A stretch of 64,000 bases of DNA from Candidatus Cloacimonas acidaminovorans str. Evry (GTDB lineage Bacteria > Cloacimonadota > Cloacimonadia > Cloacimonadales > Cloacimonadaceae). Below, piece after piece: positions 1 to 64,000 of the stretch; positions within the stretch are counted from its first letter, which is position 1; each line of letters opens with the position of its first letter. A program made the position numbers and the translations under genes. The stretch lies in NCBI RefSeq assembly GCF_000146065.2, contig NC_020449.1, forward strand, positions 1,178,001-1,242,000, written 5' to 3'. Under the pieces are notes generated by a model, which saw only the letters and a program-made list of their open reading frames with translations, was not told where the DNA came from and searched no databases.

Positions 1-500
1 ATCATAGCAATTAAAGCAAGCATAACTGCCCAAAATGCCTGAGAGCGTAATTCACTACCAACTTTAGGACCAACTTCATAAATTTCTTCTATCACTTCTT
101 TATTAAGGTCTCTTCCTTGAACATATTCGGGAAAATTTTGCTGAATGATTTCCAATAACTTAGTGCGGGTTTCGGTGGAAAGATCAGTTCCTTTGCCAAC
201 GCTTTTTATTTTAATCTGGAAAGTGGAATTAGCTGGATTGCCAATATAGGTTATCTCTGCTTCCGGAAAACCGTTTTTAGTAAGAACTGTGCGTAAATTC
301 TCAATAGGAACAGCAGGAACTTTAGGGTCTAATGCTTTCAAATTAACCGTGGCAGCTATTCCACTGGTAAAGTCAATACTCCAGTTCAAGCCCTTAAAAA
401 TTATTCCGCATAAGCTGATTAGTAACAAGGCAATGGAGATACCATAAAACCAGTAACGGCTCTTCACGAATTGGATATTAGGATTCTTTAGAATTCTCAT
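1..500 (-). CDS. secF: SecF, protein-export membrane subunit (partial, C-terminus beyond window)
   Basis: SecF partners SecD in the SecDF complex, which uses the proton or sodium gradient to pull secreted proteins out of the SecYEG channel on the outer face of the inner membrane. The first 166 codons are visible. They show a hydrophobic segment near residues 17-36, the SecF motif around residue 43 (IDFTSG, where most family members have IDFTGG), a periplasmic loop, and the start of the TM2 region. The ATG at 498-500 has an AAGGAG ribosome site 8 nt upstream. It follows the secD stop by 11 nt, so the two genes are co-transcribed. The identity is firm from family features and the secD neighbour; the rest of the gene lies beyond position 1. 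Confidence 0.95.
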   Translation of the reverse strand, partial: MRILKNPNIQFVKSRYWFYGISIALLLISLCGIIFKGLNWSIDFTSGIAATVNLKALDPKVPAVPIENLRTVLTKNGFPEAEITYIGNPANSTFQIKIKSVGKGTDLSTETRTKLLEIIQQNFPEYVQGRDLNKEVIEEIYEVGPKVGSELRSQAFWAVMLALIAM

Positions 501-511
501 TTTGTTACTCC

Positions 512-2098
512 TTACACACTCAGTTTTGTTCTTTTTCCGGTTAAAACTATATTATCCAATATAGATCGCACTACAACTATTGCCGTAAACATAGAACCCA
601 TAATACCAATAACTAAAGTCACGGCAAAACCGCGGATAGGACCTGTGCCAAGATAATAAAGGATTATTCCGGCAATAACGGTAGTCAGATTAGAATCCCA
701 AACCGTTACAAGGGCTCTTTTAAAACCGGCTTCAACTGCACTGCGGGGGGTTTTTCCCAAATCCAGTTCTTCTCTTATGCGTTCAAAAATAAGCACATTG
801 GCATCAACAGCCATACCGATAGTCAGAATAATACCGGCAATTCCAGGAAGAGTAAGAGTAGCACCAAAAGCAGTAAGCATTGCTAAAATAAAACCTACAT
901 TTAAGACCAATGCAATATCGGCAATAAAACCGCACAATTTGTAATAAATAATCATAAATAGGACAACAATTATCAAACCGATTAAACCTGCCATAGTTCC
1001 CTTACGAATGCTATCCGCACCTAAAGTAGCACCAATTATAGAAGTTGAAACCGGTTTTATAGGAGCAATCAAATTTCCGGTATTGAGCACAATTGCCAGT
1101 TCATTTGCTTCCGTAGCTGTAAATCTGCCTGTAATTTGAGCTCTGCCACCGGCAATTCTTTCCTGAATATTCGGTGCAGAATAAACAACTCCATCAAGAA
1201 CAATGGCTAAACGCTTTCCTACATTATCGGCAGTTACGCGTTCAAACTTTCTTGCCCCCTCTCGTTTCATTTCTATGGAAATATAGGGCTTATTGGCTAT
1301 CCTGGGATCGGTTGAAGTAGCAGAACCATATTCAACTTTTGCTTTAGCCAGGTCACCACCGGTAAGCTGAGCTGCAGAAGAAAGAACATAGAGGTTTCTA
1401 TCGGCACGGGGATTTTCCGTATCTGCCTTATCTAAAGCAAGCTGATAACCCATTGGCACCATTTGCGCAAAAAGAGTATCAGCCAGCAAATCCTGAATCA
1501 AACGCACATCACTGTATTGAACCTCAAAATCCATTTCTCCGGGACGAATCAGAGAACTGAAAATCCCTTCTCCGGTTTTCAAACTATCTGTAGATGTGGT
1601 ATCAGCCATTATACTTTTATCTTTCTTTGCCATTTCTGCCAAAACAGGAAATTTATCCAGATTACTGCTGATATTTCTATCAATTGTTTCTATTACTCGT
1701 TTGGCTTCATCTTGAGGAGCAACCAGTTTAAACTCCAGCATAGCTGTCTGTTTAATTAAATTTTCAGCTGCTTTATAATCCGAAACACCAGGTAATTGAA
1801 CCATTATCCTGTTTTCACCTAATTTCTGAATTGAAGGTTCAGCTACGCCAAACTGGTCAATTCGTTCACGAATAATTTTGATATTCTGTTCTACAGCATT
1901 TCGGGCATCTGCAGCTGAAAGCTCTGAAGTATCAACTTCCAAAAGTATCTGCATGCCTCCTCTAAGGTCCAAACCAAGCTTTAGATGATGCTTAGACCAC
2001 CAACTTGGCAAATTGGGAATTACCATAGGAGCCAAAAAAAATGCTGTTACGCAGAAAAATATGATTATGAATAGGCCACGCCAGGAAAACTTTTTCAT
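512..2098 (-). CDS. secD: SecD, protein-export membrane subunit
   Basis: SecD is the larger half of the SecDF export motor. The 528-aa protein has one N-terminal membrane segment (about residues 8-28), the SecD motif LGLDLRGG at 41-48, and a long periplasmic P1 region. Five further membrane helices lie between about 365 and 510. The conserved helix motif VDANVLIFERIREEL near residue 430 belongs to the proton-relay region of the RND-like fold. The start at 2096-2098 has an AGGGAG site upstream. secF follows on the same strand. The yajC gene often found upstream is absent; a divergent PpiD-like gene lies there instead, which suits a shared role in export and folding of envelope proteins. Confidence 0.97.
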   Translation of the reverse strand: MKKFSWRGLFIIIFFCVTAFFLAPMVIPNLPSWWSKHHLKLGLDLRGGMQILLEVDTSELSAADARNAVEQNIKIIRERIDQFGVAEPSIQKLGENRIMVQLPGVSDYKAAENLIKQTAMLEFKLVAPQDEAKRVIETIDRNISSNLDKFPVLAEMAKKDKSIMADTTSTDSLKTGEGIFSSLIRPGEMDFEVQYSDVRLIQDLLADTLFAQMVPMGYQLALDKADTENPRADRNLYVLSSAAQLTGGDLAKAKVEYGSATSTDPRIANKPYISIEMKREGARKFERVTADNVGKRLAIVLDGVVYSAPNIQERIAGGRAQITGRFTATEANELAIVLNTGNLIAPIKPVSTSIIGATLGADSIRKGTMAGLIGLIIVVLFMIIYYKLCGFIADIALVLNVGFILAMLTAFGATLTLPGIAGIILTIGMAVDANVLIFERIREELDLGKTPRSAVEAGFKRALVTVWDSNLTTVIAGIILYYLGTGPIRGFAVTLVIGIMGSMFTAIVVVRSILDNIVLTGKRTKLSV

Positions 2099-2220
2099 TG
2101 GCTTATGCTCCCTTTTACATTATTATATTCTCTAACAGTTTTACTTTCAGACCCAAAACTTGGATTAGCTCTTATTCGTCAAGAAAAATGTTTGCCTTTA
2201 TTACTCCAATGCACATTTTT

Positions 2221-2242
2221 AGGTTGATGTGGACATCAACCT
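2221..2242. repeat. Perfect 10-bp hairpin between secD and the PpiD-like gene
   Basis: AGGTTGATGT (2221-2230) is followed by GG and its exact reverse complement (2233-2242). A second, weaker inverted repeat (GAACGA... TCGTTC) follows at about 2250-2269. The same two arm sequences recur at 20921-20973 and 21038-21056, so this is a dispersed family and not a site specific to this promoter region. There is no T-tract, so a classical terminator is unlikely. Confidence 0.7.
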
Positions 2243-2363
2243 TCTGGATGAACGACATCCCTATCGTTCAGATAACAAGTATGAAAAAAATCCTTGTTAA
2301 AAAATGAAGTTTTAAAAAGGTGGCTTTTATATTAGTAATTTAACCTCTATAAGGAGTTTTAGA

Positions 2364-4151
2364 ATGCTGGATCAGCTGAGAAAGAAACAGAAGGTAGTTA
2401 TTTATATTGTAGCTATCGTATTCATTCTGGGTATGGCTGCTGTTGGAATTGGAGAATTATTATCCCCGAAACCATATCTGGGAAAAGTGAATGGCACCAA
2501 AATAACCTACGAGATGTATCAGCAAAAGATACAAGAAATTTATGAGCGCTATGCTGAAATGTATAAAGATCAGCCCATAGATGAAAATATGCGCAGAAAC
2601 ATTGAAAATCAGGCATGGGAAACATTGGTAAACGATATTCTTTGGCAGCAGCAGATTAAGAAACACAAAATCAAAATTACGGAAGATGATGTTTTAACCG
2701 AAATGCAAAATAACCCACCACAAGAATTGATGCAAAACGAATCCCTGCAAACCAACGGCAGATTTGATAAATCCAAATATCTTTCTGCTCTGAAAAATAA
2801 CCCTCAATTTTTTGCCGCAATGGAAGAATATGTTCGGGGATATCTGCCCCGTCAAAAACTGCAGGAAAAAATTAAAGCCCAAGCAGGAATCACTATAGAC
2901 AGCTTAAAAGCTCAATATGCCAAAGAAACTGATAGCATTTCCGGAAAATTTATCTGGTTTGAACCCAATAAATCCGACCCTGTAACCGTTACTGATGCTG
3001 AAATAAAGGCATATTACGATAAAAATAGAGAGACCGAATATAAAAAAGGTCCCGCTTCCCGCATTAAATATCTTGCCTTTGAAGAAAAGCCCTCCGATAA
3101 AGATTATGCCTCAGTTAAACTTTTAGCTGAGGAACTTTATAATCGCGCTCGTAGAGGAGAGGATTTTGCTACCCTGGCTAAAGAATATTCGGATGATCCT
3201 GGTTCTAAAGATAATGGCGGTTCATTAGGTGTTTTTGGTAAAGGACAAATGGTTCCTGAATTTGAACAAGTAGCCTTTGCTTTAAAAGTTGGAGAAATCA
3301 GCAAGCCCGTTAAAACAAGTTTCGGTTGGCATATTATCCGTTGTGACAGCATTGCTACAATTACCAAAGATAATCCTCAAATCAAAGCAAGTCATATACT
3401 ATTGATAGTTGAAGCATCCGATGAAACCAAAAATGCTATTCTGGATAAAGCTGAATCTGCTGCCAAGTTAATTAAGAAAAAAGGAATTGATGCCGCCGCC
3501 AAAGAATTGGGAGTTGAAGTTCAGGAAACGGATTGGGTGCCTCATGATCAAGAATATATTCCCGGCATTGGTAATAACGGAGCTTTGTTACAATTTATGC
3601 GTAAAGGTAAAGAAAAAGCAATATCCGATGTAATTACCGATCAACAAAACCGCAAAATCGTTGCCGTGTTAACAGATAACAAAAAGGTCTATTATGAGGA
3701 CTTTGAAAAGGTTAAGCTACGCATCAAATATCAGCTGGAAAAAGAAAAGAAAGTTGCCAATGTAAAGAAAAAAGCAGAAGAATTCGTTGCCAAATACCCT
3801 TCCAGCGAATATTTCTCCGCCGCTGCCAAGGAGGGATGGCAAATAATTGAATTAAACAATCATAAAAGAGAGCAAAGCGTTCCTAATGTAGGACTTTGCG
3901 AGGAATTTACCAATGCAGCTTTAGCTTTGGAAGCAGGACAAACCAGCGGACTTATTCATACCAAAGAAGGAAGTTTCATAATCAGTTGCACGGAAAGAAT
4001 TAAGCCCGATTTCAATGCCTTCGCCAAAGATAAGGAGAGACAGGAACAAATTCGTAAAACTTTGGAAGATGCTGCTTGGAACCGTTGGTATGACCAAATG
4101 CGCAAGTCGGCTAAAATAATTGATAACCGCGCAAAATACGGTATTATATAA
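2364..4151 (+). CDS. PpiD/SurA-type peptidyl-prolyl isomerase, membrane-anchored
   Basis: This is a periplasmic folding chaperone/isomerase tethered to the inner membrane. The 595-aa protein has a single N-terminal membrane helix (about residues 12-32), then a SurA/PpiD N-terminal chaperone region. A parvulin rotamase domain spans about residues 228-328, with the typical stretches [32 protein letters not shown] and [13 protein letters not shown] second, degenerate parvulin-like segment begins with ASHILL near residue 344. The ATG at 2364 has AAGGAG at 2351-2356. It is divergent from secDF and its stop codon abuts the start of the following mutase gene. The PpiD-like architecture is clear. Whether it associates with SecYEG as E. 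coli PpiD does is inference from the neighbouring secDF genes. Confidence 0.88.
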
Positions 4152-5555
4152 ATGAACAAATTAATGACTGGTGTTAGTGGTGTTAGGGGTGTCTTTGCGG
4201 ACACCCTTAATCCTATTATAGCAATAAAATATGCAGCTCATTTTGCAATTCTGCAGAAACAAAGCTATCCTGAACGGAAACCGGAGATTATTGTGGGAAG
4301 AGATAGTCGCACAACCGGCAAAGCAATGTTGCACAGTATAATTTCTGCCCTAATAAGTGTAGGTTGTGATGTAACGGATTTGGGCATTGTTTCCACTCCT
4401 ACTCTCCTATTGAAAGTTCAGGAATCAGATGCCATTGGAGGTATAGCCATCACTGCATCACATAATCCACCGGAGTGGAATGCAATGAAATTTGTAGATG
4501 CAGATGGAATGTTCTTAAGTCCTGAAAAGGCGGATAAATTCCTGTCCTCGGTAGAAGAAGATATTCCCTGGGCAAAGTGGAAAGCAATGGGAGAATTAAA
4601 AATAGATAATACTGCCATACAAGAACATATAGCCAAAATTTTAAACATTCCCTATTTGAACATTGAACAAATCCGTTCCCGTCAATTTAAAGTGGTTCTG
4701 GATTCCGTAAACGGCGCTGGTGGTTTGATTTCCCCACTTTTACTAAAAGAACTTGGCTGCACTGTTTATGAAATAAATAGCGAGCCCAACGGGATTTTTG
4801 CCCACATAGCAGAACCCTTGAAGGAAAATTTAGGTCAGTTGGAAGAAACTGTTAGCTTTTTTAAAGCGGATATAGGTTTTGCTACAGACCCCGATGTTGA
4901 CCGCCTGGCAATTGTTTCCGAAGAAGGAAAATGCATCGGAGAAGAATTGAGCGTTGCCTTAGCCGAGCTTTTTGTGCTTCCCAAAAAGAAGGGAGATATC
5001 GTAGTAAATCTTAGCAGTTCAATGCTTTCAGATGATATTGCCAAAAGCTTTGGCGTGCAAGTTCAGCGGACAAAAGTCGGCGAAATAAATGTCGGAAAAA
5101 AAATGCAGGAAATAAATTCTCCTATCGGGGGTGAGGGAAATGGCGGAATTATCTGTCCTGATGTACATTACACCCGTGATGCCATTGCCGGAATGGCTCT
5201 GATTTTAGGTTTGCTTGCGGAATCAAATAAACCGCTTTCCGCTATTGTTGATAGCTTGCCAAAGTATTATTTTGCCAAGGATAAAATAACGGTGGATGCC
5301 TCATTGATGGAGACATTGATGAATAATGCTCCCTCTTTCTTTCAAAACTATCAACTGGATACTCGGGATGGAATTAAAGCAATTGGAGAGAAACACTTTA
5401 TCCATATTCGCAAATCAGGAACCGAACCCATTATCCGTATTTATGTGGAAAGCGATTCCCCGGAAAAATCCCGTGAACTCTGTGAGAAAGTGAAAACAAT
5501 GCTTGGAGAAATTAATACCTTGAAAGACAGTGATAACGAAGCAAGAAAAAAGTGA
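4152..5555 (+). CDS. glmM: Phosphoglucosamine mutase / phosphomannomutase family enzyme
   Basis: This is an alpha-D-phosphohexomutase that moves phosphate between C6 and C1 of a hexose. The likeliest role is glucosamine-6-P to glucosamine-1-P for UDP-GlcNAc synthesis. The 467-aa protein has the active-site serine in ITASHNPPEWN (Ser103), the Mg-binding loop DPDVDRLA near residue 247, the sugar-binding GEGNGG near 327, and the phosphate-binding RKSGTEPIIRIYVES near 424. The N-terminus (GVSGVRG) resembles the archaeal-type GlmM/phosphomannomutase branch more than E. coli GlmM, so phosphomannomutase activity cannot be excluded. The ATG directly follows the upstream stop codon with no gap, indicating translational coupling to the isomerase gene. 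Confidence 0.88.
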   Translation: MNKLMTGVSGVRGVFADTLNPIIAIKYAAHFAILQKQSYPERKPEIIVGRDSRTTGKAMLHSIISALISVGCDVTDLGIVSTPTLLLKVQESDAIGGIAITASHNPPEWNAMKFVDADGMFLSPEKADKFLSSVEEDIPWAKWKAMGELKIDNTAIQEHIAKILNIPYLNIEQIRSRQFKVVLDSVNGAGGLISPLLLKELGCTVYEINSEPNGIFAHIAEPLKENLGQLEETVSFFKADIGFATDPDVDRLAIVSEEGKCIGEELSVALAELFVLPKKKGDIVVNLSSSMLSDDIAKSFGVQVQRTKVGEINVGKKMQEINSPIGGEGNGGIICPDVHYTRDAIAGMALILGLLAESNKPLSAIVDSLPKYYFAKDKITVDASLMETLMNNAPSFFQNYQLDTRDGIKAIGEKHFIHIRKSGTEPIIRIYVESDSPEKSRELCEKVKTMLGEINTLKDSDNEARKK

Positions 5556-5751
5556 ATAACTAATAGCAAACAACCCAAAAGTATAATTAACCACAGCGAT
5601 TTGCTGATCTAAACCCTATTTTATTCCAAATAATCAAGTTGAAATAATGTTCAATATGGTTTCCACATTGGAGAAGCAATTATTCTTTTGCAGAAACAAC
5701 ATTGACTTTTCAATTTAAGACAATTTTCACTATCCTTACTTAGCTTAAAGC

Positions 5752-5810
5752 GTTAATCAAGCGTTAATCTAACCTTAATCAAGCGTTAATAATTAACGCT
5801 TGATTAAGGT
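5752..5810. repeat. 11-nt unit array ending in its own mirror image (copy 1)
   Basis: Three consecutive 11-nt units start at 5752, 5763 and 5774 (GTTAATCAAGC, GTTAATCTAAC, CTTAATCAAGC). The last unit and a half then runs into its reverse complement: ACCTTAATCAAGCGTTAAT (5772-5790), one base, and ATTAACGCTTGATTAAGGT (5792-5810), a perfect 19-bp palindrome with a 1-nt centre. The same architecture with unrelated unit sequences occurs at 17250-17303 and 46483-46537. Confidence 0.85.
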
Positions 5811-5870
5811 ATGATACACCCAAGATTGATGCTTTCCAGAAAGGACAAAAAAACGCTTTAAAATTACTTG

Positions 5871-5995
5871 CGGAGGAAAGGCGTCCCCTGGTTACACACT
5901 TACATTTCTTTTTCTCTTTATTAAAAAAATATCTCGGTGTTTTCGGTGGCTAAAAAAGCAGAGGAACGGCGTCCTCCGGATATACACTTACATTT
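5871..5995. repeat. Two decayed copies of the CGGAGGAC hairpin family
   Basis: 5871-5906 (CGGAGGAAAGGCGTCCCCTG then TTACACACTTACATTT) and 5961-5995 (GAGGAACGGCGTCCTCCGGA then TATACACTTACATTT) match each other and the intact hairpin at 21065-21100. Both keep the GGAGGA / CGTCC arms and the TACACACTT tail, which supports one dispersed family at different stages of decay. Confidence 0.6.
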
Positions 5996-6011
5996 TTCTT
6001 AAATGAAAAAA

Positions 6012-6038
6012 TCTGTGTTATCTGTGTTATCTGTGAGA
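6012..6038. repeat. Three-unit 9-nt tandem repeat TCTGTGTTA
   Basis: The units are TCTGTGTTA (6012-6020), TCTGTGTTA (6021-6029) and TCTGTGAGA (6030-6038). A related two-unit array TCTCGGTGT/TTTCGGTGG lies at 5932-5949. The unit length of 9 nt is shared with arrays at 22641, 46809, 57967 and 58034. Confidence 0.75.
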
Positions 6039-6047
6039 GCCAAAACC

Positions 6048-8210
6048 CTATCTGCGGGAGAAGAAAAAGATATCAAAATCATAGCCGATACTTAAGAAAC
6101 TATGCACTTTCTTATCCTTATTCAAAGAAACATATAGTTTGGTAGGTAAAATAGAATTTTTATAACCCAATCCTAAATATCCGCAATATTCCCAATCCTC
6201 AGCATTACTCCAAACATCCTTTTCGGAATAGCGCATACCTTGAAATCCGGCATCAATAAAATAGCGGTTTTTAGGCAATGAAGAAAACCCAAATGATAAA
6301 ATTTGATAGTGGGGAGCACTAACTTCATATCTGGAATATCCCATAAAGCCATCTGTGCCACTGATTATAAAAGGATCAAGTATATCGTGTTCCGTAGAAT
6401 TTAAATAACTGCCATAATAGATTGAGGAATGGACACTGAAAATATTTCTAACAGGAACATAAAACTCTGCCCTACCTTGAAAACAGCTATAAATAAAATC
6501 ACTAATTTCACTATAGCGAGCAAAATTGAACTTTCCGAAAACCCTGGCTCCGGAGGTCGGAAAAATAAAATCATCCAAACTCTCGTGATAACCCTTTATA
6601 CCAAAACCGCTAACTACCGAACTTTCAGGTAATAATGGGGTTTGGGAAATATCGCTGTGAAGATTTGTTTGATCCGTATAAACAAAAAATTCCGCAATAG
6701 CAAGGTCTTTAGCAAAAACTCCTACTCCTGAATTGATACCGAATTCCGTAGATTTAAAGCTATTGATTTTATGGTGCTCGCTATAATCATAGATGGTTTT
6801 TTCGCCTACATAAGGGAAAAGACGATAATAGGCACCCCACTCTTCACCGAAGTTTTTCACATAATCAACATTTAACTCATTTCTTCCGCCCAGTTTTAAT
6901 TCTGCCAAAAGGCGGGAATTTTTGAGCAGATAGTTATTTAGAGAAAGAACAAGTCCTGCCATCAGCTTTTCTTCGCTATTGTAAACTAAGTTTACAGCTA
7001 GTTGTTTACGTTCCCGTTCTTTCACATAGATATAGAGATCATATTGATTGTCTTGTTTTTTTTGGAGAACCGGATAGATGGTCTTAAAAAGTTGTGAATT
7101 CCAAGCATTAATACAAGAATTAGCAATTTCTTCACTGCTATAGGTTTTCCCTGTTTCCAAACCCACATATTCTCTTACTTTGGAAGGACTGATATTTTTA
7201 TTTCCCTGAACATTGATTTGAGTTATATAAAAACTATTCAGCTCCTTGTCAAAGGTAGTTATTTTCGGACTGGAGGAATAAAATTCATTCTTAAAAGCCC
7301 TTATTTGATCAATCATTTGTCTGGCAGATTCCTCTCCGGCAGCAATAATATCCTGCAAATGTTGATAATCGGTAGAAACAAATTGCGTAAGTTCCGGTTC
7401 AATCAGCAGGTCACATTCATCCAAATGTTCTTTCAGATTGCGAGTTATACCGATATTAATGGTCTGGTCTAATATTTCTACCAGGTTATTAATTCTTTCC
7501 TCATCGCGCAAGGTAGAATTAACTTTTATACCCAGAACCTTATCCGCTCCCATTTGGTGTAAAAGGTCAATAGGCATATTTTGGGAAACCCCGCCATCTA
7601 TGTAATAGTGACCATTCAGTTCAAAGGGCTCAAACAAACTTGGAATGGATATAGAAGCACGCAATGCCTGAAGTAAAGACCCTTCTGTAAAAGAAACAGC
7701 TTCGCCGGTTAATAAATCAGTTGCATTACAGATAAAAGGAATAGGCAGTTCATTAAAATTCTGAATTTGAGAAGCGGATGCGGTTAATTTAAATAGTTCC
7801 AGATTAAGATTATTACCTACATAAACGGAAGAAGGGAGTTGCGGAACCCAGGATTCATTAAGTTCAAAAACAGCATTTCCATAAGGTGCCCAGCGTTTTT
7901 GTCCGATATAAAGGTCTTTTCTTTGATGTGTATCCCGCGTCAATTCATTCCAATTCAATTTCAGACACATTTCTTCCAATTCGGTAGCAGAATAACCCAT
8001 TGCATAAAGAGCTCCAATAATAGCTCCAATACTGGTTCCAGCTATATAATCTGGATGAATGCCTTCTTCTTCCAAAACCTTTAAAACACCAATATGGGCA
8101 AAACCTCTTGCTCCACCTCCACTTAAGGCATAGCCAAGTTTTTCGGCAGTTAAGCTATTCAAAAGGAAGATGAATAACAGTAGGATAAGTGACTTCTTCA
8201 CAGTGTTCAT
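6048..8210 (-). CDS. Patatin-like phospholipase with POTRA and outer-membrane barrel (PlpD/BamA-type)
   Basis: This is probably an outer-membrane or surface-exposed lipid acyl hydrolase. The 720-aa protein has a signal peptide (about residues 1-22), then a patatin domain with oxyanion loop GGGARG (31-36), nucleophile Ser60 in GTSIG, and the catalytic aspartate in DGG near 205. Both halves of the Ser-Asp dyad are present, so activity is expected. Around residues 325-385 lies a POTRA-like segment (ITQINVQGNKNISPSKVREY). The remaining ~330 residues are beta-rich like the BamA/Omp85 barrel. This order (signal, patatin, POTRA, barrel) is that of type Vd autotransporters. Whether the patatin domain is released is not evident. 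The barrel end lacks the usual terminal Phe (ends FFFSRR). Confidence 0.88.
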   Translation of the reverse strand: MNTVKKSLILLLFIFLLNSLTAEKLGYALSGGGARGFAHIGVLKVLEEEGIHPDYIAGTSIGAIIGALYAMGYSATELEEMCLKLNWNELTRDTHQRKDLYIGQKRWAPYGNAVFELNESWVPQLPSSVYVGNNLNLELFKLTASASQIQNFNELPIPFICNATDLLTGEAVSFTEGSLLQALRASISIPSLFEPFELNGHYYIDGGVSQNMPIDLLHQMGADKVLGIKVNSTLRDEERINNLVEILDQTINIGITRNLKEHLDECDLLIEPELTQFVSTDYQHLQDIIAAGEESARQMIDQIRAFKNEFYSSSPKITTFDKELNSFYITQINVQGNKNISPSKVREYVGLETGKTYSSEEIANSCINAWNSQLFKTIYPVLQKKQDNQYDLYIYVKERERKQLAVNLVYNSEEKLMAGLVLSLNNYLLKNSRLLAELKLGGRNELNVDYVKNFGEEWGAYYRLFPYVGEKTIYDYSEHHKINSFKSTEFGINSGVGVFAKDLAIAEFFVYTDQTNLHSDISQTPLLPESSVVSGFGIKGYHESLDDFIFPTSGARVFGKFNFARYSEISDFIYSCFQGRAEFYVPVRNIFSVHSSIYYGSYLNSTEHDILDPFIISGTDGFMGYSRYEVSAPHYQILSFGFSSLPKNRYFIDAGFQGMRYSEKDVWSNAEDWEYCGYLGLGYKNSILPTKLYVSLNKDKKVHSFLSIGYDFDIFFFSRR

Positions 8211-8326
8211 AACAATTATAAGTTACATATTCCTTTGTCCTGCCTGCGCAAGTAGGAATCCATAAATCCACCTAAGAATGAACATAATAACTGCATTTGT
8301 TCAATGAAAACCATATCGGTTAGGCA

Positions 8327-8863
8327 TTAAAATGTTTCTTTTTCCGTCTCAGCATGTTCAGTTGTTGCTTTTGGGGGTGGTGCATATTTATATTCCAGGC
8401 GTCCAAAAACCACATTTGACTCTATATCAATAGGTTTTCCCTGGAGTTCAGGTCTTTTGGAAGGAAGAATAGTTGAGCCAAAAACAGATGTAGGATTAAT
8501 ATTGAAGGCAATGCTATCCGGTAGGATAACTGTTCCCGAACCGAAAACCACATTAATCTCTACATCTTTTGCATCGGCAGGAAGATCAGTGAGGTCAATT
8601 ATGCCTGAGGAAAAGATGATATTATATTCGTTGCGGGAACTGCTATAGTTAATAGTACTTTCTCTGGAATAATGTTTTGGCTTATTATATTTATGCGTTT
8701 TAATACCGAAGAGTAGTTTAATACCAAACATAATGATAATAATGGCAATAAACACTCTCACCAAAGGAATATGAAGGTTAAATCCTTTCAAAAAAATGGA
8801 TAATCCCAAAAGGATTATCAGTAAACCCCAAAAGATATTGCCAAAAATAAAATCCATTTTCAT
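8327..8863 (-). CDS. LiaF-like membrane protein with toast-rack-type C-terminal domain
   Basis: The function is unproven; the family includes LiaF-like proteins that sense or modulate envelope stress. The 178-aa protein has two membrane helices (about residues 8-27 and 33-52), a basic linker, then a beta-repeat domain. That domain (about residues 75-160) carries three glycine-containing turns of the type IIFSSGIIDL, VVFGSGTVILP and NVVFGRLEY, typical of the LiaF C-terminal beta-helix. No LiaRS-like two-component pair is adjacent, so LiaF signalling is not supported here. It sits between the patatin gene and purL on the same strand. An AAGGATAAGGA site precedes the ATG. Confidence 0.7.
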   Translation of the reverse strand: MKMDFIFGNIFWGLLIILLGLSIFLKGFNLHIPLVRVFIAIIIIMFGIKLLFGIKTHKYNKPKHYSRESTINYSSSRNEYNIIFSSGIIDLTDLPADAKDVEINVVFGSGTVILPDSIAFNINPTSVFGSTILPSKRPELQGKPIDIESNVVFGRLEYKYAPPPKATTEHAETEKETF

Positions 8864-8881
8864 TTCCTTATCCTTTTTATT

Positions 8882-11092
8882 TTATATTTTTATTCCCTGC
8901 CTCCAGGCAGAGTAAAGAATTTCTATATCTTCATCTATATGGTTATTTACAACAAATTCTGCCTTGCCTGAAACATAACCCAGTTCGTGATATTCTATGT
9001 TATGTTTTTCGGCAGTTTCTTTTATGGCTTGGCAGTTTTCCGGAGGCGCACTAATTAAAATTCTACCGCCTGCTTCACCAAAATAGACCTTAGAGGGCTT
9101 ATCCGAAAAGGCAAAATTCAGTGTAGCTCCGAAAATATTATCCGGAGCAAAACAGCACTCCAATAGAGCTACTAATAATCCGCCATCGGAAACATCATGA
9201 GCGCTATTTATTAAGCTATTATCAATCAGTTCCAAAATTAAATCCTGCAAGCGCAGTTCCTCTTCCAAATCAATTTTGGGTGGTTTGCCGGCAACCTTAT
9301 TAAATTGTATTTTAAGATATTCACTCCCTCCCAAGTCCGCTTGCAAAGAACCCAGAAGAATAATTCTTGTGTTTTCCTTTTTGAAATATTGATTTGTTGC
9401 CTTACGAAAATCATTCATCAAACCAAGCATTCCGATAACAGGTGTAGGATAAATTGCTCCTTCCGGATTTTCATTATAGAAAGATACATTACCTCCGGTA
9501 ACTGGAGTTCCTAAAATTTTACAGGCATCACTCATTCCCCGAATTGTCTCACTGAAACAATAATAGACCTCCGGCTTATAAGGATTGCCAAAATTCAGGC
9601 AATTAGTGATGGCAATTGGTTTAGCTCCACTACAGACAACATTTCTGGCGGATTCTGCAACGGCAGAAACTGTTCCCGCATAGGGGTCTAAAAAACAATA
9701 TCTGCCATTACAATCGGTGCTTAAAGCAATTGCCATATCCGTATCCAAAATTCTAATTACAGCGGCATCCGAACCTGGTTCTACAACAGTTCCAATTTGC
9801 ACCATATAATCATATTGATAATAAACCGGAAAGCGACTGCAAAGATTGGGAGAAGAAATAAGCTTAAAAAGAACTTCTGCATAATTTGAGGGCTCGGGAA
9901 CTTTATCCGGATCAAAATTATGTAATGCTTCAAGGTATTCAGGGTATTTGCTTGCGCGTTTATAAACCGGTGCTGAGCCACCTAAAATAAGTGTTTCAGC
10001 TGGAATTTCCGCTACTTTTTCTTCTCCATAAAAAACCCGGAGTATTTTATCAGCGGTAACTTTACCAATTTGAACTGCATCTAAATCCCATTTGGCAAAT
10101 ATGGACTTGATGCGTTCCAGATTTTCCGGTTTCACAATCACGAGCATCCTTTCCTGCGATTCCGAAAGCATAATTTCATAGGGTGTCATTCCTGTTTCTC
10201 TTTGCGGAACAAGAGAAACATCAATTTCCATACCTACATTTCCTTTTCCTGCCATTTCTGAACTGGAACAGGTTAAACCCGCAGCTCCCATATCTTGAAT
10301 AGCAACAATAAGCCCTTCCTCAATTGCTTCTAAAGTTGCCTCCAGCAACAGTTTTTCCAGAAAAGGGTCTCCAACCTGCACAGCTGTTCTTTTTTCTTCG
10401 GATTTTTCACTCAAATCCACAGAGGCAAAAGTAGCTCCATGAATTCCATCTCGTCCTGTTTTTGCGCCTACAATGAGGACTGCATTCCCAATTCCGGAAG
10501 CAGCTGAACGAGCTATCTTATTATGTTTCACGATTCCTACAGCCATAGCATTAACTAAAGGATTGCCTTCATAGCTATCTTCAAAATAGACCTCTCCTCC
10601 AACGGTGGGAACTCCGAAACAATTTCCGTAATCTGCTATGCCTCTAACAACTTCTTTCAATAGATGCTGAACTTTAGGATTTTCCGGCTTGCCAAAACGC
10701 AAAGAATCCAGAACAGCAATGGGTTTGGCACCCATAGTAAAAATATCTCTTAAAATGCCTCCTACACCTGTAGCAGCACCATGATAGGGTTCCAAAGCAG
10801 AAGGATGATTATGGCTTTCTATTTTAAAAGATATTGCTAAGCCCTGTCCAATATCAATCAAACCGGCATTTTCTTCTCCCGCTTTGGCTAAAATAAAGGA
10901 GCCCTCTTTAGGAAGGGTCTTTAATAATAAAGCGGAGTTTTTATAACTTGCATGTTCACTCCACATTACACTGAAAATACCCAGTTCTACAAAAGTCGGT
11001 TCACACTTTAGAATATCTAAAATGCGTTCATATTCTTCAGGGCTTAAGTTATGCTCAGCAACAAGTTCGGGTGTTATTTCATCCTTTTTCAT
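8882..11092 (-). CDS. purL: Phosphoribosylformylglycinamidine synthase II, small-type PurL
   Basis: PurL catalyses the ATP-dependent fourth step of purine synthesis, FGAR to FGAM, with ammonia delivered by a PurQ glutaminase and scaffolded by PurS. The 736-aa length is that of the small PurL, which needs separate PurQ and PurS; neither is in this window. Recognisable stretches are [11 protein letters not shown] near residue 43, [21 protein letters not shown] near 93-113, the AIR-synthase-type ATP-binding halves, and [13 protein letters not shown] in the C-terminal half. MWSEHCSYK is more usual; here the Cys is Ala. The ribosome site is weak. The stop of the YrdC-phosphatase gene lies 11 nt upstream, so co-transcription with it is likely. 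Confidence 0.95.
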
Positions 11093-11103
11093 AAAACTAA
11101 CTT

Positions 11104-12204
11104 CTATATCCTCAATTCATTATTTTTCAGCTTTTCCGTTAACCTCCGTAAACGGTCTTCAATAATTTCACAGGTTTTTTTATAGCTTTCCAGATTATTT
11201 CCAAAAGGATCATCTATATCACCCTGTTCGTCAACTATTTCATTCAGAGTCCAAATCCTGCGTGCATTATTGGGATAGGCACTGCGCAATAAATCACGCT
11301 GTCTTTCTTCCATCGTTAAAATCAACCAACTGGAGGAAATCAACTGGGGAGTAACTTGTTTAGAAATATGTTGTTCAGCATCAATAATGCCTCGTTCCAA
11401 CAGCAACTGAAGTGATTCTAAGGAAATCATCCGTCCTCCGGGAAGCAAACCGCAAGAATCTGTTGCCAGTCCTAAATTGTGTTCTCTAATCATCTTGCGG
11501 AATAGCTTTTCCGCCATTGGAGAACGACAAATATTGGCTGAACAGACAAACATCACTACCGGTAGTTGAAACGCCTGTTTTATTTCATAAAAAGGAATAG
11601 AACCCTCTCGCAAACATTTTATATCGTCATTACTTCCGCTTTCTTCAGAACCGATATATTCTATAATAGTAGAAGGTTCGGATGGTCTTTTCATTTCCCG
11701 GGAAGAAGGCAGTAAAGCAAAATCAAACCAGGAATCATAATTACGCACAATTCTCTCATAATTTTCTTCCGGCATCAGACCTGAAACATTAACGCTGGTA
11801 CTGATAAGGGGTTCTCCCAGCAAAGAAATTAAAGCTCTTAAAGCAGGATCGGAAGGAACTCTTAAGGCAACTTTATTTCCCCTTTTTATTCCGGCAAATT
11901 GAGGGTCATCATAGTTAAAAATTAGGGTTAGATTTCCAGGCCAATACTGATTCATCAAAGGTCTAATAGGTGCAGGAATTTTATCTTGTTCCAAAACACT
12001 CATATCGGGAATAAGAGCAATAAAACCCTGTTTATCCGCTCTTTGTTTTAGTGTTTCTATGCGAGCAATTGTTTCTGAAGAGGAAAGTCGGCAACCGATT
12101 CCCCACATTGAACCGGTCCAATGCAAAATAGTAGAATGGATTAGCGGATTATTAGCAATAAATTTTTCCAGCTTGCGTAAGCCGGGGTCTTTCAAAACAA
12201 GCAT
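11104..12204 (-). CDS. Fusion of YrdC/Sua5-like domain with low-molecular-weight phosphotyrosine phosphatase
   Basis: The N-terminal ~205 residues match YrdC/Sua5, which makes threonylcarbamoyl-AMP for tRNA t6A. Visible are KQR (53-55), the WPGNLTLIF stretch, STSVNVSG (135-142) and PSTIIEYIG with LREGSIPF. The usual N-terminal PTDTVYGLG is replaced by [10 protein letters not shown], so activity is uncertain. The C-terminal ~150 residues are a low-molecular-weight protein phosphatase: P-loop CSANICRS (Cys221-Arg227, CX5R) and the general-acid loop DDPFG near 335. Ile at the fifth P-loop position suggests a tyrosine rather than arginine phosphatase. I chose the ATG at 12202-12204 because TGAGGAGGAA lies just upstream and it avoids overlap with the LytM gene, whose stop is 13 nt away. 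A longer frame to 12288 has no ribosome site. Confidence 0.85.
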
Positions 12205-12217
12205 TATTTCTTCCTCC

Positions 12218-13315
12218 TCATTCCAAATACGGTATAGGATTGATAGCTTTTCCATCTTTACGCAGTTCAAAATGTAATGAGGGTTCACTTGCCGAGCCGG
12301 TCATTCCGCTTTTGGCAATGGTTTGACCTCTTTTTACTTTAGTTCCTCTGCTTACCAGTAATTCACTGTTATAGGCATAAAGAGTGAAAAAGCCGTTTTT
12401 ATGATCAATAATAATAAGTTTGCCCTGTCCACCGTAGCGATCAGCAAAAATTACTTCTCCATCATCAGCAGCAACTACTTTTGTTCCTTCTTTGGCGGCA
12501 ATATCAATTCCGTTGCTAACTACGCTTGTTCCATATCCTCGGGTTTCCTGTCCGAAACTACGAATTATTTTTCCTCTTAGGGGCCAGGAGATTTTTTTGC
12601 CGGTAAATTGATAGCTTGGTGGTTCTTTGCCTTGTTGTTTCATCAATTGAGCGATGAGACCTTCCAATTCAGCGCTGTCCTTTTTCAGTTTTTCCACCTG
12701 TGCCTGTAATCTTTTCTGTTCTTCAGTTAATTTTTGGCTTTGACTGGATAGGGTTTTAATCTGTTTTTCGTAGCTGGATTTTTTAGAGCTTTCTTCGCGC
12801 ATACCGCGAGAAACCTTTGTAGCATGAGCTTTATGAAGTTCCTGAACTTGTGTAAGCGCAATCTTATAGCCGGAAAGAATATCTATTTTTTGTCTGGTGC
12901 CTTGAATAAAATCCTTCAGTAAACGCTGATCACGATGATTTATATTTAATTTCTTATAGGACTTATCCACTCTCAACAGCAAATCCAGTTCCGCATTTTG
13001 TTCTCTGTGCATATCCTGCAAACGCATTTCCGTAACCGCAATTCTTTGCTGAACTGATTTAAGAGAATCCTGCACAATTTTCTCTTCCGTTTTCAGCTTT
13101 TGCAGGTTTTTTTCCGTTCTTTGTTTCAGAGAAGCAGTTCGTTTTATCTCACTTTCGGTTTGCTGTTTTTTGGTTTGGGTCTGTTTCACTTTTTGTTCTG
13201 TGCTTTCCAATTGGCGTTGCATTTCTCTCAATTGCCGCATTTTATCTTCCAGTTCATCGGCATAACATAGTGTGAAAAAAGCACATAGCAAAATTATTAG
13301 ACATTTACGAGGCAT
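12218..13315 (-). CDS. Coiled-coil plus degenerate LytM (M23) protein, EnvC-like murein hydrolase activator
   Basis: This is probably a periplasmic activator of N-acetylmuramyl-L-alanine amidases in cell separation. The 365-aa protein has a signal peptide (about 1-19), long coiled coil (about 20-230, rich in Gln/Lys/Glu) and a C-terminal LytM domain (about 255-362). In catalytic M23 peptidases zinc is held by an H..D pair and an HxH pair. Here the first His is Asn (SNGIDIAA), the YAH position reads LYAYNS, and the last motif is LHFELR. Most zinc ligands are therefore missing, as in EnvC/NlpD. No amidase gene is adjacent. A non-catalytic role is inferred from the missing ligands. Confidence 0.85.
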   Translation of the reverse strand: MPRKCLIILLCAFFTLCYADELEDKMRQLREMQRQLESTEQKVKQTQTKKQQTESEIKRTASLKQRTEKNLQKLKTEEKIVQDSLKSVQQRIAVTEMRLQDMHREQNAELDLLLRVDKSYKKLNINHRDQRLLKDFIQGTRQKIDILSGYKIALTQVQELHKAHATKVSRGMREESSKKSSYEKQIKTLSSQSQKLTEEQKRLQAQVEKLKKDSAELEGLIAQLMKQQGKEPPSYQFTGKKISWPLRGKIIRSFGQETRGYGTSVVSNGIDIAAKEGTKVVAADDGEVIFADRYGGQGKLIIIDHKNGFFTLYAYNSELLVSRGTKVKRGQTIAKSGMTGSASEPSLHFELRKDGKAINPIPYLE

Positions 13316-13375
13316 TATATTCTCCCCTCAAAAATCTCACTGCCAGAATTTCCAAGTGTCCTATAAGTGTCAATC

Positions 13376-15142
13376 CTATTTTTCGTTTTCCTGTTTTAGA
13401 TGGTCTCTTAGAAAGTCGTGATATTCCTGATTATTAAAAACCAAATAATCATGAGAACCTTTATGAGCATAGCCCTGAGAGTCAATAAAAAGCACACTGT
13501 CAACATAATGCAGGGTAGAAAGACGATGAGAAATTACGATAGCGGAAATATCAGGATAATTTTCCCGTAGTGCCTGCCAAAGTTTTTCTTCATTTTCTGC
13601 ATCCAGGGAAGCAGTTATATCATCTAAAATAAGCAGTTGCGGTTTTTTTATTAAGGCGCGGGCAATGGTTAATCGTTGTTTTTGACCACCGGAAACGCTA
13701 AGTCCTCTATTTCCTACAAAGGTATTATCTCTATCCGGAAAAGAAGCAATTTCATCTTCCAGCTGAGAGGTTTTAACTGCAATTTGGTAATCCTTTTCAG
13801 ATGCTTGTTCTACCGCAAAAAGGATGTTATCTTTCACCGAACCACCAAAAAGAAGTGGCTCCTGGGGAACATAGGCAACAATATTACGCAGGGATTTAAT
13901 ATCTATTTCATTTATGGGTTTTCCATTGATTTTAATGATGCCGCTATTGGCTTTCAGCAGTCCTAAAATAAGATTGGCAATAGTAGTTTTTCCGCTGCCT
14001 GTAGCTCCTAAAATAAGCATTTTTTCTCCCCTGCCAAGTTCAAAACTAACATTTTTAAGCACGGGAGAGGGCTTATCGGGATACTGAAAAGATACATTTT
14101 CAAAAGATAATGTGGAGAATTCCTTTACCTTATGATGACCCTTAAATTCATCATTCAAGGTAGGATAATTCTTCATTTCCTCCAAACGGTCTATATTTAC
14201 AAATGCCTGTTTGCCTGAAACAAAGAGCTGAGGCAAGTCAATTAACGGATAAATCATCATAGAAAGATAGGTGTAAAACAGGAAAAAAGTGCCCACCGTA
14301 ATTTCTCCTTTCACGGCAAGATAGCCACCGAATAGGATAACTCCAATTTGAGCAATGTAGTCAATATATTGCCATATTAAAGAAAGAATGGCATTTAGTT
14401 TCACCATACTCATTTCCGTTTTGAACCTTTTAGCAAGCGCAATATCAAAAAAGCGGTTATATTTTTCTTCGCTCACAAAGCTTTTTACAATCCTGATTCC
14501 CGAAAAACTCATTTCCAGTTGATTATTGATAGCGGAAATTGCCTGCTGATTACGATTGTAATTCGTATAAACCTTGTCCGCTGTGAAATAGAATATCAGC
14601 ATCATAAAAGGGAGAGGAGCTATAGAAAGAAGGGTAAGTTTTACATTGATGCTGAACATCACAACTAACGCAAATACAATCATACTGAAAGAATTGAAAG
14701 CCCGAAAAATGCCGGAACATAAAAACCAGCTAACTCTTGGATAATCGGAAAGGTCATCTGTTAAACGGGTAACTATATCTCCTGTTCTGAATTTCTGGAA
14801 GAAACTGAAATCCTTAGTTAAAATATGTTTAAAATAAAGCACCCGCAAAGAATGCTCAAAACGCATATTTACCCAGCCCCTAATTCCGGGATAAAGGCCT
14901 GTAACAAGTTGTGCCAAACCGATAGCAAACAGAATTTTAATAATTCTATAAACCGCTTTCATCGGTTCCGGATATTTTTGCGGAAACTGTAAAATGTCCT
15001 TCAGCAGGTCAAGCATTTCTTTGAAAACATAAGGAAAAGCAATAGACACAAAGGAAGACAGAAGGGTCAAAACCACCATTATGAGCACAAACCATTTTTG
15101 TGCCTTATACTGTTCCAGAATCCATTTTATGTGTTTATTCAT
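13376..15142 (-). CDS. ABC exporter half-transporter A (degenerate Walker B, Asp for Glu)
   Basis: This is one half of a heterodimeric type IV ABC exporter. The 588-aa protein has six membrane helices in the first ~320 residues and a nucleotide-binding domain after ~345. Walker A is GATGSGKTTIAN (about 376-387), the signature is LSVSGGQKQR, and Walker B reads LLILDDITASLD near 500. The residue after the second Walker B Asp is Asp, not the catalytic Glu, while the signature is canonical. The H-loop (VISHRLS) is kept. Its start overlaps the stop of the partner gene by 8 nt. Substrate unknown; similar pairs export drugs or lipids. The domain order and asymmetry resemble TM287/288-type pumps. Confidence 0.92.
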   Translation of the reverse strand: MNKHIKWILEQYKAQKWFVLIMVVLTLLSSFVSIAFPYVFKEMLDLLKDILQFPQKYPEPMKAVYRIIKILFAIGLAQLVTGLYPGIRGWVNMRFEHSLRVLYFKHILTKDFSFFQKFRTGDIVTRLTDDLSDYPRVSWFLCSGIFRAFNSFSMIVFALVVMFSINVKLTLLSIAPLPFMMLIFYFTADKVYTNYNRNQQAISAINNQLEMSFSGIRIVKSFVSEEKYNRFFDIALAKRFKTEMSMVKLNAILSLIWQYIDYIAQIGVILFGGYLAVKGEITVGTFFLFYTYLSMMIYPLIDLPQLFVSGKQAFVNIDRLEEMKNYPTLNDEFKGHHKVKEFSTLSFENVSFQYPDKPSPVLKNVSFELGRGEKMLILGATGSGKTTIANLILGLLKANSGIIKINGKPINEIDIKSLRNIVAYVPQEPLLFGGSVKDNILFAVEQASEKDYQIAVKTSQLEDEIASFPDRDNTFVGNRGLSVSGGQKQRLTIARALIKKPQLLILDDITASLDAENEEKLWQALRENYPDISAIVISHRLSTLHYVDSVLFIDSQGYAHKGSHDYLVFNNQEYHDFLRDHLKQENEK

Positions 15143-16892
15143 CCTGCACCTTCAACATTTGCAATTCCACCAGCTTTTGATATTCAGGAGAGGTCTGTAA
15201 CAGCTCGTTATGTTTACCTCTGGCAGTTATTCTACCGTCACTGAAATATAAGATTTCATCGGCATCCAAAACGGAAGTAAGTCGGTGAGCTACAACCAGA
15301 GCTGTTTTTCCGGAAAGCAGATTTTCCATTGAGCGTTGGATTTTTGCCTCGGTTTGAGGGTCTATGGAAGCCGTTGCTTCATCCATAATAATTATTTCCG
15401 CTTCAAAAGCCAGAGCTCTGGCAAAACTAATCAGTTGTTTTTCACCCTGGGAAATATTCTGTCCCCGTTCTGCTAATTCCGCATTAATTCCTTCAGGCAG
15501 TTTTTTTATAAAATCATCCAATTGGACAATAGAAATTGCTTTTTGCACCTTATCTTCGCTAATCTGGTCGTTGTAAACGCGCACATTTTCCAAAATACTA
15601 CCAGGGAAAAGATACACATCCTGCAAAATAAGTCCAATCTTTTTCCGCCATTCCCTAAAATCCATTTCGCTTAAAGGAACGCCATCAATTAAAATTCTGC
15701 CTTTTTCCACAGGATAAAAACCGCATAACAAACTTACCGTAGTTGTTTTACCACTGCCGGAAGGACCGACTAACGCTATTTTTTTGCCTTTGGGAATAGT
15801 AAATGATATATCTTTCAGCACCCATTCATCTTCTTTATAGGCAAACCACACATTTTCAAACTTTATTTCCTGTGCAAAAACAGGTATTTTCGTTCCTGTA
15901 TAGGTATCATCTTCTGTTGGCAATTCCGTTAATTCCAATATCCTTTTTAAGGAAGCAAAAGAACGCTGAATCTGCATCACATTTTCCGAAATTTGCATCA
16001 GGGGCCAAACAAGCTGATATATATACTGAATAAAAACAATCAGAATTCCTACAGTTAAAGTCCCGGCTATAATTTTAGGAGCAGAAACCAGAATCACAAT
16101 GATGATAAAAACCACATTGACCATAAAACTGAAGATACTTTGAGAACCGTATTCAATTACTTGAGTATGTACTTCCACTTTTTTCTTTGCTAAGGATGCC
16201 TTTTCCACATCTTGTAAAGCTTTCTTTTCCTGATTTAATGCCTGAATCATTTGAATGCCTTGCACATAATCCGTTATTTTGGCGGTAATTATGGCATAAC
16301 GTTCCCGAATCAGACGAAAGAATTTATTCAGATATTTGAACAAAAACCAGTAGCCAATTCCACAAAGAATAATTGCCGGCAAAATATATATCGTAATTTG
16401 CCATTGAAGAATGAAGAGAATAACAAAACCACCAATGAAAAACAATACATTGCCAATTATCGTAATAGACAAATCCGAAAACAGAACTTTTACCCTTTCA
16501 CTATCACTTTCCACCCGAGCAATAAGTTCACCTACGGGCTGTTTATTGAACCAGGAAACAGGTAACTTCAATAAATGACTGAACACATTACCTTTGAACT
16601 TAGTGATGATTTTTATGCCTAAACGCGATAATAACAAAATCTGCAAATAGGAAAGAAGACCGGAAAGCAAAATCACTATTACAAAATATGCGCCATACTG
16701 AAACATCTGCGCCATATTCTTATCCGGAATACTGTGGTCAATAATTTGTGCTAAAATAAGTGGATTGAGCAAGCGTAAACCAGAAGTTACAAGCATTGCA
16801 AAAAGTCCAAAGATGAGCAAGCCCAAATCCTTCTTCACAAAAGGAAAGAGGAGTTTCAAATAATATGTGAATGTCAGCTTGTCTTCAGCCAC
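15135..16892 (-). CDS. ABC exporter half-transporter B (canonical Walker B, divergent signature)
   Basis: This is the partner of the downstream half-transporter. The 585-aa protein has six membrane helices (first ~310 residues) then an ATP-binding domain with Walker A GPSGSGKTTTVS (about 377-388), signature ISQGEKQLISFARAL and Walker B IIIMDEATASID near 502. The catalytic Glu is present but the signature departs from LSGGQ. In the heterodimer its Walker motifs would face the good signature of partner A (working site), and its poor signature would face partner A's DD Walker B (degenerate site). It is the first gene of the pair; the tRNA-Pro gene lies upstream on the same strand. Substrate unknown. 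Confidence 0.92.
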   Translation of the reverse strand: MAEDKLTFTYYLKLLFPFVKKDLGLLIFGLFAMLVTSGLRLLNPLILAQIIDHSIPDKNMAQMFQYGAYFVIVILLSGLLSYLQILLLSRLGIKIITKFKGNVFSHLLKLPVSWFNKQPVGELIARVESDSERVKVLFSDLSITIIGNVLFFIGGFVILFILQWQITIYILPAIILCGIGYWFLFKYLNKFFRLIRERYAIITAKITDYVQGIQMIQALNQEKKALQDVEKASLAKKKVEVHTQVIEYGSQSIFSFMVNVVFIIIVILVSAPKIIAGTLTVGILIVFIQYIYQLVWPLMQISENVMQIQRSFASLKRILELTELPTEDDTYTGTKIPVFAQEIKFENVWFAYKEDEWVLKDISFTIPKGKKIALVGPSGSGKTTTVSLLCGFYPVEKGRILIDGVPLSEMDFREWRKKIGLILQDVYLFPGSILENVRVYNDQISEDKVQKAISIVQLDDFIKKLPEGINAELAERGQNISQGEKQLISFARALAFEAEIIIMDEATASIDPQTEAKIQRSMENLLSGKTALVVAHRLTSVLDADEILYFSDGRITARGKHNELLQTSPEYQKLVELQMLKVQDE

Positions 16893-16940
16893 TTTTTACA
16901 CCTTTTTTCTGCTTCTTTTTATAGTGATTTATACAAAAAA

Positions 16941-17019
16941 TGGTCGGGATGAGAGGATTTGAACCTCCGACTTCTCGGTCCCGAACCGAGCGCGCTAACC
17001 GGTCTGCGCTACATCCCGA
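16941..17019 (-). tRNA. tRNA-Pro (anticodon CGG), CCA encoded
   Basis: Read on the minus strand the 79-nt gene folds as a cloverleaf: 7-bp acceptor TCGGGAT/ATCCCGA, D-arm with GCGCAG, anticodon arm CTCGG-TTCGGGA-CCGAG, T-arm GGAGG-TTCAAAT-CCTCT, and an encoded CCA end (TGG at 16941-16943). The anticodon at the expected loop position is CGG, reading the Pro codon CCG. A TTGACA sits 37-42 nt upstream of the mature 5' end (17056-17061). Confidence 0.95.
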
Positions 17020-17538
17020 TCTTTAATCTGCACTAAAATTGTTATTGTCTTTTTCTGTCAAGCAAGAACTTTTGCCTCAATCATTAAAAACTTGCCTTGT
17101 TTATGTTACTCGCAACATACAGTATGGCAACATATTACAGTGGTATTTTCCCTTTTTATGATTTTCATCCCCTGCATATTTTGGTTTTAACTTTATATTT
17201 GTTTTTATTCCAAGCTGTTATACCGTTTTTTCTTGCCTTCCTTAATAGCATTGCTTACCCATTGCTTACCCATTGCTAATGGCATTAGTATTGGGTGAGC
17301 AATGCTTCCGTAATGCAGGTAAGAATAATCAGCCAATGCAAGTCAGTAAAAGCGAGGAGTCGTTATTATGTAAGTCAGAAATCATCATCCGGATTTATAA
17401 AATAAAAGGATTTCCGTGCTATAATGGGCACAATTTCTTTCTTTACATTCGGCATTCGGATTTTCCGATAAAAAATGTTCCTTGACAGTTATGTATTGTT
17501 TATTAAAAGGAAAATATGAAAGTAATTGGATTAAATGT
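17020..17538. other. Intergenic stretch with structured 11-nt array and no convincing gene
   Basis: Between the divergent tRNA and deacetylase genes lie a possible tRNA promoter (TTGACA at 17056-17061 on the minus strand), the second 11-nt mirrored array (17250-17303), and an otherwise plain AT-rich sequence. Short open frames here have no ribosome site and no family features. A TTGACA at 17482-17487 and the 8-codon frame at 17516-17542 lie just ahead of the deacetylase start. Confidence 0.6.
17250..17303. repeat. 11-nt unit array ending in its own mirror image (copy 2)
   Basis: Units ATTGCTTACCC (17250-17260), ATTGCTTACCC (17261-17271) and ATTGCTAATGG (17272-17282) are followed by an imperfect reverse complement, CATTAGTATT then GGGTGAGCAAT (17283-17303). 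The palindrome is centred on 17282, spans about 21 bp per arm and has a few mismatches. Unit length, direct-then-inverted order and single-base centre match copies 1 and 3. Confidence 0.8.
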
Positions 17539-17542
17539 ATGA
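17516..17542 (+). other. Possible 8-codon leader peptide overlapping the deacetylase start
   Basis: The ATG at 17516 follows AAAAGGA (17505-17511) with good spacing. It opens a frame encoding MKVIGLNV that stops at TGA 17540-17542. This stop overlaps the deacetylase ATG (17539-17541) as ATGA. The deacetylase ATG itself has no clear ribosome site, so reinitiation from this leader is plausible. A real frameshift in the deacetylase N-terminus is the alternative. Confidence 0.35.
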
Positions 17543-18453
17543 AGATAGCTACTACTCCCCGAGTCCTTTACTACCATATTGTAGCCGATAAATTCCCGGA
17601 AATTTATCCTAATGGTATTAGTGTCTCCAATTTTTTTAGGCAATTGGGACAACTAAAACGCCGGGGATATAAATTCCGGTCGTTAAGTGAAGTTTTAGCA
17701 AATCCGAAAAAATTTAACGCTAAAGACATAGTTCTAACTTTTGATGACGGTTTTTCAGCTAACTATCCTGTTCTTATGTATTTAGGTAAAGAGTATAATA
17801 TTAAGCCGACTGTTTTTTTGATTGGTAAATGCATTGATAACAAAGAAATGGCATGGAATCATAAATTGCTTTTAATGAAACGCTATTGTTCGCCGGTAAA
17901 ACTTTCAGCGCAAATAGACAATTATGTTCCCGGAGCAACAATATCATCTTTTTTTTCCCGCATTGAAATGTCTGAAAAAGATACCGTTACCGATTTCCTT
18001 TGGAAGGAAGTTATGCCTTTTTCAGAAAGCGATTATCTCCAAAAACATAAACCCTTTCTTTCGCTTACCCAGATGAAAAGTTTACAAAAAGCCGGTGTGG
18101 AATTTGGCATCCACAGCTGGTCTCATCCAGATTTTTCGCGTTTAATTTATCCTGAAGCATATACCGAGCTTGATTTGTGCTTTAAACAAATGGAAGAATT
18201 ATCCGTACCTTGTAAGCGTTATTTTGCCTATCCTTATGGTCGCCCTGCCCAAAATGAAATAGAAACAAGATTGATTAAAAATTTTCAGCTCTCTGCCACT
18301 TTTGGAATCAGCTATGGTCTTGGTGATAACAGTTTACCCTATACACGCTGGCAAAGAATTAAAATGGATGGTAGGAAATTAACCAATCAGCAACAGTTCC
18401 TGCTTATGCCCTGGTTGCGTTCCATAAAAGCATCCAGGTTTAATTTTTTCTGA
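17539..18453 (+). CDS. Polysaccharide deacetylase (NodB homology, carbohydrate esterase 4)
   Basis: This enzyme would remove N-acetyl (or O-acetyl) groups from an envelope or capsule polysaccharide; the exact substrate is unknown. The 304-aa protein has the CE4 motifs: an RVLYYHIV strand near the N-terminus, metal/catalytic motif TFDDGFSANY (Asp-Asp) near residue 70, and the His-pair motif GIHSWSHPDFS near residue 190. There is no signal peptide, so it is cytoplasmic or acts on lipid-linked sugars; similar short forms sit in polysaccharide clusters, but no such cluster surrounds it. I chose ATG 17539. A frame open from TTG 17482 adds 19 unconvincing residues with no ribosome site, and the ATGA overlap with a short leader supports the later start. 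Confidence 0.82.
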   Translation: MKIATTPRVLYYHIVADKFPEIYPNGISVSNFFRQLGQLKRRGYKFRSLSEVLANPKKFNAKDIVLTFDDGFSANYPVLMYLGKEYNIKPTVFLIGKCIDNKEMAWNHKLLLMKRYCSPVKLSAQIDNYVPGATISSFFSRIEMSEKDTVTDFLWKEVMPFSESDYLQKHKPFLSLTQMKSLQKAGVEFGIHSWSHPDFSRLIYPEAYTELDLCFKQMEELSVPCKRYFAYPYGRPAQNEIETRLIKNFQLSATFGISYGLGDNSLPYTRWQRIKMDGRKLTNQQQFLLMPWLRSIKASRFNFF

Positions 18454-18472
18454 CCGCACACAACTTTTTTCA

Positions 18473-18478
18473 TTGACA
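18473..18478 (+). promoter_or_regulatory. Possible -35 element TTGACA upstream of the pyrophosphatase
   Basis: TTGACA lies 82 nt before the hppA ATG and just after the deacetylase stop. No good TATAAT follows at 16-18 nt; the sequence there is A-rich (CCAAAATGAC). The same TTGACA/T hexamer recurs ahead of several transcription units in this window. Confidence 0.35.
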
Positions 18479-18560
18479 ATTTTTGTGAGAGTTACCAAAA
18501 TGACAAAATCAATAAAAATTATACATAGCTTTTTTGAAAATAAGGAATTAGAGGTAGTAT

Positions 18561-20912
18561 ATGAATAATATCCCTGTCTTATGGCTTATTGCACCTTTAG
18601 GTGCTATTCTGGCTTTAATTTTCGCAGCAATTTTCTTTCGTCAGGTAAAAAAGCAAGACCCCGGCAATGCTAAAATGCAGGAAATTGCAGGTTATGTTAG
18701 GGAAGGTGCTTTTGCCTATTTAAAGCAACAATACAAAGGTGTAGGTATATTCTTTATCATTGCTTTCATTGTTTTTCAAATAATGGCTTGGGGCTTAGGT
18801 GTTTTGCATTGGTTAATTCCCTGGGCTTTTTTAACCGGTGGTTTTTTTAGTGGGTTAGCCGGTTATATTGGTATGAATATGGCTACCCTTGCTTCTAATA
18901 GAACAACTCAGGCATGCACTAAAGGACTGAATAAAGGTTTACGGATAGCTTTTAGAGCGGGCAGTGTTATGGGATTAACAGTAGTGGGTTTGGCTTTAAT
19001 TGATATTTCTGCCTGGTTTTTTATTCTCAACCTGTTGAAATTCCCTCTGCAACAAATTACGATAATTATGCTTTCTTTTGGAATGGGTGCTTCTACACAA
19101 GCCCTTTTTGCTCGTTTGGGTGGAGGAATTTTTACTAAAGCAGCAGATGTAGGTGCCGACCTTGTAGGCAAAGTAGAAGCTAATATTCCGGAAGATGACC
19201 CGCGCAATCCTGCTACCATAGCAGATAATGTTGGAGATAATGTTGGTGATGTTGCAGGTATGGGAGCCGATTTATATGAAAGTTATGCCGGTTCAATTTT
19301 GGCTACAGCAGCCTTAGGAATGAGCGCTGTAACAATGTTAGGTCCAGCTTATGCCGACTGGGCAGTGAAATTTGTGGTAGCACCAATGATTCTTGCTGGT
19401 TTGGGAATTATCCTTTCCATTATAGGTATTTTTACCGTCAGCACCAAAGAAAATGCCGGTCCCAAAGAATTGATGTTTGCCTTAAATAAAAGTGTCTATT
19501 CCAGTTCCATTTTAATTGCTATTTGTGCTTTTTTCGTAACTAAAGCGTTGCTTCCGCCCGATTATTATTTTGGTGTATTTATTTCAACAGTAATTGGATT
19601 GGCAGCTGGAATTTTAATCGGATTTTTTACCGAGTTATTCACTTCTCATAGTTACAAACCAACACGGGAAATAGCTAATCAGGCAGATTATGGTCCCGCA
19701 ACTGTTATCCTGGAAGGTATGTCTGTTGGAATGCGTTCTACTGCAGCTCCGGTTTTAATAATAGTAATAGGTATTCTTGCCGCTTTTATTTGCAGTCACG
19801 GTTTTTCCTCTATTGAAATGGGTTTATATGGAATTGGTTTTGGAGCGGTCGGAATGCTTGCTACTTTAGGTGTAACTTTGGCAATGGATGCCTTTGGTCC
19901 TATTGCTGATAATGCGGGCGGAAATGCACAGATGTGTAATTTGCCTGAAGATGTTAGATTGATGACCGATAATCTTGATTCGGTAGGTAATACCACTGCT
20001 GCTACAGGAAAAGGTTTTGCTATCGGGAGCGCTGCCTTAACTGCTATGGCTTTGCTTGCTGCCTATCTGGATGAAGTTCGCGGAGCTTTAACTCTGGTAG
20101 GTAATAAAACAGGAAAAGCTGTCTTTTTACACACTAATTACAATACCAAATTCACCGAAAATATTCCCTTGGCAAAGGCATCAATTGCGGATTTTATACA
20201 GTTCTTCCAAATTCATATTCTAAATCCCAAGTTTTTACTGGGTGTTTTCATTGGTGCTATGGTTGCCTTTGTATTTTCTTCACTCACTATTAAAGCAGTT
20301 GGAAGAGCTGCAGGTGAAATGGTAAAAGAAGTTCGCCGTCAGTTTAAAGAAATTCCCGGAATTATGGAAGGAACAGGAAAACCGGAATATGCCAAATGTG
20401 TTAAAATTTCAACTCAGGCAGCTCAGAGAGAGATGCTTATGCCCGCTTTAGTAGGTCTCTTATCTCCCATCATTACAGGTTTAATTTTTGGTGTTCCGGG
20501 AGTTTTAGGTATCCTTGCCGGAGCTCTTTCCACCGGCTTTGTTTTGGCTGTAATGATGAATAATGCTGGTGGTGCATGGGATAATGCCAAAAAGTATATA
20601 GAGACGGAAAAGAAAGCTAAAGGCACTGAAATTCATAAAGCCAGTATTGTTGGTGATACAGTTGGCGACCCATTTAAAGATACTGCAGGTCCCTGCATCA
20701 ATATTCTGGTAAAACTGATGAGTATGATTTCTATTGTCTTTTCGGGCTTGATTGTAAACTACTCTCTCCATGTAGAAAATATCAATCCTCCTTTTACAAA
20801 AGTTCACTTAGATAGAAAGGTAGAAAATAAGGTTATTATGGTAGATAAGGATTCCTTAGATGTAAATGGAAATTATCCTCCTACCACACCACCCGAAATC
20901 ATAATAAAGTAA
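18561..20912 (+). CDS. hppA: Membrane-bound pyrophosphatase, K+-dependent type
   Basis: This integral-membrane enzyme hydrolyses PPi and pumps H+ and/or Na+ out of the cytoplasm, a useful energy source for a fermenter with low ATP yield. The 783-aa protein has ~16 hydrophobic segments. The PPi-binding signature DVGADLVGKVEANIPEDDPR near residues 194-213 is followed by TIADNVGDNVGD. At the position that separates K+-dependent from K+-independent forms it has Ala (GNTTAATGKGF near 478-488), not Lys, so K+ dependence is expected. The pumped ion cannot be read safely by eye. Oddities are a ~30-residue loop near 510-540 and a ~45-residue hydrophilic tail after the last helix. An AGAGGT site precedes the ATG. 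Confidence 0.95.
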   Translation: MNNIPVLWLIAPLGAILALIFAAIFFRQVKKQDPGNAKMQEIAGYVREGAFAYLKQQYKGVGIFFIIAFIVFQIMAWGLGVLHWLIPWAFLTGGFFSGLAGYIGMNMATLASNRTTQACTKGLNKGLRIAFRAGSVMGLTVVGLALIDISAWFFILNLLKFPLQQITIIMLSFGMGASTQALFARLGGGIFTKAADVGADLVGKVEANIPEDDPRNPATIADNVGDNVGDVAGMGADLYESYAGSILATAALGMSAVTMLGPAYADWAVKFVVAPMILAGLGIILSIIGIFTVSTKENAGPKELMFALNKSVYSSSILIAICAFFVTKALLPPDYYFGVFISTVIGLAAGILIGFFTELFTSHSYKPTREIANQADYGPATVILEGMSVGMRSTAAPVLIIVIGILAAFICSHGFSSIEMGLYGIGFGAVGMLATLGVTLAMDAFGPIADNAGGNAQMCNLPEDVRLMTDNLDSVGNTTAATGKGFAIGSAALTAMALLAAYLDEVRGALTLVGNKTGKAVFLHTNYNTKFTENIPLAKASIADFIQFFQIHILNPKFLLGVFIGAMVAFVFSSLTIKAVGRAAGEMVKEVRRQFKEIPGIMEGTGKPEYAKCVKISTQAAQREMLMPALVGLLSPIITGLIFGVPGVLGILAGALSTGFVLAVMMNNAGGAWDNAKKYIETEKKAKGTEIHKASIVGDTVGDPFKDTAGPCINILVKLMSMISIVFSGLIVNYSLHVENINPPFTKVHLDRKVENKVIMVDKDSLDVNGNYPPTTPPEIIIK

Positions 20913-20920
20913 ACACGAAA

Positions 20921-20973
20921 GGTTGATGTCCTCGTCAACTACAAAAGACGGAAGGTTGATGTCTTCGTCAACT
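20921..20973. repeat. Tandem pair of GGTTGATGTC..CGTCAACT hairpins
   Basis: GGTTGATGTCCTCGTCAACT (20921-20940) and GGTTGATGTCTTCGTCAACT (20954-20973) are near-identical and separated by ACAAAAGACGGAA. Each can form a short GTTGA/TCAAC stem. The arms match the perfect hairpin at 2221-2242. Confidence 0.75.
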
Positions 20974-21037
20974 AATCTCTTGGGGTCTATTTCGTTACCT
21001 AAAAGTTCTCGTTAAAGAAAAAACTGGATTATAAGTG

Positions 21038-21056
21038 GAACGACAAGATGTCGTTC
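21038..21056. repeat. Perfect GAACGACA hairpin
   Basis: GAACGACA (21038-21045), loop AGA, then TGTCGTTC (21049-21056). A weaker version of the same arms is at about 2250-2269. Confidence 0.7.
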
Positions 21057-21064
21057 TTCCGTTT

Positions 21065-21105
21065 TGTGTAGTCGGAGGACCAACGTCCTCCGGCTACACA
21101 CTTTT
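21065..21105. terminator. 16-bp hairpin with T-run between convergent genes
   Basis: TGTGTAGTCGGAGGAC (21065-21080), loop CAAC, then GTCCTCCGGCTACACA (21085-21100): 16 pairs with one G-U type mismatch, followed by CTTTTT on the plus strand. This has the form of an intrinsic terminator for hppA. It also abuts the stop of the leftward GcvT-like gene (21105-21107), but there is no T-run on that strand. The same arms occur in decayed form at 5871-5906 and 5961-5995, so a repeat may have been recruited as a terminator. Confidence 0.65.
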
Positions 21106-22496
21106 TACAGGTTCTCTATATTCTTCAACGGTTTATGTGCTGTAGCTGGTGTAATTCCTTCCAGGGTAACATAGCCCAAAACAGGTGTTCCTGTCGGTTT
21201 CCGATTTTCATCCTCGCGGTAAAATTCAACCGGTATACGAATTGGTTTCTCATCAATTTCCGCTATCTCTTTTCCTTCATTATCTTTTTCAAACAAAGGA
21301 AAATAAAACCAACCCATTCCGATAGCAGCAGTTCCTTTTTCTTCATTCACATTTTTTCGCTTGGAACCAATTGCTAAACGCATTTCCCACGAAACATTGG
21401 GAGAATTTATACTGCTGGTAACAGTTCCCAGGCGTTTGCCATCTTTATAAATACCCCGATTAGATACAATACCTTCAGAAACAAAGATATAGAGTCGCTT
21501 TTGCACTCCTTCCACTATTTCTTTGACTAATGCCTCTTTTCCTACAAAGTATTCCTTGTTCATATCTACTGCGGTCTCAAAAAGAGGAGCATTTACAGGT
21601 GTATGATAAGGGTCATATTCCTGCCCCATCAAAGGTAAACCGAAAGGTCCTGCAGAAATCCTGTTTTCATCTCTACCCCCTAATCCAACTAAGAGTCCTC
21701 CGAAGTCCAATGCCTTGGAAATAATAATTTTGGCATCTTCTTCAGCAACGGCAACGGGAATATAAAGTTCCCAACCCCACCTGTTAGTATATCCTGTTCT
21801 GGATAAATAGTAATGGTGTCCGTTGCGTTCAAACTCATTAAAAGTGAAGAAATTCATATTCTTTTCCGGATTATTTCTGTTCTTCAACACACTTTCACCA
21901 TAGACCTCTTTTAGCAATTTGTAAGATAGAGGACCTTGAACATCTATTTTTAGCAAGGTATCGGAAATATCTTTTGCCCAAACCTCTTCCCCTTCTTTTT
22001 TGCATTGCATAATTCTATCTATATCAGCAAGATATTCCTTTTTTTCGCCTTCCACTTCAATTGTATCGGTAATATCATGTCCGGCATTAATAACCAGAAT
22101 AAAACTGGTATCGCTAACTCTCATCAGAATCATATCATCTTGCATGCCACCCTGTTCGTTCAGTAGTAAAGTATATTTACATTGTCCAACTTTCATTTCG
22201 GTAAAATTTCCGGTTAAAGCCCGATTTAAAAGAGCTACTACATCAGGTCCGTAAAAGAGTAATTGTGTCATATGGTCAATGTTATAGACAGCTACTTTAT
22301 TGATGGCAGCTGCTTCTTCCAACACAGAAGTTAAATAATTTACCGCCATAGAATATTGACCGAAATTACTGCGTTTAATGCTTTGCATTGGAATGCCGAG
22401 ATGTTTTGATAAAAGGGGAAGATACCATTCCTCTTCCAAATTGTAGAGGGCTGTTTTTCTTTCCTGAACAGGAAACTTGAAACCTAAGCTGTTCAT
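21105..22496 (-). CDS. GcvT-fold aminomethyltransferase-like protein, extended
   Basis: This is a folate-binding GcvT family protein. In the glycine cleavage T-protein this fold takes the aminomethyl group to tetrahydrofolate; related members demethylate other substrates. The 463-aa protein is about 100 residues longer than the usual T-protein. It has family features such as VAVYNIDHMTQLLFYGPD (about 68-85), LNEQGGMQDDMILMR (about 111-125) and FGGLLVGLGGRDENRISAG near 258-276. No gcvH, gcvP or other glycine-cleavage gene is in the window, so I do not call it gcvT; a DmdA-like demethylase is another option. It is transcribed alone. The ATG has AAGGAGTTTAA upstream. Confidence 0.7.
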   Translation of the reverse strand: MNSLGFKFPVQERKTALYNLEEEWYLPLLSKHLGIPMQSIKRSNFGQYSMAVNYLTSVLEEAAAINKVAVYNIDHMTQLLFYGPDVVALLNRALTGNFTEMKVGQCKYTLLLNEQGGMQDDMILMRVSDTSFILVINAGHDITDTIEVEGEKKEYLADIDRIMQCKKEGEEVWAKDISDTLLKIDVQGPLSYKLLKEVYGESVLKNRNNPEKNMNFFTFNEFERNGHHYYLSRTGYTNRWGWELYIPVAVAEEDAKIIISKALDFGGLLVGLGGRDENRISAGPFGLPLMGQEYDPYHTPVNAPLFETAVDMNKEYFVGKEALVKEIVEGVQKRLYIFVSEGIVSNRGIYKDGKRLGTVTSSINSPNVSWEMRLAIGSKRKNVNEEKGTAAIGMGWFYFPLFEKDNEGKEIAEIDEKPIRIPVEFYREDENRKPTGTPVLGYVTLEGITPATAHKPLKNIENL

Positions 22497-22640
22497 CTTT
22501 AAACTCCTTATGATATTTCTTTTTTTATGTCATTTTGGAAAAAGCAGGTCTTTTTGTCCAGAATAATCTTGTTTTTGTAACTGAAACCTAACAATTAAGT
22601 AAGGAATAATCAATATCTTTCACGGATTTATTAGCAATAT

Positions 22641-22667
22641 GGATTTTACGGATAAAACGGATTTACC
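22641..22667. repeat. Three-unit 9-nt repeat GGATTTTAC
   Basis: The units are GGATTTTAC (22641-22649), GGATAAAAC (22650-22658) and GGATTTACC (22659-22667), followed by CGGATT. The complement of the unit (GTAAAATC) appears again at 46928-46935. A little further on, 22701-22730 holds a fragment resembling the GGTTGAGA...GCTCTGCCCTTT part of the composite element. Confidence 0.65.
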
Positions 22668-22753
22668 CGGATTGCATTGGATGATAGGTATAGAATAAGG
22701 TTGAGAATCTCTCCGCGCTCTGCCCTTTCAGGATAGTCATCCCAGACCTATTA

Positions 22754-23569
22754 TTATATTCTAAGTGCCTGTTCCAATTCTACAGCTTTATCGGTTTTAT
22801 CATCTCTATATTTTATAATAATCGGACAGGCAATTTGAAAATCAGGGTTACTTTTCAGTCGTCGTGAACCAGGAACTACTACAGCTTTAGAAGGAATAGT
22901 AAAACTATTGCCACTATCGCGTTCTAAAAACTTTTCCCGAACGCTGTCATAGATAGGTGTGGAGGCAGTTATAACTACTCCGGAAGCAATCACTACCTTG
23001 TTTTGAACAATTATTCCTTCATAGATTCCAGTATTTCCACCTACAAAAACATCGTCTTCTATAATAACAGGACGCATTCCTACAGGTTCTAATACCCCAC
23101 CAATAATAGCTCCAGCGGAAAGATGCACATTTTTTCCAATTTGGGCACAAGAACCAACCAGGGAATGTGAATCAATAAGAGTTCCGCTATCCACATAGGC
23201 ACCAATATTGATATAAGCAGGAGGCATAATCGTTACTCCGGTAGAAATATAACAACCATTTCTGGCAGAACTTCCTCCGGGAACAATTCTGATTCTATCT
23301 GCCAAAGTGAATTGCTTTTCCGGCAGAGTATCCTTATCAAAAAAAGGTTTCGCTTCACTCCATTGATAGATAGTTAATTCCCCCATTTGAAAGCCAAGAA
23401 GGATACCCATTTTCACCCATTCATTTACTTTCCAAATACCATTTTCTTTTTCGCAGGAGCGGATTTCTCCTTTATTTAAGGCATCTATAAAAGCTGTAAA
23501 CAATGCTTTATGTTTTGCTGTCCATTTTTCCGGTGGGTTGTTATAAAGTTCAATTATTTCCTGTTTCAT
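22754..23569 (-). CDS. dapD: Tetrahydrodipicolinate N-succinyltransferase
   Basis: DapD succinylates tetrahydrodipicolinate in the succinylase branch of lysine and meso-diaminopimelate synthesis, which also feeds peptidoglycan. The 271-aa length fits the family. The N-terminal helical domain is followed by a left-handed beta-helix of hexapeptide repeats (about residues 95-225), with RIVPGGSSARNGCYISTG and the stretch YVDSGTLIDSHSLVGSCAQIG. The ATG overlaps the stop of the upstream PatB-like gene as ATGA, so the two are translationally coupled. The next enzyme of the branch is an aminotransferase (DapC), a role the coupled neighbour could fill. Confidence 0.95.
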   Translation of the reverse strand: MKQEIIELYNNPPEKWTAKHKALFTAFIDALNKGEIRSCEKENGIWKVNEWVKMGILLGFQMGELTIYQWSEAKPFFDKDTLPEKQFTLADRIRIVPGGSSARNGCYISTGVTIMPPAYINIGAYVDSGTLIDSHSLVGSCAQIGKNVHLSAGAIIGGVLEPVGMRPVIIEDDVFVGGNTGIYEGIIVQNKVVIASGVVITASTPIYDSVREKFLERDSGNSFTIPSKAVVVPGSRRLKSNPDFQIACPIIIKYRDDKTDKAVELEQALRI

Positions 23570-24738
23570 CCGTATTCCCTTGCTAAAACTTGTAAACGCT
23601 TTAAGGCAATCTCTAAAATGCTCTTTGGACAGCCGAAATTCAACCTCATAAAACCTTCTCCGTCTTTTCCAAATTCAGTTCCTGGTTCAAGAGCAAGTCC
23701 CGCTTTATTAACCATAATTTCTTGTAATTTCGCCTCTGTTAAACCCCAGTTTCTAAAATCCAACCAAGCTAAAAAAGTCCCTTCAATAGGGCTTATTTTC
23801 ACGCCAGGTAATTCATTCTGCACAAATTCTGTGATATATATTCTATTCTTATTTAAGTAACAAAGTAATTCATCCAACCAGTTCTCGGATTCACTATATG
23901 CAGCAATTAAAGCTCTTATCCCAAAGGTATTACCAAGATAGAGATGAAGTTTTGTATTAAGTTCATTGAACTTATTCCTTATTTCTAAATTTGAAACAAT
24001 TACAACTGCCGTTGCCAAACCTGCAATATTAAAACTTTTAGAAGGGGAAACACCCGTTAAACAAATTTCGGAAAAATCATTCAATGAAGCCAAAGGAAGA
24101 TGTTTGTAACCAGGATAAACAATATCCGCATGAATTTCATCGGAAAAGACAGGGACTTTATATTTAGCGCATAAATTGCCTATTTTAGTTAATTCTTCTT
24201 TTGTCCAAACTCTGCTTACAGGATTATGCGGACTACAGAAAATAAATAATTTTGCCTGTTTCAATTTCTCTTCAAAGTCCTGCCAGTCAATACTATAAAT
24301 GCCATTTGTATTCACCAGAGCAGAGGTTAAAAGTTTTCTTTTATGGTCCAGAACGGCATCATAAAAAGGACGGTAAACAGGGGTCTGAATAAGAATTCTC
24401 TCTCCGGGTTCAGTTAACGAAAGAACAGCTAATGAAATAGCAGGAACCAAACCGGGAACAGCTATAATCCAGTCCTGTTGCACATTCCAATCAAAGCGTC
24501 TTTCCTGCCAGGAAATAATTGCCTCATAAAAATCATCCAGACGCAAGTTATAGCCGAAGACAGGATGTTTCAAGCGTTCCGACAAAGCGGAAATAATCTT
24601 ATCGGAAACAGCAAAATCCATATCGGCAACCCATAAAGGGATAAGCTCACTTTTGCCATACAACATTTTTAAACCATCGTATTTATAGCAACCGCTATTA
24701 CGACGGTCTATTATTTCATCAAACCTGTTCTGTTTCAC
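23566..24738 (-). CDS. MalY/PatB-family PLP enzyme (C-S lyase or aminotransferase)
   Basis: This is a fold-type I pyridoxal-phosphate enzyme of 390 aa. PatB features are clear: RRNSGCYKYDGLKMLYG near the N-terminus, PLWVADMDF (about 34-42), SPHNPVSRVW, SDEIHADIVY, and the PLP lysine in SPSKSFNIAGL near residue 233. Characterised relatives are cystathionine beta-lyases. Because the gene is fused to dapD by an ATGA overlap, N-succinyl-diaminopimelate aminotransferase activity is an alternative. The start is GTG at 24736-24738 with TAGGA upstream; it overlaps the PH-like gene by 20 nt and its ribosome site lies inside that gene. Confidence 0.85.
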   Translation of the reverse strand: MKQNRFDEIIDRRNSGCYKYDGLKMLYGKSELIPLWVADMDFAVSDKIISALSERLKHPVFGYNLRLDDFYEAIISWQERRFDWNVQQDWIIAVPGLVPAISLAVLSLTEPGERILIQTPVYRPFYDAVLDHKRKLLTSALVNTNGIYSIDWQDFEEKLKQAKLFIFCSPHNPVSRVWTKEELTKIGNLCAKYKVPVFSDEIHADIVYPGYKHLPLASLNDFSEICLTGVSPSKSFNIAGLATAVVIVSNLEIRNKFNELNTKLHLYLGNTFGIRALIAAYSESENWLDELLCYLNKNRIYITEFVQNELPGVKISPIEGTFLAWLDFRNWGLTEAKLQEIMVNKAGLALEPGTEFGKDGEGFMRLNFGCPKSILEIALKRLQVLAREYG

Positions 24739-25255
24739 TTTTTCCTACCAAATTTCTTAAATTGTTAACAACTTTACCCAATAAATCATTCAATTGAGCT
24801 TGGGGGGCAAAATCAGCCAGGTTAAGCAAAATCTCCAGGATTTTAGGAAATGAAGCTGAGGTCTTGAATATCTTTTCCCTGTCTTTATCTTTGTATTTCA
24901 AAATAATGCTGAAGGAAATCTGTTTCGTCAAATCAATAGAAGTTATATTTTCATAAGGAATAATGAGTTTGGGTTTACCTAAAAATCCAAAACAAATTCT
25001 ATCTTCATAAAAAGTTACACTATACAAAGAAGTAAGTTGTTTGAACACCGAATCCAACGCTACAAACAGAATAATTAAAGGCAGAACCTTAAAAAACATT
25101 GGCGTAGTGCCAGTCACAAATTTCACAAAGAAAAAGATTGCATAGATACAAATTGCCAAAGCCACGAATAACATAATTAATCGCATCCAGGGCGAATAAC
25201 GATAAGTGGCTGGCAATTCGTTACGGATTGATTTTACCTTAATTTCACGTGGCAT
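24719..25255 (-). CDS. Two-helix membrane protein with PH-like C-terminal domain
   Basis: I do not recognise a characterised family. The 178-aa protein has a basic N-terminus, two membrane helices (about residues 24-46 and 55-73) and a C-terminal region. Its pattern of SVTFYEDRICFGF, LIIPYENITSID and FSIILKYKDKDREKI resembles bacterial PH-like domains that follow a helical hairpin. I prefer the ATG at 25253-25255, preceded by TTGGAAGGA; a longer TTG start at 25270 would lie within that ribosome site. It overlaps the upstream PHP gene by 22 nt and the downstream PatB gene by 20 nt, so it belongs to that operon. Confidence 0.65.
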   Translation of the reverse strand: MPREIKVKSIRNELPATYRYSPWMRLIMLFVALAICIYAIFFFVKFVTGTTPMFFKVLPLIILFVALDSVFKQLTSLYSVTFYEDRICFGFLGKPKLIIPYENITSIDLTKQISFSIILKYKDKDREKIFKTSASFPKILEILLNLADFAPQAQLNDLLGKVVNNLRNLVGKSETEQV

Positions 25256-26097
25256 TGATATTCCTTCCAAAGTTTTTTTATGCTGGTGAGGACAACTTCC
25301 GGCAGGGGAATAATATCAAACAAATTATGTTTATCCTGTTCGCTGTGATAATCACTTCCTCCTGTCATAAACAGTCCTTTTTCCGTTGCAATTTTGATGA
25401 AATTTTCTATTTCCCATTGATAATGGTCGGGATGCCAAACCTCCAAACCGTCAATGCCCATTTTAATAATATCTTCCAAATAGGATAATTTTGTCAGTTT
25501 TCCAGGATGAGCAATAACAGCGAAGCCATCTGCCTGATGAATAATAGAAATTACATCAACAACAGAAACCTCCGGCTTGGGAACATAAGCAGGTTTGTTA
25601 TCCCCGATATATTTTTCAAATGCTTCATTCCTCGTTTGGCAAAACTTATGATTCACCAAAACCTGAGCAATATGAGGACGCACAATTAATTCTCTGCTCC
25701 CGGCAATGGCAATTACTTCTTCCAAAGATATTGGCATACCCATATCTGCCAGCAATTTAATCATTTTTTTGGCGCGTTCTTTTCTGCCGTTCAAATACAT
25801 TTCTGTCATAGCTCGTAAAGCAGAATTATTAAAATCACAGCCATAAGCCAGAATATGCACATCATCACCTTTATACAGAGAACTTATTTCCATTCCAGGT
25901 AAGATTCTGAGAGGCAATATATTATCCGGAATTTGCGTATAGGCATCTGCTGTATCGTGGTCAGTTATGGAAATTAAATCCAAACCAATTTCCTGAGCGC
26001 GTTTTATCAGTTCCTTAGGGCTTATGTTTCCGTCAGACACATTAGTATGCAAATGCAGATTAACACGCTGAATGTCATTTATTTCTTTTACTATCAT
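25234..26097 (-). CDS. PHP-domain phosphoesterase (TrpH/RNase AM-like)
   Basis: This is a metal-dependent phosphoesterase. The 287-aa protein shows the PHP motifs HLHTNVSDG (about 15-23), ITDHDTADAY near 43-52, the Glu in PGMEIS, RPHIAQ, IAHPGK near 188-193 and GGSDYHS near 255-261. These residues form the tri-metal site. Relatives such as E. coli YciV (TrpH/RNase AM) degrade short RNA 5'-3' or hydrolyse 3',5'-bisphosphates. It is the first gene of a leftward operon with the PH-like protein, PatB and DapD. The intergenic spacer to the divergent methyltransferase is only 76 nt. I see no good ribosome site. Confidence 0.85.
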   Translation of the reverse strand: MIVKEINDIQRVNLHLHTNVSDGNISPKELIKRAQEIGLDLISITDHDTADAYTQIPDNILPLRILPGMEISSLYKGDDVHILAYGCDFNNSALRAMTEMYLNGRKERAKKMIKLLADMGMPISLEEVIAIAGSRELIVRPHIAQVLVNHKFCQTRNEAFEKYIGDNKPAYVPKPEVSVVDVISIIHQADGFAVIAHPGKLTKLSYLEDIIKMGIDGLEVWHPDHYQWEIENFIKIATEKGLFMTGGSDYHSEQDKHNLFDIIPLPEVVLTSIKKLWKEYQCHVKLR

Positions 26098-26113
26098 AAT
26101 TCAATTTTCTGGG

Positions 26114-26119
26114 TTGACT
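26114..26119 (+). promoter_or_regulatory. Possible -35 element TTGACT in the divergent methyltransferase/PHP spacer
   Basis: TTGACT is followed after 18 nt by AATAGT (26138-26143), a 4/6 match to TATAAT, and then the methyltransferase ribosome site GGGAGAA at 26161. It is the only promoter-like signal in the 76-nt spacer. Confidence 0.4.
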
Positions 26120-26173
26120 TATTTTGGCTCTGCTAAAAATAGTCAATGTATTTTTTTATCGGGAGAATGTGAA

Positions 26174-26953
26174 ATGGAATACGACCCTATAAAAAACCGT
26201 CTGGCAAAAGCTATTGATATGTTTCCTGCTTTACGCAAACTTGTTTATATGGCTTTTAACCTTATTTTTCTCCGCCAGAGGTATGTTCTGAAAGAGATTC
26301 GCAATTTGTTCCGGGAACCAGACAAAATAGATTTATATGATGCCGGAGCCGGCTTTTGTCAGTATTCCGCTTATGTTTTATCGCATTGGTTCAATTCCAA
26401 TGCTTTTGCTACAGACCTGAAAACCGATTATTTAAGGTCCTTTTCTGCATACGCGGATATTTATTATCCAGGCAGGTTCACATATAAAACAGCCGATTTA
26501 CAAACTTTTATACCTTCCCAAAAGTTTAATTTGGCTTTAGCAATTGATATTATGGAACATATTGAAAATGATGTTTCCGCCCTGAATAATTTGTATAATG
26601 CCCTGGAAAAAAAGGGATATTTGCTTCTTTCTACTCCGTCAGACCTATATGAAACAGCAAAATTTACTTCCGAACACATTCGTGCTGGCTATAATAAAAA
26701 GGAACTGGAAAATAAACTGAACCGGATTGGCTTCAGAATTATTAAATCTATTTATACTTATGGAACTTATGGCGCTTTATCCTGGAAATTATTAATTAAA
26801 ATACCCCTTCAGCTGATTTCTAAAAAACTTTATCCTCTTCTGCCTTTGTATTATCTTCTTGTTTATCCCTTAGCTGAAATCTTAATGCGTTTGGATATGA
26901 AGACAGATAACAAACAGGGAACAGGAATTCTGATTGTTGCTCAAAAACCTTGA
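26174..26953 (+). CDS. Class I SAM-dependent methyltransferase
   Basis: This enzyme transfers a methyl group from S-adenosylmethionine to an unknown substrate. The 259-aa protein has the SAM-binding motif DAGAGF near residue 56, an acidic ribose-binding position after strand 2 (FATDLKTDY), and the motif AIDIMEHIENDVSALNN followed by LLLSTPS, as in Methyltransf_11/23 enzymes of the UbiE/cell-envelope type. The C-terminal ~60 residues are hydrophobic and may lie at the membrane. I chose ATG 26174, with GGGAGAA upstream; an upstream extension from 26072 would run into the divergent PHP gene. It is a single-gene unit. Confidence 0.82.
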   Translation: MEYDPIKNRLAKAIDMFPALRKLVYMAFNLIFLRQRYVLKEIRNLFREPDKIDLYDAGAGFCQYSAYVLSHWFNSNAFATDLKTDYLRSFSAYADIYYPGRFTYKTADLQTFIPSQKFNLALAIDIMEHIENDVSALNNLYNALEKKGYLLLSTPSDLYETAKFTSEHIRAGYNKKELENKLNRIGFRIIKSIYTYGTYGALSWKLLIKIPLQLISKKLYPLLPLYYLLVYPLAEILMRLDMKTDNKQGTGILIVAQKP

Positions 26954-26965
26954 ACCAGAACACGA

Positions 26966-27069
26966 ATTTGGAATGTAGAAAAGGTTGAGAGGGTTGAAAG
27001 CCCAAAGGGCAAAGATTATCTCAACCTTCAAATCCTCTCAACCTTCTCAAAACTATCCACATTCCAAAT
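26966..27069. repeat. Large double-stem inverted repeat between convergent genes
   Basis: The outer arms ATTTGGAATGT (26966-26976) and ACATTCCAAAT (27059-27069) are perfect complements. Inside, AAGGTTGAGAGG (26981-26992) pairs perfectly with CCTCTCAACCTT (27034-27045). The inner arms carry the 9-nt GGTTGAGAG unit. There is no T-run. The right flank (about 27058-27117) resembles 46913-46971, which suggests a shared composite element. Confidence 0.7.
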
Positions 27070-27110
27070 CCTAAAAACCCCTTCAATCCTGTTCATTCCA
27101 GATCTATTAT

Positions 27111-29570
27111 TCAAAACTGCAATGTTTCCGGAACAACCGGACATAGCATCAGTGCTTTATCTTGTCCAAAATCGCTCCACAATTCATAGAGTTTGATATA
27201 ATCAGAATTAACAGTATTCATTGCTTTAACAGGTGTAAAAACATTCAATTCACCGATATTAATGCTTATTTTTACTCCCTCTTTTTTAGTAGTAGCATCA
27301 ACGAGGGTTAACTTTCCTTTTTTACCGATAAGTTCACTCATACTTTCCTTAGCTTTTTCCAATCCGCCAAGTTCATCCACAAGTCCAATTTTTTGTGCTT
27401 GTTCTCCTGTCCAGACCCTTCCTTGAGCATATTGTTTAACTTGTTCTAAGGTCATATTCGGACGTCCTGCATCCACTTTCATAACAAAATCATCATAACA
27501 ATTTTCTATATTGCGAATTACCATTTGTTTTTCTTCTTCAGTCCAAGGACGATTAATAGAAACCATATCGGCATGTTCACCTTTTTTAACGGTATCCCAG
27601 TTTACTTTTATTTTTTGAAACATATCGGTGCCATTGAACATCAATCCCACAACACCGATAGAACCGGTTAAAGTTGAGGGCTCGGCAATAATTTTATCGG
27701 CATTACAGGAAATGTAATATCCACCGCTGGCAGCTGTTCCTCCCATAGAAACAACAATCGGTTTTTTATTTTCTGTCTTTGCCAGTTCCAGTTCTCTTAA
27801 AATAATATCGCTGGCTTGAGCACTTCCGCCACCGCTATCCACTCTTAAAATAATGCCTTTGTATTGTTTGTCTTTTCTTGCTTTGCGAATAAGGTCTACA
27901 GATGTTTCCTGGGCAATTTTCTGTCCTGGAGTTCCTTTTCCGGAAACAATATTCCCGCTGGCATAAATAACCGCGACCAAATTTTCTTTGGGTTTTGCCC
28001 AAGCATATTCGCGATATTCAGTTAATTCTTTATGCTGGCTTGAAAACTTAAAATCTTTCTTTAATTGCTTATTCAGCTGGTCTTCATAAATGAGGGCATC
28101 CACTAATCCTTTTTCCAGGGCATCATTAGCAATAAAATAGGGACCCTCATTGATAATTTCGTCAGCTGAAGCAACTAATCTATCACCGCGTCCTGTTTCC
28201 ATACGCTGTAAAATTTGGTCGTATAGTGATTGCAGAAGGGATTCATAAGCTTCCCTTTCCGCGGGAGTCATTCTTTCTTCGGAAAACATATTACCCGCAT
28301 CTTTATATTCATGACTGCGGAAATTGAGCACTTCAATACCCAAGCTGGCAAGCATATTTTTCAAATAAGGACTGCTGATACTTAAACCCCGTAAATCCAC
28401 AGAACCCGTCGGATTTAAGTAAATCTTATCAGCAATGGAGGAAGCAAAGATATAACCGCCATTACCAATATTATCATAGTAAAAACAAACTTTCTTGCCA
28501 CTGCTTTTAAAGTCGTTAAAGGCATCAACGAGTTCTTCCTGTAAAGCCAAAGAAGTTGAAAAAGAAGGATTTTTCAGAAGAATGCCTTCTATTTCGAGAT
28601 CATCTTTTGCCTGTTTAATGTTATCAATGATTGACTCTATGGATTTATCGCCGGTATCATATATTTTGATTTTCCCTATTTTATATTTCGGAGCAGTGTA
28701 GGTTACGATGTTGCCTTTCAAATCCATTTTATACCAGGAGGGGTTTGTGTGTCCCAAAAATGGTTTATGCTCCCAATCCGTAAGCTGAGCCCAAGCAATT
28801 CCGTAATTATCATTTTTCTTAGAACGCAATAAACCACCTGCCTCAAGATTTCTGGGACATAAGCTGAAATTAACTAAAGCTGACTCTTCTTCCCAATTAT
28901 AGGTAGCTCCAACTTTTACTCCATCAAGAATTTGGGTCTGAATTCCCAGAACCGGTTTTTTGAATTCATAATCCTTGTCCGTTTCATAGCGCGCATAATT
29001 GGCATCTACAGAAAGCTCCAAACGGTAATCCGCTATAGCATCCGTAAAAACAAAAGGACGCACTGCCAAACCCAAACGATAATAGGGTGATTGATGTTTG
29101 GGATTATCCCAGGTAAAAGCTAAAGAAGTAGAATTATGCGGACGGTATGTTACTCCAGTTCTGAAAGAACCATCTTCAAAACCGCCTTCCTGCCAACGGT
29201 AATTCGTTCCTGCATATAAGTTGGGTAAAATATGAGCAGGAAAAAGTTCGGCTCCCAAAGCCAAAGTATGATATTTATTACTATGGTCGCGTTCATAAAT
29301 ATAACTGAGAAAATCAGTATTCAAAAATATCCAATAGTGATTTTGCCATTCTTTTTCATCATTGAGATAAGCTAAACCTATACCCGAAGCAGAACCGGTT
29401 CCCAGCAAAGAAGGATTGCTAATAGGAATGAACATATTATCCACGCTGGCAATGGGAAAATCCTGTTTATTTAAGAATACAAAAATACTGTCACTTTTCG
29501 TTTGCGCCATCGCTAACGAGCAAAACAGGAATGGTAATAACAGGATTAGAGCTTTAACTATGGACTTCAT
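27111..29570 (-). CDS. sppA: SppA-type signal peptide peptidase (S49) with beta-rich N-terminal extension
   Basis: SppA degrades cleaved signal peptides in the membrane/periplasm. The 819-aa protein has a signal peptide (about 1-22), then ~270 residues that alternate in the manner of outer-membrane beta-strands (for example NLYAGTNYRWQEGG, SLAFTWDN, LELSVDANYARYE). Two S49 protease domains follow. The catalytic Lys lies in SSIADKIYLNP near 380 and the nucleophilic Ser in MGGTAASGGYYIS near 610, the Lys-Ser split of long-form SppA. E. coli SppA is ~618 aa, so the N-terminal part is extra. A good AAGGAGA site precedes the ATG. It is a single-gene unit with TTGACT about 90 nt upstream. Confidence 0.88.
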   Translation of the reverse strand: MKSIVKALILLLPFLFCSLAMAQTKSDSIFVFLNKQDFPIASVDNMFIPISNPSLLGTGSASGIGLAYLNDEKEWQNHYWIFLNTDFLSYIYERDHSNKYHTLALGAELFPAHILPNLYAGTNYRWQEGGFEDGSFRTGVTYRPHNSTSLAFTWDNPKHQSPYYRLGLAVRPFVFTDAIADYRLELSVDANYARYETDKDYEFKKPVLGIQTQILDGVKVGATYNWEEESALVNFSLCPRNLEAGGLLRSKKNDNYGIAWAQLTDWEHKPFLGHTNPSWYKMDLKGNIVTYTAPKYKIGKIKIYDTGDKSIESIIDNIKQAKDDLEIEGILLKNPSFSTSLALQEELVDAFNDFKSSGKKVCFYYDNIGNGGYIFASSIADKIYLNPTGSVDLRGLSISSPYLKNMLASLGIEVLNFRSHEYKDAGNMFSEERMTPAEREAYESLLQSLYDQILQRMETGRGDRLVASADEIINEGPYFIANDALEKGLVDALIYEDQLNKQLKKDFKFSSQHKELTEYREYAWAKPKENLVAVIYASGNIVSGKGTPGQKIAQETSVDLIRKARKDKQYKGIILRVDSGGGSAQASDIILRELELAKTENKKPIVVSMGGTAASGGYYISCNADKIIAEPSTLTGSIGVVGLMFNGTDMFQKIKVNWDTVKKGEHADMVSINRPWTEEEKQMVIRNIENCYDDFVMKVDAGRPNMTLEQVKQYAQGRVWTGEQAQKIGLVDELGGLEKAKESMSELIGKKGKLTLVDATTKKEGVKISINIGELNVFTPVKAMNTVNSDYIKLYELWSDFGQDKALMLCPVVPETLQF

Positions 29571-29688
29571 TGTTTCTCCTTTTTCGTTTATAATACTTTA
29601 ATTCAGTGTTTAGTTAAACTACAATTATTTTTTTACACTTTCCAAAAAGCTAACAAAAAAGTCAATATATATTTGAGAACCTAACCAA

Positions 29689-29759
29689 GTCACGAGTCGT
29701 CACTGCCTTCAAAAATATCGCTTATGCCACAAATTCCTTTAGTAGTGAGAACTCGTTAC
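29689..29759 (+). repeat. 71-nt imperfect inverted repeat, copy 1
   Basis: It starts GTCACGAGTCGTCACTG and ends GTGAGAACTCGTTAC. The two 19-nt ends pair at about 14 of 19 positions. Aligned without gaps to copy 2 (37041-37111 plus flank), roughly 51 of 79 positions match. Confidence 0.7.
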
Positions 29760-29807
29760 AACTTGTTCCAAGCATATTTCAATGCTTTTATTGGAATTAT
29801 CACTGTC

Positions 29808-29878
29808 GTCATGAATCATAAGCGCCAAGAAAGTTATCTCCCAGAGAAAAAGTTATCAAGGCGCTAATGACTCCTGAC
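29808..29878 (-). repeat. 71-nt imperfect inverted repeat, copy 3 (opposite orientation)
   Basis: Read on the minus strand it starts GTCAGGAGTCATTAGCGCC and ends GGCGCTTATGATTCATGAC. These 19-nt arms pair at 16 of 19 positions. Length is exactly 71 nt, as in copies 1 and 2. The interior is unrelated, but the arm positions are the same. Confidence 0.65.
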
Positions 29879-29893
29879 TTTCCTTCCGGGAAG

Positions 29894-30121
29894 TTACACA
29901 GCGATAACTTCTTTCACTTCAGGAATTTCTTCTTTAATAAGTCGTTCAATACCTGCCTTCAAAGTTAAAGTAGCCATAGGGCAACCATTACAAGTTCCTT
30001 TAAGCCGAACTTCTATCACATTATCTTCACGGATATTGATAAGTTCAACATCCCCTCCATCCGCTTGAATGGAGGGGCGAACTTTTGCGAGGATACTTTC
30101 AATTTTTTCTTTTGCAATCAC
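29894..30121 (-). CDS. NifU C-terminal domain (Nfu-type) iron-sulfur carrier
   Basis: This 75-aa protein is almost only the Nfu domain, with the cluster-binding Cys pair in GTCNGCPMATLTLK. Such proteins accept and deliver [4Fe-4S] clusters to apo-proteins in the cytoplasm. The window encodes one Fe-S client system (indolepyruvate oxidoreductase), but not adjacent. It lies 9 nt after the DUF3332-like gene at the end of the efflux operon, and may be co-transcribed for no functional reason. The motif and length fit the family well. Confidence 0.9.
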   Translation of the reverse strand: MIAKEKIESILAKVRPSIQADGGDVELINIREDNVIEVRLKGTCNGCPMATLTLKAGIERLIKEEIPEVKEVIAV

Positions 30122-30130
30122 TTTTTATCC

Positions 30131-30646
30131 TTATTTAGAGAGGTCTAAGGAGATTTCTTCACCCGACGTAGAGAGCAATTTTAATTGATTTCCATCCAAA
30201 TAACCAAGTTTTTGAGTAGTTCCATTGGTGTTCATAAACCAGGATTCGCTAACGGGGTCATAGTTGAGTTCAATTTTTTGATTGTTGTCCTTATTTTCAG
30301 GTTGAGAAATCACAATTTTGTTTTGACTGATTTCAAACTTATAATTCCCATTGGGACCTTCGGCATACTTGATAATATTTTCACCTTCGTTCATAGTGAG
30401 AGGATTGCTACCAGTCCAAAATTCAATGGTATTAAAAACAAAAACATCCAGAAACATTGCTATTTCATAAACCGGACAAATCCAAAAAGCCCAGTTAACA
30501 ATGCTCTGAACAAACTTATTCCCGACACTACCATTAAAGCGATACACTTTTTTGGTAAGTGACATATTCCCATAGCATCCGAAGACGCTAACAACAATAA
30601 ATACCGCTAATAAAGCGATAGAGACAAGACGAGTGAATCTTTTCAT
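30131..30646 (-). CDS. DUF3332-like lipoprotein
   Basis: This is a small lipoprotein of unknown function. The 171-aa protein has a signal sequence with lipobox VFGC (Cys24). A family-typical N-terminal segment follows (NMSLTKKVYRFNGSVGNK and a hydrophobic stretch near 45-75), then a beta-rich part. It resembles DUF3332 proteins. The start at 30644-30646 is chosen because AAAGGAG lies just upstream; a longer frame to 30685 would overlap the RND gene and lacks a site. It lies between the RND gene and the Nfu-like gene, in the same operon. Confidence 0.7.
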   Translation of the reverse strand: MKRFTRLVSIALLAVFIVVSVFGCYGNMSLTKKVYRFNGSVGNKFVQSIVNWAFWICPVYEIAMFLDVFVFNTIEFWTGSNPLTMNEGENIIKYAEGPNGNYKFEISQNKIVISQPENKDNNQKIELNYDPVSESWFMNTNGTTQKLGYLDGNQLKLLSTSGEEISLDLSK

Positions 30647-30662
30647 TTTTGTTCTCCTTTCT

Positions 30663-33600
30663 TTATTGGGATTCCTTTTTAGCATGGATATTTTTAGTGG
30701 TCAGGAAATAGAAAGCGGGGATAATAATTAGCGTCAGAAAAGTGGAAACAATTAAACCACCAATAGATACAATACCCATTGGACGGGTCATTTCGGCTCC
30801 CGTACTACCTATACCAATTGCCATAGGAAGCATTCCCACTATGATAGCTAAGGTAGACATTACTATCGGTTTTAATTTCATCTTTCCCGCTTCCATCAAC
30901 GCATCGTGGACACTATAGCCCTCTCTGCGTTTAATATTTACATAGTCCATTATTAATATAGCGTTATTTACCACAATGCCAACTAACATTATTATAGCCA
31001 TCATAGAAACGATGTTAAATGTATTACCCGTAATGAGTAAAGAAAGTATCACTCCGATCAAAGCCAGAGGAACCGTTGCCAAAATCAGAGCTGGTTGAGC
31101 AAAACTTTCCAGAATAGCCGCCAAGAGCATATAGGTTAAAATCACGGCAAGAATAAAGGTGCGAATCATATCTACTGTAGTTTCGCTCATCATTTTTGCC
31201 TGACCTCCCCATTGATAACGATAGCCGGTCGGGAATTTAATTTTATCCAACCGTTCTTCAATTTGGGAAGTTATATCGCTCATAGTGTATCCGCTGGCTA
31301 CATCACCGGTAAACATAACGGTCTTATAGCGGTCGTAGTGAGTTATTCTATTGATACCGGAAGCAAATTGGACATCTGCCAGCTGAGATACCAAATAGGA
31401 TTTACCCATCACAACTACACTCAGGTTCTTAATTTTATCGGGAGAATCAACTACTTCATCCTCAAGGGAAATCTTGATATCATATTCATTTCCGGCTTCC
31501 CGATATTTGGTAGAAACCAGTCCTTCCACATTGGCGCGTAAAGCTAAAGCCAAATCATAAACCGTAGCTCCTGCAGCGGCAAGTTTATCGCGTTTGGGAT
31601 AAAGAGTAAGTTCCGACCTGCCATAACGACTGGAGGTATCAAGATTAATTAAACCCGGTATATCCTCAATAGCTATAGTTACTTCATTTTTCAGTTGTTC
31701 CAAGCGATCAATATCCTGACCTTCAATCATAAATTGAATACCGGAAGCGCCGCCTCCTCCTCCCATACCTAACATTGAGCCGGTAACTTTAATCTTGGCA
31801 TTGGGAATATCGGAAAGCTCTTTGGTTAAAATATCTGCTAATTGGTTGGCAGTATATTCACGTTCATTTCTATCTACCAGTTTAATATCGGAAGTAGCTA
31901 AATTGGTGCCGGTATCAATAAAGCTGCCTGAACCGAGATTGGTAAGTATGTGGACAACTTCTTTATGTTGGGCTACACGGTTTTGGACAATGTCCATTGT
32001 TTTGGCTGTCTCATTCAAATTTGTTCCCTGAGGCATTTCTACAGAAATGGATAGATTGCGTTGGTCCACAGGAGGTATCATTTCCATACCCACAAAGAAA
32101 GCAAGCCCACAGCTAATCAGCAAAGCTAAAAGAGTGAAGAGTAATATACTCACGCTGGTTCTCTTGGAACGCAGTGTATATCCTAAGAATTTGGCATAGT
32201 AATTACCAAATTTATCAAAGACATTATCAAATTTCCTTCCCCATTTACTAGTTCTTTTCTCTTTCGGAATAATCTTGGAAGCCAGCATCGGAGTTATTGT
32301 AAAAGCAGTTAACAGGGAAAATAGAGTTGCCATGGTAACGGTCACGGCAAATTCCTTGAAAAATCTTCCTACCATAGAAGTCATAGTAGCAATCGGTAAA
32401 AACACCACTATATTCGTTAAGGTAGAAGCCAGAACGGCTGTTCCGATTTCATTGGTACCAATTTGAGCTGCCACTTTTCGGGTATTTCCCATATCCTTAT
32501 GCCTGAATATATTTTCCAAAACTACAACAGAATTGGAAACCAGAATTCCTATTGAAGTGGATAGACCCATCATCGTCATAATATTGAAAGTGTACCCGAA
32601 TATTTGCATAAACACGAAGGTGGAAATTATGCAATAAGGCATTGATATTGCCACAATAAGAGTGGAACGGAAATCGTGTAAAAAGATGAAGAGAATGATT
32701 CCGGTAAAGAGAATACCCAAGAGAATATTTTCCAGGGTAGAATTAATCGTATCTTTGGTAAATATGCTATCATCCCGCATAATTTCCAGTTTTACACCTT
32801 CAGGAAGTTCCTTATTTAAAATCGGTATTTGTTTGGTGACTTCTTCCGCAATATTAACTACATTTCCATCGGCAGCATTGGTTATAGACAAACGGACTAT
32901 ATTTTCATCTTTAACATTTTTCGGAACATTGAAATAAATTGCTTTTGAACGCACTTCTTCTGTAGCATCTTCAACTCTTGCCAGCTGTGAAAGTTTTTTC
33001 ACTCCAAAAACAGTCGGTATATCGGTATTTCTGATATCTTCCACATCTTGATATTCCCCTTTCAGGCGGACTGAATACTCCTGAGTTCCTTGGGTAAAAT
33101 TACCACCCGGCATATCCAAATTTGCTGCAGCAAGAATTGCACTTAACTGAGCTAACGATATCTTGTTTTCAAACACAACCTTATCGGTAAGCCGAACATC
33201 AATTTGCCGTTTAGCTCCTCCAATTAAGGAAACTCTTGCTACACCAGGAATTTGTGATAAACGGTCTTTTAGAGTACCATCCGCAAGTTCGTATAAATCC
33301 TTCGGTGGCATATTTCCGGAAAGCACCAGGTCCATAATCGGAAAAGCTGTAATATCCATTTTCAGGACTATGGGTCTGTCCGTGCCATCTGGTAAATTAC
33401 GGATAATGGCATCCACCTTATCCTTCACTTCCTGATTGGCAACATCTATGTTCTTACCCAATTTGAAGGCAACCAGAACTATAGACATATTCTCCATAGA
33501 GTAGGATTGCATAAAGTCAATCTGGCTGACCGTGGCAACTGCTTCTTCTATCGGTTCGGTTACCTGAGATTCAATTTCGCGGGGACCGGCTCCTGAATAT

Positions 33601-33749
33601 ACGGTCTGAACAACAACATAAGGCAACTTCAAATCCGGCATCAGGTTTATCGGCAAACTGAAGTAAGCGAGCACCCCGAAGACGATAAACACCATTATTG
33701 CCATTGTGACCAGAACTGGTCGGTTAATAGACAGATCTGTTAAAAACAT
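30663..33749 (-). CDS. RND efflux transporter, HAE1/AcrB family, lacking the usual TM4 aspartate pair
   Basis: This is an inner-membrane pump that would move substrates through the fusion protein to TolC. The 1028-aa protein has 12 membrane helices in two repeats, each with a large periplasmic loop. In TM4 AcrB has Asp407-Asp408; here the aligned stretch reads GILVSNSVVVLENI with Ser405-Asn406. In TM10 AcrB Lys940 corresponds to Asn928 in GIVVNNAILIMDY, a change common in other HAE1 members. The proton relay is therefore not the standard one. I use ATG 33747-33749; a TTG at 33770 would add seven residues. The fusion-protein stop is 13 nt upstream. Operon order tetR-tolC-mfp-rnd. Confidence 0.92.
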   Translation of the reverse strand: MFLTDLSINRPVLVTMAIMVFIVFGVLAYFSLPINLMPDLKLPYVVVQTVYSGAGPREIESQVTEPIEEAVATVSQIDFMQSYSMENMSIVLVAFKLGKNIDVANQEVKDKVDAIIRNLPDGTDRPIVLKMDITAFPIMDLVLSGNMPPKDLYELADGTLKDRLSQIPGVARVSLIGGAKRQIDVRLTDKVVFENKISLAQLSAILAAANLDMPGGNFTQGTQEYSVRLKGEYQDVEDIRNTDIPTVFGVKKLSQLARVEDATEEVRSKAIYFNVPKNVKDENIVRLSITNAADGNVVNIAEEVTKQIPILNKELPEGVKLEIMRDDSIFTKDTINSTLENILLGILFTGIILFIFLHDFRSTLIVAISMPYCIISTFVFMQIFGYTFNIMTMMGLSTSIGILVSNSVVVLENIFRHKDMGNTRKVAAQIGTNEIGTAVLASTLTNIVVFLPIATMTSMVGRFFKEFAVTVTMATLFSLLTAFTITPMLASKIIPKEKRTSKWGRKFDNVFDKFGNYYAKFLGYTLRSKRTSVSILLFTLLALLISCGLAFFVGMEMIPPVDQRNLSISVEMPQGTNLNETAKTMDIVQNRVAQHKEVVHILTNLGSGSFIDTGTNLATSDIKLVDRNEREYTANQLADILTKELSDIPNAKIKVTGSMLGMGGGGGASGIQFMIEGQDIDRLEQLKNEVTIAIEDIPGLINLDTSSRYGRSELTLYPKRDKLAAAGATVYDLALALRANVEGLVSTKYREAGNEYDIKISLEDEVVDSPDKIKNLSVVVMGKSYLVSQLADVQFASGINRITHYDRYKTVMFTGDVASGYTMSDITSQIEERLDKIKFPTGYRYQWGGQAKMMSETTVDMIRTFILAVILTYMLLAAILESFAQPALILATVPLALIGVILSLLITGNTFNIVSMMAIIMLVGIVVNNAILIMDYVNIKRREGYSVHDALMEAGKMKLKPIVMSTLAIIVGMLPMAIGIGSTGAEMTRPMGIVSIGGLIVSTFLTLIIIPAFYFLTTKNIHAKKESQ

Positions 33750-33762
33750 AGTTCCTATTCCC

Positions 33763-34788
33763 TTACTCAATCACGCGCAATTTTGCGCCTTCAGTTAACA
33801 TATTGATACCTTCAGTGATAAGCAAATCACCCGGATTTAAACCGCTGGTAATTTCAAAAGCCAGTGTATTATCCAATCCCGTGGTAATTTCTCTTTTCAC
33901 GGCTTTACCATCTTGATTCAGCCAAACATATTTGGTTCCGTTTTCACTAACGATTTGATGACGCTCAACCACAATCAAATTGGGTTTGCTGAAAACTTCT
34001 ATGGCAATTTCAGCTGTTACTCCGTAGTTAATCTTTTTATTCATCCCCGGAAAACTTACTTCCACTTTAAATGCCTTGGTTGCATTATCCATAGCCAGAG
34101 GAATCTCCGTTACTCTTCCGGAAATTGTAGTTTCCAACCAGGTAGCAGTTGCTTTGGTGCCTTTTTTAATCTTGTTTATTTCCGTATCAGGAACCATAAC
34201 AGTAGCTTTATAACCATTGGTAGAGGCAACTGTAAACAGGTCTTTTCCCGGATAAACCTTCTCGCTTGGGTTTACATATATTGCTGTAATAATACCACTT
34301 ATCGGAGCACGCACATTGATCATTTTATCGCTGGTTTCCAGATTGGCTTTAGATACCTTATACTGGGTTTCTACATTATCCAAATCCTGCTGGCTGATAG
34401 CGCCTTGGGCAAAAAGCCGTTGCATTCGTTCATAAGTCGTTTTGATACTGTTAAATGCCGTTAGTGCTTGTTCATATTGTGCCGAAGGTGTATTTTGGGG
34501 AAAACTTACAATAATCTGGTCTTTTGCAACCCGATCCCCTACCTTGGCATTGATTTTGGTAATCACTTCCGAAACCATTGCCTGAACGGTTGTCTCTTCC
34601 ATTCCGTTTAAAGTAGCATTATAAAGCAGGTTTTGACGGAAGGTTGTGGGCTCTATAATAATTTGGCGAACGGGAACCCCTTCTTCACTGTATATTTGTT
34701 CCATACTTTTTCCCTCTTCCTGTTTTTTACCGCAGGCAGAGATAAGTATCAGTATCAGGGCTGTTAGAATAATTAAGTATCTTTTCAT
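33763..34788 (-). CDS. Membrane fusion protein (HlyD/AcrA family) lipoprotein
   Basis: This is the periplasmic adaptor between the RND pump and TolC. The 341-aa protein begins with a lipoprotein signal, lipobox ISAC (Cys19). The usual order follows: beta-barrel, lipoyl halves, a coiled-coil hairpin (about 110-155, with TYERMQRLFAQGAISQQDLD) and a C-terminal membrane-proximal domain. The short hairpin is typical of AcrA-like adaptors. It follows tolC by 15 nt (GGAGAAG ribosome site) and precedes the RND gene by 13 nt, a complete tripartite set. Confidence 0.93.
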   Translation of the reverse strand: MKRYLIILTALILILISACGKKQEEGKSMEQIYSEEGVPVRQIIIEPTTFRQNLLYNATLNGMEETTVQAMVSEVITKINAKVGDRVAKDQIIVSFPQNTPSAQYEQALTAFNSIKTTYERMQRLFAQGAISQQDLDNVETQYKVSKANLETSDKMINVRAPISGIITAIYVNPSEKVYPGKDLFTVASTNGYKATVMVPDTEINKIKKGTKATATWLETTISGRVTEIPLAMDNATKAFKVEVSFPGMNKKINYGVTAEIAIEVFSKPNLIVVERHQIVSENGTKYVWLNQDGKAVKREITTGLDNTLAFEITSGLNPGDLLITEGINMLTEGAKLRVIE

Positions 34789-34803
34789 AGTTTATCTTCT
34801 CCG

Positions 34804-36183
34804 TTATAGGGTTATACCGATTGATTTTTTAAAGTTTCTATCTGCAGATATAATTTCATAAATTGACTGATAATATTGCAGTTTAATGGTTTGTAAGGTT
34901 AATTGAGCGTCAAAGACCTCAAGCTGAATGCCAACCTGGTTTTCATAACGCACTTGGGCAAGCTGTAAACCGCGTTCTGCCAAACGAATGTTTTCAGTTT
35001 GCACATTATGATTTTCCCAAGCGTGATAATACTTTTGATAATCTTGCTTGATTTGCAGAGCAATAAGTTCTTCTGTATCCCTTTGTTGCAATTTGGCTTT
35101 TTGATAGTCATAGTGGGCATAATTTCTTTTGGCTGTATTGGTTAAGCCGGTAAACAAAGGAATCTGAAAGCCCAAACTGATGCCGTATTTATGCCCGAAA
35201 TCATCATTCTCAATAGCATATTCATCTGCCGCTGTATAAAGTGAATAATCTGCGCTCAAGGCAACATTGGGCAGGAAATTCACTTTTTCCACCTTATATT
35301 GCAGTTCTTTTAGCTGAGTACCCAATTTAATCAGTTCTACTTCATTTCTTTGTTTCAAACCCTGTTCAGTTGCCTCTTCCAGAGAAAGCTCCATTTTTTC
35401 CGGCAACACGAATTCACCTTCGGGAACTATATCACTCTCTTCTTCTCCAATCTGTTTACGAAAAGCCGAAACAGCCAAATCGTAATCATTTTTTGCTTTC
35501 AAAACCTGGGGCTCCAGTTTGGCTACACCTAATTTGGCTTGTAACAAGTCAAATTCCGAAACCTGACCTTCCTGATTGAACAGTTCCACTCTGCGCAAAT
35601 GCCTTTTGGCAATATCTAAGCCCTCTTCTTGCACATCCCACAGCTTTTTTGCCAGTAAGCACTGATAAAAGAGTTCAGTGGTTTTCAAAACCACATCCTG
35701 TTCTTTTACTTTATAATTCAGTCGCTGAATTTGGCGGTAATAATTTCCCGCTTTAATTCCGCTTCCCAGTTTGCCTCCGGAATAAACAATCTGTTCCATT
35801 TTTAACTGTAAAGCAAAAGAACCCGCTTCTGCTGGCGATTCCGGAATCATTGAATTAACTATTTTATTCAGTACACCCGCTAAATATTCTTCATTATCTG
35901 TCGCTATATCATCTAAGCCGGCAGATATGTTCATCTTGGCAGGTATGGCTGAATCAGGATAATAGGTCTTACTTAAACCGTAAGCACCCTGTAAATTCAA
36001 TTGTGGATAAGCAGTGCCACGAACCTGTTTGTATGACTCATCCGCTTTCTTAATTTCTTCCATTGCCATTAACAGTTCCTTGTTATTCTGTTTAGCTTTG
36101 GTGATGCTAGTTTCCAGGTCAATGGCAAATACACAGCTTGCTAATAATGTTAGCAGTGTTAATACAATTAATGTCTTTCTCAT
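34804..36183 (-). CDS. TolC-family outer membrane efflux channel
   Basis: This is the outer-membrane exit duct of the tripartite pump. The 459-aa protein has a signal peptide (1-20) and two outer-membrane-efflux repeats. Each has long helical stretches rich in Gln/Glu/Leu, such as VEKVNFLPNVALSADYSLY and a KQDYQKYYHAWE helix. The GAGGAT ribosome site overlaps the end of tetR, and only 3 nt separate the two genes. It sits directly ahead of the fusion-protein gene, so specific pairing with this RND pump is likely. Confidence 0.93.
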   Translation of the reverse strand: MRKTLIVLTLLTLLASCVFAIDLETSITKAKQNNKELLMAMEEIKKADESYKQVRGTAYPQLNLQGAYGLSKTYYPDSAIPAKMNISAGLDDIATDNEEYLAGVLNKIVNSMIPESPAEAGSFALQLKMEQIVYSGGKLGSGIKAGNYYRQIQRLNYKVKEQDVVLKTTELFYQCLLAKKLWDVQEEGLDIAKRHLRRVELFNQEGQVSEFDLLQAKLGVAKLEPQVLKAKNDYDLAVSAFRKQIGEEESDIVPEGEFVLPEKMELSLEEATEQGLKQRNEVELIKLGTQLKELQYKVEKVNFLPNVALSADYSLYTAADEYAIENDDFGHKYGISLGFQIPLFTGLTNTAKRNYAHYDYQKAKLQQRDTEELIALQIKQDYQKYYHAWENHNVQTENIRLAERGLQLAQVRYENQVGIQLEVFDAQLTLQTIKLQYYQSIYEIISADRNFKKSIGITL

Positions 36184-36186
36184 TTT

Positions 36187-36786
36187 TTATCCTCGTTTAA
36201 CAATTCCATAAAGTAGCATCTTAATAATAAAATCACTATCCCGCTCAATCATTGTCAGTAAGCGGGGAACATCTACTATTTTCAAACTCGGTTCACCTAT
36301 CATAAACCAATCCATAATTATCTCGCAAAGACGGTCTTCCGGAAAGCGCTCATCAATTAAATCCTCCTGTTTTCCAAGCTGGATTATTTCAGAAAGAATT
36401 TGCATCATCACTTCCCTGCTTTTAACCCGGAACTGAATCAACTGTTCCTGATAACTTTGCGGTATATTAATTAAACACTCAATCAGGATGGGCATATTTT
36501 CGTAAATCAGTTTGATGGGAAAGCTTAAAAATTCCGTCAGCTTCTCTTCAAAACCCATCGTAGCATTGATATGCTGCCTCAACATTTTGAAATACTCTCT
36601 TGTTTTGGCTTCCACCGAAGCAATAAAGAGGTCTTCCTTGCTGGGAAAGTAATAATATACCGTTCCCTTAGCTATCTGAGCTGCAGCAGCAATTTCATCC
36701 AACGAGGTCTTAGCAAAGCCGAAACGGGTAAATAGCTGGGTAGCTATATCCAATATCAACTTTTTTTTGTTCTGAGCAGCACTCAT
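36187..36786 (-). CDS. TetR/AcrR-family transcriptional repressor
   Basis: This is a DNA-binding repressor likely controlling the efflux operon it heads. The 199-aa protein has the TetR N-terminal helix-turn-helix (about 12-58, with TSLDEIAAAAQIAKGTVYYYFPSKEDLF) and a C-terminal ligand-binding helical domain. Its promoter region carries the perfect inverted repeat TGACC-CATTAC-GGTCA (36844-36859) between a TTGACT (36872-36877, minus strand) and the ATG, consistent with autorepression. Co-transcription with tolC is shown by a 3-nt gap. The inducer is unknown; substrates of the pump are the likely ligands. Confidence 0.93.
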   Translation of the reverse strand: MSAAQNKKKLILDIATQLFTRFGFAKTSLDEIAAAAQIAKGTVYYYFPSKEDLFIASVEAKTREYFKMLRQHINATMGFEEKLTEFLSFPIKLIYENMPILIECLINIPQSYQEQLIQFRVKSREVMMQILSEIIQLGKQEDLIDERFPEDRLCEIIMDWFMIGEPSLKIVDVPRLLTMIERDSDFIIKMLLYGIVKRG

Positions 36787-36843
36787 TCTCCTTCCTTATA
36801 TTTTATTGTCTTCCTGTAGGTTACAGCTTTGAAACTGAACAAC

Positions 36844-36859
36844 TGACCCATTACGGTCA
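36844..36859. promoter_or_regulatory. Candidate TetR operator
   Basis: Perfect inverted repeat TGACC-CATTAC-GGTCA, with AACTGACC/GGTCAAAC flanks. It sits 58-73 nt upstream of the tetR start and 12 nt downstream of a TTGACT read on the minus strand, so a bound repressor would cover the promoter. Palindromes of this size and spacing are typical for AcrR-type repressors. Confidence 0.55.
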
Positions 36860-36905
36860 AACAGTATATATAGTCAAGCCAAAAATTTAATGGCAAGATA
36901 GTGAG

Positions 36906-37007
36906 GTTTTGAGAGAGTTGAGATGCTCTATGCTCTTAGCTCTCTGCCCTCAGCCAAAAGCTCAAAGGGCGACACAATTACAGCGATGGGTGCATAAGCC
37001 CCTCCTA
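36906..37007 (-). repeat. Composite intergenic element, copy B
   Basis: Read on the minus strand: GGAGGGGCTTATGCACCC, ATCGCTGTAATTGTGTCGCC, GGCAGAGAGC, then CATCTCAACTCTCTCAAAAC. The same order of blocks appears on the plus strand at 46734-46830, with matching spacing. It ends in degenerate GGTTGAGAG-type 9-nt units. Confidence 0.65.
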
Positions 37008-37040
37008 AAAAGTGGCTAAAAAATCCTTTGCTCTCTGTAA

Positions 37041-37111
37041 GTCAGGAGTCGGCATCGCTGAAATAAATTCTGCCCTGTCCTCAAACTTATTTAGCAATGA
37101 GGACTCGTGAC
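37041..37111 (+). repeat. 71-nt imperfect inverted repeat, copy 2
   Basis: It starts GTCAGGAGTCGGCATCGCT and ends AGCAATGAGGACTCGTGAC. The 19-nt arms pair at about 15 of 19 positions. It aligns without gaps to copy 1 at 29689. Confidence 0.7.
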
Positions 37112-37312
37112 GCCTGGTTTAACACAGATGATGCCAATTATACCAATTATATTTATAATTGATATATTGTTTTCTGTAAGGACACCGATTTCACGATTTA
37201 CATCATTTCTTGAATGAAAAAGACCATTGCCATTCCTGTACAAACAGGAATCTAGATCATTTTTAGCAAAATAAGTACATTTTCGATATAATAACTTCTT
37301 CCTTAGGGGTAT

Positions 37313-37352
37313 CTCATCATCAACCCATCCTGAAGGTTGGGTTGATGATGAG
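37313..37352. repeat. Perfect 15-bp hairpin
   Basis: CTCATCATCAACCCA (37313-37327), loop TCCTGAAGGT, TGGGTTGATGATGAG (37338-37352). No T-run on either side. The inner TCAACC/GGTTGA arms tie it to the GGTTGATGT family. It lies downstream of iorB. Confidence 0.7.
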
Positions 37353-37413
37353 TTATAAGCAGGGAATAAAATAATCGGTTCTTTAATAATGTAATTAATA
37401 TTTTACGAGAGGG

Positions 37414-37980
37414 TTATCCTTCCATCCCGGCTTGCAGAGCTCGCAGGTTTGCCTCTACAATTGCTTCTCCTTTAGGTGCAAAGATAGTTTTAATTGCCTC
37501 TTCAATTTCTTCCTTTGTAAAGCCCAGATGTTTAATGGCAGCGCCTAAAACTACTATATTCATACTTCTGCTGGCATTTTGTTCTTTAGCTTTAGTATCT
37601 GCATCCAGTAGAACATAGTTGGGTATTTTTTTTATTTCTTTGTAGATTTCCTCTTCCGGCGGATAATTAGGGATATTTTTAAAAGGTGTGGAATTGGTAA
37701 TAATCCAGCCGTCATCTTTTAGATAGGGCAGATAGCGTAATGCCTCCAGCGGTTCAACGCTTAAAATCATATCGGCAGAGCCAAAGGGTATTAAATCGCT
37801 CCAAATAGTTTCATCGGATAGGCGCAAATGGGATTGGACATCTCCCCCACGCTGACTCATTCCATGCACTTCTGCTTGTTTCAAATTCATCCCGCGTTTG
37901 ATTGCTGTGGTTCCGAGGATAGTAGCAATGGTTAAAATGCCCTGTCCTCCTACTCCGGCAAGTATTATATCCTTTTTCAT
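37414..37980 (-). CDS. iorB: Indolepyruvate ferredoxin oxidoreductase beta subunit
   Basis: IorB is the gamma-type subunit of an IorAB complex that oxidatively decarboxylates aryl 2-oxo acids (from Trp, Phe, Tyr) to acyl-CoA, reducing ferredoxin. The 188-aa protein starts with MKKDIILAGVGGQGILTIA, the Rossmann-like loop GVGGQG (9-14) typical of 2-oxoacid:ferredoxin oxidoreductase gamma domains, and has HGMSQRGGDVQSHLRLS. The ATG at 37978-37980 overlaps the iorA stop as ATGA. A longer start at 38025 would lie in iorA and has no ribosome site. It supports growth on amino acids. Confidence 0.9.
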   Translation of the reverse strand: MKKDIILAGVGGQGILTIATILGTTAIKRGMNLKQAEVHGMSQRGGDVQSHLRLSDETIWSDLIPFGSADMILSVEPLEALRYLPYLKDDGWIITNSTPFKNIPNYPPEEEIYKEIKKIPNYVLLDADTKAKEQNASRSMNIVVLGAAIKHLGFTKEEIEEAIKTIFAPKGEAIVEANLRALQAGMEG

Positions 37981-39584
37981 TCTTGTATCTCCATTTTGTT
38001 CTTTTTCTTTAGGGTCTGAATACATTCCCGACGGGCAATAACAACAGAAACGCCATTATAAGCCAGTTCTTCTTTATAAATTTGGATCATTTCGGGATAA
38101 TTTTTCTTGAGGGGAACAAACACACGGATATGTTCTTTTTCCACTCCCAATCCCAGACAAATATCTTCCAATTTGCCATAACCAGTATAGTTCTGCCCAC
38201 CTGTCATTGCAGTTGTGGCATTATCCAGAATGATTATCATCACATTTGCTTTATCGTAAATGCAATCCAACAGCCCCGTAATACCTGAATGACAAAAAGT
38301 GCTATCACCAATAACGGCAACGGCAGGAAAAAGTCCACTATCGGAAGCTCCTTTTGCCATTGTAATAGAAGCACCCATATCCACGCAAGAATTGATGGAA
38401 TTATACGGTGGCATAAAGCCCAAAGTATAACAGCCGATATCGCTGAAAACATTGCCTCTTCCATATTCTGCCATCACTTCATTCAGGGACAAAAAAGTAT
38501 CGGAATGAGGGCAACCAACGCATAAAGCGGGAGGCCTGCCAACTACAATATCGGGAACAGGTCTACCTATTGTATCAGGTAAGGAAAGAGCTTTAGCTAC
38601 AAGATTAGGATTAAGCTCTCCGGCACGAGGTAGATAGCCATCAAGACGTCCATGAACAGGTTTCAATCCGGGAAAAGCAAGCCCTTTAAGCTGTTCTTCC
38701 ACGAAGGGCATACCTTCTTCTATAACCAGCAATTCGTCACAGGTCTCATAGAGTTGACGGATTTGTTTTTCGGGCAAAGGATACTGGCATATCTTTAGCA
38801 CGGGATATGGAATTTCTTCACCGTGATATGCTTCCCGCAGATAGTTATAAGCTAAGCCGGTAGTGATAATACCTAACTTAGTATTTTTCCTTTCTGCCGT
38901 ATATACATTATACGGGGAATTTTCGGATTCTGCCAGAAAGTCCTTTTGCAGGGAAAGATGATGTTGATACTTTTTCCTGGCAATGGCAGGAAGAAGCATA
39001 AATTGAAAAATATCTTCCGGCTTTTTCAATTCCTTTTGCGGTAAAGGATTGCGTCTGGTAACCCCGGAACGGGAATGCGCCAAACGCGTGGTTAAGCGTA
39101 ATAGTATCGGGATATGATATTTTTCCGAGAGCTCAAAGCCATAAAAAGCCATATCATAACATTCCTGTTGATTGCTTGGCTCCAAAACGGGAATCATCGC
39201 AAAATGTCCATAATAACGACTATCCTGTTCATTCTGCGAGCTGTGCATTGAAGGGTCATCCGCAACGGCAATAATTAAACCACCGCTGGCTCCTGTAATA
39301 GCCGAATTCATTAAAGGATCGGCTGCCACATTCAACCCTACATGTTTCATCGTTACCATTGCTCTTTTGCCGGAAGCGCTCATTCCCAAAGCTGTTTCCA
39401 GTGCGGTCTTTTCATTGGAACTCCAGGTGCGGTGAACATTGTTTTCCTCTGCCTGTTTAGACCTTTGAGCGTATTCAATGATTTCGGTGGAGGGAGTTCC
39501 CGGATAGCCGTAAAAACCTGATATTCCGGCATCCAGTGCTCCCTGGGCAAGGGCTTCGTCACCCAACAGCATAAGTTTTGGCAT
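37977..39584 (-). CDS. iorA: Indolepyruvate ferredoxin oxidoreductase alpha subunit, without C-terminal ferredoxin domain
   Basis: IorA is the thiamine-diphosphate subunit that cleaves the 2-oxo acid. The 535-aa protein has the pyrimidine-binding domain at the N-terminus (GISGFYGYPGTPSTEI), an RHxx-like middle domain, the PPALCVGCPHSDTF stretch near 350, and the TPP-binding segment GDSTFCHSGITGLLD ... DNATTAMTGGQ (about 425-465). Family members are usually ~600 aa and end in a two-cluster ferredoxin domain (CxxCxxC). Here the protein ends soon after VVIARRECIQTLK with no Cys cluster, so electrons must leave another way. Overlaps iorB by ATGA. A long ORF continues cleanly, so truncation by error is not evident. 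Confidence 0.9.
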   Translation of the reverse strand: MPKLMLLGDEALAQGALDAGISGFYGYPGTPSTEIIEYAQRSKQAEENNVHRTWSSNEKTALETALGMSASGKRAMVTMKHVGLNVAADPLMNSAITGASGGLIIAVADDPSMHSSQNEQDSRYYGHFAMIPVLEPSNQQECYDMAFYGFELSEKYHIPILLRLTTRLAHSRSGVTRRNPLPQKELKKPEDIFQFMLLPAIARKKYQHHLSLQKDFLAESENSPYNVYTAERKNTKLGIITTGLAYNYLREAYHGEEIPYPVLKICQYPLPEKQIRQLYETCDELLVIEEGMPFVEEQLKGLAFPGLKPVHGRLDGYLPRAGELNPNLVAKALSLPDTIGRPVPDIVVGRPPALCVGCPHSDTFLSLNEVMAEYGRGNVFSDIGCYTLGFMPPYNSINSCVDMGASITMAKGASDSGLFPAVAVIGDSTFCHSGITGLLDCIYDKANVMIIILDNATTAMTGGQNYTGYGKLEDICLGLGVEKEHIRVFVPLKKNYPEMIQIYKEELAYNGVSVVIARRECIQTLKKKNKMEIQE

Positions 39585-39610
39585 TTTATCTCCTTTTTAT
39601 TTTATTTATT

Positions 39611-41074
39611 TTAGAAATTTAGATTTTCCAGACGCCACTGCCAATTCCCCAAAGCGGTTCCTGGAATATTCATTCTTGCCTCATCTCCCAGTCCCAATAT
39701 ATCTTGATAAGGGAAAATAACCTGTTGGCAACTGGAAGAGAGAGCAATATTGCGCATAATGAGATGAATGTTTTCGGCATTCAAATGTGCCTGACAATCG
39801 GTAAACTGATGTAGTGCGCAATATTCCCGTAAGTGTTTATAGGACGGAGAATTGGGAGAAAGTGATTCAAACCAGCCACGTAGGGTTTGATTATCGTGAG
39901 TTCCGGTATAAAGCCAACGCTCCGGAGGGTATTTTTTCACATCGGGGACGCCTTCTTCAAAGCAGAACTGTAAAACAATCATCCCCGGAAAACCATATTG
40001 CTCACGGATACGGCAAACATCATCATTGAGAATACCCAGGTCTTCGGCAATAAAACACTCTATGCTAAACCGTTGTAACAGAGCGGAAAAGAAATCTTCA
40101 GGTAAGGCACGCACCCAGGAACCCTTGATAGCGTCTTTAGGCAAAACTGGTTTACCATTAGCGTCCAGCTCGGGCTCTACCTGCCAGAAATTCACATAGC
40201 CGATAAAGTGGTCTAAGCGTAAAATATCCAGATAGCCAAGTGCTTGTTTGATTCTCTCCATAAAAAGCCGAAATCCATCCTGTTTCAATACATCCCATCG
40301 GTATAAAGGATTTCCCCAGAGCTGACCTTTTTCCGCAAAAGCATCAGGTGGAACTCCGGCAAAGTGTAAACGCCTGCCTTGTTCATCCAAGTCAAAGTAT
40401 TCTGGGTGAGCCCAAACCTCAGCGCTATCGTAAGCAAGATAAAGAGGCAAATCCCCTATTAAAATTATGCCCAATTCTTGTAAGCGTTCTTTGAACCAGG
40501 ATAATTGTTCTTCCAGCATTGCTTGAGTAGCGGCACGCAGATTGAAATAAGAACTATTCATCAAACGGACTTTTTGATAGAGCTTTTCACTGTAGTGACG
40601 ATGTTCTTCGTTCCAGTTATACCAGCAGGTATCGTCATATAACTTGCTTAAGGAAAGAAAGGTTAAGTATGGTTTCAGGAACGGAGCATTTTCTTCAATA
40701 TAATCGTCAGTCCTATTGGCAAGCATCCAGTTGGCAGTTGCCTGAGCGAGCATTTTATCCTTCAAGGTAGAGACCTGTTCATAGCGAGTAACATTACTGC
40801 GGGGAATTTTTACCGCTTCCAGCATCAGCTGATTGATATAGCCCTGTTTATAGAGCAATTCCGGACTGATAAAATAAGGATTTAAAGCAAAAGCGGAAAG
40901 CGGATTATAGGGTGAATTGCCATAACCGCAATGATTTATAGGTAATATCTGCCAGTAAGTATACCCCTCTGCTTTCAGATATTCGGCAAAACGGACGGCT
41001 TCAGGTCCGAAATCGCCAATCCCGAAATCGGAAGGCAGTGAACTGATATGCAGTAAGATACCTGTTTTGCGCAT
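39611..41074 (-). CDS. malQ: 4-alpha-glucanotransferase (amylomaltase)
   Basis: MalQ transfers alpha-1,4-glucan segments between maltodextrins or to glucose in cytoplasmic glycogen/maltodextrin use. The 487-aa protein is GH77: N-terminal RKTGILLHISSLPSDFGIGD, SPYNPLSAFALNP, catalytic nucleophile in RLDHFIGY near residue 292, acid in EDLGIL near 339, and THDNQTLRGWF near 395. Its ATG overlaps the stop of holA as TAATG. No other glycogen gene is adjacent, so its metabolic setting is unknown; the coupling with holA appears fortuitous. Confidence 0.94.
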   Translation of the reverse strand: MRKTGILLHISSLPSDFGIGDFGPEAVRFAEYLKAEGYTYWQILPINHCGYGNSPYNPLSAFALNPYFISPELLYKQGYINQLMLEAVKIPRSNVTRYEQVSTLKDKMLAQATANWMLANRTDDYIEENAPFLKPYLTFLSLSKLYDDTCWYNWNEEHRHYSEKLYQKVRLMNSSYFNLRAATQAMLEEQLSWFKERLQELGIILIGDLPLYLAYDSAEVWAHPEYFDLDEQGRRLHFAGVPPDAFAEKGQLWGNPLYRWDVLKQDGFRLFMERIKQALGYLDILRLDHFIGYVNFWQVEPELDANGKPVLPKDAIKGSWVRALPEDFFSALLQRFSIECFIAEDLGILNDDVCRIREQYGFPGMIVLQFCFEEGVPDVKKYPPERWLYTGTHDNQTLRGWFESLSPNSPSYKHLREYCALHQFTDCQAHLNAENIHLIMRNIALSSSCQQVIFPYQDILGLGDEARMNIPGTALGNWQWRLENLNF

Positions 41075-42075
41075 TAGGCATCCAGAATTTTAAGCAAACA
41101 ATTGCATAGCAGAATTTGCGGCTCGGCAACGGTTAATTTAAACTGTTGGTCTGTTTCCAGCAAGAGGGCAAAAATTTTCTCCAGCGCATTAATATTATAA
41201 TAACGGGATAAATCCAGAAATTCTCTTCGCTGATTAGGATGGAAATCTGTAATATACTTGCTTACGATTTCATTATCGGTAATATGAGCTTTTTTCAGGA
41301 GTAATATTTTCCAGATATTGAAATAGAAACGCGTAAGCTGAAAAAGGATTTGCAAGGGTTTCCAATCGGCAAAAAGCATCTTTTCCATTGCTTCTATTGC
41401 CTGTTTTGCCTGTTTTCTTCCCAGAGCACGATAAAAATCAATCAAAGTCCCGCTGCGTGTAGTTCCCAGGCTTTGCATAATATCTTCCTCGGTAATTGTT
41501 GTTCGGTCACGGGTAAGCAAATCCAATTTGGTAAGTTCGTTAGCGGCATTATAATAATCAAGTTCAATGCGGTTGAGAAATTCTTCAATTGCCTTATCGG
41601 TCATTTTTTTATTAATATCCTTCAATGCTTTATCCAACCAGGTACGAATAGCGCCTCCGTAAGGTGGTGGGTCACAAGTTATTAATTTAGTTCCTGCCTT
41701 AATTTTCTTCCAGTTTTCGTGGCGAGCATCCGCTTTTTCGGTTACAATAGCTAAACTTTGGATTTCCGAAGGCGAAGAAAAATAATCGGCTAAGGTACTC
41801 AGTTCTTTGGTTTTAAGTGATTCTGCATTTTTAATGATAATAAGCTTGGCAGCGGAAAAAATGGAATAAGTATCCAGAAGGTCTGCCAGTTCAGGACTTT
41901 TCACTTCATCACCATAGATAATAAAAGTATCCACCTTTTCCTTTTTTTTCAGTTTGGCTCTGATGGAATCCAAAACTCTATCCACCAGATAGGAATCTGT
42001 TCCAATAAGCAAATAGGAAGAACCTAAACGCACTTTATCAGCTGTAAAATCAAGGGCAAATATACTTGTTTCCAT
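41074..42075 (-). CDS. holA: DNA polymerase III delta subunit
   Basis: HolA opens the beta clamp and is part of the clamp loader with tau/gamma and delta-prime. The 333-aa protein has the delta N-terminal domain (SSYLLIGTDSYLVDRVLDSI, near 20-40), a non-canonical AAA+ core without a Walker A, and a C-terminal helical collar (FYRALGRKQAKQAIEAMEK and GRY-like end). I chose the ATG at 42073-42075, which overlaps the uppP stop as TAATG; a start at 42123 would add 16 residues inside uppP. The stop overlaps the malQ start in the same manner. Confidence 0.85.
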   Translation of the reverse strand: METSIFALDFTADKVRLGSSYLLIGTDSYLVDRVLDSIRAKLKKKEKVDTFIIYGDEVKSPELADLLDTYSIFSAAKLIIIKNAESLKTKELSTLADYFSSPSEIQSLAIVTEKADARHENWKKIKAGTKLITCDPPPYGGAIRTWLDKALKDINKKMTDKAIEEFLNRIELDYYNAANELTKLDLLTRDRTTITEEDIMQSLGTTRSGTLIDFYRALGRKQAKQAIEAMEKMLFADWKPLQILFQLTRFYFNIWKILLLKKAHITDNEIVSKYITDFHPNQRREFLDLSRYYNINALEKIFALLLETDQQFKLTVAEPQILLCNCLLKILDA

Positions 42076-42890
42076 TAAAAACCCAAGATAATTAAAACAA
42101 TAGAGAGCAAGCCAATTAGCCAACAGTAAACAGCAAAGTATTTCAAACGACTGACTTCAATTAAACGGATTAAAAAGGCAATAACCAGATAACCGACAAG
42201 AAAGGAACAGACAAAGCCAGCTAAATAGTTTATCAGCAATTGCGGCTTCAAATTAGCAAATGCTTTATATTGGGAAAGATTTCCTGCCAAAATTGCCGGA
42301 ATGCTTAATAAAAAAGAATATTGAGCCGCATCCTTGCGCTTCATTCCGGTAGCCAAAGAGCAGGCAATCGTTGTTCCAGAACGGGAAATCCCGGGTAAAA
42401 TGGCAACTCCCTGTCCTATACCGATTAAAACAGCTTGCAGAAAGCCAATATTGCAAGCAGGAATACCTTTATCCTTGAAATAATCGGAAACAAAAACAAT
42501 AACTCCAGTAACAAGCAAAAAGATAGCTACCAACATCGGCATATTAAAAACAGCTTCCATAAAATCTCCAAACAGGATATATATCACTCCCGTTGCCAAA
42601 GTGGAAATAATCAGATAATAAACTAGAGTGCGATTTTTACGATGCTGTTCCCGATTAACAGTATTTCCCCAGGAAAAAAGCGACTTAATAAGCTCCCAGA
42701 GAGTTTTACGAAAAAAGACCAAAACGGCAAGCAGCGTTCCCAAGTGCATAAAGAGTTCAAAAACAATGTTTTCATTGTCACCAATACCAAAAAAATGCTG
42801 TGCTAAGACCAAATGGCCTGAGCTGCTAACCGGAATAAATTCCGTTAATCCTTGTAATATACCCATCAGGATTACCTGAATTAAGCTCAT
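42075..42890 (-). CDS. uppP: Undecaprenyl-diphosphatase
   Basis: UppP recycles the undecaprenyl-PP lipid carrier for peptidoglycan and other glycans at the membrane. The 271-aa protein has about eight hydrophobic segments and the two BacA/UppP motifs: GLTEFIPVSSSGHLVLA (near 14-30) and PGISRSGTTI (near 165-174), which include the catalytic Glu and the Ser/Arg. The ATG has AGAGG upstream. The stop overlaps holA, and the gene is 10 nt downstream of the YibQ-like gene. Expression with envelope genes fits. Confidence 0.96.
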   Translation of the reverse strand: MSLIQVILMGILQGLTEFIPVSSSGHLVLAQHFFGIGDNENIVFELFMHLGTLLAVLVFFRKTLWELIKSLFSWGNTVNREQHRKNRTLVYYLIISTLATGVIYILFGDFMEAVFNMPMLVAIFLLVTGVIVFVSDYFKDKGIPACNIGFLQAVLIGIGQGVAILPGISRSGTTIACSLATGMKRKDAAQYSFLLSIPAILAGNLSQYKAFANLKPQLLINYLAGFVCSFLVGYLVIAFLIRLIEVSRLKYFAVYCWLIGLLSIVLIILGF

Positions 42891-42900
42891 AAATTAACCT

Positions 42901-44190
42901 CTAAAGTATTTCAGGGACATTATATTTATCTATATCGGTAAGGGGAATCAAAGTGAAACCTGCAGCTTTCAGACGGTTGATAAAGCGTTTTAAGTAATCA
43001 AGTTTATCGTAATTATGACAATGGGTAATGGCAATCACATTTTGATTACGATTGGAAAGCTCTATTATCTGGTTTAGTTTGGCATCCATAGTGGATTGAC
43101 TGATATTGGGAGAATCCAGAAAAAGGTCATTGCGATATGATTTCAAATGATTTTTTTGAGCAACCGAATAAGCAACGGAAACATTGGTGGTACGACTGTC
43201 CAGAAAAAATTTATTGTGTTTTTTCAAAATAGCCATTACAGAATTCATCACCTCTTCATCCGTTGTTGCCAAACTGCCCATATGATTGTTCGCTCCTACA
43301 CAATAAGGCAGTTGCTCAATAAAGCGGGTCATTATTTTTTCAATCTGCCGCTCATCATATTGAACCAAGATAGGATTCTTTCCCGGATTTACTTCTGGAT
43401 AGCCAATGGGCTCCATAGGAATATGAATAAGAGTTAAGCGTCCTTGCTCCTTTGCCAGTTTCATTGTTTGCACGCTATATTCTTCTTCGGGAAAGATGGA
43501 AAAGCAGACCTCCTTATCCAGAGCCAGAAAACCGGTAAGCAAATCACCACCAATTGTTCCGAAGTCATCTACAACGATGGTAATAGTGCGTTTTTTCTGT
43601 TTGTTCCGATAAAGATTATTATCATAAAAGATATTTATCTCATATTGTTTGGCGGTATCGGGAAAACTGAAGAGCAATTTTTGTTTACCTGCTGAGTCCG
43701 TTCCCTTTATAAATTTAGCTCCATTGCGTTCCAGTTCACCTTTGAAAATCATATTAGCATAAACGAGGTCCATTTCCGATTTATCAATGGGCACATTGAA
43801 TATAGTTAAGTTTTCCGTATTGCGTTTGTGGAAATAGGACTTGGGGATGCCAAGTTTTTCAATGGTTGTGGTAATTACCGATTCTGGAGTGTTTTTTGTA
43901 TTGTCTATAGTTGTTTCCTGGGCTTTTTTATCCTTGGGTAATATCTTTGTTGCGCTTGGAGAAATTGCCTTCACTTCTTTTTTGGTTTTTTTCTTTGGTT
44001 TAACCGGTAGTTCGCTGTTTTTAGAAACCGTTTCGGCTTTAGCGAGCTCGGAATTCTTATCCGCGGGCTCTTTTATGATTAGCCATATCAAGATACAGCA
44101 AATGAATCCTGTTAGAATAAAAATTCCAGGATTACCACCTTTTCTCCGACGCTTAACCTTACGCAGTTTCTTTTTACGCACTTTGGGCAT
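42901..44190 (-). CDS. YibQ-like divergent polysaccharide deacetylase (DUF610)
   Basis: This is a membrane-anchored periplasmic protein of the divergent polysaccharide deacetylase family. The 429-aa protein has a very basic N-terminus (KVRKKKLRKVKRRR), one membrane helix (about 22-42), a charged Lys/Glu-rich linker to about residue 125, and the YibQ domain (about 205-425). In the domain are VVDDFG, IHIPMEPIGYP, NNHMGS, FFLDSRTT and ITHCHNYDKL. The metal motif is partly altered from classical NodB enzymes, so activity is uncertain. It overlaps the upstream membrane protein by 17 nt and precedes uppP. Confidence 0.8.
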   Translation of the reverse strand: MPKVRKKKLRKVKRRRKGGNPGIFILTGFICCILIWLIIKEPADKNSELAKAETVSKNSELPVKPKKKTKKEVKAISPSATKILPKDKKAQETTIDNTKNTPESVITTTIEKLGIPKSYFHKRNTENLTIFNVPIDKSEMDLVYANMIFKGELERNGAKFIKGTDSAGKQKLLFSFPDTAKQYEINIFYDNNLYRNKQKKRTITIVVDDFGTIGGDLLTGFLALDKEVCFSIFPEEEYSVQTMKLAKEQGRLTLIHIPMEPIGYPEVNPGKNPILVQYDERQIEKIMTRFIEQLPYCVGANNHMGSLATTDEEVMNSVMAILKKHNKFFLDSRTTNVSVAYSVAQKNHLKSYRNDLFLDSPNISQSTMDAKLNQIIELSNRNQNVIAITHCHNYDKLDYLKRFINRLKAAGFTLIPLTDIDKYNVPEIL

Positions 44191-45013
44191 AGCTTGTCCT
44201 TAATAGATTTTTGAAAGGTATGAAACGATTAACTAAATATTTTAATACCCAGATAAGGGGAAAGAAAAATAGATTGGATACCATAAATGCACCGGTAAGC
44301 ACTAACACATTCACAAAGATATCTTCTATCATAACAAAGGGATAAAGCTTGAATTTAATAGATATGCCGGTATATTTGTCAATAAAACTGATTAACGGCA
44401 TCAGAGCAAAACGCAGGATTAACTGATAGAAACGCACAGCAAAGAAAACGACTAGCAAAGTAAGTAAAATATAGCGGAAAAGAAGGAATTTATTGTTCCG
44501 TGCCCAAGAAAGAAACGCTTTCAAAGCTCGAGGATGACCATACTGCCTTTGATAATAGGGAGTTAAAACCACATTAAATAAATAATGGTAAAGGATAAGA
44601 AACATAGTATAGAGTTTGAATAATAAAAGCAGACCCGATTTTACAGTACCCTTTATACCGTAAAAATACGCCAGAAAACTGGAAATAGCATAAATTATTA
44701 AGCCGATTAACACCAAAGCCATCACGCTAACATTAAATTGAATTACCATATCCAAATATTCGCTATTATTGCAGTTGTATAGTAACTTGATTTTTATCAG
44801 CATAAAAACGCTGAACACAAAGATAATTAAAAAGGCAAGCAAGGGCAAATAATGCATCCGAAAACTAAGCAAACTGGTAGCGGAAGATAGCAAACTGCCA
44901 CTATCTATCCAATACAAAAGAGTTATGGGGGCAACGAAAACCTGAATTCCGTTGTAATCGCCAAAAAGGGCATTTAAGATACTCTTTATCACCTTAGCTT
45001 GCCGTAAGTGCAT
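44174..45013 (-). CDS. Polytopic membrane protein, unrecognised
   Basis: I do not recognise the family. The 279-aa protein has about six hydrophobic helices (for example around 25-40, 52-76, 93-118, 130-150, 175-202 and 222-255), separated by short polar loops. No signature motifs stand out; a Yip1-like fold is possible from the pattern of helices but not shown. AAGGA precedes the ATG. It is the first gene of the leftward block 42901-45013 and overlaps the YibQ-like gene. A TTGACA on the minus strand lies at 45066-45071, about 55 nt upstream. Confidence 0.6.
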   Translation of the reverse strand: MHLRQAKVIKSILNALFGDYNGIQVFVAPITLLYWIDSGSLLSSATSLLSFRMHYLPLLAFLIIFVFSVFMLIKIKLLYNCNNSEYLDMVIQFNVSVMALVLIGLIIYAISSFLAYFYGIKGTVKSGLLLLFKLYTMFLILYHYLFNVVLTPYYQRQYGHPRALKAFLSWARNNKFLLFRYILLTLLVVFFAVRFYQLILRFALMPLISFIDKYTGISIKFKLYPFVMIEDIFVNVLVLTGAFMVSNLFFFPLIWVLKYLVNRFIPFKNLLRTSYAQSA

Positions 45014-45162
45014 TTTAGTCCTTCACTTTTGTTTTATGTATCCTTTTCTGGTAATTACAGAATTCTGTCAATATAAATAAGGAAGCAAGAAGAGTAGAGG
45101 GCAAAGGGAATGTAAGTTGTGAGGTGTCCTGAAAATAGCGGACTAATATTAAGGAGAAAGAA

Positions 45163-45860
45163 ATGAACAAAAATTCTAATGAAAGGATGCAAGTCCCCTA
45201 AATGGAACTCAATGTGCGGTACAACTACTTTATTCCAATCTTATTGGTGACAATGTTTATGGTTGGGCAAAAGATGTTTCCGCGGCTGTTTGCGGACCGA
45301 ATTATTGTTCTGCCAGGTTCACCTATAGGATTGAATGCACCGATTTAAGCGGTTTACCTGTTGCTGGAGTTTCAGTTTATAATAGTCAATCCGCCGGAGG
45401 TATTTTTATAAATCCAGCGATTACTAATAGTGCAGGGATTGCTACCGGGGAGCTTTATCCAATGAAAACGCAGATTTGGGTAACTAATCCTATTACCAAT
45501 GAAATAGCTTTTAATACTCAGTTTTTTGCTGAACCAGGAGCTCTTATTCCCTTTTCTGTGCAATTGCCTGTTAGTGTGGAAGAAAATATCGTTTCTATTC
45601 CTGCAGGAAAACTCCATCTATATCCTTCCGTATTAAATCCTCATTGGAACGAAAGTATCCGAATTTCTTATGATACCAAGCTTACAGGCAAGGCAGAACT
45701 TGTTTTATACGATTTGAAAGGACGCCATCTTGCGGAAAAAGTTTATGACCAAAATGAAATTGAATGGCAGCTGCCAAAGCTTTCCAGTGGTATTTATTTT
45801 GTGCGTCTTACAAATCAAGGTAAGGCATTGGGGACAGCTAAACTTATTATACTTAAGTGA
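45163..45860 (+). pseudogene. 5'-truncated type IX secretion (T9SS) cargo gene
   Basis: An excellent ribosome site AAGGAGA (45151-45157) and an ATG (45163) open a frame that stops after 12 codons. From 45183 the next frame is open to 45860 and is clearly coding. Its translation has an Ig-like segment (RIECTDLSGLPVAGVSVYNS) and ends in a typical T9SS sorting tail (LYPSVLNPHWNESI, LYDLKGRHLAEKVY, LSSGIYFVRL, KLIILK). In that frame there is no start codon before 45462, which would fall inside the Ig domain. A start with no signal peptide joined out of frame to a cargo C-terminus points to a deletion. An alternative is a short intact protein from 45462 (132 aa). Confidence 0.6.
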
Positions 45861-46429
45861 AATACGCTTTTCTCCTGCTGTTATTAGCTGAAATTATGAT
45901 GCTTTCCGCTCTCACTTTTGAAGCGGAAGAGCTTAATTTCTATCTGGAAAATGATTTATGGGAAATAGACGGTCTATTTCATTTTGCCAATTACGATTCG
46001 CTTTCCACGCACAAACTGATCTTTTTTCCTGTTCCCAGTGATAGTTTATGCCTACCGCCTAAAATAAAAGCCATAGCCATTCAGGATAGCAATGAAGCGG
46101 AAGTAACTATGCTAAATCAAGCAAAGAACGGTTTCACTTTTTTCCTTTCTCTGCCCGCTCTTTCTTTTTGTTCTTTGCACCTTGATTATACTCAAACCCT
46201 TAAAAGCAATTATGCTAAATATATTATCACGACTACAAATTCCTGGGGTAGACCCTTACCTTACGCCAAATATACTTTGCATCCGGGCATAAATGTGCAA
46301 ATACGCTCTCTTCCTTTCCCTGTGCAGAAACAAGAGGGAAGGAATTATATCTGGGAATTTTACGATTTTGCTCCCGAAAAGGAATTTGAGGTTATCTTCC
46401 AAACCATTTCTGCAGAAGATCAGAACTAA
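45857..46429 (+). CDS. Small secreted protein of unknown function
   Basis: I do not recognise it. The 190-aa product begins with a clear signal peptide (KYAFLLLLLAEIMMLSALTF), then a beta-rich region with no known motifs. The start is GTG, overlapping the upstream T9SS gene stop as GTGA, so it was probably coupled to the T9SS cargo gene when that gene was intact. This may limit its expression now. A role with the cargo in the periplasm or outer membrane is a guess. Confidence 0.6.
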   Translation: MKYAFLLLLLAEIMMLSALTFEAEELNFYLENDLWEIDGLFHFANYDSLSTHKLIFFPVPSDSLCLPPKIKAIAIQDSNEAEVTMLNQAKNGFTFFLSLPALSFCSLHLDYTQTLKSNYAKYIITTTNSWGRPLPYAKYTLHPGINVQIRSLPFPVQKQEGRNYIWEFYDFAPEKEFEVIFQTISAEDQN

Positions 46430-46482
46430 CTATATAGAAACCTATAAAGATAACTTTTCGCACTTAGCCAACACTCATATCC

Positions 46483-46537
46483 TTCCGATATGATTCCCAT
46501 ATCGTTCCCATATCGCGATATGGGAAAGATATGGGAT
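46483..46537. repeat. 11-nt unit array ending in its own mirror image (copy 3)
   Basis: TTCCGATATGA (46483-46493), TTCCCATATCG (46494-46504) and TTCCCATATCG (46505-46515) run straight into CGATATGGGAA (46516-46526) and AGATATGGGAT (46527-46537). The central 22 bp is a perfect palindrome. Five exact 11-nt steps: three direct, two inverted. Confidence 0.88.
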
Positions 46538-46733
46538 CTTATTGATCTATATAACTTTAAAGAAAAGGAAAAAAGAGCGGAAAAAAGTGTTCTATTTTAA
46601 TTCACAATTTTTCAATTTGGAAACCAGTTAAAATGAAGTTGTAAGTGAGATAGTTAGTAAATTGTGGTTTTCTGGAAGGCGGGTGAAAATTGTGAGTCAA
46701 AATTTTCTTTGCTGAATAATCGTGAATCTGACG

Positions 46734-46830
46734 AGGGGCTTACGCCACCATCGCTATCCTTGTGTCGCCCTGACGGGCTTTTTGGCAAAGGGCAGAGAGC
46801 AAAGGGTATCTCAACCCTCTAAACTTTCTC
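46734..46830 (+). repeat. Composite intergenic element, copy A
   Basis: The blocks are GAGGGGCTTACGCC, ATCGCTATCCTTGTGTCGCC, GGCAGAGAGC and ATCTCAACCCTCT. They match, in the same order and spacing, the reverse complement of 36906-37007. It runs into the 9-nt array. Confidence 0.65.
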
Positions 46831-46880
46831 AACCCTCTCAACCCTTTAAACTTTCTCAACCCTCTCAACCTTCTCAACCA
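46809..46880. repeat. Eight-unit 9-nt array TCTCAACCC
   Basis: Consecutive 9-nt units from 46809: TCTCAACCC, TCTAAACTT, TCTCAACCC, TCTCAACCC, TTTAAACTT, TCTCAACCC, TCTCAACCT, TCTCAACCA. The complement (GGTTGAGAG) is repeated four times at 57967-58002. No spacers, so not CRISPR. Confidence 0.85.
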
Positions 46881-46998
46881 TAAATCTACCAAGTTTCCTT
46901 GTTAAATTCATTCTTCATTCCAAATCCGTAAAATCTTCATAGACCTGTTCATTAAAGACCAGTTATTTAAATCTGCAGGAAATAATCCTTGTCCAATC

Positions 46999-48477
46999 TT
47001 AAAACCGGTGTTTCAAGCCGATATAGAGATTACGTCCTTTCCCTGGCTGTTCGGAAAAGACCCATTCTTTTCGGTTGAATAGATTGGCAAGCTGAGCATA
47101 GGCAGCGGAATTATCCTTATGGTATTCAGCACCTAAATTGAGGATTATGGCTTCGGGGAGGTTGTGTCCACGATGGTCTTTAGTAAAATAGTGCTGTAAA
47201 ATATCCAGATTAAAATACCAGTTGCCATAGCCATAGGCAAACCGCGAGTCCAGATTAAGGAGTGGACGATAGGGCGCTCTCGTATAGTCGCTTTCGGTTA
47301 AGTAGGCAAGTTCCAGTTCCAAACCCTGATGCATATTGAGTTTGTCCATTTTGAAAAATGCTTCAACAGTAGTTAAATTGGAGAAGACATCGGTATAACG
47401 AAGAGTGGGAATGCGATAATTATCGGTGCTTATTAAAACAGGGCTATCTATTTCGTAGCGCAGGTTATTGTTGATATTCAATCTGCCTAAGGAGAAATTT
47501 ATTTTTTGAGGATAGAGATATTCAAGACCTGCACTAAAGTTCAGCGGTGTCTTTTTCAGTTTATGAGCATCGCTGAAAGAAATCCAGGGTGTTGCCTCCA
47601 GAAAGGAAAGATAGTCGTTTCCTTCCAAAAGAGGCACATTGGATAAACTTAAAACACCCCAGCCGGTTATGGGATAACGATAGAGAAATTCCAGGGAAGG
47701 AACAATAGTGTAAGCATCAACAAGTAAATGAATTCCAGGTTTAGAAATGTCCATAATATCACCATTATAGACAGGGGCAATTTGAATTCCAAAATCACCG
47801 GATTTTACCATAAATTTGGTTTTCCAATTCAGGATTTCCTCTTCCAGGCAGGAAGCGAGGTATACATTCAGGTAGTTACATTTGTAGGGCTTATTGAGGT
47901 TTTTTTGGTAGATATAATTGTAGCCCAATTGAGCGGAAATATCCTTGAAAGAAACATTTCCAATAGTCAAGTCGGGTCTGTGATGACTAAAATTAAAATC
48001 CAAAACGGTATTATCAAAATCATCCGCTTGCGAGGAAACATTCTGAAAACGGAAAGAAAGCGGAAAATGGGAAGAGAGCTCGGTTCCCAGAAACAGGTTG
48101 TTATGAACGGAAAGCATTTCGGAAATTGGAGAACGCATATCCAGAGTGTAAGTTAATGCATTCAGAATAAAGCTATCGGGATAATAGCTGATAAAACTAT
48201 TAAGTCCGAAATCCATATTTCCTTCAAACTGCAGATAACTGCGATGTTGCATAGCGGGAATCGGCTTGGGTTTTTCCTGTAAAGGAACTCCCGGAGGAAC
48301 GAAAGCAGGTAAACTGTCTCCCATATTGAGCTCCGGTGAAAAGAGCAAAGAGCGTTTATAGAGAAAAGGTTTGAAGGAACTTTCTCCACTAACTGTTAAA
48401 TCGGGAAGTTCCTGGGTTTGAGAAAACAATAGTGTTAGGGTTAAAACGAGGGTAAGAATTAACAAAGTGCGTTTCAT
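46999..48477 (-). CDS. Outer-membrane beta-barrel protein (TonB-receptor-like C-terminus)
   Basis: This is probably an outer-membrane barrel. The 492-aa protein has a signal peptide (about 1-20, ending LLFSQTQ), a short N-terminal segment (LPDLTVSGESSFKP) that resembles the start of TonB-dependent receptors, no obvious plug domain, then alternating aromatic/polar strands. It ends in LYIGLKHRF, with a C-terminal Phe as used by the BAM pathway; the preceding NLFNRKEW is typical of receptor last strands. The ATG overlaps the stop of the TPR gene as ATGA, so it is expressed with it. Confidence 0.72.
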   Translation of the reverse strand: MKRTLLILTLVLTLTLLFSQTQELPDLTVSGESSFKPFLYKRSLLFSPELNMGDSLPAFVPPGVPLQEKPKPIPAMQHRSYLQFEGNMDFGLNSFISYYPDSFILNALTYTLDMRSPISEMLSVHNNLFLGTELSSHFPLSFRFQNVSSQADDFDNTVLDFNFSHHRPDLTIGNVSFKDISAQLGYNYIYQKNLNKPYKCNYLNVYLASCLEEEILNWKTKFMVKSGDFGIQIAPVYNGDIMDISKPGIHLLVDAYTIVPSLEFLYRYPITGWGVLSLSNVPLLEGNDYLSFLEATPWISFSDAHKLKKTPLNFSAGLEYLYPQKINFSLGRLNINNNLRYEIDSPVLISTDNYRIPTLRYTDVFSNLTTVEAFFKMDKLNMHQGLELELAYLTESDYTRAPYRPLLNLDSRFAYGYGNWYFNLDILQHYFTKDHRGHNLPEAIILNLGAEYHKDNSAAYAQLANLFNRKEWVFSEQPGKGRNLYIGLKHRF

Positions 48478-51404
48478 TGATTTACCTCCAAAAAAACATC
48501 CGTCAGTTCCATTTTTGCTGCCTCATCAAGTTCCTCTCTATATTTGAAAAATAATGCCTCCGCTTCGGTGTTTGCACCGGATTCCAGCAAAGACAAGACG
48601 GAATAATAAATTGCTTTACTGCGAATTTCCTTATATTCAGGGAAAAGTAAAATCACCTTTTTCAAGGTTGCGATAGCTGAAGGATAGGAATGCCGATGAT
48701 AATCAATCATTCCCATTACCAGAAAGGCATTACAATGGTCTAAAGTGGACAAACTGTTATTGATGATAAATTCAATGAGGGCTTCTGCTTCTTCAAAGCG
48801 CTGTGCATTATAGAGCTGACGCATACGGATAACATTTACTTCGGGATGATTCTTAAGATAATTTGAGCCCAAAGACCAAAGCTTGTCAAAATCCTTATAG
48901 TTATTGGCTTCGGAACATTCCAGAAGCTTAACCCAGATAGCGCCATCGGGATTGTTTTTATAGGCAAGCTGGTATTTTTCCAAAGCGGAATCATAGTTAC
49001 CGGTAATATATTCCAATTCTGCCCATTTCAGTAGTGCTTCGTTATTTTTGCTTTGAGCATACAAGTCCGCAAGCAGGGTATCCGCTTCAGCATATTGATT
49101 CAGCTCAATAAGCGCCGTAGCCATAAGCAATTCAATGTCTTCGTGCTTTTGTTCGGGAAATTCCGTTCTGATTTTTTCAGCCGTAGCAATGAGGTCTGCC
49201 CATTTTAATTCATCAGCATAAACCTTCATTAGGATATAATTGAGTTCAAATTTGATATATTCGCTGAAGAAAGTATCAGGTAGAACGAGAAGATCATTTA
49301 ACAGTTCGTCTTTGTTATTCACCCGTTTCAAAGCCAGCTCCAAGCCAACTAAAGCATCGTGAATTGTAGCCAGCTGATTTTCAGTAAACTTTGTAGTATT
49401 ACGGAAACGGGTTAAAATATTTATCCAGTCGTCTACCGCTCGTTCATAATTGCCCATATTATAATAGGTATTGGCAATATCGGTAAGCGCTTCCAGAAAA
49501 TGAGAGGACTCGGGATATTTATCTATAAAATTGTTGTATAGTTCCAAAGCCAGGTGATAGTCCCTGGCAGCATAAGCGGATTTGGCAGCAAGGAAAAGAT
49601 AGGTATCAGGACTTTCTTTCTCCCGGGAAAGTTTCAGGTATAAGGTTGAGGCATCTTTAAAGCGTTTCATTTGATATAAACAGAGAGCTCTGTAACTCTG
49701 TGCCTCAATTTTACGCACATTATCAGTAGCAAAGCCCTCTGCAAGAAGAAACTGTTCTAAAGCAGGAGAATAATTCTTTTTTGCCAGCATAATATTGCCT
49801 TTCAAAAGGCAAATATCGTAGTTGGGAACAAGGTTTTGCAAAAAGTTCTCGCTTTGGTCATAATCGCCTATATAGAAATAAATTTGAGCAATGCGTAAGG
49901 CAATCACTTCATTTTCCGGATTCTTTTCATATAAATAAAGATATTTTTTCAGAGCCAGATTGTAGTTTGCCAAATAAAAATCCATTTCCGCCAGATAATA
50001 TAACGCTTCATTGCAATAAAACGACTCCGGATAGAGATTGATAAGCTCCTGAAAGTTATTTTTAGCTTCAGTATAATCCTTTTCCTGAAAACTGAGATAA
50101 CCGAGATAGAAATATGCCTTATCTGCTTTGTTTCCCGATGGATAGCGACTGAGATAACGATTGAAGGCATCTTTTGCCAAGTTACTATTGCCAGCGAAAT
50201 AAAATGCTTCAGCAATGAGGAAATCAATCCTGCTATTCAATTCCCTGCTTGTTTCGTAATTTCTGGCTTGTCCTAACTGCCTTATTGCTTCGGTATAATT
50301 TTTCTGTTGAAAGTAAAAATAGCCCAAAGTATAATAAAGTTCAGCTTTCATCAGCTCATTAGGGGTTTGTTTTAAATAGGTCTGCAATTGTTCAATGGCA
50401 TTCTGCGGATTTTTCTTGAACAATAATTTTAAGCGTTCCAGATAAGCAGGAACAGCAATTTCCGGTTGGGTAGAATTTACTAATTCAGCCAAAAGCGAAT
50501 CTGCCTGGCTTTCTTTACCATCCCTAATTAAAACCAGAGCGCGGTAATAATTAAATTGAGGAGTATTATTATTTAAACCATCAAGCAAACGGGAGATTTG
50601 GTCAAAATCGGATGTGCGTAATGCGCGACGGATTCTGATATCCACTATTTCTGGAACGAAGGCAATCTCGTCCAATTTATAGGACTCTACAAAGTTGTCA
50701 AAATCATTATAATATTCATTTTCTAAAAGATATTCCAACAAGTATTGAATGTAATTTATAAAGTATGTATCTTTAGGTGATTGATTTTTAAGCAAGTTAA
50801 ATGCCTGATCATCTTTTCCCAAAGCAAGGAAAGTGGAAAACAGGGAAAAGAGAAGAGCTTCATTATCGGGAAATGCTTTCACGGCTCTCAAGTATGCCTT
50901 TTCCGCTGAATAATATTGACCGAGCTGAAAGTAAATATCCCCTCGCAAACTGTTTGCCAGTTCCAAGTAAGTAGGGTTTCCAGTTTCGGTTTCCAGACGC
51001 TGAAGAAGCTTTAGTGCAGAATCATACTGCTTTAGTTGAGTAAGACAATAAGCATAATTCAGGAAAATTTCACTTCGTACATTCTGGCTGAGATTTATTT
51101 CCAACAATGAATTATAAATATCAATCGCTTGGGAAAAGGCATTTGCTTCCATAGCCAGATTGCCTTCAATAAACTTGATGTAAGGTAGATATACGGATTC
51201 GGGATAGGTAGCTTTAAATTGAGTAATTTCTTTGGTCAAATTCAGAGTGTCACCTACATTGTATAGTTCTACAATATAGCGGTAAGCATAATTCTCGCTA
51301 TTAGTTGCAGCCATCAATGGCGCATTATTTTGGGGCACAATGAATTCTGCAAAACAGAAGCAGGTAAGGGTTAAGGTAAGCAGAGTAAAAAGAAAGTATT
51401 TCAT
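48474..51404 (-). CDS. Large secreted/periplasmic TPR protein
   Basis: This is a protein-protein interaction scaffold. The 976-aa protein has a signal peptide (about 1-19, TCFCFAEF), then about 20 TPR-like helical repeats through to the C-terminus (for example EQYLLEYLLENEYYNDF, KAYFYLGYLSFQEKDYTEA, FYCNEALYYLAEMDFY and SALEKYQLAYKNNPDGA). Family function is not predictable. It is followed directly by the outer-membrane protein (ATGA overlap) and preceded by the kinase hybrid (16 nt away), suggesting joint action at the envelope. The ribosome site is weak, so coupling to the kinase gene is plausible. Confidence 0.8.
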   Translation of the reverse strand: MKYFLFTLLTLTLTCFCFAEFIVPQNNAPLMAATNSENYAYRYIVELYNVGDTLNLTKEITQFKATYPESVYLPYIKFIEGNLAMEANAFSQAIDIYNSLLEINLSQNVRSEIFLNYAYCLTQLKQYDSALKLLQRLETETGNPTYLELANSLRGDIYFQLGQYYSAEKAYLRAVKAFPDNEALLFSLFSTFLALGKDDQAFNLLKNQSPKDTYFINYIQYLLEYLLENEYYNDFDNFVESYKLDEIAFVPEIVDIRIRRALRTSDFDQISRLLDGLNNNTPQFNYYRALVLIRDGKESQADSLLAELVNSTQPEIAVPAYLERLKLLFKKNPQNAIEQLQTYLKQTPNELMKAELYYTLGYFYFQQKNYTEAIRQLGQARNYETSRELNSRIDFLIAEAFYFAGNSNLAKDAFNRYLSRYPSGNKADKAYFYLGYLSFQEKDYTEAKNNFQELINLYPESFYCNEALYYLAEMDFYLANYNLALKKYLYLYEKNPENEVIALRIAQIYFYIGDYDQSENFLQNLVPNYDICLLKGNIMLAKKNYSPALEQFLLAEGFATDNVRKIEAQSYRALCLYQMKRFKDASTLYLKLSREKESPDTYLFLAAKSAYAARDYHLALELYNNFIDKYPESSHFLEALTDIANTYYNMGNYERAVDDWINILTRFRNTTKFTENQLATIHDALVGLELALKRVNNKDELLNDLLVLPDTFFSEYIKFELNYILMKVYADELKWADLIATAEKIRTEFPEQKHEDIELLMATALIELNQYAEADTLLADLYAQSKNNEALLKWAELEYITGNYDSALEKYQLAYKNNPDGAIWVKLLECSEANNYKDFDKLWSLGSNYLKNHPEVNVIRMRQLYNAQRFEEAEALIEFIINNSLSTLDHCNAFLVMGMIDYHRHSYPSAIATLKKVILLFPEYKEIRSKAIYYSVLSLLESGANTEAEALFFKYREELDEAAKMELTDVFLEVNQ

Positions 51405-51420
51405 AAACTTTTAATCTCAC

Positions 51421-54400
51421 CTATTTATTTTGTTTTAAGGGAATGGAAACAAACACGGTAGTTCCTTCATTTTCTTTACTTTTAATCCAAATTTTGCCGC
51501 CGTGAAGTTCTGCGATGCGTTTGGAGGTGGAAAGTCCCAAACCAAGTCCGCTACTGCGATATTCTATAATTCCGGATTTGTGAGCATAGATTTCGTTTAG
51601 TTCGTAGAATGTGCGAAATACATTCTGGAGTTGATATTCAGGAATTCCGATGCCGTTATCTTGAACATATAGAACCAACGCTTCTTTTCCGTCTATTTTT
51701 TCACTTTGGAAAGCGGATTTGCGAGCTCCTATAATAACGGTGCCAAAATCGTTGGTAAAACGGATAGCATTCAATACGAGGTTGTAAATCATCAAATGAA
51801 GGGCTTCCCAGTTGGCTTTTACGGAGGGTAAGTCCTTCTCTATTTCCAATTTGATGAACATTCTACGATTTCGGGAAAGGATTTGGACTTCCTGGTGAAC
51901 GATTTCCAGAATTTCCTGAACCGAGATATCGGTAAGGGGCAGTGATTTGGTTAAGTTATAAGTATTTAAAGTAGTTATATCATTGATAGTAAGGATAAGC
52001 TTTTTTACGGAATTTTCAATTTTATTAATGATATCCCTTTTTTCTTCCTCATCGGCAAAGAGATTGCGTTTGAGACGGGTAACATAACCCTGCAAAGTAG
52101 TGAGCGGAGTATTCAGTTCGTGAGAAACGATAGCCATAAATTCATCTTTCAGCGTTTCAAAAGTATTCAGTTCATTGTTCTTTTGGAGCAGATTTTCATA
52201 GAGCATAGCATTTTTTAAAGCGATGGTAATCTGTTCCAGAAGGAGCTTAATTAACTCTGTGTTCAAATACATTTCCCTAGTATTATCATTCAGGTTATCC
52301 AAATAAATATAGCCATAAACATTGTTATCTACAACAAGAGGAGCGCAAAAAATGCTGTGCAAAACATAATCCTGAACGCTGATGGCACTTTTGAAACGGT
52401 TATCTTCCACTGCATTGTAGGTGGAAACAATCTCCTGGGTGTTTTGGGATAAGCTTAAAACGGTTTTGCTGACACCAGAAACTGTTGGCAAAATTTGTTT
52501 GGCGGCATTGAGCTGAACCTTATAGATAATTGCTCCGTCGCTATCGCGTTTGATGAGAAAACCCCTCGTGCTATTGGTAAAGTCAATACAAGCAGAAACG
52601 ATGGCGGGTTCCAGTTCGTTCAGATTCACAATTCTCATCAATTCGTGAGTAATTGCCATCAGCTGATTCATTTTTTCTATGCGCTGAGTAATCTGACTGA
52701 AGTCCTCAATTCTAACCAGCAGAGCAGAGAGATGCTGTTTTGTGGAACGCATAAGATAGATTTCCTGTTTGGTAAAAGGCATTTCACCTTTATCGGAAAC
52801 GAGCAAGAAACCTATTTTTTTAGAGCCAATCTGAAAGGGAACAATCATCAGATGACGATTATTTTGTTCCAGAACGACCAGGTTATCGGTTTTATATGCT
52901 CTTTCAATGAAAGGCATAAGCTGGGTGTTGATTAAATTGTCTTTTCCCGTATTGTAATTTTGAAAACAGGTGTAAGATGAAACCTTTTCGGAATATTGCA
53001 TCAGCCAGAATTGCCAGGGCGCCAAAACCTGAATAAGCCCTTTTTCAATTAAGAATTTTATTCTCTCTATATTATGGATATTAGTAATGTTATAAAGCAT
53101 ATCATTCCATTGTTTAACTAAATCCCGACTGCGGGAAACGACAGGTAAAAGGTTAAAGTTTTTCAGATTTTTCAAGAAATAGAGGTTTATGGTTAAGTAG
53201 TTCTGTCTGTCATCAGGACTGATGTTTTCGGTGATATTTTCCAAATATGCTTTGTAATTTTCAAATTCCGCCTGTGCCAATTCTTCCTGTTTTAATTCCG
53301 TAAATATCTGTATTTTAATTTGGTAGAGTTCCACATTCAGCTGATAATATTCATATTCCTGCCAGGCAATAAGGTATTCATTTACCTGCCTTAAAATTGC
53401 TCTGAGGGGAATATCGGGACTTAAAAGGTCAAGCTTTAAAGTCAAAACTTCCAGTTCGCATTGCCAATAGCGATATTGATTATTTTTGATGACAGGCAGA
53501 GCAATTTCAATTAGCTCGCGGGCACGTTCTACATCTTTTAAGCCGTAATAACAACGGATTTGTAAAACATAGAAAACTGCGATAGCATAGTTATTATTTA
53601 TTTCTCCGGCATGACGCAGAGCAATTTTCAGTTCATTCAAAGCTCTTTCATAGTCCTTTTCCACCATAGCAGTTAAAGCCAGAGCGTTATGATAGAATTC
53701 TTCTTCGTGGATATGCTTGTAATTGATGTGAACATTTTTGGTTAGTAATCTTCTCAGTTTTTTAGCATTACCTGTTTCGTGAAGATAATAAAAATAGGTC
53801 TTTACCAGAGGACTCATTTCCTTAATCTGGCCATTAAGCAGTTCCGGTTCGTTTTCCAAAATAAAGGTGTAATAATGCCCAAAACCCTTAATTTTGCTTT
53901 TAGCTAAGGCAAGATTGCGTTTTACTGACTGGAGATAATTGTCACTGCCTTTGGAAAGGACTAATTCCTGGCATTTTAGAAGTTTCTGTTCAGCAGTAGA
54001 AAAATCGCCCATTTTGATTTTTGCTTCACCCTGATTTAATAAAGCCAATGCTTTGGACATTGTCAAATTGAGGTCATCGGAATATTGATAAGCCAGTTCG
54101 GAATAATGTTCGGCAATGACAGTTAATCCCTGTTTCAGATATAAGTCGGAAAGATTATTGTAAATCAAACCCAAATAGCGTTTTATATTATATCTGTTCC
54201 AGATATTCAAAGCTGTAAAGAGATGTTCATCCGCTTCTTCAATCTTTTTCTGAGCGCTGTAGAATACCCCTAAGTCATTATGCATAGCAGCTAAGCGAAT
54301 CATAACATTGGTATTATTCTCGGTGGGAAGCTTTTCCAGAAAGCTCTCTATGGTCTTTATTGCCGTATCAAAGTCCTTATTGAGAGAATAATATACTGCC

Positions 54401-56904
54401 AAACGGTCAACAAAAGCAATTTGCAATTCCAAAGTCATCTTTTGTTTCAGGGCTTTATCTATATAGAGTTTCATTTTGGAGGAGTCAAACTTGGTATAAA
54501 TTTGAGCATAAGCCAACCAAACAAGTAGTTGATGTTTTCCCGTGAGCACATATTTTTCGGCTGTCTGGAAATATTTTAATGCCTGACGCAGGTTTTCAGC
54601 AAGGAAATCAACCGTTCCTAAAAGGTAATGTTTTTCAAAGAAATCAGGGAGTTCGGATATTCTCTGCATGATGAAACCGGCACGCTCAAAGAAACCGGTC
54701 ATTTCCATTTTTTCCTGAAAAATAGCGATATCAGCAATAATATTTTTGAGAGGAACTTGCAGAGCTGGATTAAAATCCAGATTCAAAACATTAAGAATGG
54801 CTTCAAATGCTTGTTCTTGTTCATTTTCCTGATTCAGCATCTCATAATATTTCAGATAGTAGAAACGGGCACAGTTATAATCATTTGCCAGAAAAGCATT
54901 AGCAATCAAACCCTTACAAGTTTCAAAATCCAAAACCGTTTCGTTGGCGTAAAATTTTAAAACACGCTGAGAAACGAGAATTTGCCTTCTCTCGTTGCAT
55001 TCGCCGAAAAGTCGCTGTTTTGCTTCAATAAAAGTGAAGTAATAATATTTCCGGTGTTTTCTTAAAATTTCGTTGTAAATGCTATCATTGAGCAGAGAAT
55101 ATAATTCTGCATCCTTTATTTTCAGGATGTAAAGCATCAATTCACGGGTTAAGGGGGTTTGAACTACGCTTAATTTCTGCAAATGTAAATAGTTAACATC
55201 TCTTAAGTGACTTAGGCGTGAAAAAATAGAATGTAACAGCCGAGTTGGCAAATGATAATTACTAAGGTCTAAGGGATAATGCAATTCTTTATTATAATAG
55301 AGTTTTTTCCGCTGGGTCAGGTCAATTAAAATTTCTACTATAAATTGGGGATTTCCGGCTGAACGTTTGTATATTTCCTCTATAAAAGCCTTAGGAACGC
55401 CATTCTGATTACTCACAGGAGTGATATTTGCCAATAAACGATTGATATAGTTTTTGGTTTCTTCCAAATTCAAGTTAGGAATATGCAGCATAACAGTATG
55501 TTCAATCTGGTCGATTTTATTGTAATCGTTACAGGTTATGGCAATTAAAATGCGATGTTTAACGATGTAAGAGGACATAAAATTAAGGAAATCTATAGAA
55601 TTATGATGCACATATTGGAAATTGCGAATAATAAAGATGATGGGTTTGTTGCTGGAAAGTTCAATCAGTAAACTTTTAACGGATTCAAAATCTAATTTTA
55701 ATTCACTAGTGGTTTGGCTGATTGTTTTTGCTTCCTGTTCCGATTCAAATAGGTAGCGACGGAATTTCTCGGAAATCATTTGTAAACCTGTATATTCTTG
55801 AATTTCATCGGCACTTAGAGATTGAACGAATTCCTTGATGAGAGCAAAAAATGCCTCGTGGTCTGTTTTGGAGCAGGTGTAATCAAAAATAAAGTATTTC
55901 CCGCTGAGCAAGTGATAACGGAAAAGGGACATAATACTGTCCTTCCCCAAACCATCTCCACCCATAACGGATATAATTTTACCGTTGCCATTTTCTACGG
56001 CGGGAATATAATCCAACAGTTGATGTGCATATTTTTCCCGCACCAGATAACTATTGAAACGCAAAGTATTGATTAGAGACCAGGAGACGGAAAAAGGATA
56101 TTGCACCGGTTGAATGCGGTTTATATAATCTACTATTTCTTCACTGTTAGTAAAACGGTTATCGGGATTTCGGTCAAGTAACCGCAAAATAAACTTTTCC
56201 AGAGGTAAGGGAATATCCTTGTTCAGCTCGCTGGGAAAATTGGGAATGAAATATTGATTGCCACCTGTAATTAACGCATTTATTTGGTCTACACTGAAAG
56301 GAAAACTGCCTGTAGTAAGTTTGTATAAAATAACCCCCAACGCATAGAAATCACTGGCTTTGCTGGGGGGCTTTCCCAAGTAAACTTCCGGCGCCAGATA
56401 AGGTAATGAACCGGAAACGGCTTGTGAATCTTTGGGAGTATCAATTTTAGAGAAACCATAGTCAATCAGTTTTACAACAATGGAATTGCCTTCCAGACGG
56501 TATAGAACATTTTCCAATTTGAGGTCTTTATGTAAAATGTTCTGGGTATGAAGTGCATTCAAAGCATAAGAAATTTGAACGGCTATATCGTAAATCAGAT
56601 TTATCCTGGATTTGCTGAATTTGAAACGAGAAAGTGGTTTGCCGTCAAAATGTTCACTGATAAAATAAATATGGTCGGCTATATGACCAAAATCCACTAC
56701 CCGATTCAGATTGGGATGCTCAAGTTGAGTAATGCGATGCATATCTTCAGCACTGAAACGAGAATATAATTCCTCGGAAGAAACATACTGAAACAGCTTT
56801 AGCGTAAAAAGCTTGTCAGTGCGAATATCACGAACTTTAAACACATTAGCCCAAGTTCCTGAACCCAAGCGTTCTAAAACTTCATAACGATGGTCTATAA
56901 ACAT
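51421..56904 (-). CDS. Ser/Thr protein kinase - ATPase - TPR - GAF - histidine kinase hybrid
   Basis: This is an 1827-aa multi-sensor kinase. Order: a Ser/Thr kinase domain (1-~265) with Gly loop LGSGTWANV, Lys36, HKDLKLEN (Asp127) and DYG (148-150, replacing DFG) and APEV; an AAA-like ATPase with Walker A GGDGLGKDS (315-323); a long TPR-rich helical region (about 570-1250); a GAF-type region (about 1330-1570, two copies possible); and a HisKA domain with SHELNTP (His1595). A HATPase_c domain follows with N-box near 1708-1712, DNGIGIP near 1749 and GLGLGLS near 1786. All catalytic motifs look intact. No response regulator is encoded nearby. Hybrid kinases of this plan are known in cyanobacteria, myxobacteria and spirochaetes. 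GGAG precedes the ATG. Confidence 0.88.
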   Translation of the reverse strand: MFIDHRYEVLERLGSGTWANVFKVRDIRTDKLFTLKLFQYVSSEELYSRFSAEDMHRITQLEHPNLNRVVDFGHIADHIYFISEHFDGKPLSRFKFSKSRINLIYDIAVQISYALNALHTQNILHKDLKLENVLYRLEGNSIVVKLIDYGFSKIDTPKDSQAVSGSLPYLAPEVYLGKPPSKASDFYALGVILYKLTTGSFPFSVDQINALITGGNQYFIPNFPSELNKDIPLPLEKFILRLLDRNPDNRFTNSEEIVDYINRIQPVQYPFSVSWSLINTLRFNSYLVREKYAHQLLDYIPAVENGNGKIISVMGGDGLGKDSIMSLFRYHLLSGKYFIFDYTCSKTDHEAFFALIKEFVQSLSADEIQEYTGLQMISEKFRRYLFESEQEAKTISQTTSELKLDFESVKSLLIELSSNKPIIFIIRNFQYVHHNSIDFLNFMSSYIVKHRILIAITCNDYNKIDQIEHTVMLHIPNLNLEETKNYINRLLANITPVSNQNGVPKAFIEEIYKRSAGNPQFIVEILIDLTQRKKLYYNKELHYPLDLSNYHLPTRLLHSIFSRLSHLRDVNYLHLQKLSVVQTPLTRELMLYILKIKDAELYSLLNDSIYNEILRKHRKYYYFTFIEAKQRLFGECNERRQILVSQRVLKFYANETVLDFETCKGLIANAFLANDYNCARFYYLKYYEMLNQENEQEQAFEAILNVLNLDFNPALQVPLKNIIADIAIFQEKMEMTGFFERAGFIMQRISELPDFFEKHYLLGTVDFLAENLRQALKYFQTAEKYVLTGKHQLLVWLAYAQIYTKFDSSKMKLYIDKALKQKMTLELQIAFVDRLAVYYSLNKDFDTAIKTIESFLEKLPTENNTNVMIRLAAMHNDLGVFYSAQKKIEEADEHLFTALNIWNRYNIKRYLGLIYNNLSDLYLKQGLTVIAEHYSELAYQYSDDLNLTMSKALALLNQGEAKIKMGDFSTAEQKLLKCQELVLSKGSDNYLQSVKRNLALAKSKIKGFGHYYTFILENEPELLNGQIKEMSPLVKTYFYYLHETGNAKKLRRLLTKNVHINYKHIHEEEFYHNALALTAMVEKDYERALNELKIALRHAGEINNNYAIAVFYVLQIRCYYGLKDVERARELIEIALPVIKNNQYRYWQCELEVLTLKLDLLSPDIPLRAILRQVNEYLIAWQEYEYYQLNVELYQIKIQIFTELKQEELAQAEFENYKAYLENITENISPDDRQNYLTINLYFLKNLKNFNLLPVVSRSRDLVKQWNDMLYNITNIHNIERIKFLIEKGLIQVLAPWQFWLMQYSEKVSSYTCFQNYNTGKDNLINTQLMPFIERAYKTDNLVVLEQNNRHLMIVPFQIGSKKIGFLLVSDKGEMPFTKQEIYLMRSTKQHLSALLVRIEDFSQITQRIEKMNQLMAITHELMRIVNLNELEPAIVSACIDFTNSTRGFLIKRDSDGAIIYKVQLNAAKQILPTVSGVSKTVLSLSQNTQEIVSTYNAVEDNRFKSAISVQDYVLHSIFCAPLVVDNNVYGYIYLDNLNDNTREMYLNTELIKLLLEQITIALKNAMLYENLLQKNNELNTFETLKDEFMAIVSHELNTPLTTLQGYVTRLKRNLFADEEEKRDIINKIENSVKKLILTINDITTLNTYNLTKSLPLTDISVQEILEIVHQEVQILSRNRRMFIKLEIEKDLPSVKANWEALHLMIYNLVLNAIRFTNDFGTVIIGARKSAFQSEKIDGKEALVLYVQDNGIGIPEYQLQNVFRTFYELNEIYAHKSGIIEYRSSGLGLGLSTSKRIAELHGGKIWIKSKENEGTTVFVSIPLKQNK

Positions 56905-56947
56905 ATTAAAGCTCCATTGCCTGATTTATTGGTTTTACGATGTATTT

Positions 56948-57877
56948 TCAGGCAAGCATATTGTAGGAATGTTTCCATCTCAAGTGAACCCAAAACCACT
57001 GTTCCGGATGTTTGTGAATTTGATTTTCCAATATTTTATCCACCTCTTCCAGAACAATTTTATAATTCTCTTCCGTATCTTCCAGTTCTTCATGCAAAAT
57101 CGGAGGAAAGAACTCAAATTGAATTCTGTCATCTTCCGCTCTGCGTGCAAAACTGGGAACTATAGGAATCTTGTAACGCAAAGAAAGTTTGGCTACTCCT
57201 TTCCAATGTGAAGCAGGAAAACCTAAAAAATCCATTACCAATCCTGAACTACCCGCATTTTGGTCAATAAGAATCGCAACTATCCTATTTTCCTTAAATT
57301 CGTGAATAATGTCTCGCAAACCGCGTTTCATATTGATAATTCGCATTCCGCAACGCTCGCGGATGGCATTGGTGTAATTATCAAATAGGGTATTGCGTTG
57401 GGGTTTGGCTATTCCGCTGATGGGAATTCCTGCTTTAGGCAAAATTCTTGCTGCTTCCCAGTTTCCATAATGCGCTGTGGCAAAAATCACACCCCTATTT
57501 AGAGATAATGCATTGTCAATATATTCTTTGCCTTGAATTCGGATGTTTTTATATAGCGTGTCGTCATCCATCAGATAACTTTCATAAACGGTTAACGCCA
57601 TATTCCGATATAATTTTTTAACAATTTCTGCCTTTTCCTTTTTGCTTTTATCCGGATAAACCTTGCTAAGCTGTTTTAAGGCAACATATTTACGGATGCC
57701 AATCACCCAACCACCAAACCAGAAGAGACCTTTGAGCACTGACTTTGCCGCTTTCGCTGGAAGAAGTTTTAGCCCCGCAATAGCTATCCTGAAACCTAAG
57801 TATTCTATTTTATTTTGTATCTGCTTATTAGGCACTTGGCTATCCTTAATAAATCCACCTTTTTCTTCTGTTACCAT
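56948..57877 (-). CDS. LpxL/HtrB-type lysophospholipid acyltransferase
   Basis: This is a membrane-associated acyltransferase of the lipid A late-acylation family. The 309-aa protein has one N-terminal hydrophobic stretch (about 30-55) and the family motif HYGNWE (His139 to Glu144, HX4E) near residue 139, with further blocks PLGRNTLF-like (KPQRNTLFDNY) and VAILIDQNAGSSGL. It could act on lipid A or another glycolipid. There is no other lipid A gene here. It is followed by the kinase hybrid 43 nt away, on the same strand; the ribosome site is not clear. The intergenic region upstream holds 9-nt repeat arrays. Confidence 0.85.
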   Translation of the reverse strand: MVTEEKGGFIKDSQVPNKQIQNKIEYLGFRIAIAGLKLLPAKAAKSVLKGLFWFGGWVIGIRKYVALKQLSKVYPDKSKKEKAEIVKKLYRNMALTVYESYLMDDDTLYKNIRIQGKEYIDNALSLNRGVIFATAHYGNWEAARILPKAGIPISGIAKPQRNTLFDNYTNAIRERCGMRIINMKRGLRDIIHEFKENRIVAILIDQNAGSSGLVMDFLGFPASHWKGVAKLSLRYKIPIVPSFARRAEDDRIQFEFFPPILHEELEDTEENYKIVLEEVDKILENQIHKHPEQWFWVHLRWKHSYNMLA

Positions 57878-57966
57878 TATTTTTAACGGGCCTGAACTGA
57901 CAAGAAATATCTGAAAGCGGAGGAGGATTTTTACAAAGAGAGAAAGAAAAGAATTAGGAAGTAAAG

Positions 57967-58002
57967 GGTTGAGAGGGTTGAGAAGGTTGAGAGGGTTGAG
58001 AG
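57967..58002. repeat. Four-unit 9-nt array GGTTGAGAG
   Basis: GGTTGAGAG (57967), GGTTGAGAA (57976), GGTTGAGAG (57985), GGTTGAGAG (57994). The reverse complement of the unit is the repeat at 46809-46880. Confidence 0.85.
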
Positions 58003-58033
58003 CCCCTTTGCTATTTTCTCTTTGCCAAAAATA

Positions 58034-58069
58034 TCTCGGTGTTCTCTATGCTTTCAGTGTTTTCGGTGT
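58034..58069. repeat. Four-unit 9-nt array TCTCGGTGT
   Basis: TCTCGGTGT (58034), TCTCTATGC (58043), TTTCAGTGT (58052), TTTCGGTGT (58061). It matches the two-unit array at 5932-5949 including the preceding AAAATA context. Confidence 0.8.
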
Positions 58070-58103
58070 TATGAATAAAAAAAATCCAGGTAGCTGATTT
58101 TAA

Positions 58104-58130
58104 TTGACAAAAATTTGGCATTCTTTAAAT
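58104..58130 (+). promoter_or_regulatory. Possible promoter of the V-ATPase operon
   Basis: TTGACA (58104-58109) is followed by TTAAAT (58125-58130) after 15 nt, 33 nt ahead of the atpE ATG at 58163. The -35 match is perfect; the -10 is weak. It is the only promoter-like signal between the divergent acyltransferase and the operon. Confidence 0.4.
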
Positions 58131-58162
58131 GTCACAAAAAGTGATAACACTGGAGATACATT

Positions 58163-58771
58163 ATGAACGACCAGTTGCAAGATTTACTAAAACGAGTTTA
58201 TGAAGAAGGTGTTGCCAAAGCCAATGCGGAAGCTGAGAAAATAATCAGTCAGGCAAAGGAACAAGCAGAAGAAACCATAGCCAAAGCTAAAGCGGAGGCA
58301 GAAGCAATTTTGAAAGATGCGGAAAAAAAGGCAGAAGACCTGAAAAAGAATACTCAATCCGATTTGAATATGGCATATAATCATACTCTTACAGCTCTCA
58401 AGCAAAAAATTACCGATCTTGTTCTTTCCGAAGCTCTCAATACTAAATTGAACGATGCCTTCAATGATACGGAATTTGTGAAAAAGCTTATTCTGGAAAC
58501 CCTTACAGCTTGGAGGGAAAATACTTCATCCGGAACAATTATCATCAGTGAAAAGATGAAACCCCATTTAGACGAGTTTTATATTAAATCCTTAAAAGAT
58601 ATCTTTGATGGTAAGTTGAAAGTTGATTTTTCACCCGTTATGAAACAGGGCTTTATTATTGCTCCCGAAGATGGAACTTATAAAATTAAATTTGAGGGAG
58701 ATGATTTTGCCAACCTGTTCAAAAATTACTTACGCCCTCGCACTAAGGAAATCCTCTTTGGTAATCAATAA
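58163..58771 (+). CDS. atpE: V-type ATPase subunit E
   Basis: Subunit E forms the peripheral stalk that holds the A3B3 head. The 202-aa protein has a long charged N-terminal coiled coil (to about residue 95, rich in Ala/Glu/Lys: KANAEAEKIISQAKEQAEET) and a C-terminal globular domain with a DGTYKIKFEGDDF stretch. Such coiled coils are typical. It is the first gene of the operon, with GGAGATACATT upstream. The V-type ATPase in such organisms may synthesise ATP or pump ions; which ion cannot be told from this subunit. Confidence 0.85.
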   Translation: MNDQLQDLLKRVYEEGVAKANAEAEKIISQAKEQAEETIAKAKAEAEAILKDAEKKAEDLKKNTQSDLNMAYNHTLTALKQKITDLVLSEALNTKLNDAFNDTEFVKKLILETLTAWRENTSSGTIIISEKMKPHLDEFYIKSLKDIFDGKLKVDFSPVMKQGFIIAPEDGTYKIKFEGDDFANLFKNYLRPRTKEILFGNQ

Positions 58772-58774
58772 TTT

Positions 58775-59662
58775 ATGAAACAAGAATATTACTATTTCGT
58801 TTCTGGACTGCCCAACATCAATATTGATGATACAAAACTGCCTTGGACTCCGGAAGAATTTTTGGCAGAGGCAAAGACCCAGGTTAGCGAAAATGACTAT
58901 CATCTTCTGGAAATTTTACATCTGCCGATGGATTTGGACAATCTCCTGAGGGTTTTGTATAAAACAAATAAAGAACGCAATATGGAAGGTCTTTATGATG
59001 ATGCTTTCTGGGAAGAATATCTGGCTTTTTTACGCAATGTAATTGATAATCCGGAATTTAAAACTCCTATTGAATTTGCAGCTCTCCCGAATTTTATCAA
59101 AGAAATAGTGTTAAATGCCTTAAAACAGGAAGAAATGCAACCTCTACCGCAAACTGAATTGGCGCTCCTAAAGAAATTTTATGCCTGGACAGCAAAAAGT
59201 CCTAATGATTTTATCAGGAACTGGTTTGCCTTTGATGCTCATATAAGAAATATTTTAACCGCTATAAACGGACGCAAATTTAATCTACCTTATGCCCAAT
59301 ATCTTGTCGGAGAAGGTGAAACAACGGAAAAACTGAGTAAAAGCCATACTGCGGATTTCGGTTTGGGCAAAGAAGATGAACTTTACAATGCACTAACTCG
59401 CATTTACGAACAAAACAATATTCTCTATCGGGAAAGGGGTTATGATATTTTACGCTGGCGGTGGATTGATGATTATAACTTCTTTAATTATTTCAATATA
59501 GACCGCATTTTAGGTTACTATTGTCAGTTGCGTATTTTAACTCGCTGGATAAAGTCATCTCCCGAATTGGGAAAAGAGGTTTTTAATTCCATTTTGAGCG
59601 ATTTGAACAATAGTTTCAGCTTTCCCGCTGATTTCAATATAAAAAGCACGCAAAGAAAATAG
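58775..59662 (+). CDS. DUF2764 protein of V-type ATPase operons
   Basis: This 295-aa protein sits between subunits E and A, where spirochaete and Bacteroidetes V-ATPase operons carry a DUF2764 gene in place of subunit C. It begins MKQEYYYFVSGLPNINIDD and is highly helical, with conserved-looking RERGYDILRWRWIDDYNFFN near 227-246. It may play the central-stalk adaptor role of subunit C/d, which is missing here. This is inference from position. It starts 3 nt after atpE and ends 13 nt before atpA, so it is in the operon. Confidence 0.75.
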   Translation: MKQEYYYFVSGLPNINIDDTKLPWTPEEFLAEAKTQVSENDYHLLEILHLPMDLDNLLRVLYKTNKERNMEGLYDDAFWEEYLAFLRNVIDNPEFKTPIEFAALPNFIKEIVLNALKQEEMQPLPQTELALLKKFYAWTAKSPNDFIRNWFAFDAHIRNILTAINGRKFNLPYAQYLVGEGETTEKLSKSHTADFGLGKEDELYNALTRIYEQNNILYRERGYDILRWRWIDDYNFFNYFNIDRILGYYCQLRILTRWIKSSPELGKEVFNSILSDLNNSFSFPADFNIKSTQRK

Positions 59663-59675
59663 AAGGTAAACAAAT

Positions 59676-61430
59676 ATGACAACAGGTATAGTTAAAGGAA
59701 TAATTTCCAACCTCGTTCAGGTTGAGGTTTCAGGTCCTGTTTCCCAAAATGAAATCTGCTACATCAATCTGGGCAAAGAAAAGTTGATGGCAGAAGTTAT
59801 TAAAGTTGTAGGAAACATAGCCAATACTCAAGTTTTTGAAAGCACACGCGGTTTAAAACCAGGTGATACTGTTGAATTTACCGATCATTTGCTGGAGGTA
59901 AAACTTGGTCCCGGAATGCTTTCCAAGAATTTTGACGGTTTGCAAGGTGACCTCAATAAAAGAAAAGGTGTTTTTTTAACTCGGGGTGAATATACTGACC
60001 CCTTAGATGAAAATTCCCTCTGGAAATTCACTCCCCTTGTCAAAGTTGGAGATAAAGTAAGTGCAGGTGACTGGTTAGGTTCAGTTCCCGAAAGTTGGAT
60101 TACTCATAAAATTATGGTTCCTTTTGTGATGGAAGATGAATATACTGTTAAAAGCATCGCTGGGGAAGGTGACTATAAAATAACCGAAACCATTGCCGTT
60201 TTGATAGACAAAGAAGGTAAGGATATAGAAATTAATATGATTCAAAAGTGGCCTGTGAAAATTCCCATTACCGCTTATGTTGAAAAACCGCGTCCCTTTA
60301 AGCTTTTGGAAACTGGCGTCCGCACAATGGATACACTAAATCCTATGGTGGAAGGTGGAACCGGCTTTATTCCAGGTCCTTTCGGAGCAGGAAAAACAGT
60401 TTTACAACATTCCATATCCAAAAATGCAGAAGCGGACTTGATTATTATGGCTGCTTGCGGTGAAAGAGCAAATGAAGTTGTGGAACTCTTTGTGGAATTT
60501 CCCGAACTGGATGACCCCAGAACGGGAAGAAAACTTATGGAGAGAACTATCATTGTTTGTAACACTTCCAATATGCCTGTAGCGGCAAGAGAAGCATCTG
60601 TTTATACGGCTATGACGATTGCGGAATATTATCGCAATATGGGACTCAAGGTTTTACTGCTGGCTGATTCCACTTCGCGTTGGGCTCAGGCATTAAGAGA
60701 AATGAGTAACAGAATGGAAGAACTTCCCGGTCCGGATGCTTATCCAATGGACCTTCCAGCCATTATTTCCAATTTTTATGCCCGTGCCGGATTTGTTTAC
60801 TTAAAAAGTGGAACTACTGGTTCTATAACTTTTATAGGAACTGTTTCTCCTGCGGGTGGAAATTTGAAAGAGCCGGTTACGGAATCCACCAAAAAAGCAG
60901 CACGTTGTTTTTACGCACTTTCTCAAGCCAGAGCAGACAGTAAACGCTATCCTGCAGTTGATCCTATTGATTCCTACAGTAAATATCTGGAATATCCCGA
61001 AGTGATTGAATATTTGAATGCCAATGTAAATCCGCATTGGGTGAAGGATGTAAATCATACCAAAGATATTCTCTTGCGCGGAAAAGAAGCACAGGAACAA
61101 ATAAATATTTTAGGTGATGATGGTGTTCCGCTTTCGTATCATGACAAATACTGGAAAAGTGAACTTGTGGATAGAATTATTTTACAACAGGATGGCTTTG
61201 ATAAAGTAGACCAATCCACGCCAATGAAAAGACAGCAATATATGCTGGAACTAATTTTAGAGATTTGCAATGCGGATTTCGTGTTTGAGGGCTTTGAAGA
61301 AGTTATGCCTTTTTACACACGGCTAATCAATATCTGCAAACAAATGAATTATATGGAATTTCAAACGCCGGAATTTAACAATTACGAAGCGGAACTACAT
61401 AAAATAGTTGCAGAAAGGAGAGCTAAATAA
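59676..61430 (+). CDS. atpA: V-type ATPase catalytic subunit A
   Basis: Subunit A carries the catalytic nucleotide sites. The 584-aa protein has the N-terminal barrel, the non-homologous bulge region typical of V-type A subunits (about 110-190), P-loop GPFGAGKTV (about 234-242), the catalytic Glu in GERANE near 262, and the stretch ADSTSRWAQALREMSNRMEE. The length fits. Its stop overlaps the start of subunit B as TAATG. Clear V-type, not F-type. Confidence 0.97.
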   Translation: MTTGIVKGIISNLVQVEVSGPVSQNEICYINLGKEKLMAEVIKVVGNIANTQVFESTRGLKPGDTVEFTDHLLEVKLGPGMLSKNFDGLQGDLNKRKGVFLTRGEYTDPLDENSLWKFTPLVKVGDKVSAGDWLGSVPESWITHKIMVPFVMEDEYTVKSIAGEGDYKITETIAVLIDKEGKDIEINMIQKWPVKIPITAYVEKPRPFKLLETGVRTMDTLNPMVEGGTGFIPGPFGAGKTVLQHSISKNAEADLIIMAACGERANEVVELFVEFPELDDPRTGRKLMERTIIVCNTSNMPVAAREASVYTAMTIAEYYRNMGLKVLLLADSTSRWAQALREMSNRMEELPGPDAYPMDLPAIISNFYARAGFVYLKSGTTGSITFIGTVSPAGGNLKEPVTESTKKAARCFYALSQARADSKRYPAVDPIDSYSKYLEYPEVIEYLNANVNPHWVKDVNHTKDILLRGKEAQEQINILGDDGVPLSYHDKYWKSELVDRIILQQDGFDKVDQSTPMKRQQYMLELILEICNADFVFEGFEEVMPFYTRLINICKQMNYMEFQTPEFNNYEAELHKIVAERRAK

Positions 61431-62752
61431 TGGAAACCCAAGCTTTTCAAAAGATATATACCAAACTCAATCAAATAACTAAAGCTACTTGCACCGTTCA
61501 GGCAACAGGAGTGGGAAATGACGAACTGGCTACAGTTGCAGGACGTTTGGCTCAGGTAGTTAAAATTATAGGTGATAATGTAACTCTGCAAATTTTTGCC
61601 GGGACTGAAGGAATTGGAACTGATGCCGAAGTTGTCTTTTTCGGAAAAGCGCCTACTTTGAAAGTTAGCGATGAATTAGGTGGCAGGTTTTTCAATGCTT
61701 ATGGTGAACCGATTGACGGAGGTCCTGAAATTGAAGGTAAAGAAGTGGAAATTGGAGGTCCTTCTGTAAATCCTGTGCGCAGAAAACAACCCTCCGAATT
61801 GATTACTACAGGAATTGCAGGAATTGATTTGAATAATACTTTGGTTACAGGACAAAAAATACCTTTCTTTGCAGACCCTGACCAACCCTATAATGAAGTA
61901 ATGGCTATGGTTGCCTTAAGAGCTCAGAGTGATAAAATTATTTTAGGGGGTATGGGGCTTTCCAACGACGACTATCTGCTTTATAAAAACACTTTTGAAA
62001 ATGCTGGAGTGATAGATAGAATCGTTTCTTTTGTAAATACTACGGAAGACCCTACTGTGGAACGACTTCTGGTTCCTGATATGGCGCTTACTGCTGCAGA
62101 ATATTTTGCTTTGGAAAAAAAGGAAAAGGTCTTGGTGTTGTTAACTGATATGACACTTTACTGCGATGCTTTAAGTATTGTTTCCAACCGTATGGACCAA
62201 ATTCCTTCCAAGGATAGTATGCCCGGTTCGCTTTACAGTGATTTAGCAAAGCTCTATGAAAAAGCAGTGCAATTTCCCGATGGTGGCTCCATAACAATTA
62301 TTGCAGTTACAACTCTTTCGGGAGGAGATATTACTCATGCCATTCCCGATAATACAGGTTACATAACAGAAGGACAGCTTTTCCTGAAACGCGATACGGA
62401 TATTGGAAAAGTTATTGTTGATCCTTTCCGTTCTCTTTCTCGTTTGAAACAGCTTGTGATAGGCAAAAAGACAAGGGAAGACCATCCCCAGGTAATGAAT
62501 ACTGCAGTGCGTCTTTATGCCGATGCTGCCAATGCTAAAACCAAGCTGGAAAACGGTTTTGACTTATCCGATTATGATATCCGCGTGCTTGATTTTGCCA
62601 AAGAGTATTCCGATAAGATTTTGGCTGTTGATGTTAATATCAGCACCGATGAAATGTTGGATAGAACCTGGGAACTTTTCCAGAAGTATTTCAACCGTGC
62701 TGAAATAGGTATCAAAGACGAATTTATGAATTTGTATTGGAAGAAAGGATGA
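61430..62752 (+). CDS. atpB: V-type ATPase subunit B
   Basis: Subunit B is the regulatory, non-catalytic head subunit. The 440-aa protein shows family stretches: the start of the barrel, GEPIDGGPEI, TGIAGIDLNNTLVTGQKIPFF near 123-143 where the P-loop is replaced, and a SIVSNRMDQIPSKDSMPGSLYSDLA stretch near 243-267. Walker A is degenerate as expected for B. Its stop overlaps the atpD start as ATGA. Coupled with subunit A by TAATG. Confidence 0.97.
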   Translation: METQAFQKIYTKLNQITKATCTVQATGVGNDELATVAGRLAQVVKIIGDNVTLQIFAGTEGIGTDAEVVFFGKAPTLKVSDELGGRFFNAYGEPIDGGPEIEGKEVEIGGPSVNPVRRKQPSELITTGIAGIDLNNTLVTGQKIPFFADPDQPYNEVMAMVALRAQSDKIILGGMGLSNDDYLLYKNTFENAGVIDRIVSFVNTTEDPTVERLLVPDMALTAAEYFALEKKEKVLVLLTDMTLYCDALSIVSNRMDQIPSKDSMPGSLYSDLAKLYEKAVQFPDGGSITIIAVTTLSGGDITHAIPDNTGYITEGQLFLKRDTDIGKVIVDPFRSLSRLKQLVIGKKTREDHPQVMNTAVRLYADAANAKTKLENGFDLSDYDIRVLDFAKEYSDKILAVDVNISTDEMLDRTWELFQKYFNRAEIGIKDEFMNLYWKKG

Positions 62753-63348
62753 ACCTGAAATTTCAGTATAATAAAATCTCTCAGTTACAACTGATTAAAC
62801 AACTGGCGGTTAGGCAAAGAGCTTTGCCAACCTTGAAAAACAAGGAAAGTGCCTTACGCCTGGAAGTTAAAAAAGCGCGCGACCAGGCATTTGCCTTAGA
62901 CCAAAAAATGAAAGAACGCACTGCAGAACTTGATGCTTTTATGAAATTGTTTGTGGAATTTGATCCTGACATCGTAAAAATTAAAAATGTGGAAATTAAA
63001 ACCCGTAAAATAGCCGGTGTAAAAACCCCCCTATTGGAAAACATAGAATTTGAAATAGCGGACTATAACCTTTTTAAAGCTCCTTCCTGGTATCCCGAAG
63101 GAATTGCTTTGCTGCAAGAAATTTGCCAACTCCAAATTGAAAGGGACTTTTTTATTCGCAAGATGCAAATTTTGGAGCAAGTGCGGAAAAAGACAACGCA
63201 GAAAGTGAATCTCTACGAAAAAGTACAAATACCTGCCTTTGAAGATGCCATTCTAAAAATAAAACGCTATCTGGAAGATGAAGAAAATTTATCCAAGGCA
63301 TCACAGAAAATACTTAAATCCCGCTTTGAACAGGAGAGCCAGCTATGA
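62749..63348 (+). CDS. atpD: V-type ATPase subunit D
   Basis: Subunit D is the central-stalk rotor shaft. The 199-aa protein is nearly all alpha-helix, with long coiled coils at both ends and a middle loop near 80-120, the V-type D pattern. The start is the ATG at 62749-62751, overlapping the B stop (ATGA). A TTG at 62737 would add four residues and is unlikely. Its stop overlaps the next ATG (63345). No separate subunit F or C gene lies in the operon so far. Confidence 0.9.
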   Translation: MNLKFQYNKISQLQLIKQLAVRQRALPTLKNKESALRLEVKKARDQAFALDQKMKERTAELDAFMKLFVEFDPDIVKIKNVEIKTRKIAGVKTPLLENIEFEIADYNLFKAPSWYPEGIALLQEICQLQIERDFFIRKMQILEQVRKKTTQKVNLYEKVQIPAFEDAILKIKRYLEDEENLSKASQKILKSRFEQESQL

Positions 63349-64000
63349 TAGAAAAGATGCGTAAATATACCTTCGTTCTCTATCATCAGGATTACGAGAA
63401 CTTTTTGGCAGAGCTCCAAAAGCTGGGTCTAGTGCATATTATTCGTAGTTGTGATGAAAAAACCGAATCCCAAACCAAAAACCTTGAATTGATGAGGGAA
63501 TATGGTGAATGTGTTAAATTCCTGGCAAAACTAAAATCCACTGCCCCTAAGCAGGCAAGTCCTTTACCGACAAAGGCATTGCTGAATAAAATAAATGAAG
63601 CAAGAGAAGAAAAGGATAAACTTCAACACTCTATAGATACGGTTAAAAAACAAATTCGGGATTTAAGTCCCTGGGGGCATTTTGATTACGATTTGGTGCG
63701 TAAACTTAAAGAATACGGATTGACCATTCGTTTCTATACCTGCTTAAAAAATCACTTTAAACCGGAATGGCAGGAAAAATATCCCTTGAAAATTATTAAC
63801 GAAGTTGGCGGAATTTTATACTTTGTAGTTATTACAGATAATGGAGACCCAGCTTTAGAAGCGGATACTTTTTCTTTTCATCAGCATACCCTTCAGGAAT
63901 TTGAAGACAAGCTGAAGGAACTGGAAAATGAGCAAAAAGATATTGACGACTATCTCTATTCCATAGCTCCTACAGCTATTGAAATGTTTCAGGATGAGCT
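63345..64000 (+). CDS. atpI: V-type ATPase subunit I (partial, continues beyond window)
   Basis: Subunit I/a couples the rotor to ion flow; its cytosolic N-terminal half binds the peripheral stalk and the membrane half forms the half-channels. About 218 residues are visible. They start MIEKMRKYTFVLYHQDYENF with the strand LVHIIRS typical of subunit I, a coiled-coil region (about 70-105 and 185-205) and a globular part. Its ATG overlaps the atpD stop as ATGA. The membrane half, which would show the ion-relay Arg, lies outside the window. Confidence 0.88.
   Translation, partial: MIEKMRKYTFVLYHQDYENFLAELQKLGLVHIIRSCDEKTESQTKNLELMREYGECVKFLAKLKSTAPKQASPLPTKALLNKINEAREEKDKLQHSIDTVKKQIRDLSPWGHFDYDLVRKLKEYGLTIRFYTCLKNHFKPEWQEKYPLKIINEVGGILYFVVITDNGDPALEADTFSFHQHTLQEFEDKLKELENEQKDIDDYLYSIAPTAIEMFQDE

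Follow-up and report, generated by a model that had tools for sequence, protein, structure and literature searches.

The window analysed here is a 64,000-nucleotide stretch (positions 1178001-1242000) of the complete, 2,246,820-bp genome of Candidatus Cloacimonas acidaminovorans str. Evry (G000). It holds the following mirror-image arrays of 11-base units:

5730-5848 (centre base 5791), no strand: class B element with TTAATC every 11 bases; earlier given as 5752-5810, arm length now taken from 80 aligned copies
17235-17329 (centre base 17282), no strand: class C element with tip TTCCTTAATAGC and 11-base units ATTGCTTACCC; earlier given as 17250-17303, boundaries now taken from 33 aligned copies
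37296-37369 (centre 37332-37333), no strand: class E element with CATCATCAACC-like units, of the same build
46483-46537, no strand: class A element of three direct and two inverted 11-base units with a 0-nt centre, read from the sequence; ~13 related places in the genome
46505-46526, no strand: perfect 22-bp palindrome TTCCCATATCG/CGATATGGGAA at the centre of the class A element, likewise read from the sequence

Direct reading of the class A site gives exactly the five 11-nt steps that a preliminary description of this DNA had reported, three direct (46483-46493, TTCCGATATGA; 46494-46504, TTCCCATATCG; 46505-46515, TTCCCATATCG) and two inverted (46516-46526, CGATATGGGAA; 46527-46537, AGATATGGGAT), and the perfect 22-bp palindrome lies at their centre as claimed. 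For the class B and class C sites the build had been given correctly but the extents had not, each site being longer (~5730-5848 and ~17235-17329), and the class E element had been missed. The observation is real, and far larger in extent than first noted.

All the cited sites belong to dispersed families. Similarity searches, whose copy numbers may be off by a few, found ~13 places in the genome for class A (searched with 46483-46537), ~5 copies for class B (with 5752-5810) and ~44 for class C (with 17250-17303), together with 40 copies of a class D of similar build (unit CCGTAACACTT) and ~13 related places for class E. The sample that was read through comprised ~38% of G000, stretches of 3 kb around additional copies, and portions of the relatives. 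In families A to E the flanks are unrelated between copies. The copies arise by dispersal of ready-made elements; they were not built one by one through template switching. A class A copy at genome position 203219 is identical to the element at 46483-46537 because a 1.4-kb segment has been duplicated; this stretch (window 45183-46588) carries two ORFs and the class A element, and its duplicate near genome position 203000 has 97% identity. A constant architecture with changing unit sequence, as proposed in the preliminary description, is seen both within the genome (classes A to E) and across the genera of the family. The unit sequences, there called unrelated, are so between classes but not within them, each class being itself conserved between species (the class B 35-base core exactly).

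The preference for 11 bases was measured with a palindrome scan (33-base arms, at least 23 pairs, loop of 0-9), the best internal arm period being determined afterwards. In 2.2 Mb from this genome, its congeners and the family, 63 of the 99 long palindromes had period-11 arms, while all other arm periods together accounted for 6. By genome, period 11 was present in 30/43 palindromes of G000, 10/17 of G001, 14/19 of G005, 6/10 of G008 and 0/1 of G004, and in 3/9 from other genera of the family. Control sequence simulated with an order-2 Markov model contained 7 palindromes, irrespective of period, in 1.66 Mb and the E. coli K-12 control a single one, without period, in 100 kb; the same scan found none in 125 kb from other families of the order. 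Lag-11 arrays (at least 18 of 22 matches) numbered 31 in 864 kb of G000 and 0 in Markov-simulated sequence, which excludes a chance origin, and scans at other thresholds gave a concordant result on period 11. The preliminary description had named two refuting outcomes, as many arrays in shuffled sequence and loss of period 11 in other genomes. Both checks came out against refutation, period 11 being kept in G001, G005, G008 and other genera of the family. Further unit sequences with this period were found in G005 (CCTGCCACGAC and ATTACGCATGA), G021 (ATTACGGACTC), G017 (ATTACGGAGTC), G012 (ACCCGTATATC) and G016 (GGGGATCACTA). The spacing at the centre of the elements ranges from 0 to 8 nt.

When 33 class C copies were aligned by their centre, conservation ended ~46 nt away on each side, giving an element of ~93 bp. 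Besides the tip TTCTTCCTTAATAGC it has three units in each arm, and A, T, C and A are nearly invariant at constant places of the unit. The arms are unequal: usually one carries the canonical outer unit and the other ATTRCTGAAGC or similar. The inner units CGG and CTA stand on opposite arms in 21 of the 33 copies, and CGG never occurs on both (probability 0.008 under free pairing, shared descent being ignored). These differences are alike in most copies, which is a mark of inheritance from shared master elements; hairpin-templated correction would equalise the arms, so their inequality also speaks against generation site by site.

Class B was studied in 80 copies from ten assemblies, whose inner 35 bases are identical by search selection. 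Its arms measure ~58 nt, with TTAATC recurring every 11 bases, a tip TTCCTTGCTTG that differs between arms, and only A or T as the centre base. The aligned ends read TTCTTCCTTAATAGC in class C and TTCCTTGCTTGAAGGCG in class B, and over all elements the outer flanks show a strong enrichment of the k-mers CCTTGCT and TTGCTTG. In a class F, from G005, longer inverted repeats stand outside the array. In 38 class B copies from one assembly, which represent few independent events, the inner spacer bases match between arms beyond shuffle: the arms agree in 37 copies at position 19 (28.5 expected, p ~2e-4) and in 38 at position 29 (34.2 expected, p ~8e-4). Class C arms, in contrast, show no covariation and keep standing mismatches, so pairing is kept in one class and not in the other. 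A mini-hairpin at the class B tips was considered as well and is unsupported by base-pair counts. One class C copy is without one 11-mer, its flanks remaining alignable, and one class D copy carries extra units; slippage may add or remove whole 11-base units.

Almost all elements (76 of 77, in four genomes) lie between ORFs, the remaining one falling inside a 106-aa ORF of doubtful reality. The orientations of the flanking genes are those of long spacers generally, and 63 further class B elements are likewise intergenic and without gene-orientation bias; a placement as terminators or promoters was rejected on this ground. An exact search for the class B core CTTAATCAAGCGTTAATNATTAACGCTTGATTAAG through the contigs of 84,980 species gave 88 stretches, and the matches listed (80 of 88) belong to ten assemblies; nine of these carry the label Cloacimonadota or Cloacimonetes, one that of Atribacteria. 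The Atribacteria-labelled contig, JAKPKS010000224.1 (L241), is possibly a mislabelled or misbinned piece of Cloacimonadota. Among the class B loci tested, no pair from different genomes had both flanking genes in common, nor did a comparison of their flanking ORFs among themselves reveal a common neighbour. Since the flanking genes differ and the core is exact, place changes while the core stays. In IMG/VR viral contigs the class C double unit was absent; the class A double unit (ATTCCCATATCATTCCCATATC) is present in one contig of 39.7 kb (L214), possibly a prophage of a Cloacimonadota host.

Orthologous spacers were compared between G000 and G001 using simple ORF calls and reciprocal best hits, and 3 of 23 syntenic spacers hold an element. 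The first has a class A element in place in both genomes, far better conserved than its flanks. The second holds class C in G000 and, in G001, an array of five direct, class A-like units whose mirror half is partial, the two classes standing at nearly the same place (L050 1213-2419 and G001:C32:193704-194301). The third has an element in G001 only, and two further class C copies could not be clearly matched there. Two shared spacers out of 5 do not clearly exceed what the background density of elements would give, which proves neither a hotspot nor a conserved function.

Dispersal of ready-made copies is shown; the choice among the explanations for it draws on indirect evidence. The reading that we prefer, and to which we give about even chances, is that these are REPIN-like non-autonomous hairpin elements, copied by a factor that reads 11-bp units. 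Mobility is favoured because the flanks are unrelated, the intergenic placement is neutral and positions change while the sequence is kept. The sharp ends (~46 nt from the centre in class C, ~58 nt in class B), the matching of class B inner arm bases within one assembly and the shared tip k-mers CCTTGCT/TTGCTTG were counted on the same side. The elements would be miniature and dispersed, ~90-120 bp long, with two ends (for instance the tips TTCCTTGCTTG or TTCTTCCTTAATAG) and a pair of opposed arrays, each of two to four 11-bp units, and would spread as ready-made copies, probably mobilised in trans in a REPIN-like manner. Because the phase of the motif is fixed, we infer that a putative trans-acting protein would most likely read the 11-bp units one by one, roughly one to a helical turn; together, the two symmetric arrays would form the working complex or the mobilised single-strand hairpin. 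Classes within one genome would represent independent lineages whose recognition sequences have diverged.

REPINs, REP doublets that form hairpins and go with RAYT Y1 transposases, consist of paired inverted repeats at random extragenic places, with several groups per genome and compensatory changes (PMC3116915), and they are the closest working model for the elements. Both are ~100 bp long, form a hairpin from two inverted conserved parts, lie outside genes in several groups per genome and show matched arm changes; unlike REPINs, whose arms are a single REP, the present elements have arms made of arrays of 11-base direct units. A GTAG/GGAG or CGTC tag at one palindrome end is a criterion for REPIN/RAYT systems (PMC3733652), but inspection of two classes, B and C, found none. 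As in those systems, the inverted repeats can form hairpins, are multi-copy and extragenic, and share their genome with a Y1 gene: PF01797 matches over the cut-off were found in G000, G001, G002, G004 and G005. The arrays, however, are not specially placed beside these genes. The RAYT-like gene of G001 has no array beside it, the nearest array of L179 being ~4 kb away; in G000 a class C half-array, where no palindrome was scored, lies ~740 bp from the end of the Y1 gene; elsewhere arrays are 0.45-3.2 kb away, as element density predicts. An association with Y1 transposase genes was rejected, being no commoner than that density predicts. REPIN membership is not claimed, because two defining features, the RAYT-flanking repeat and the end tag, were not found. 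Mobility is at its weakest here, no enzyme having been tied to the elements: the arrays are not enriched at Y1 genes and no separated ends were seen in 1.66 Mb. The lack of empty paralogous sites, and of a fixed-length target duplication in the classes tested, also counts against it.

A different possibility, which we consider unlikely, is that the elements are host protein-binding arrays, in which proteins would load symmetrically from the centre onto contiguous 11-bp sites, one to each helical turn, and serve to organise the chromosome or to regulate broadly. Such a function agrees with motif bases that recur at fixed places of the unit and with a class B core identical across species; the orthologous G000/G001 element that is better conserved than its flanks, which counts against mobility, fits it too, and an orthologous spacer whose arrays differ in class between the two species also speaks for it. 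The parC site of plasmid R1 is built of 11-bp units. The ParR-bound centromere repeats of plasmids (PMC9426499) offer a precedent in their uninterrupted short direct repeats, each close to a helical turn in length, but here there are over a hundred chromosomal sites in several classes, each with a mirror half. Binding arrays would moreover need as many proteins as there are classes, at least five unrelated ones per genome, or one very tolerant protein, and they accord poorly with positions that are not kept between species, a centre spacing of 0 to 8 nt and the absence of a preference for promoter or terminator spacers. In a further, equally doubtful scenario, a system specific to Cloacimonadaceae could have a modular protein or paralogous set reading 11-bp units in mirror-image arrays; the geometry of the complex would fix unit length and symmetry, unit sequences would diversify freely, and the elements would serve as substrate for hairpin transposition of a new kind or for organising the chromosome.

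As relics of insertion sequences (MITEs), the elements would consist of the two ends, brought together, of a DDE-type element that is lost or rare and has 11-bp transposase sites in its terminal repeats; this we regard as rather improbable. The elements resemble prokaryotic MITEs (review PMC10969869) in being short, non-coding, multi-copy and dispersed with inverted ends, and their intergenic position, the tips common to families and the outer inverted repeats of class F in G005 are what such relics would show. No parental insertion sequence was found in 1.66 Mb, in which no copy had its ends apart around a gene, as expected of an autonomous form, and, unlike MITEs, the elements showed no fixed-length target duplication outside their ends in any class tested (classes A-D, G005, G008 and the 38-copy assembly). 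Empty paralogous sites were looked for, and none was found.

That the elements act as RNA, in transcribed hairpins serving as terminators, stabilisers or processing sites with 11 bp as one turn of A-form RNA, is very improbable. The predicted hairpins are indeed very stable (z -24.6 for a class B sequence built from the arm consensus and made symmetrical, z -5.7 for the 46483-46537 site) and class B arm bases are matched, but divergent spacers hold elements as often as expected, class C arms retain their mismatches without covariation, and no Rfam covariance model reached its gathering score at the elements; the only matches, sub-threshold, set perfect hairpins against plant microRNA precursors. 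Local generation, in which template switching at the fork or hairpin slippage builds each array in place, as the preliminary description had suggested, is scarcely credible and as the origin of the copies largely refuted: unit numbers that differ by whole units and inner arm bases matched within a genome in class B, as palindrome correction would yield, speak for it, but it would produce a different sequence at every site, whereas identical long sequences with sharp ends and inherited arm differences occupy tens of sites as copies of dispersed families. The length constraint near one helical turn that had been offered beside it is plausible.

To our knowledge, the ERIC repeats of enterobacteria have no 11-base period. 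ERIC / RU-1-type repeats (PMC2759123) are otherwise similar in their length (~127 bp), intergenic position, mirror-image centre, cross-species conservation and lack of a known enzyme, but ERIC is one sequence family, and here several unrelated classes share one unit length. A literature search covering few subscription papers returned nothing relevant on Cloacimonas repeats or 11-bp palindromic arrays, and turned up no described repeat family with an 11-base modular arm. Several unrelated sequence classes with a common 11-base build point to a group of hairpin repeats, mobile or read by a protein, that has not been described, which adds a dispersed palindrome group to a phylum where we found none described. 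Unrelated hairpin classes, with over a hundred elements in the genome, obey a single numerical rule of 11-base units in mirror symmetry about a centre, and fixed geometry with differing sequences is a natural experiment on what a DNA-reading complex needs. The exact 35-base core of class B, present in ten assemblies among the matches listed, is a ready bait for the protein.

Other repeats were noted in passing. In G005 (L184 1060-1300) a long GGATTGAGCA(A)/GGATTAAGCAG direct-repeat run of 10-11 bases, without a mirror half, lies upstream of a Y1 transposase gene. Period-9 tandem repeats (CTCAACCCT / GGTTGAGAG), a separate repeat type, occur at window 46809-46879 and 57965-58002 and elsewhere in the genome, sometimes with a palindrome of their own (G000 2016442). 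Positions 46735-46790 of the window contain a dispersed 50-base sequence (GAGGGGCTTACGCCACCATCGCTATC...TCGCCC) with many related intergenic copies elsewhere in the genome.
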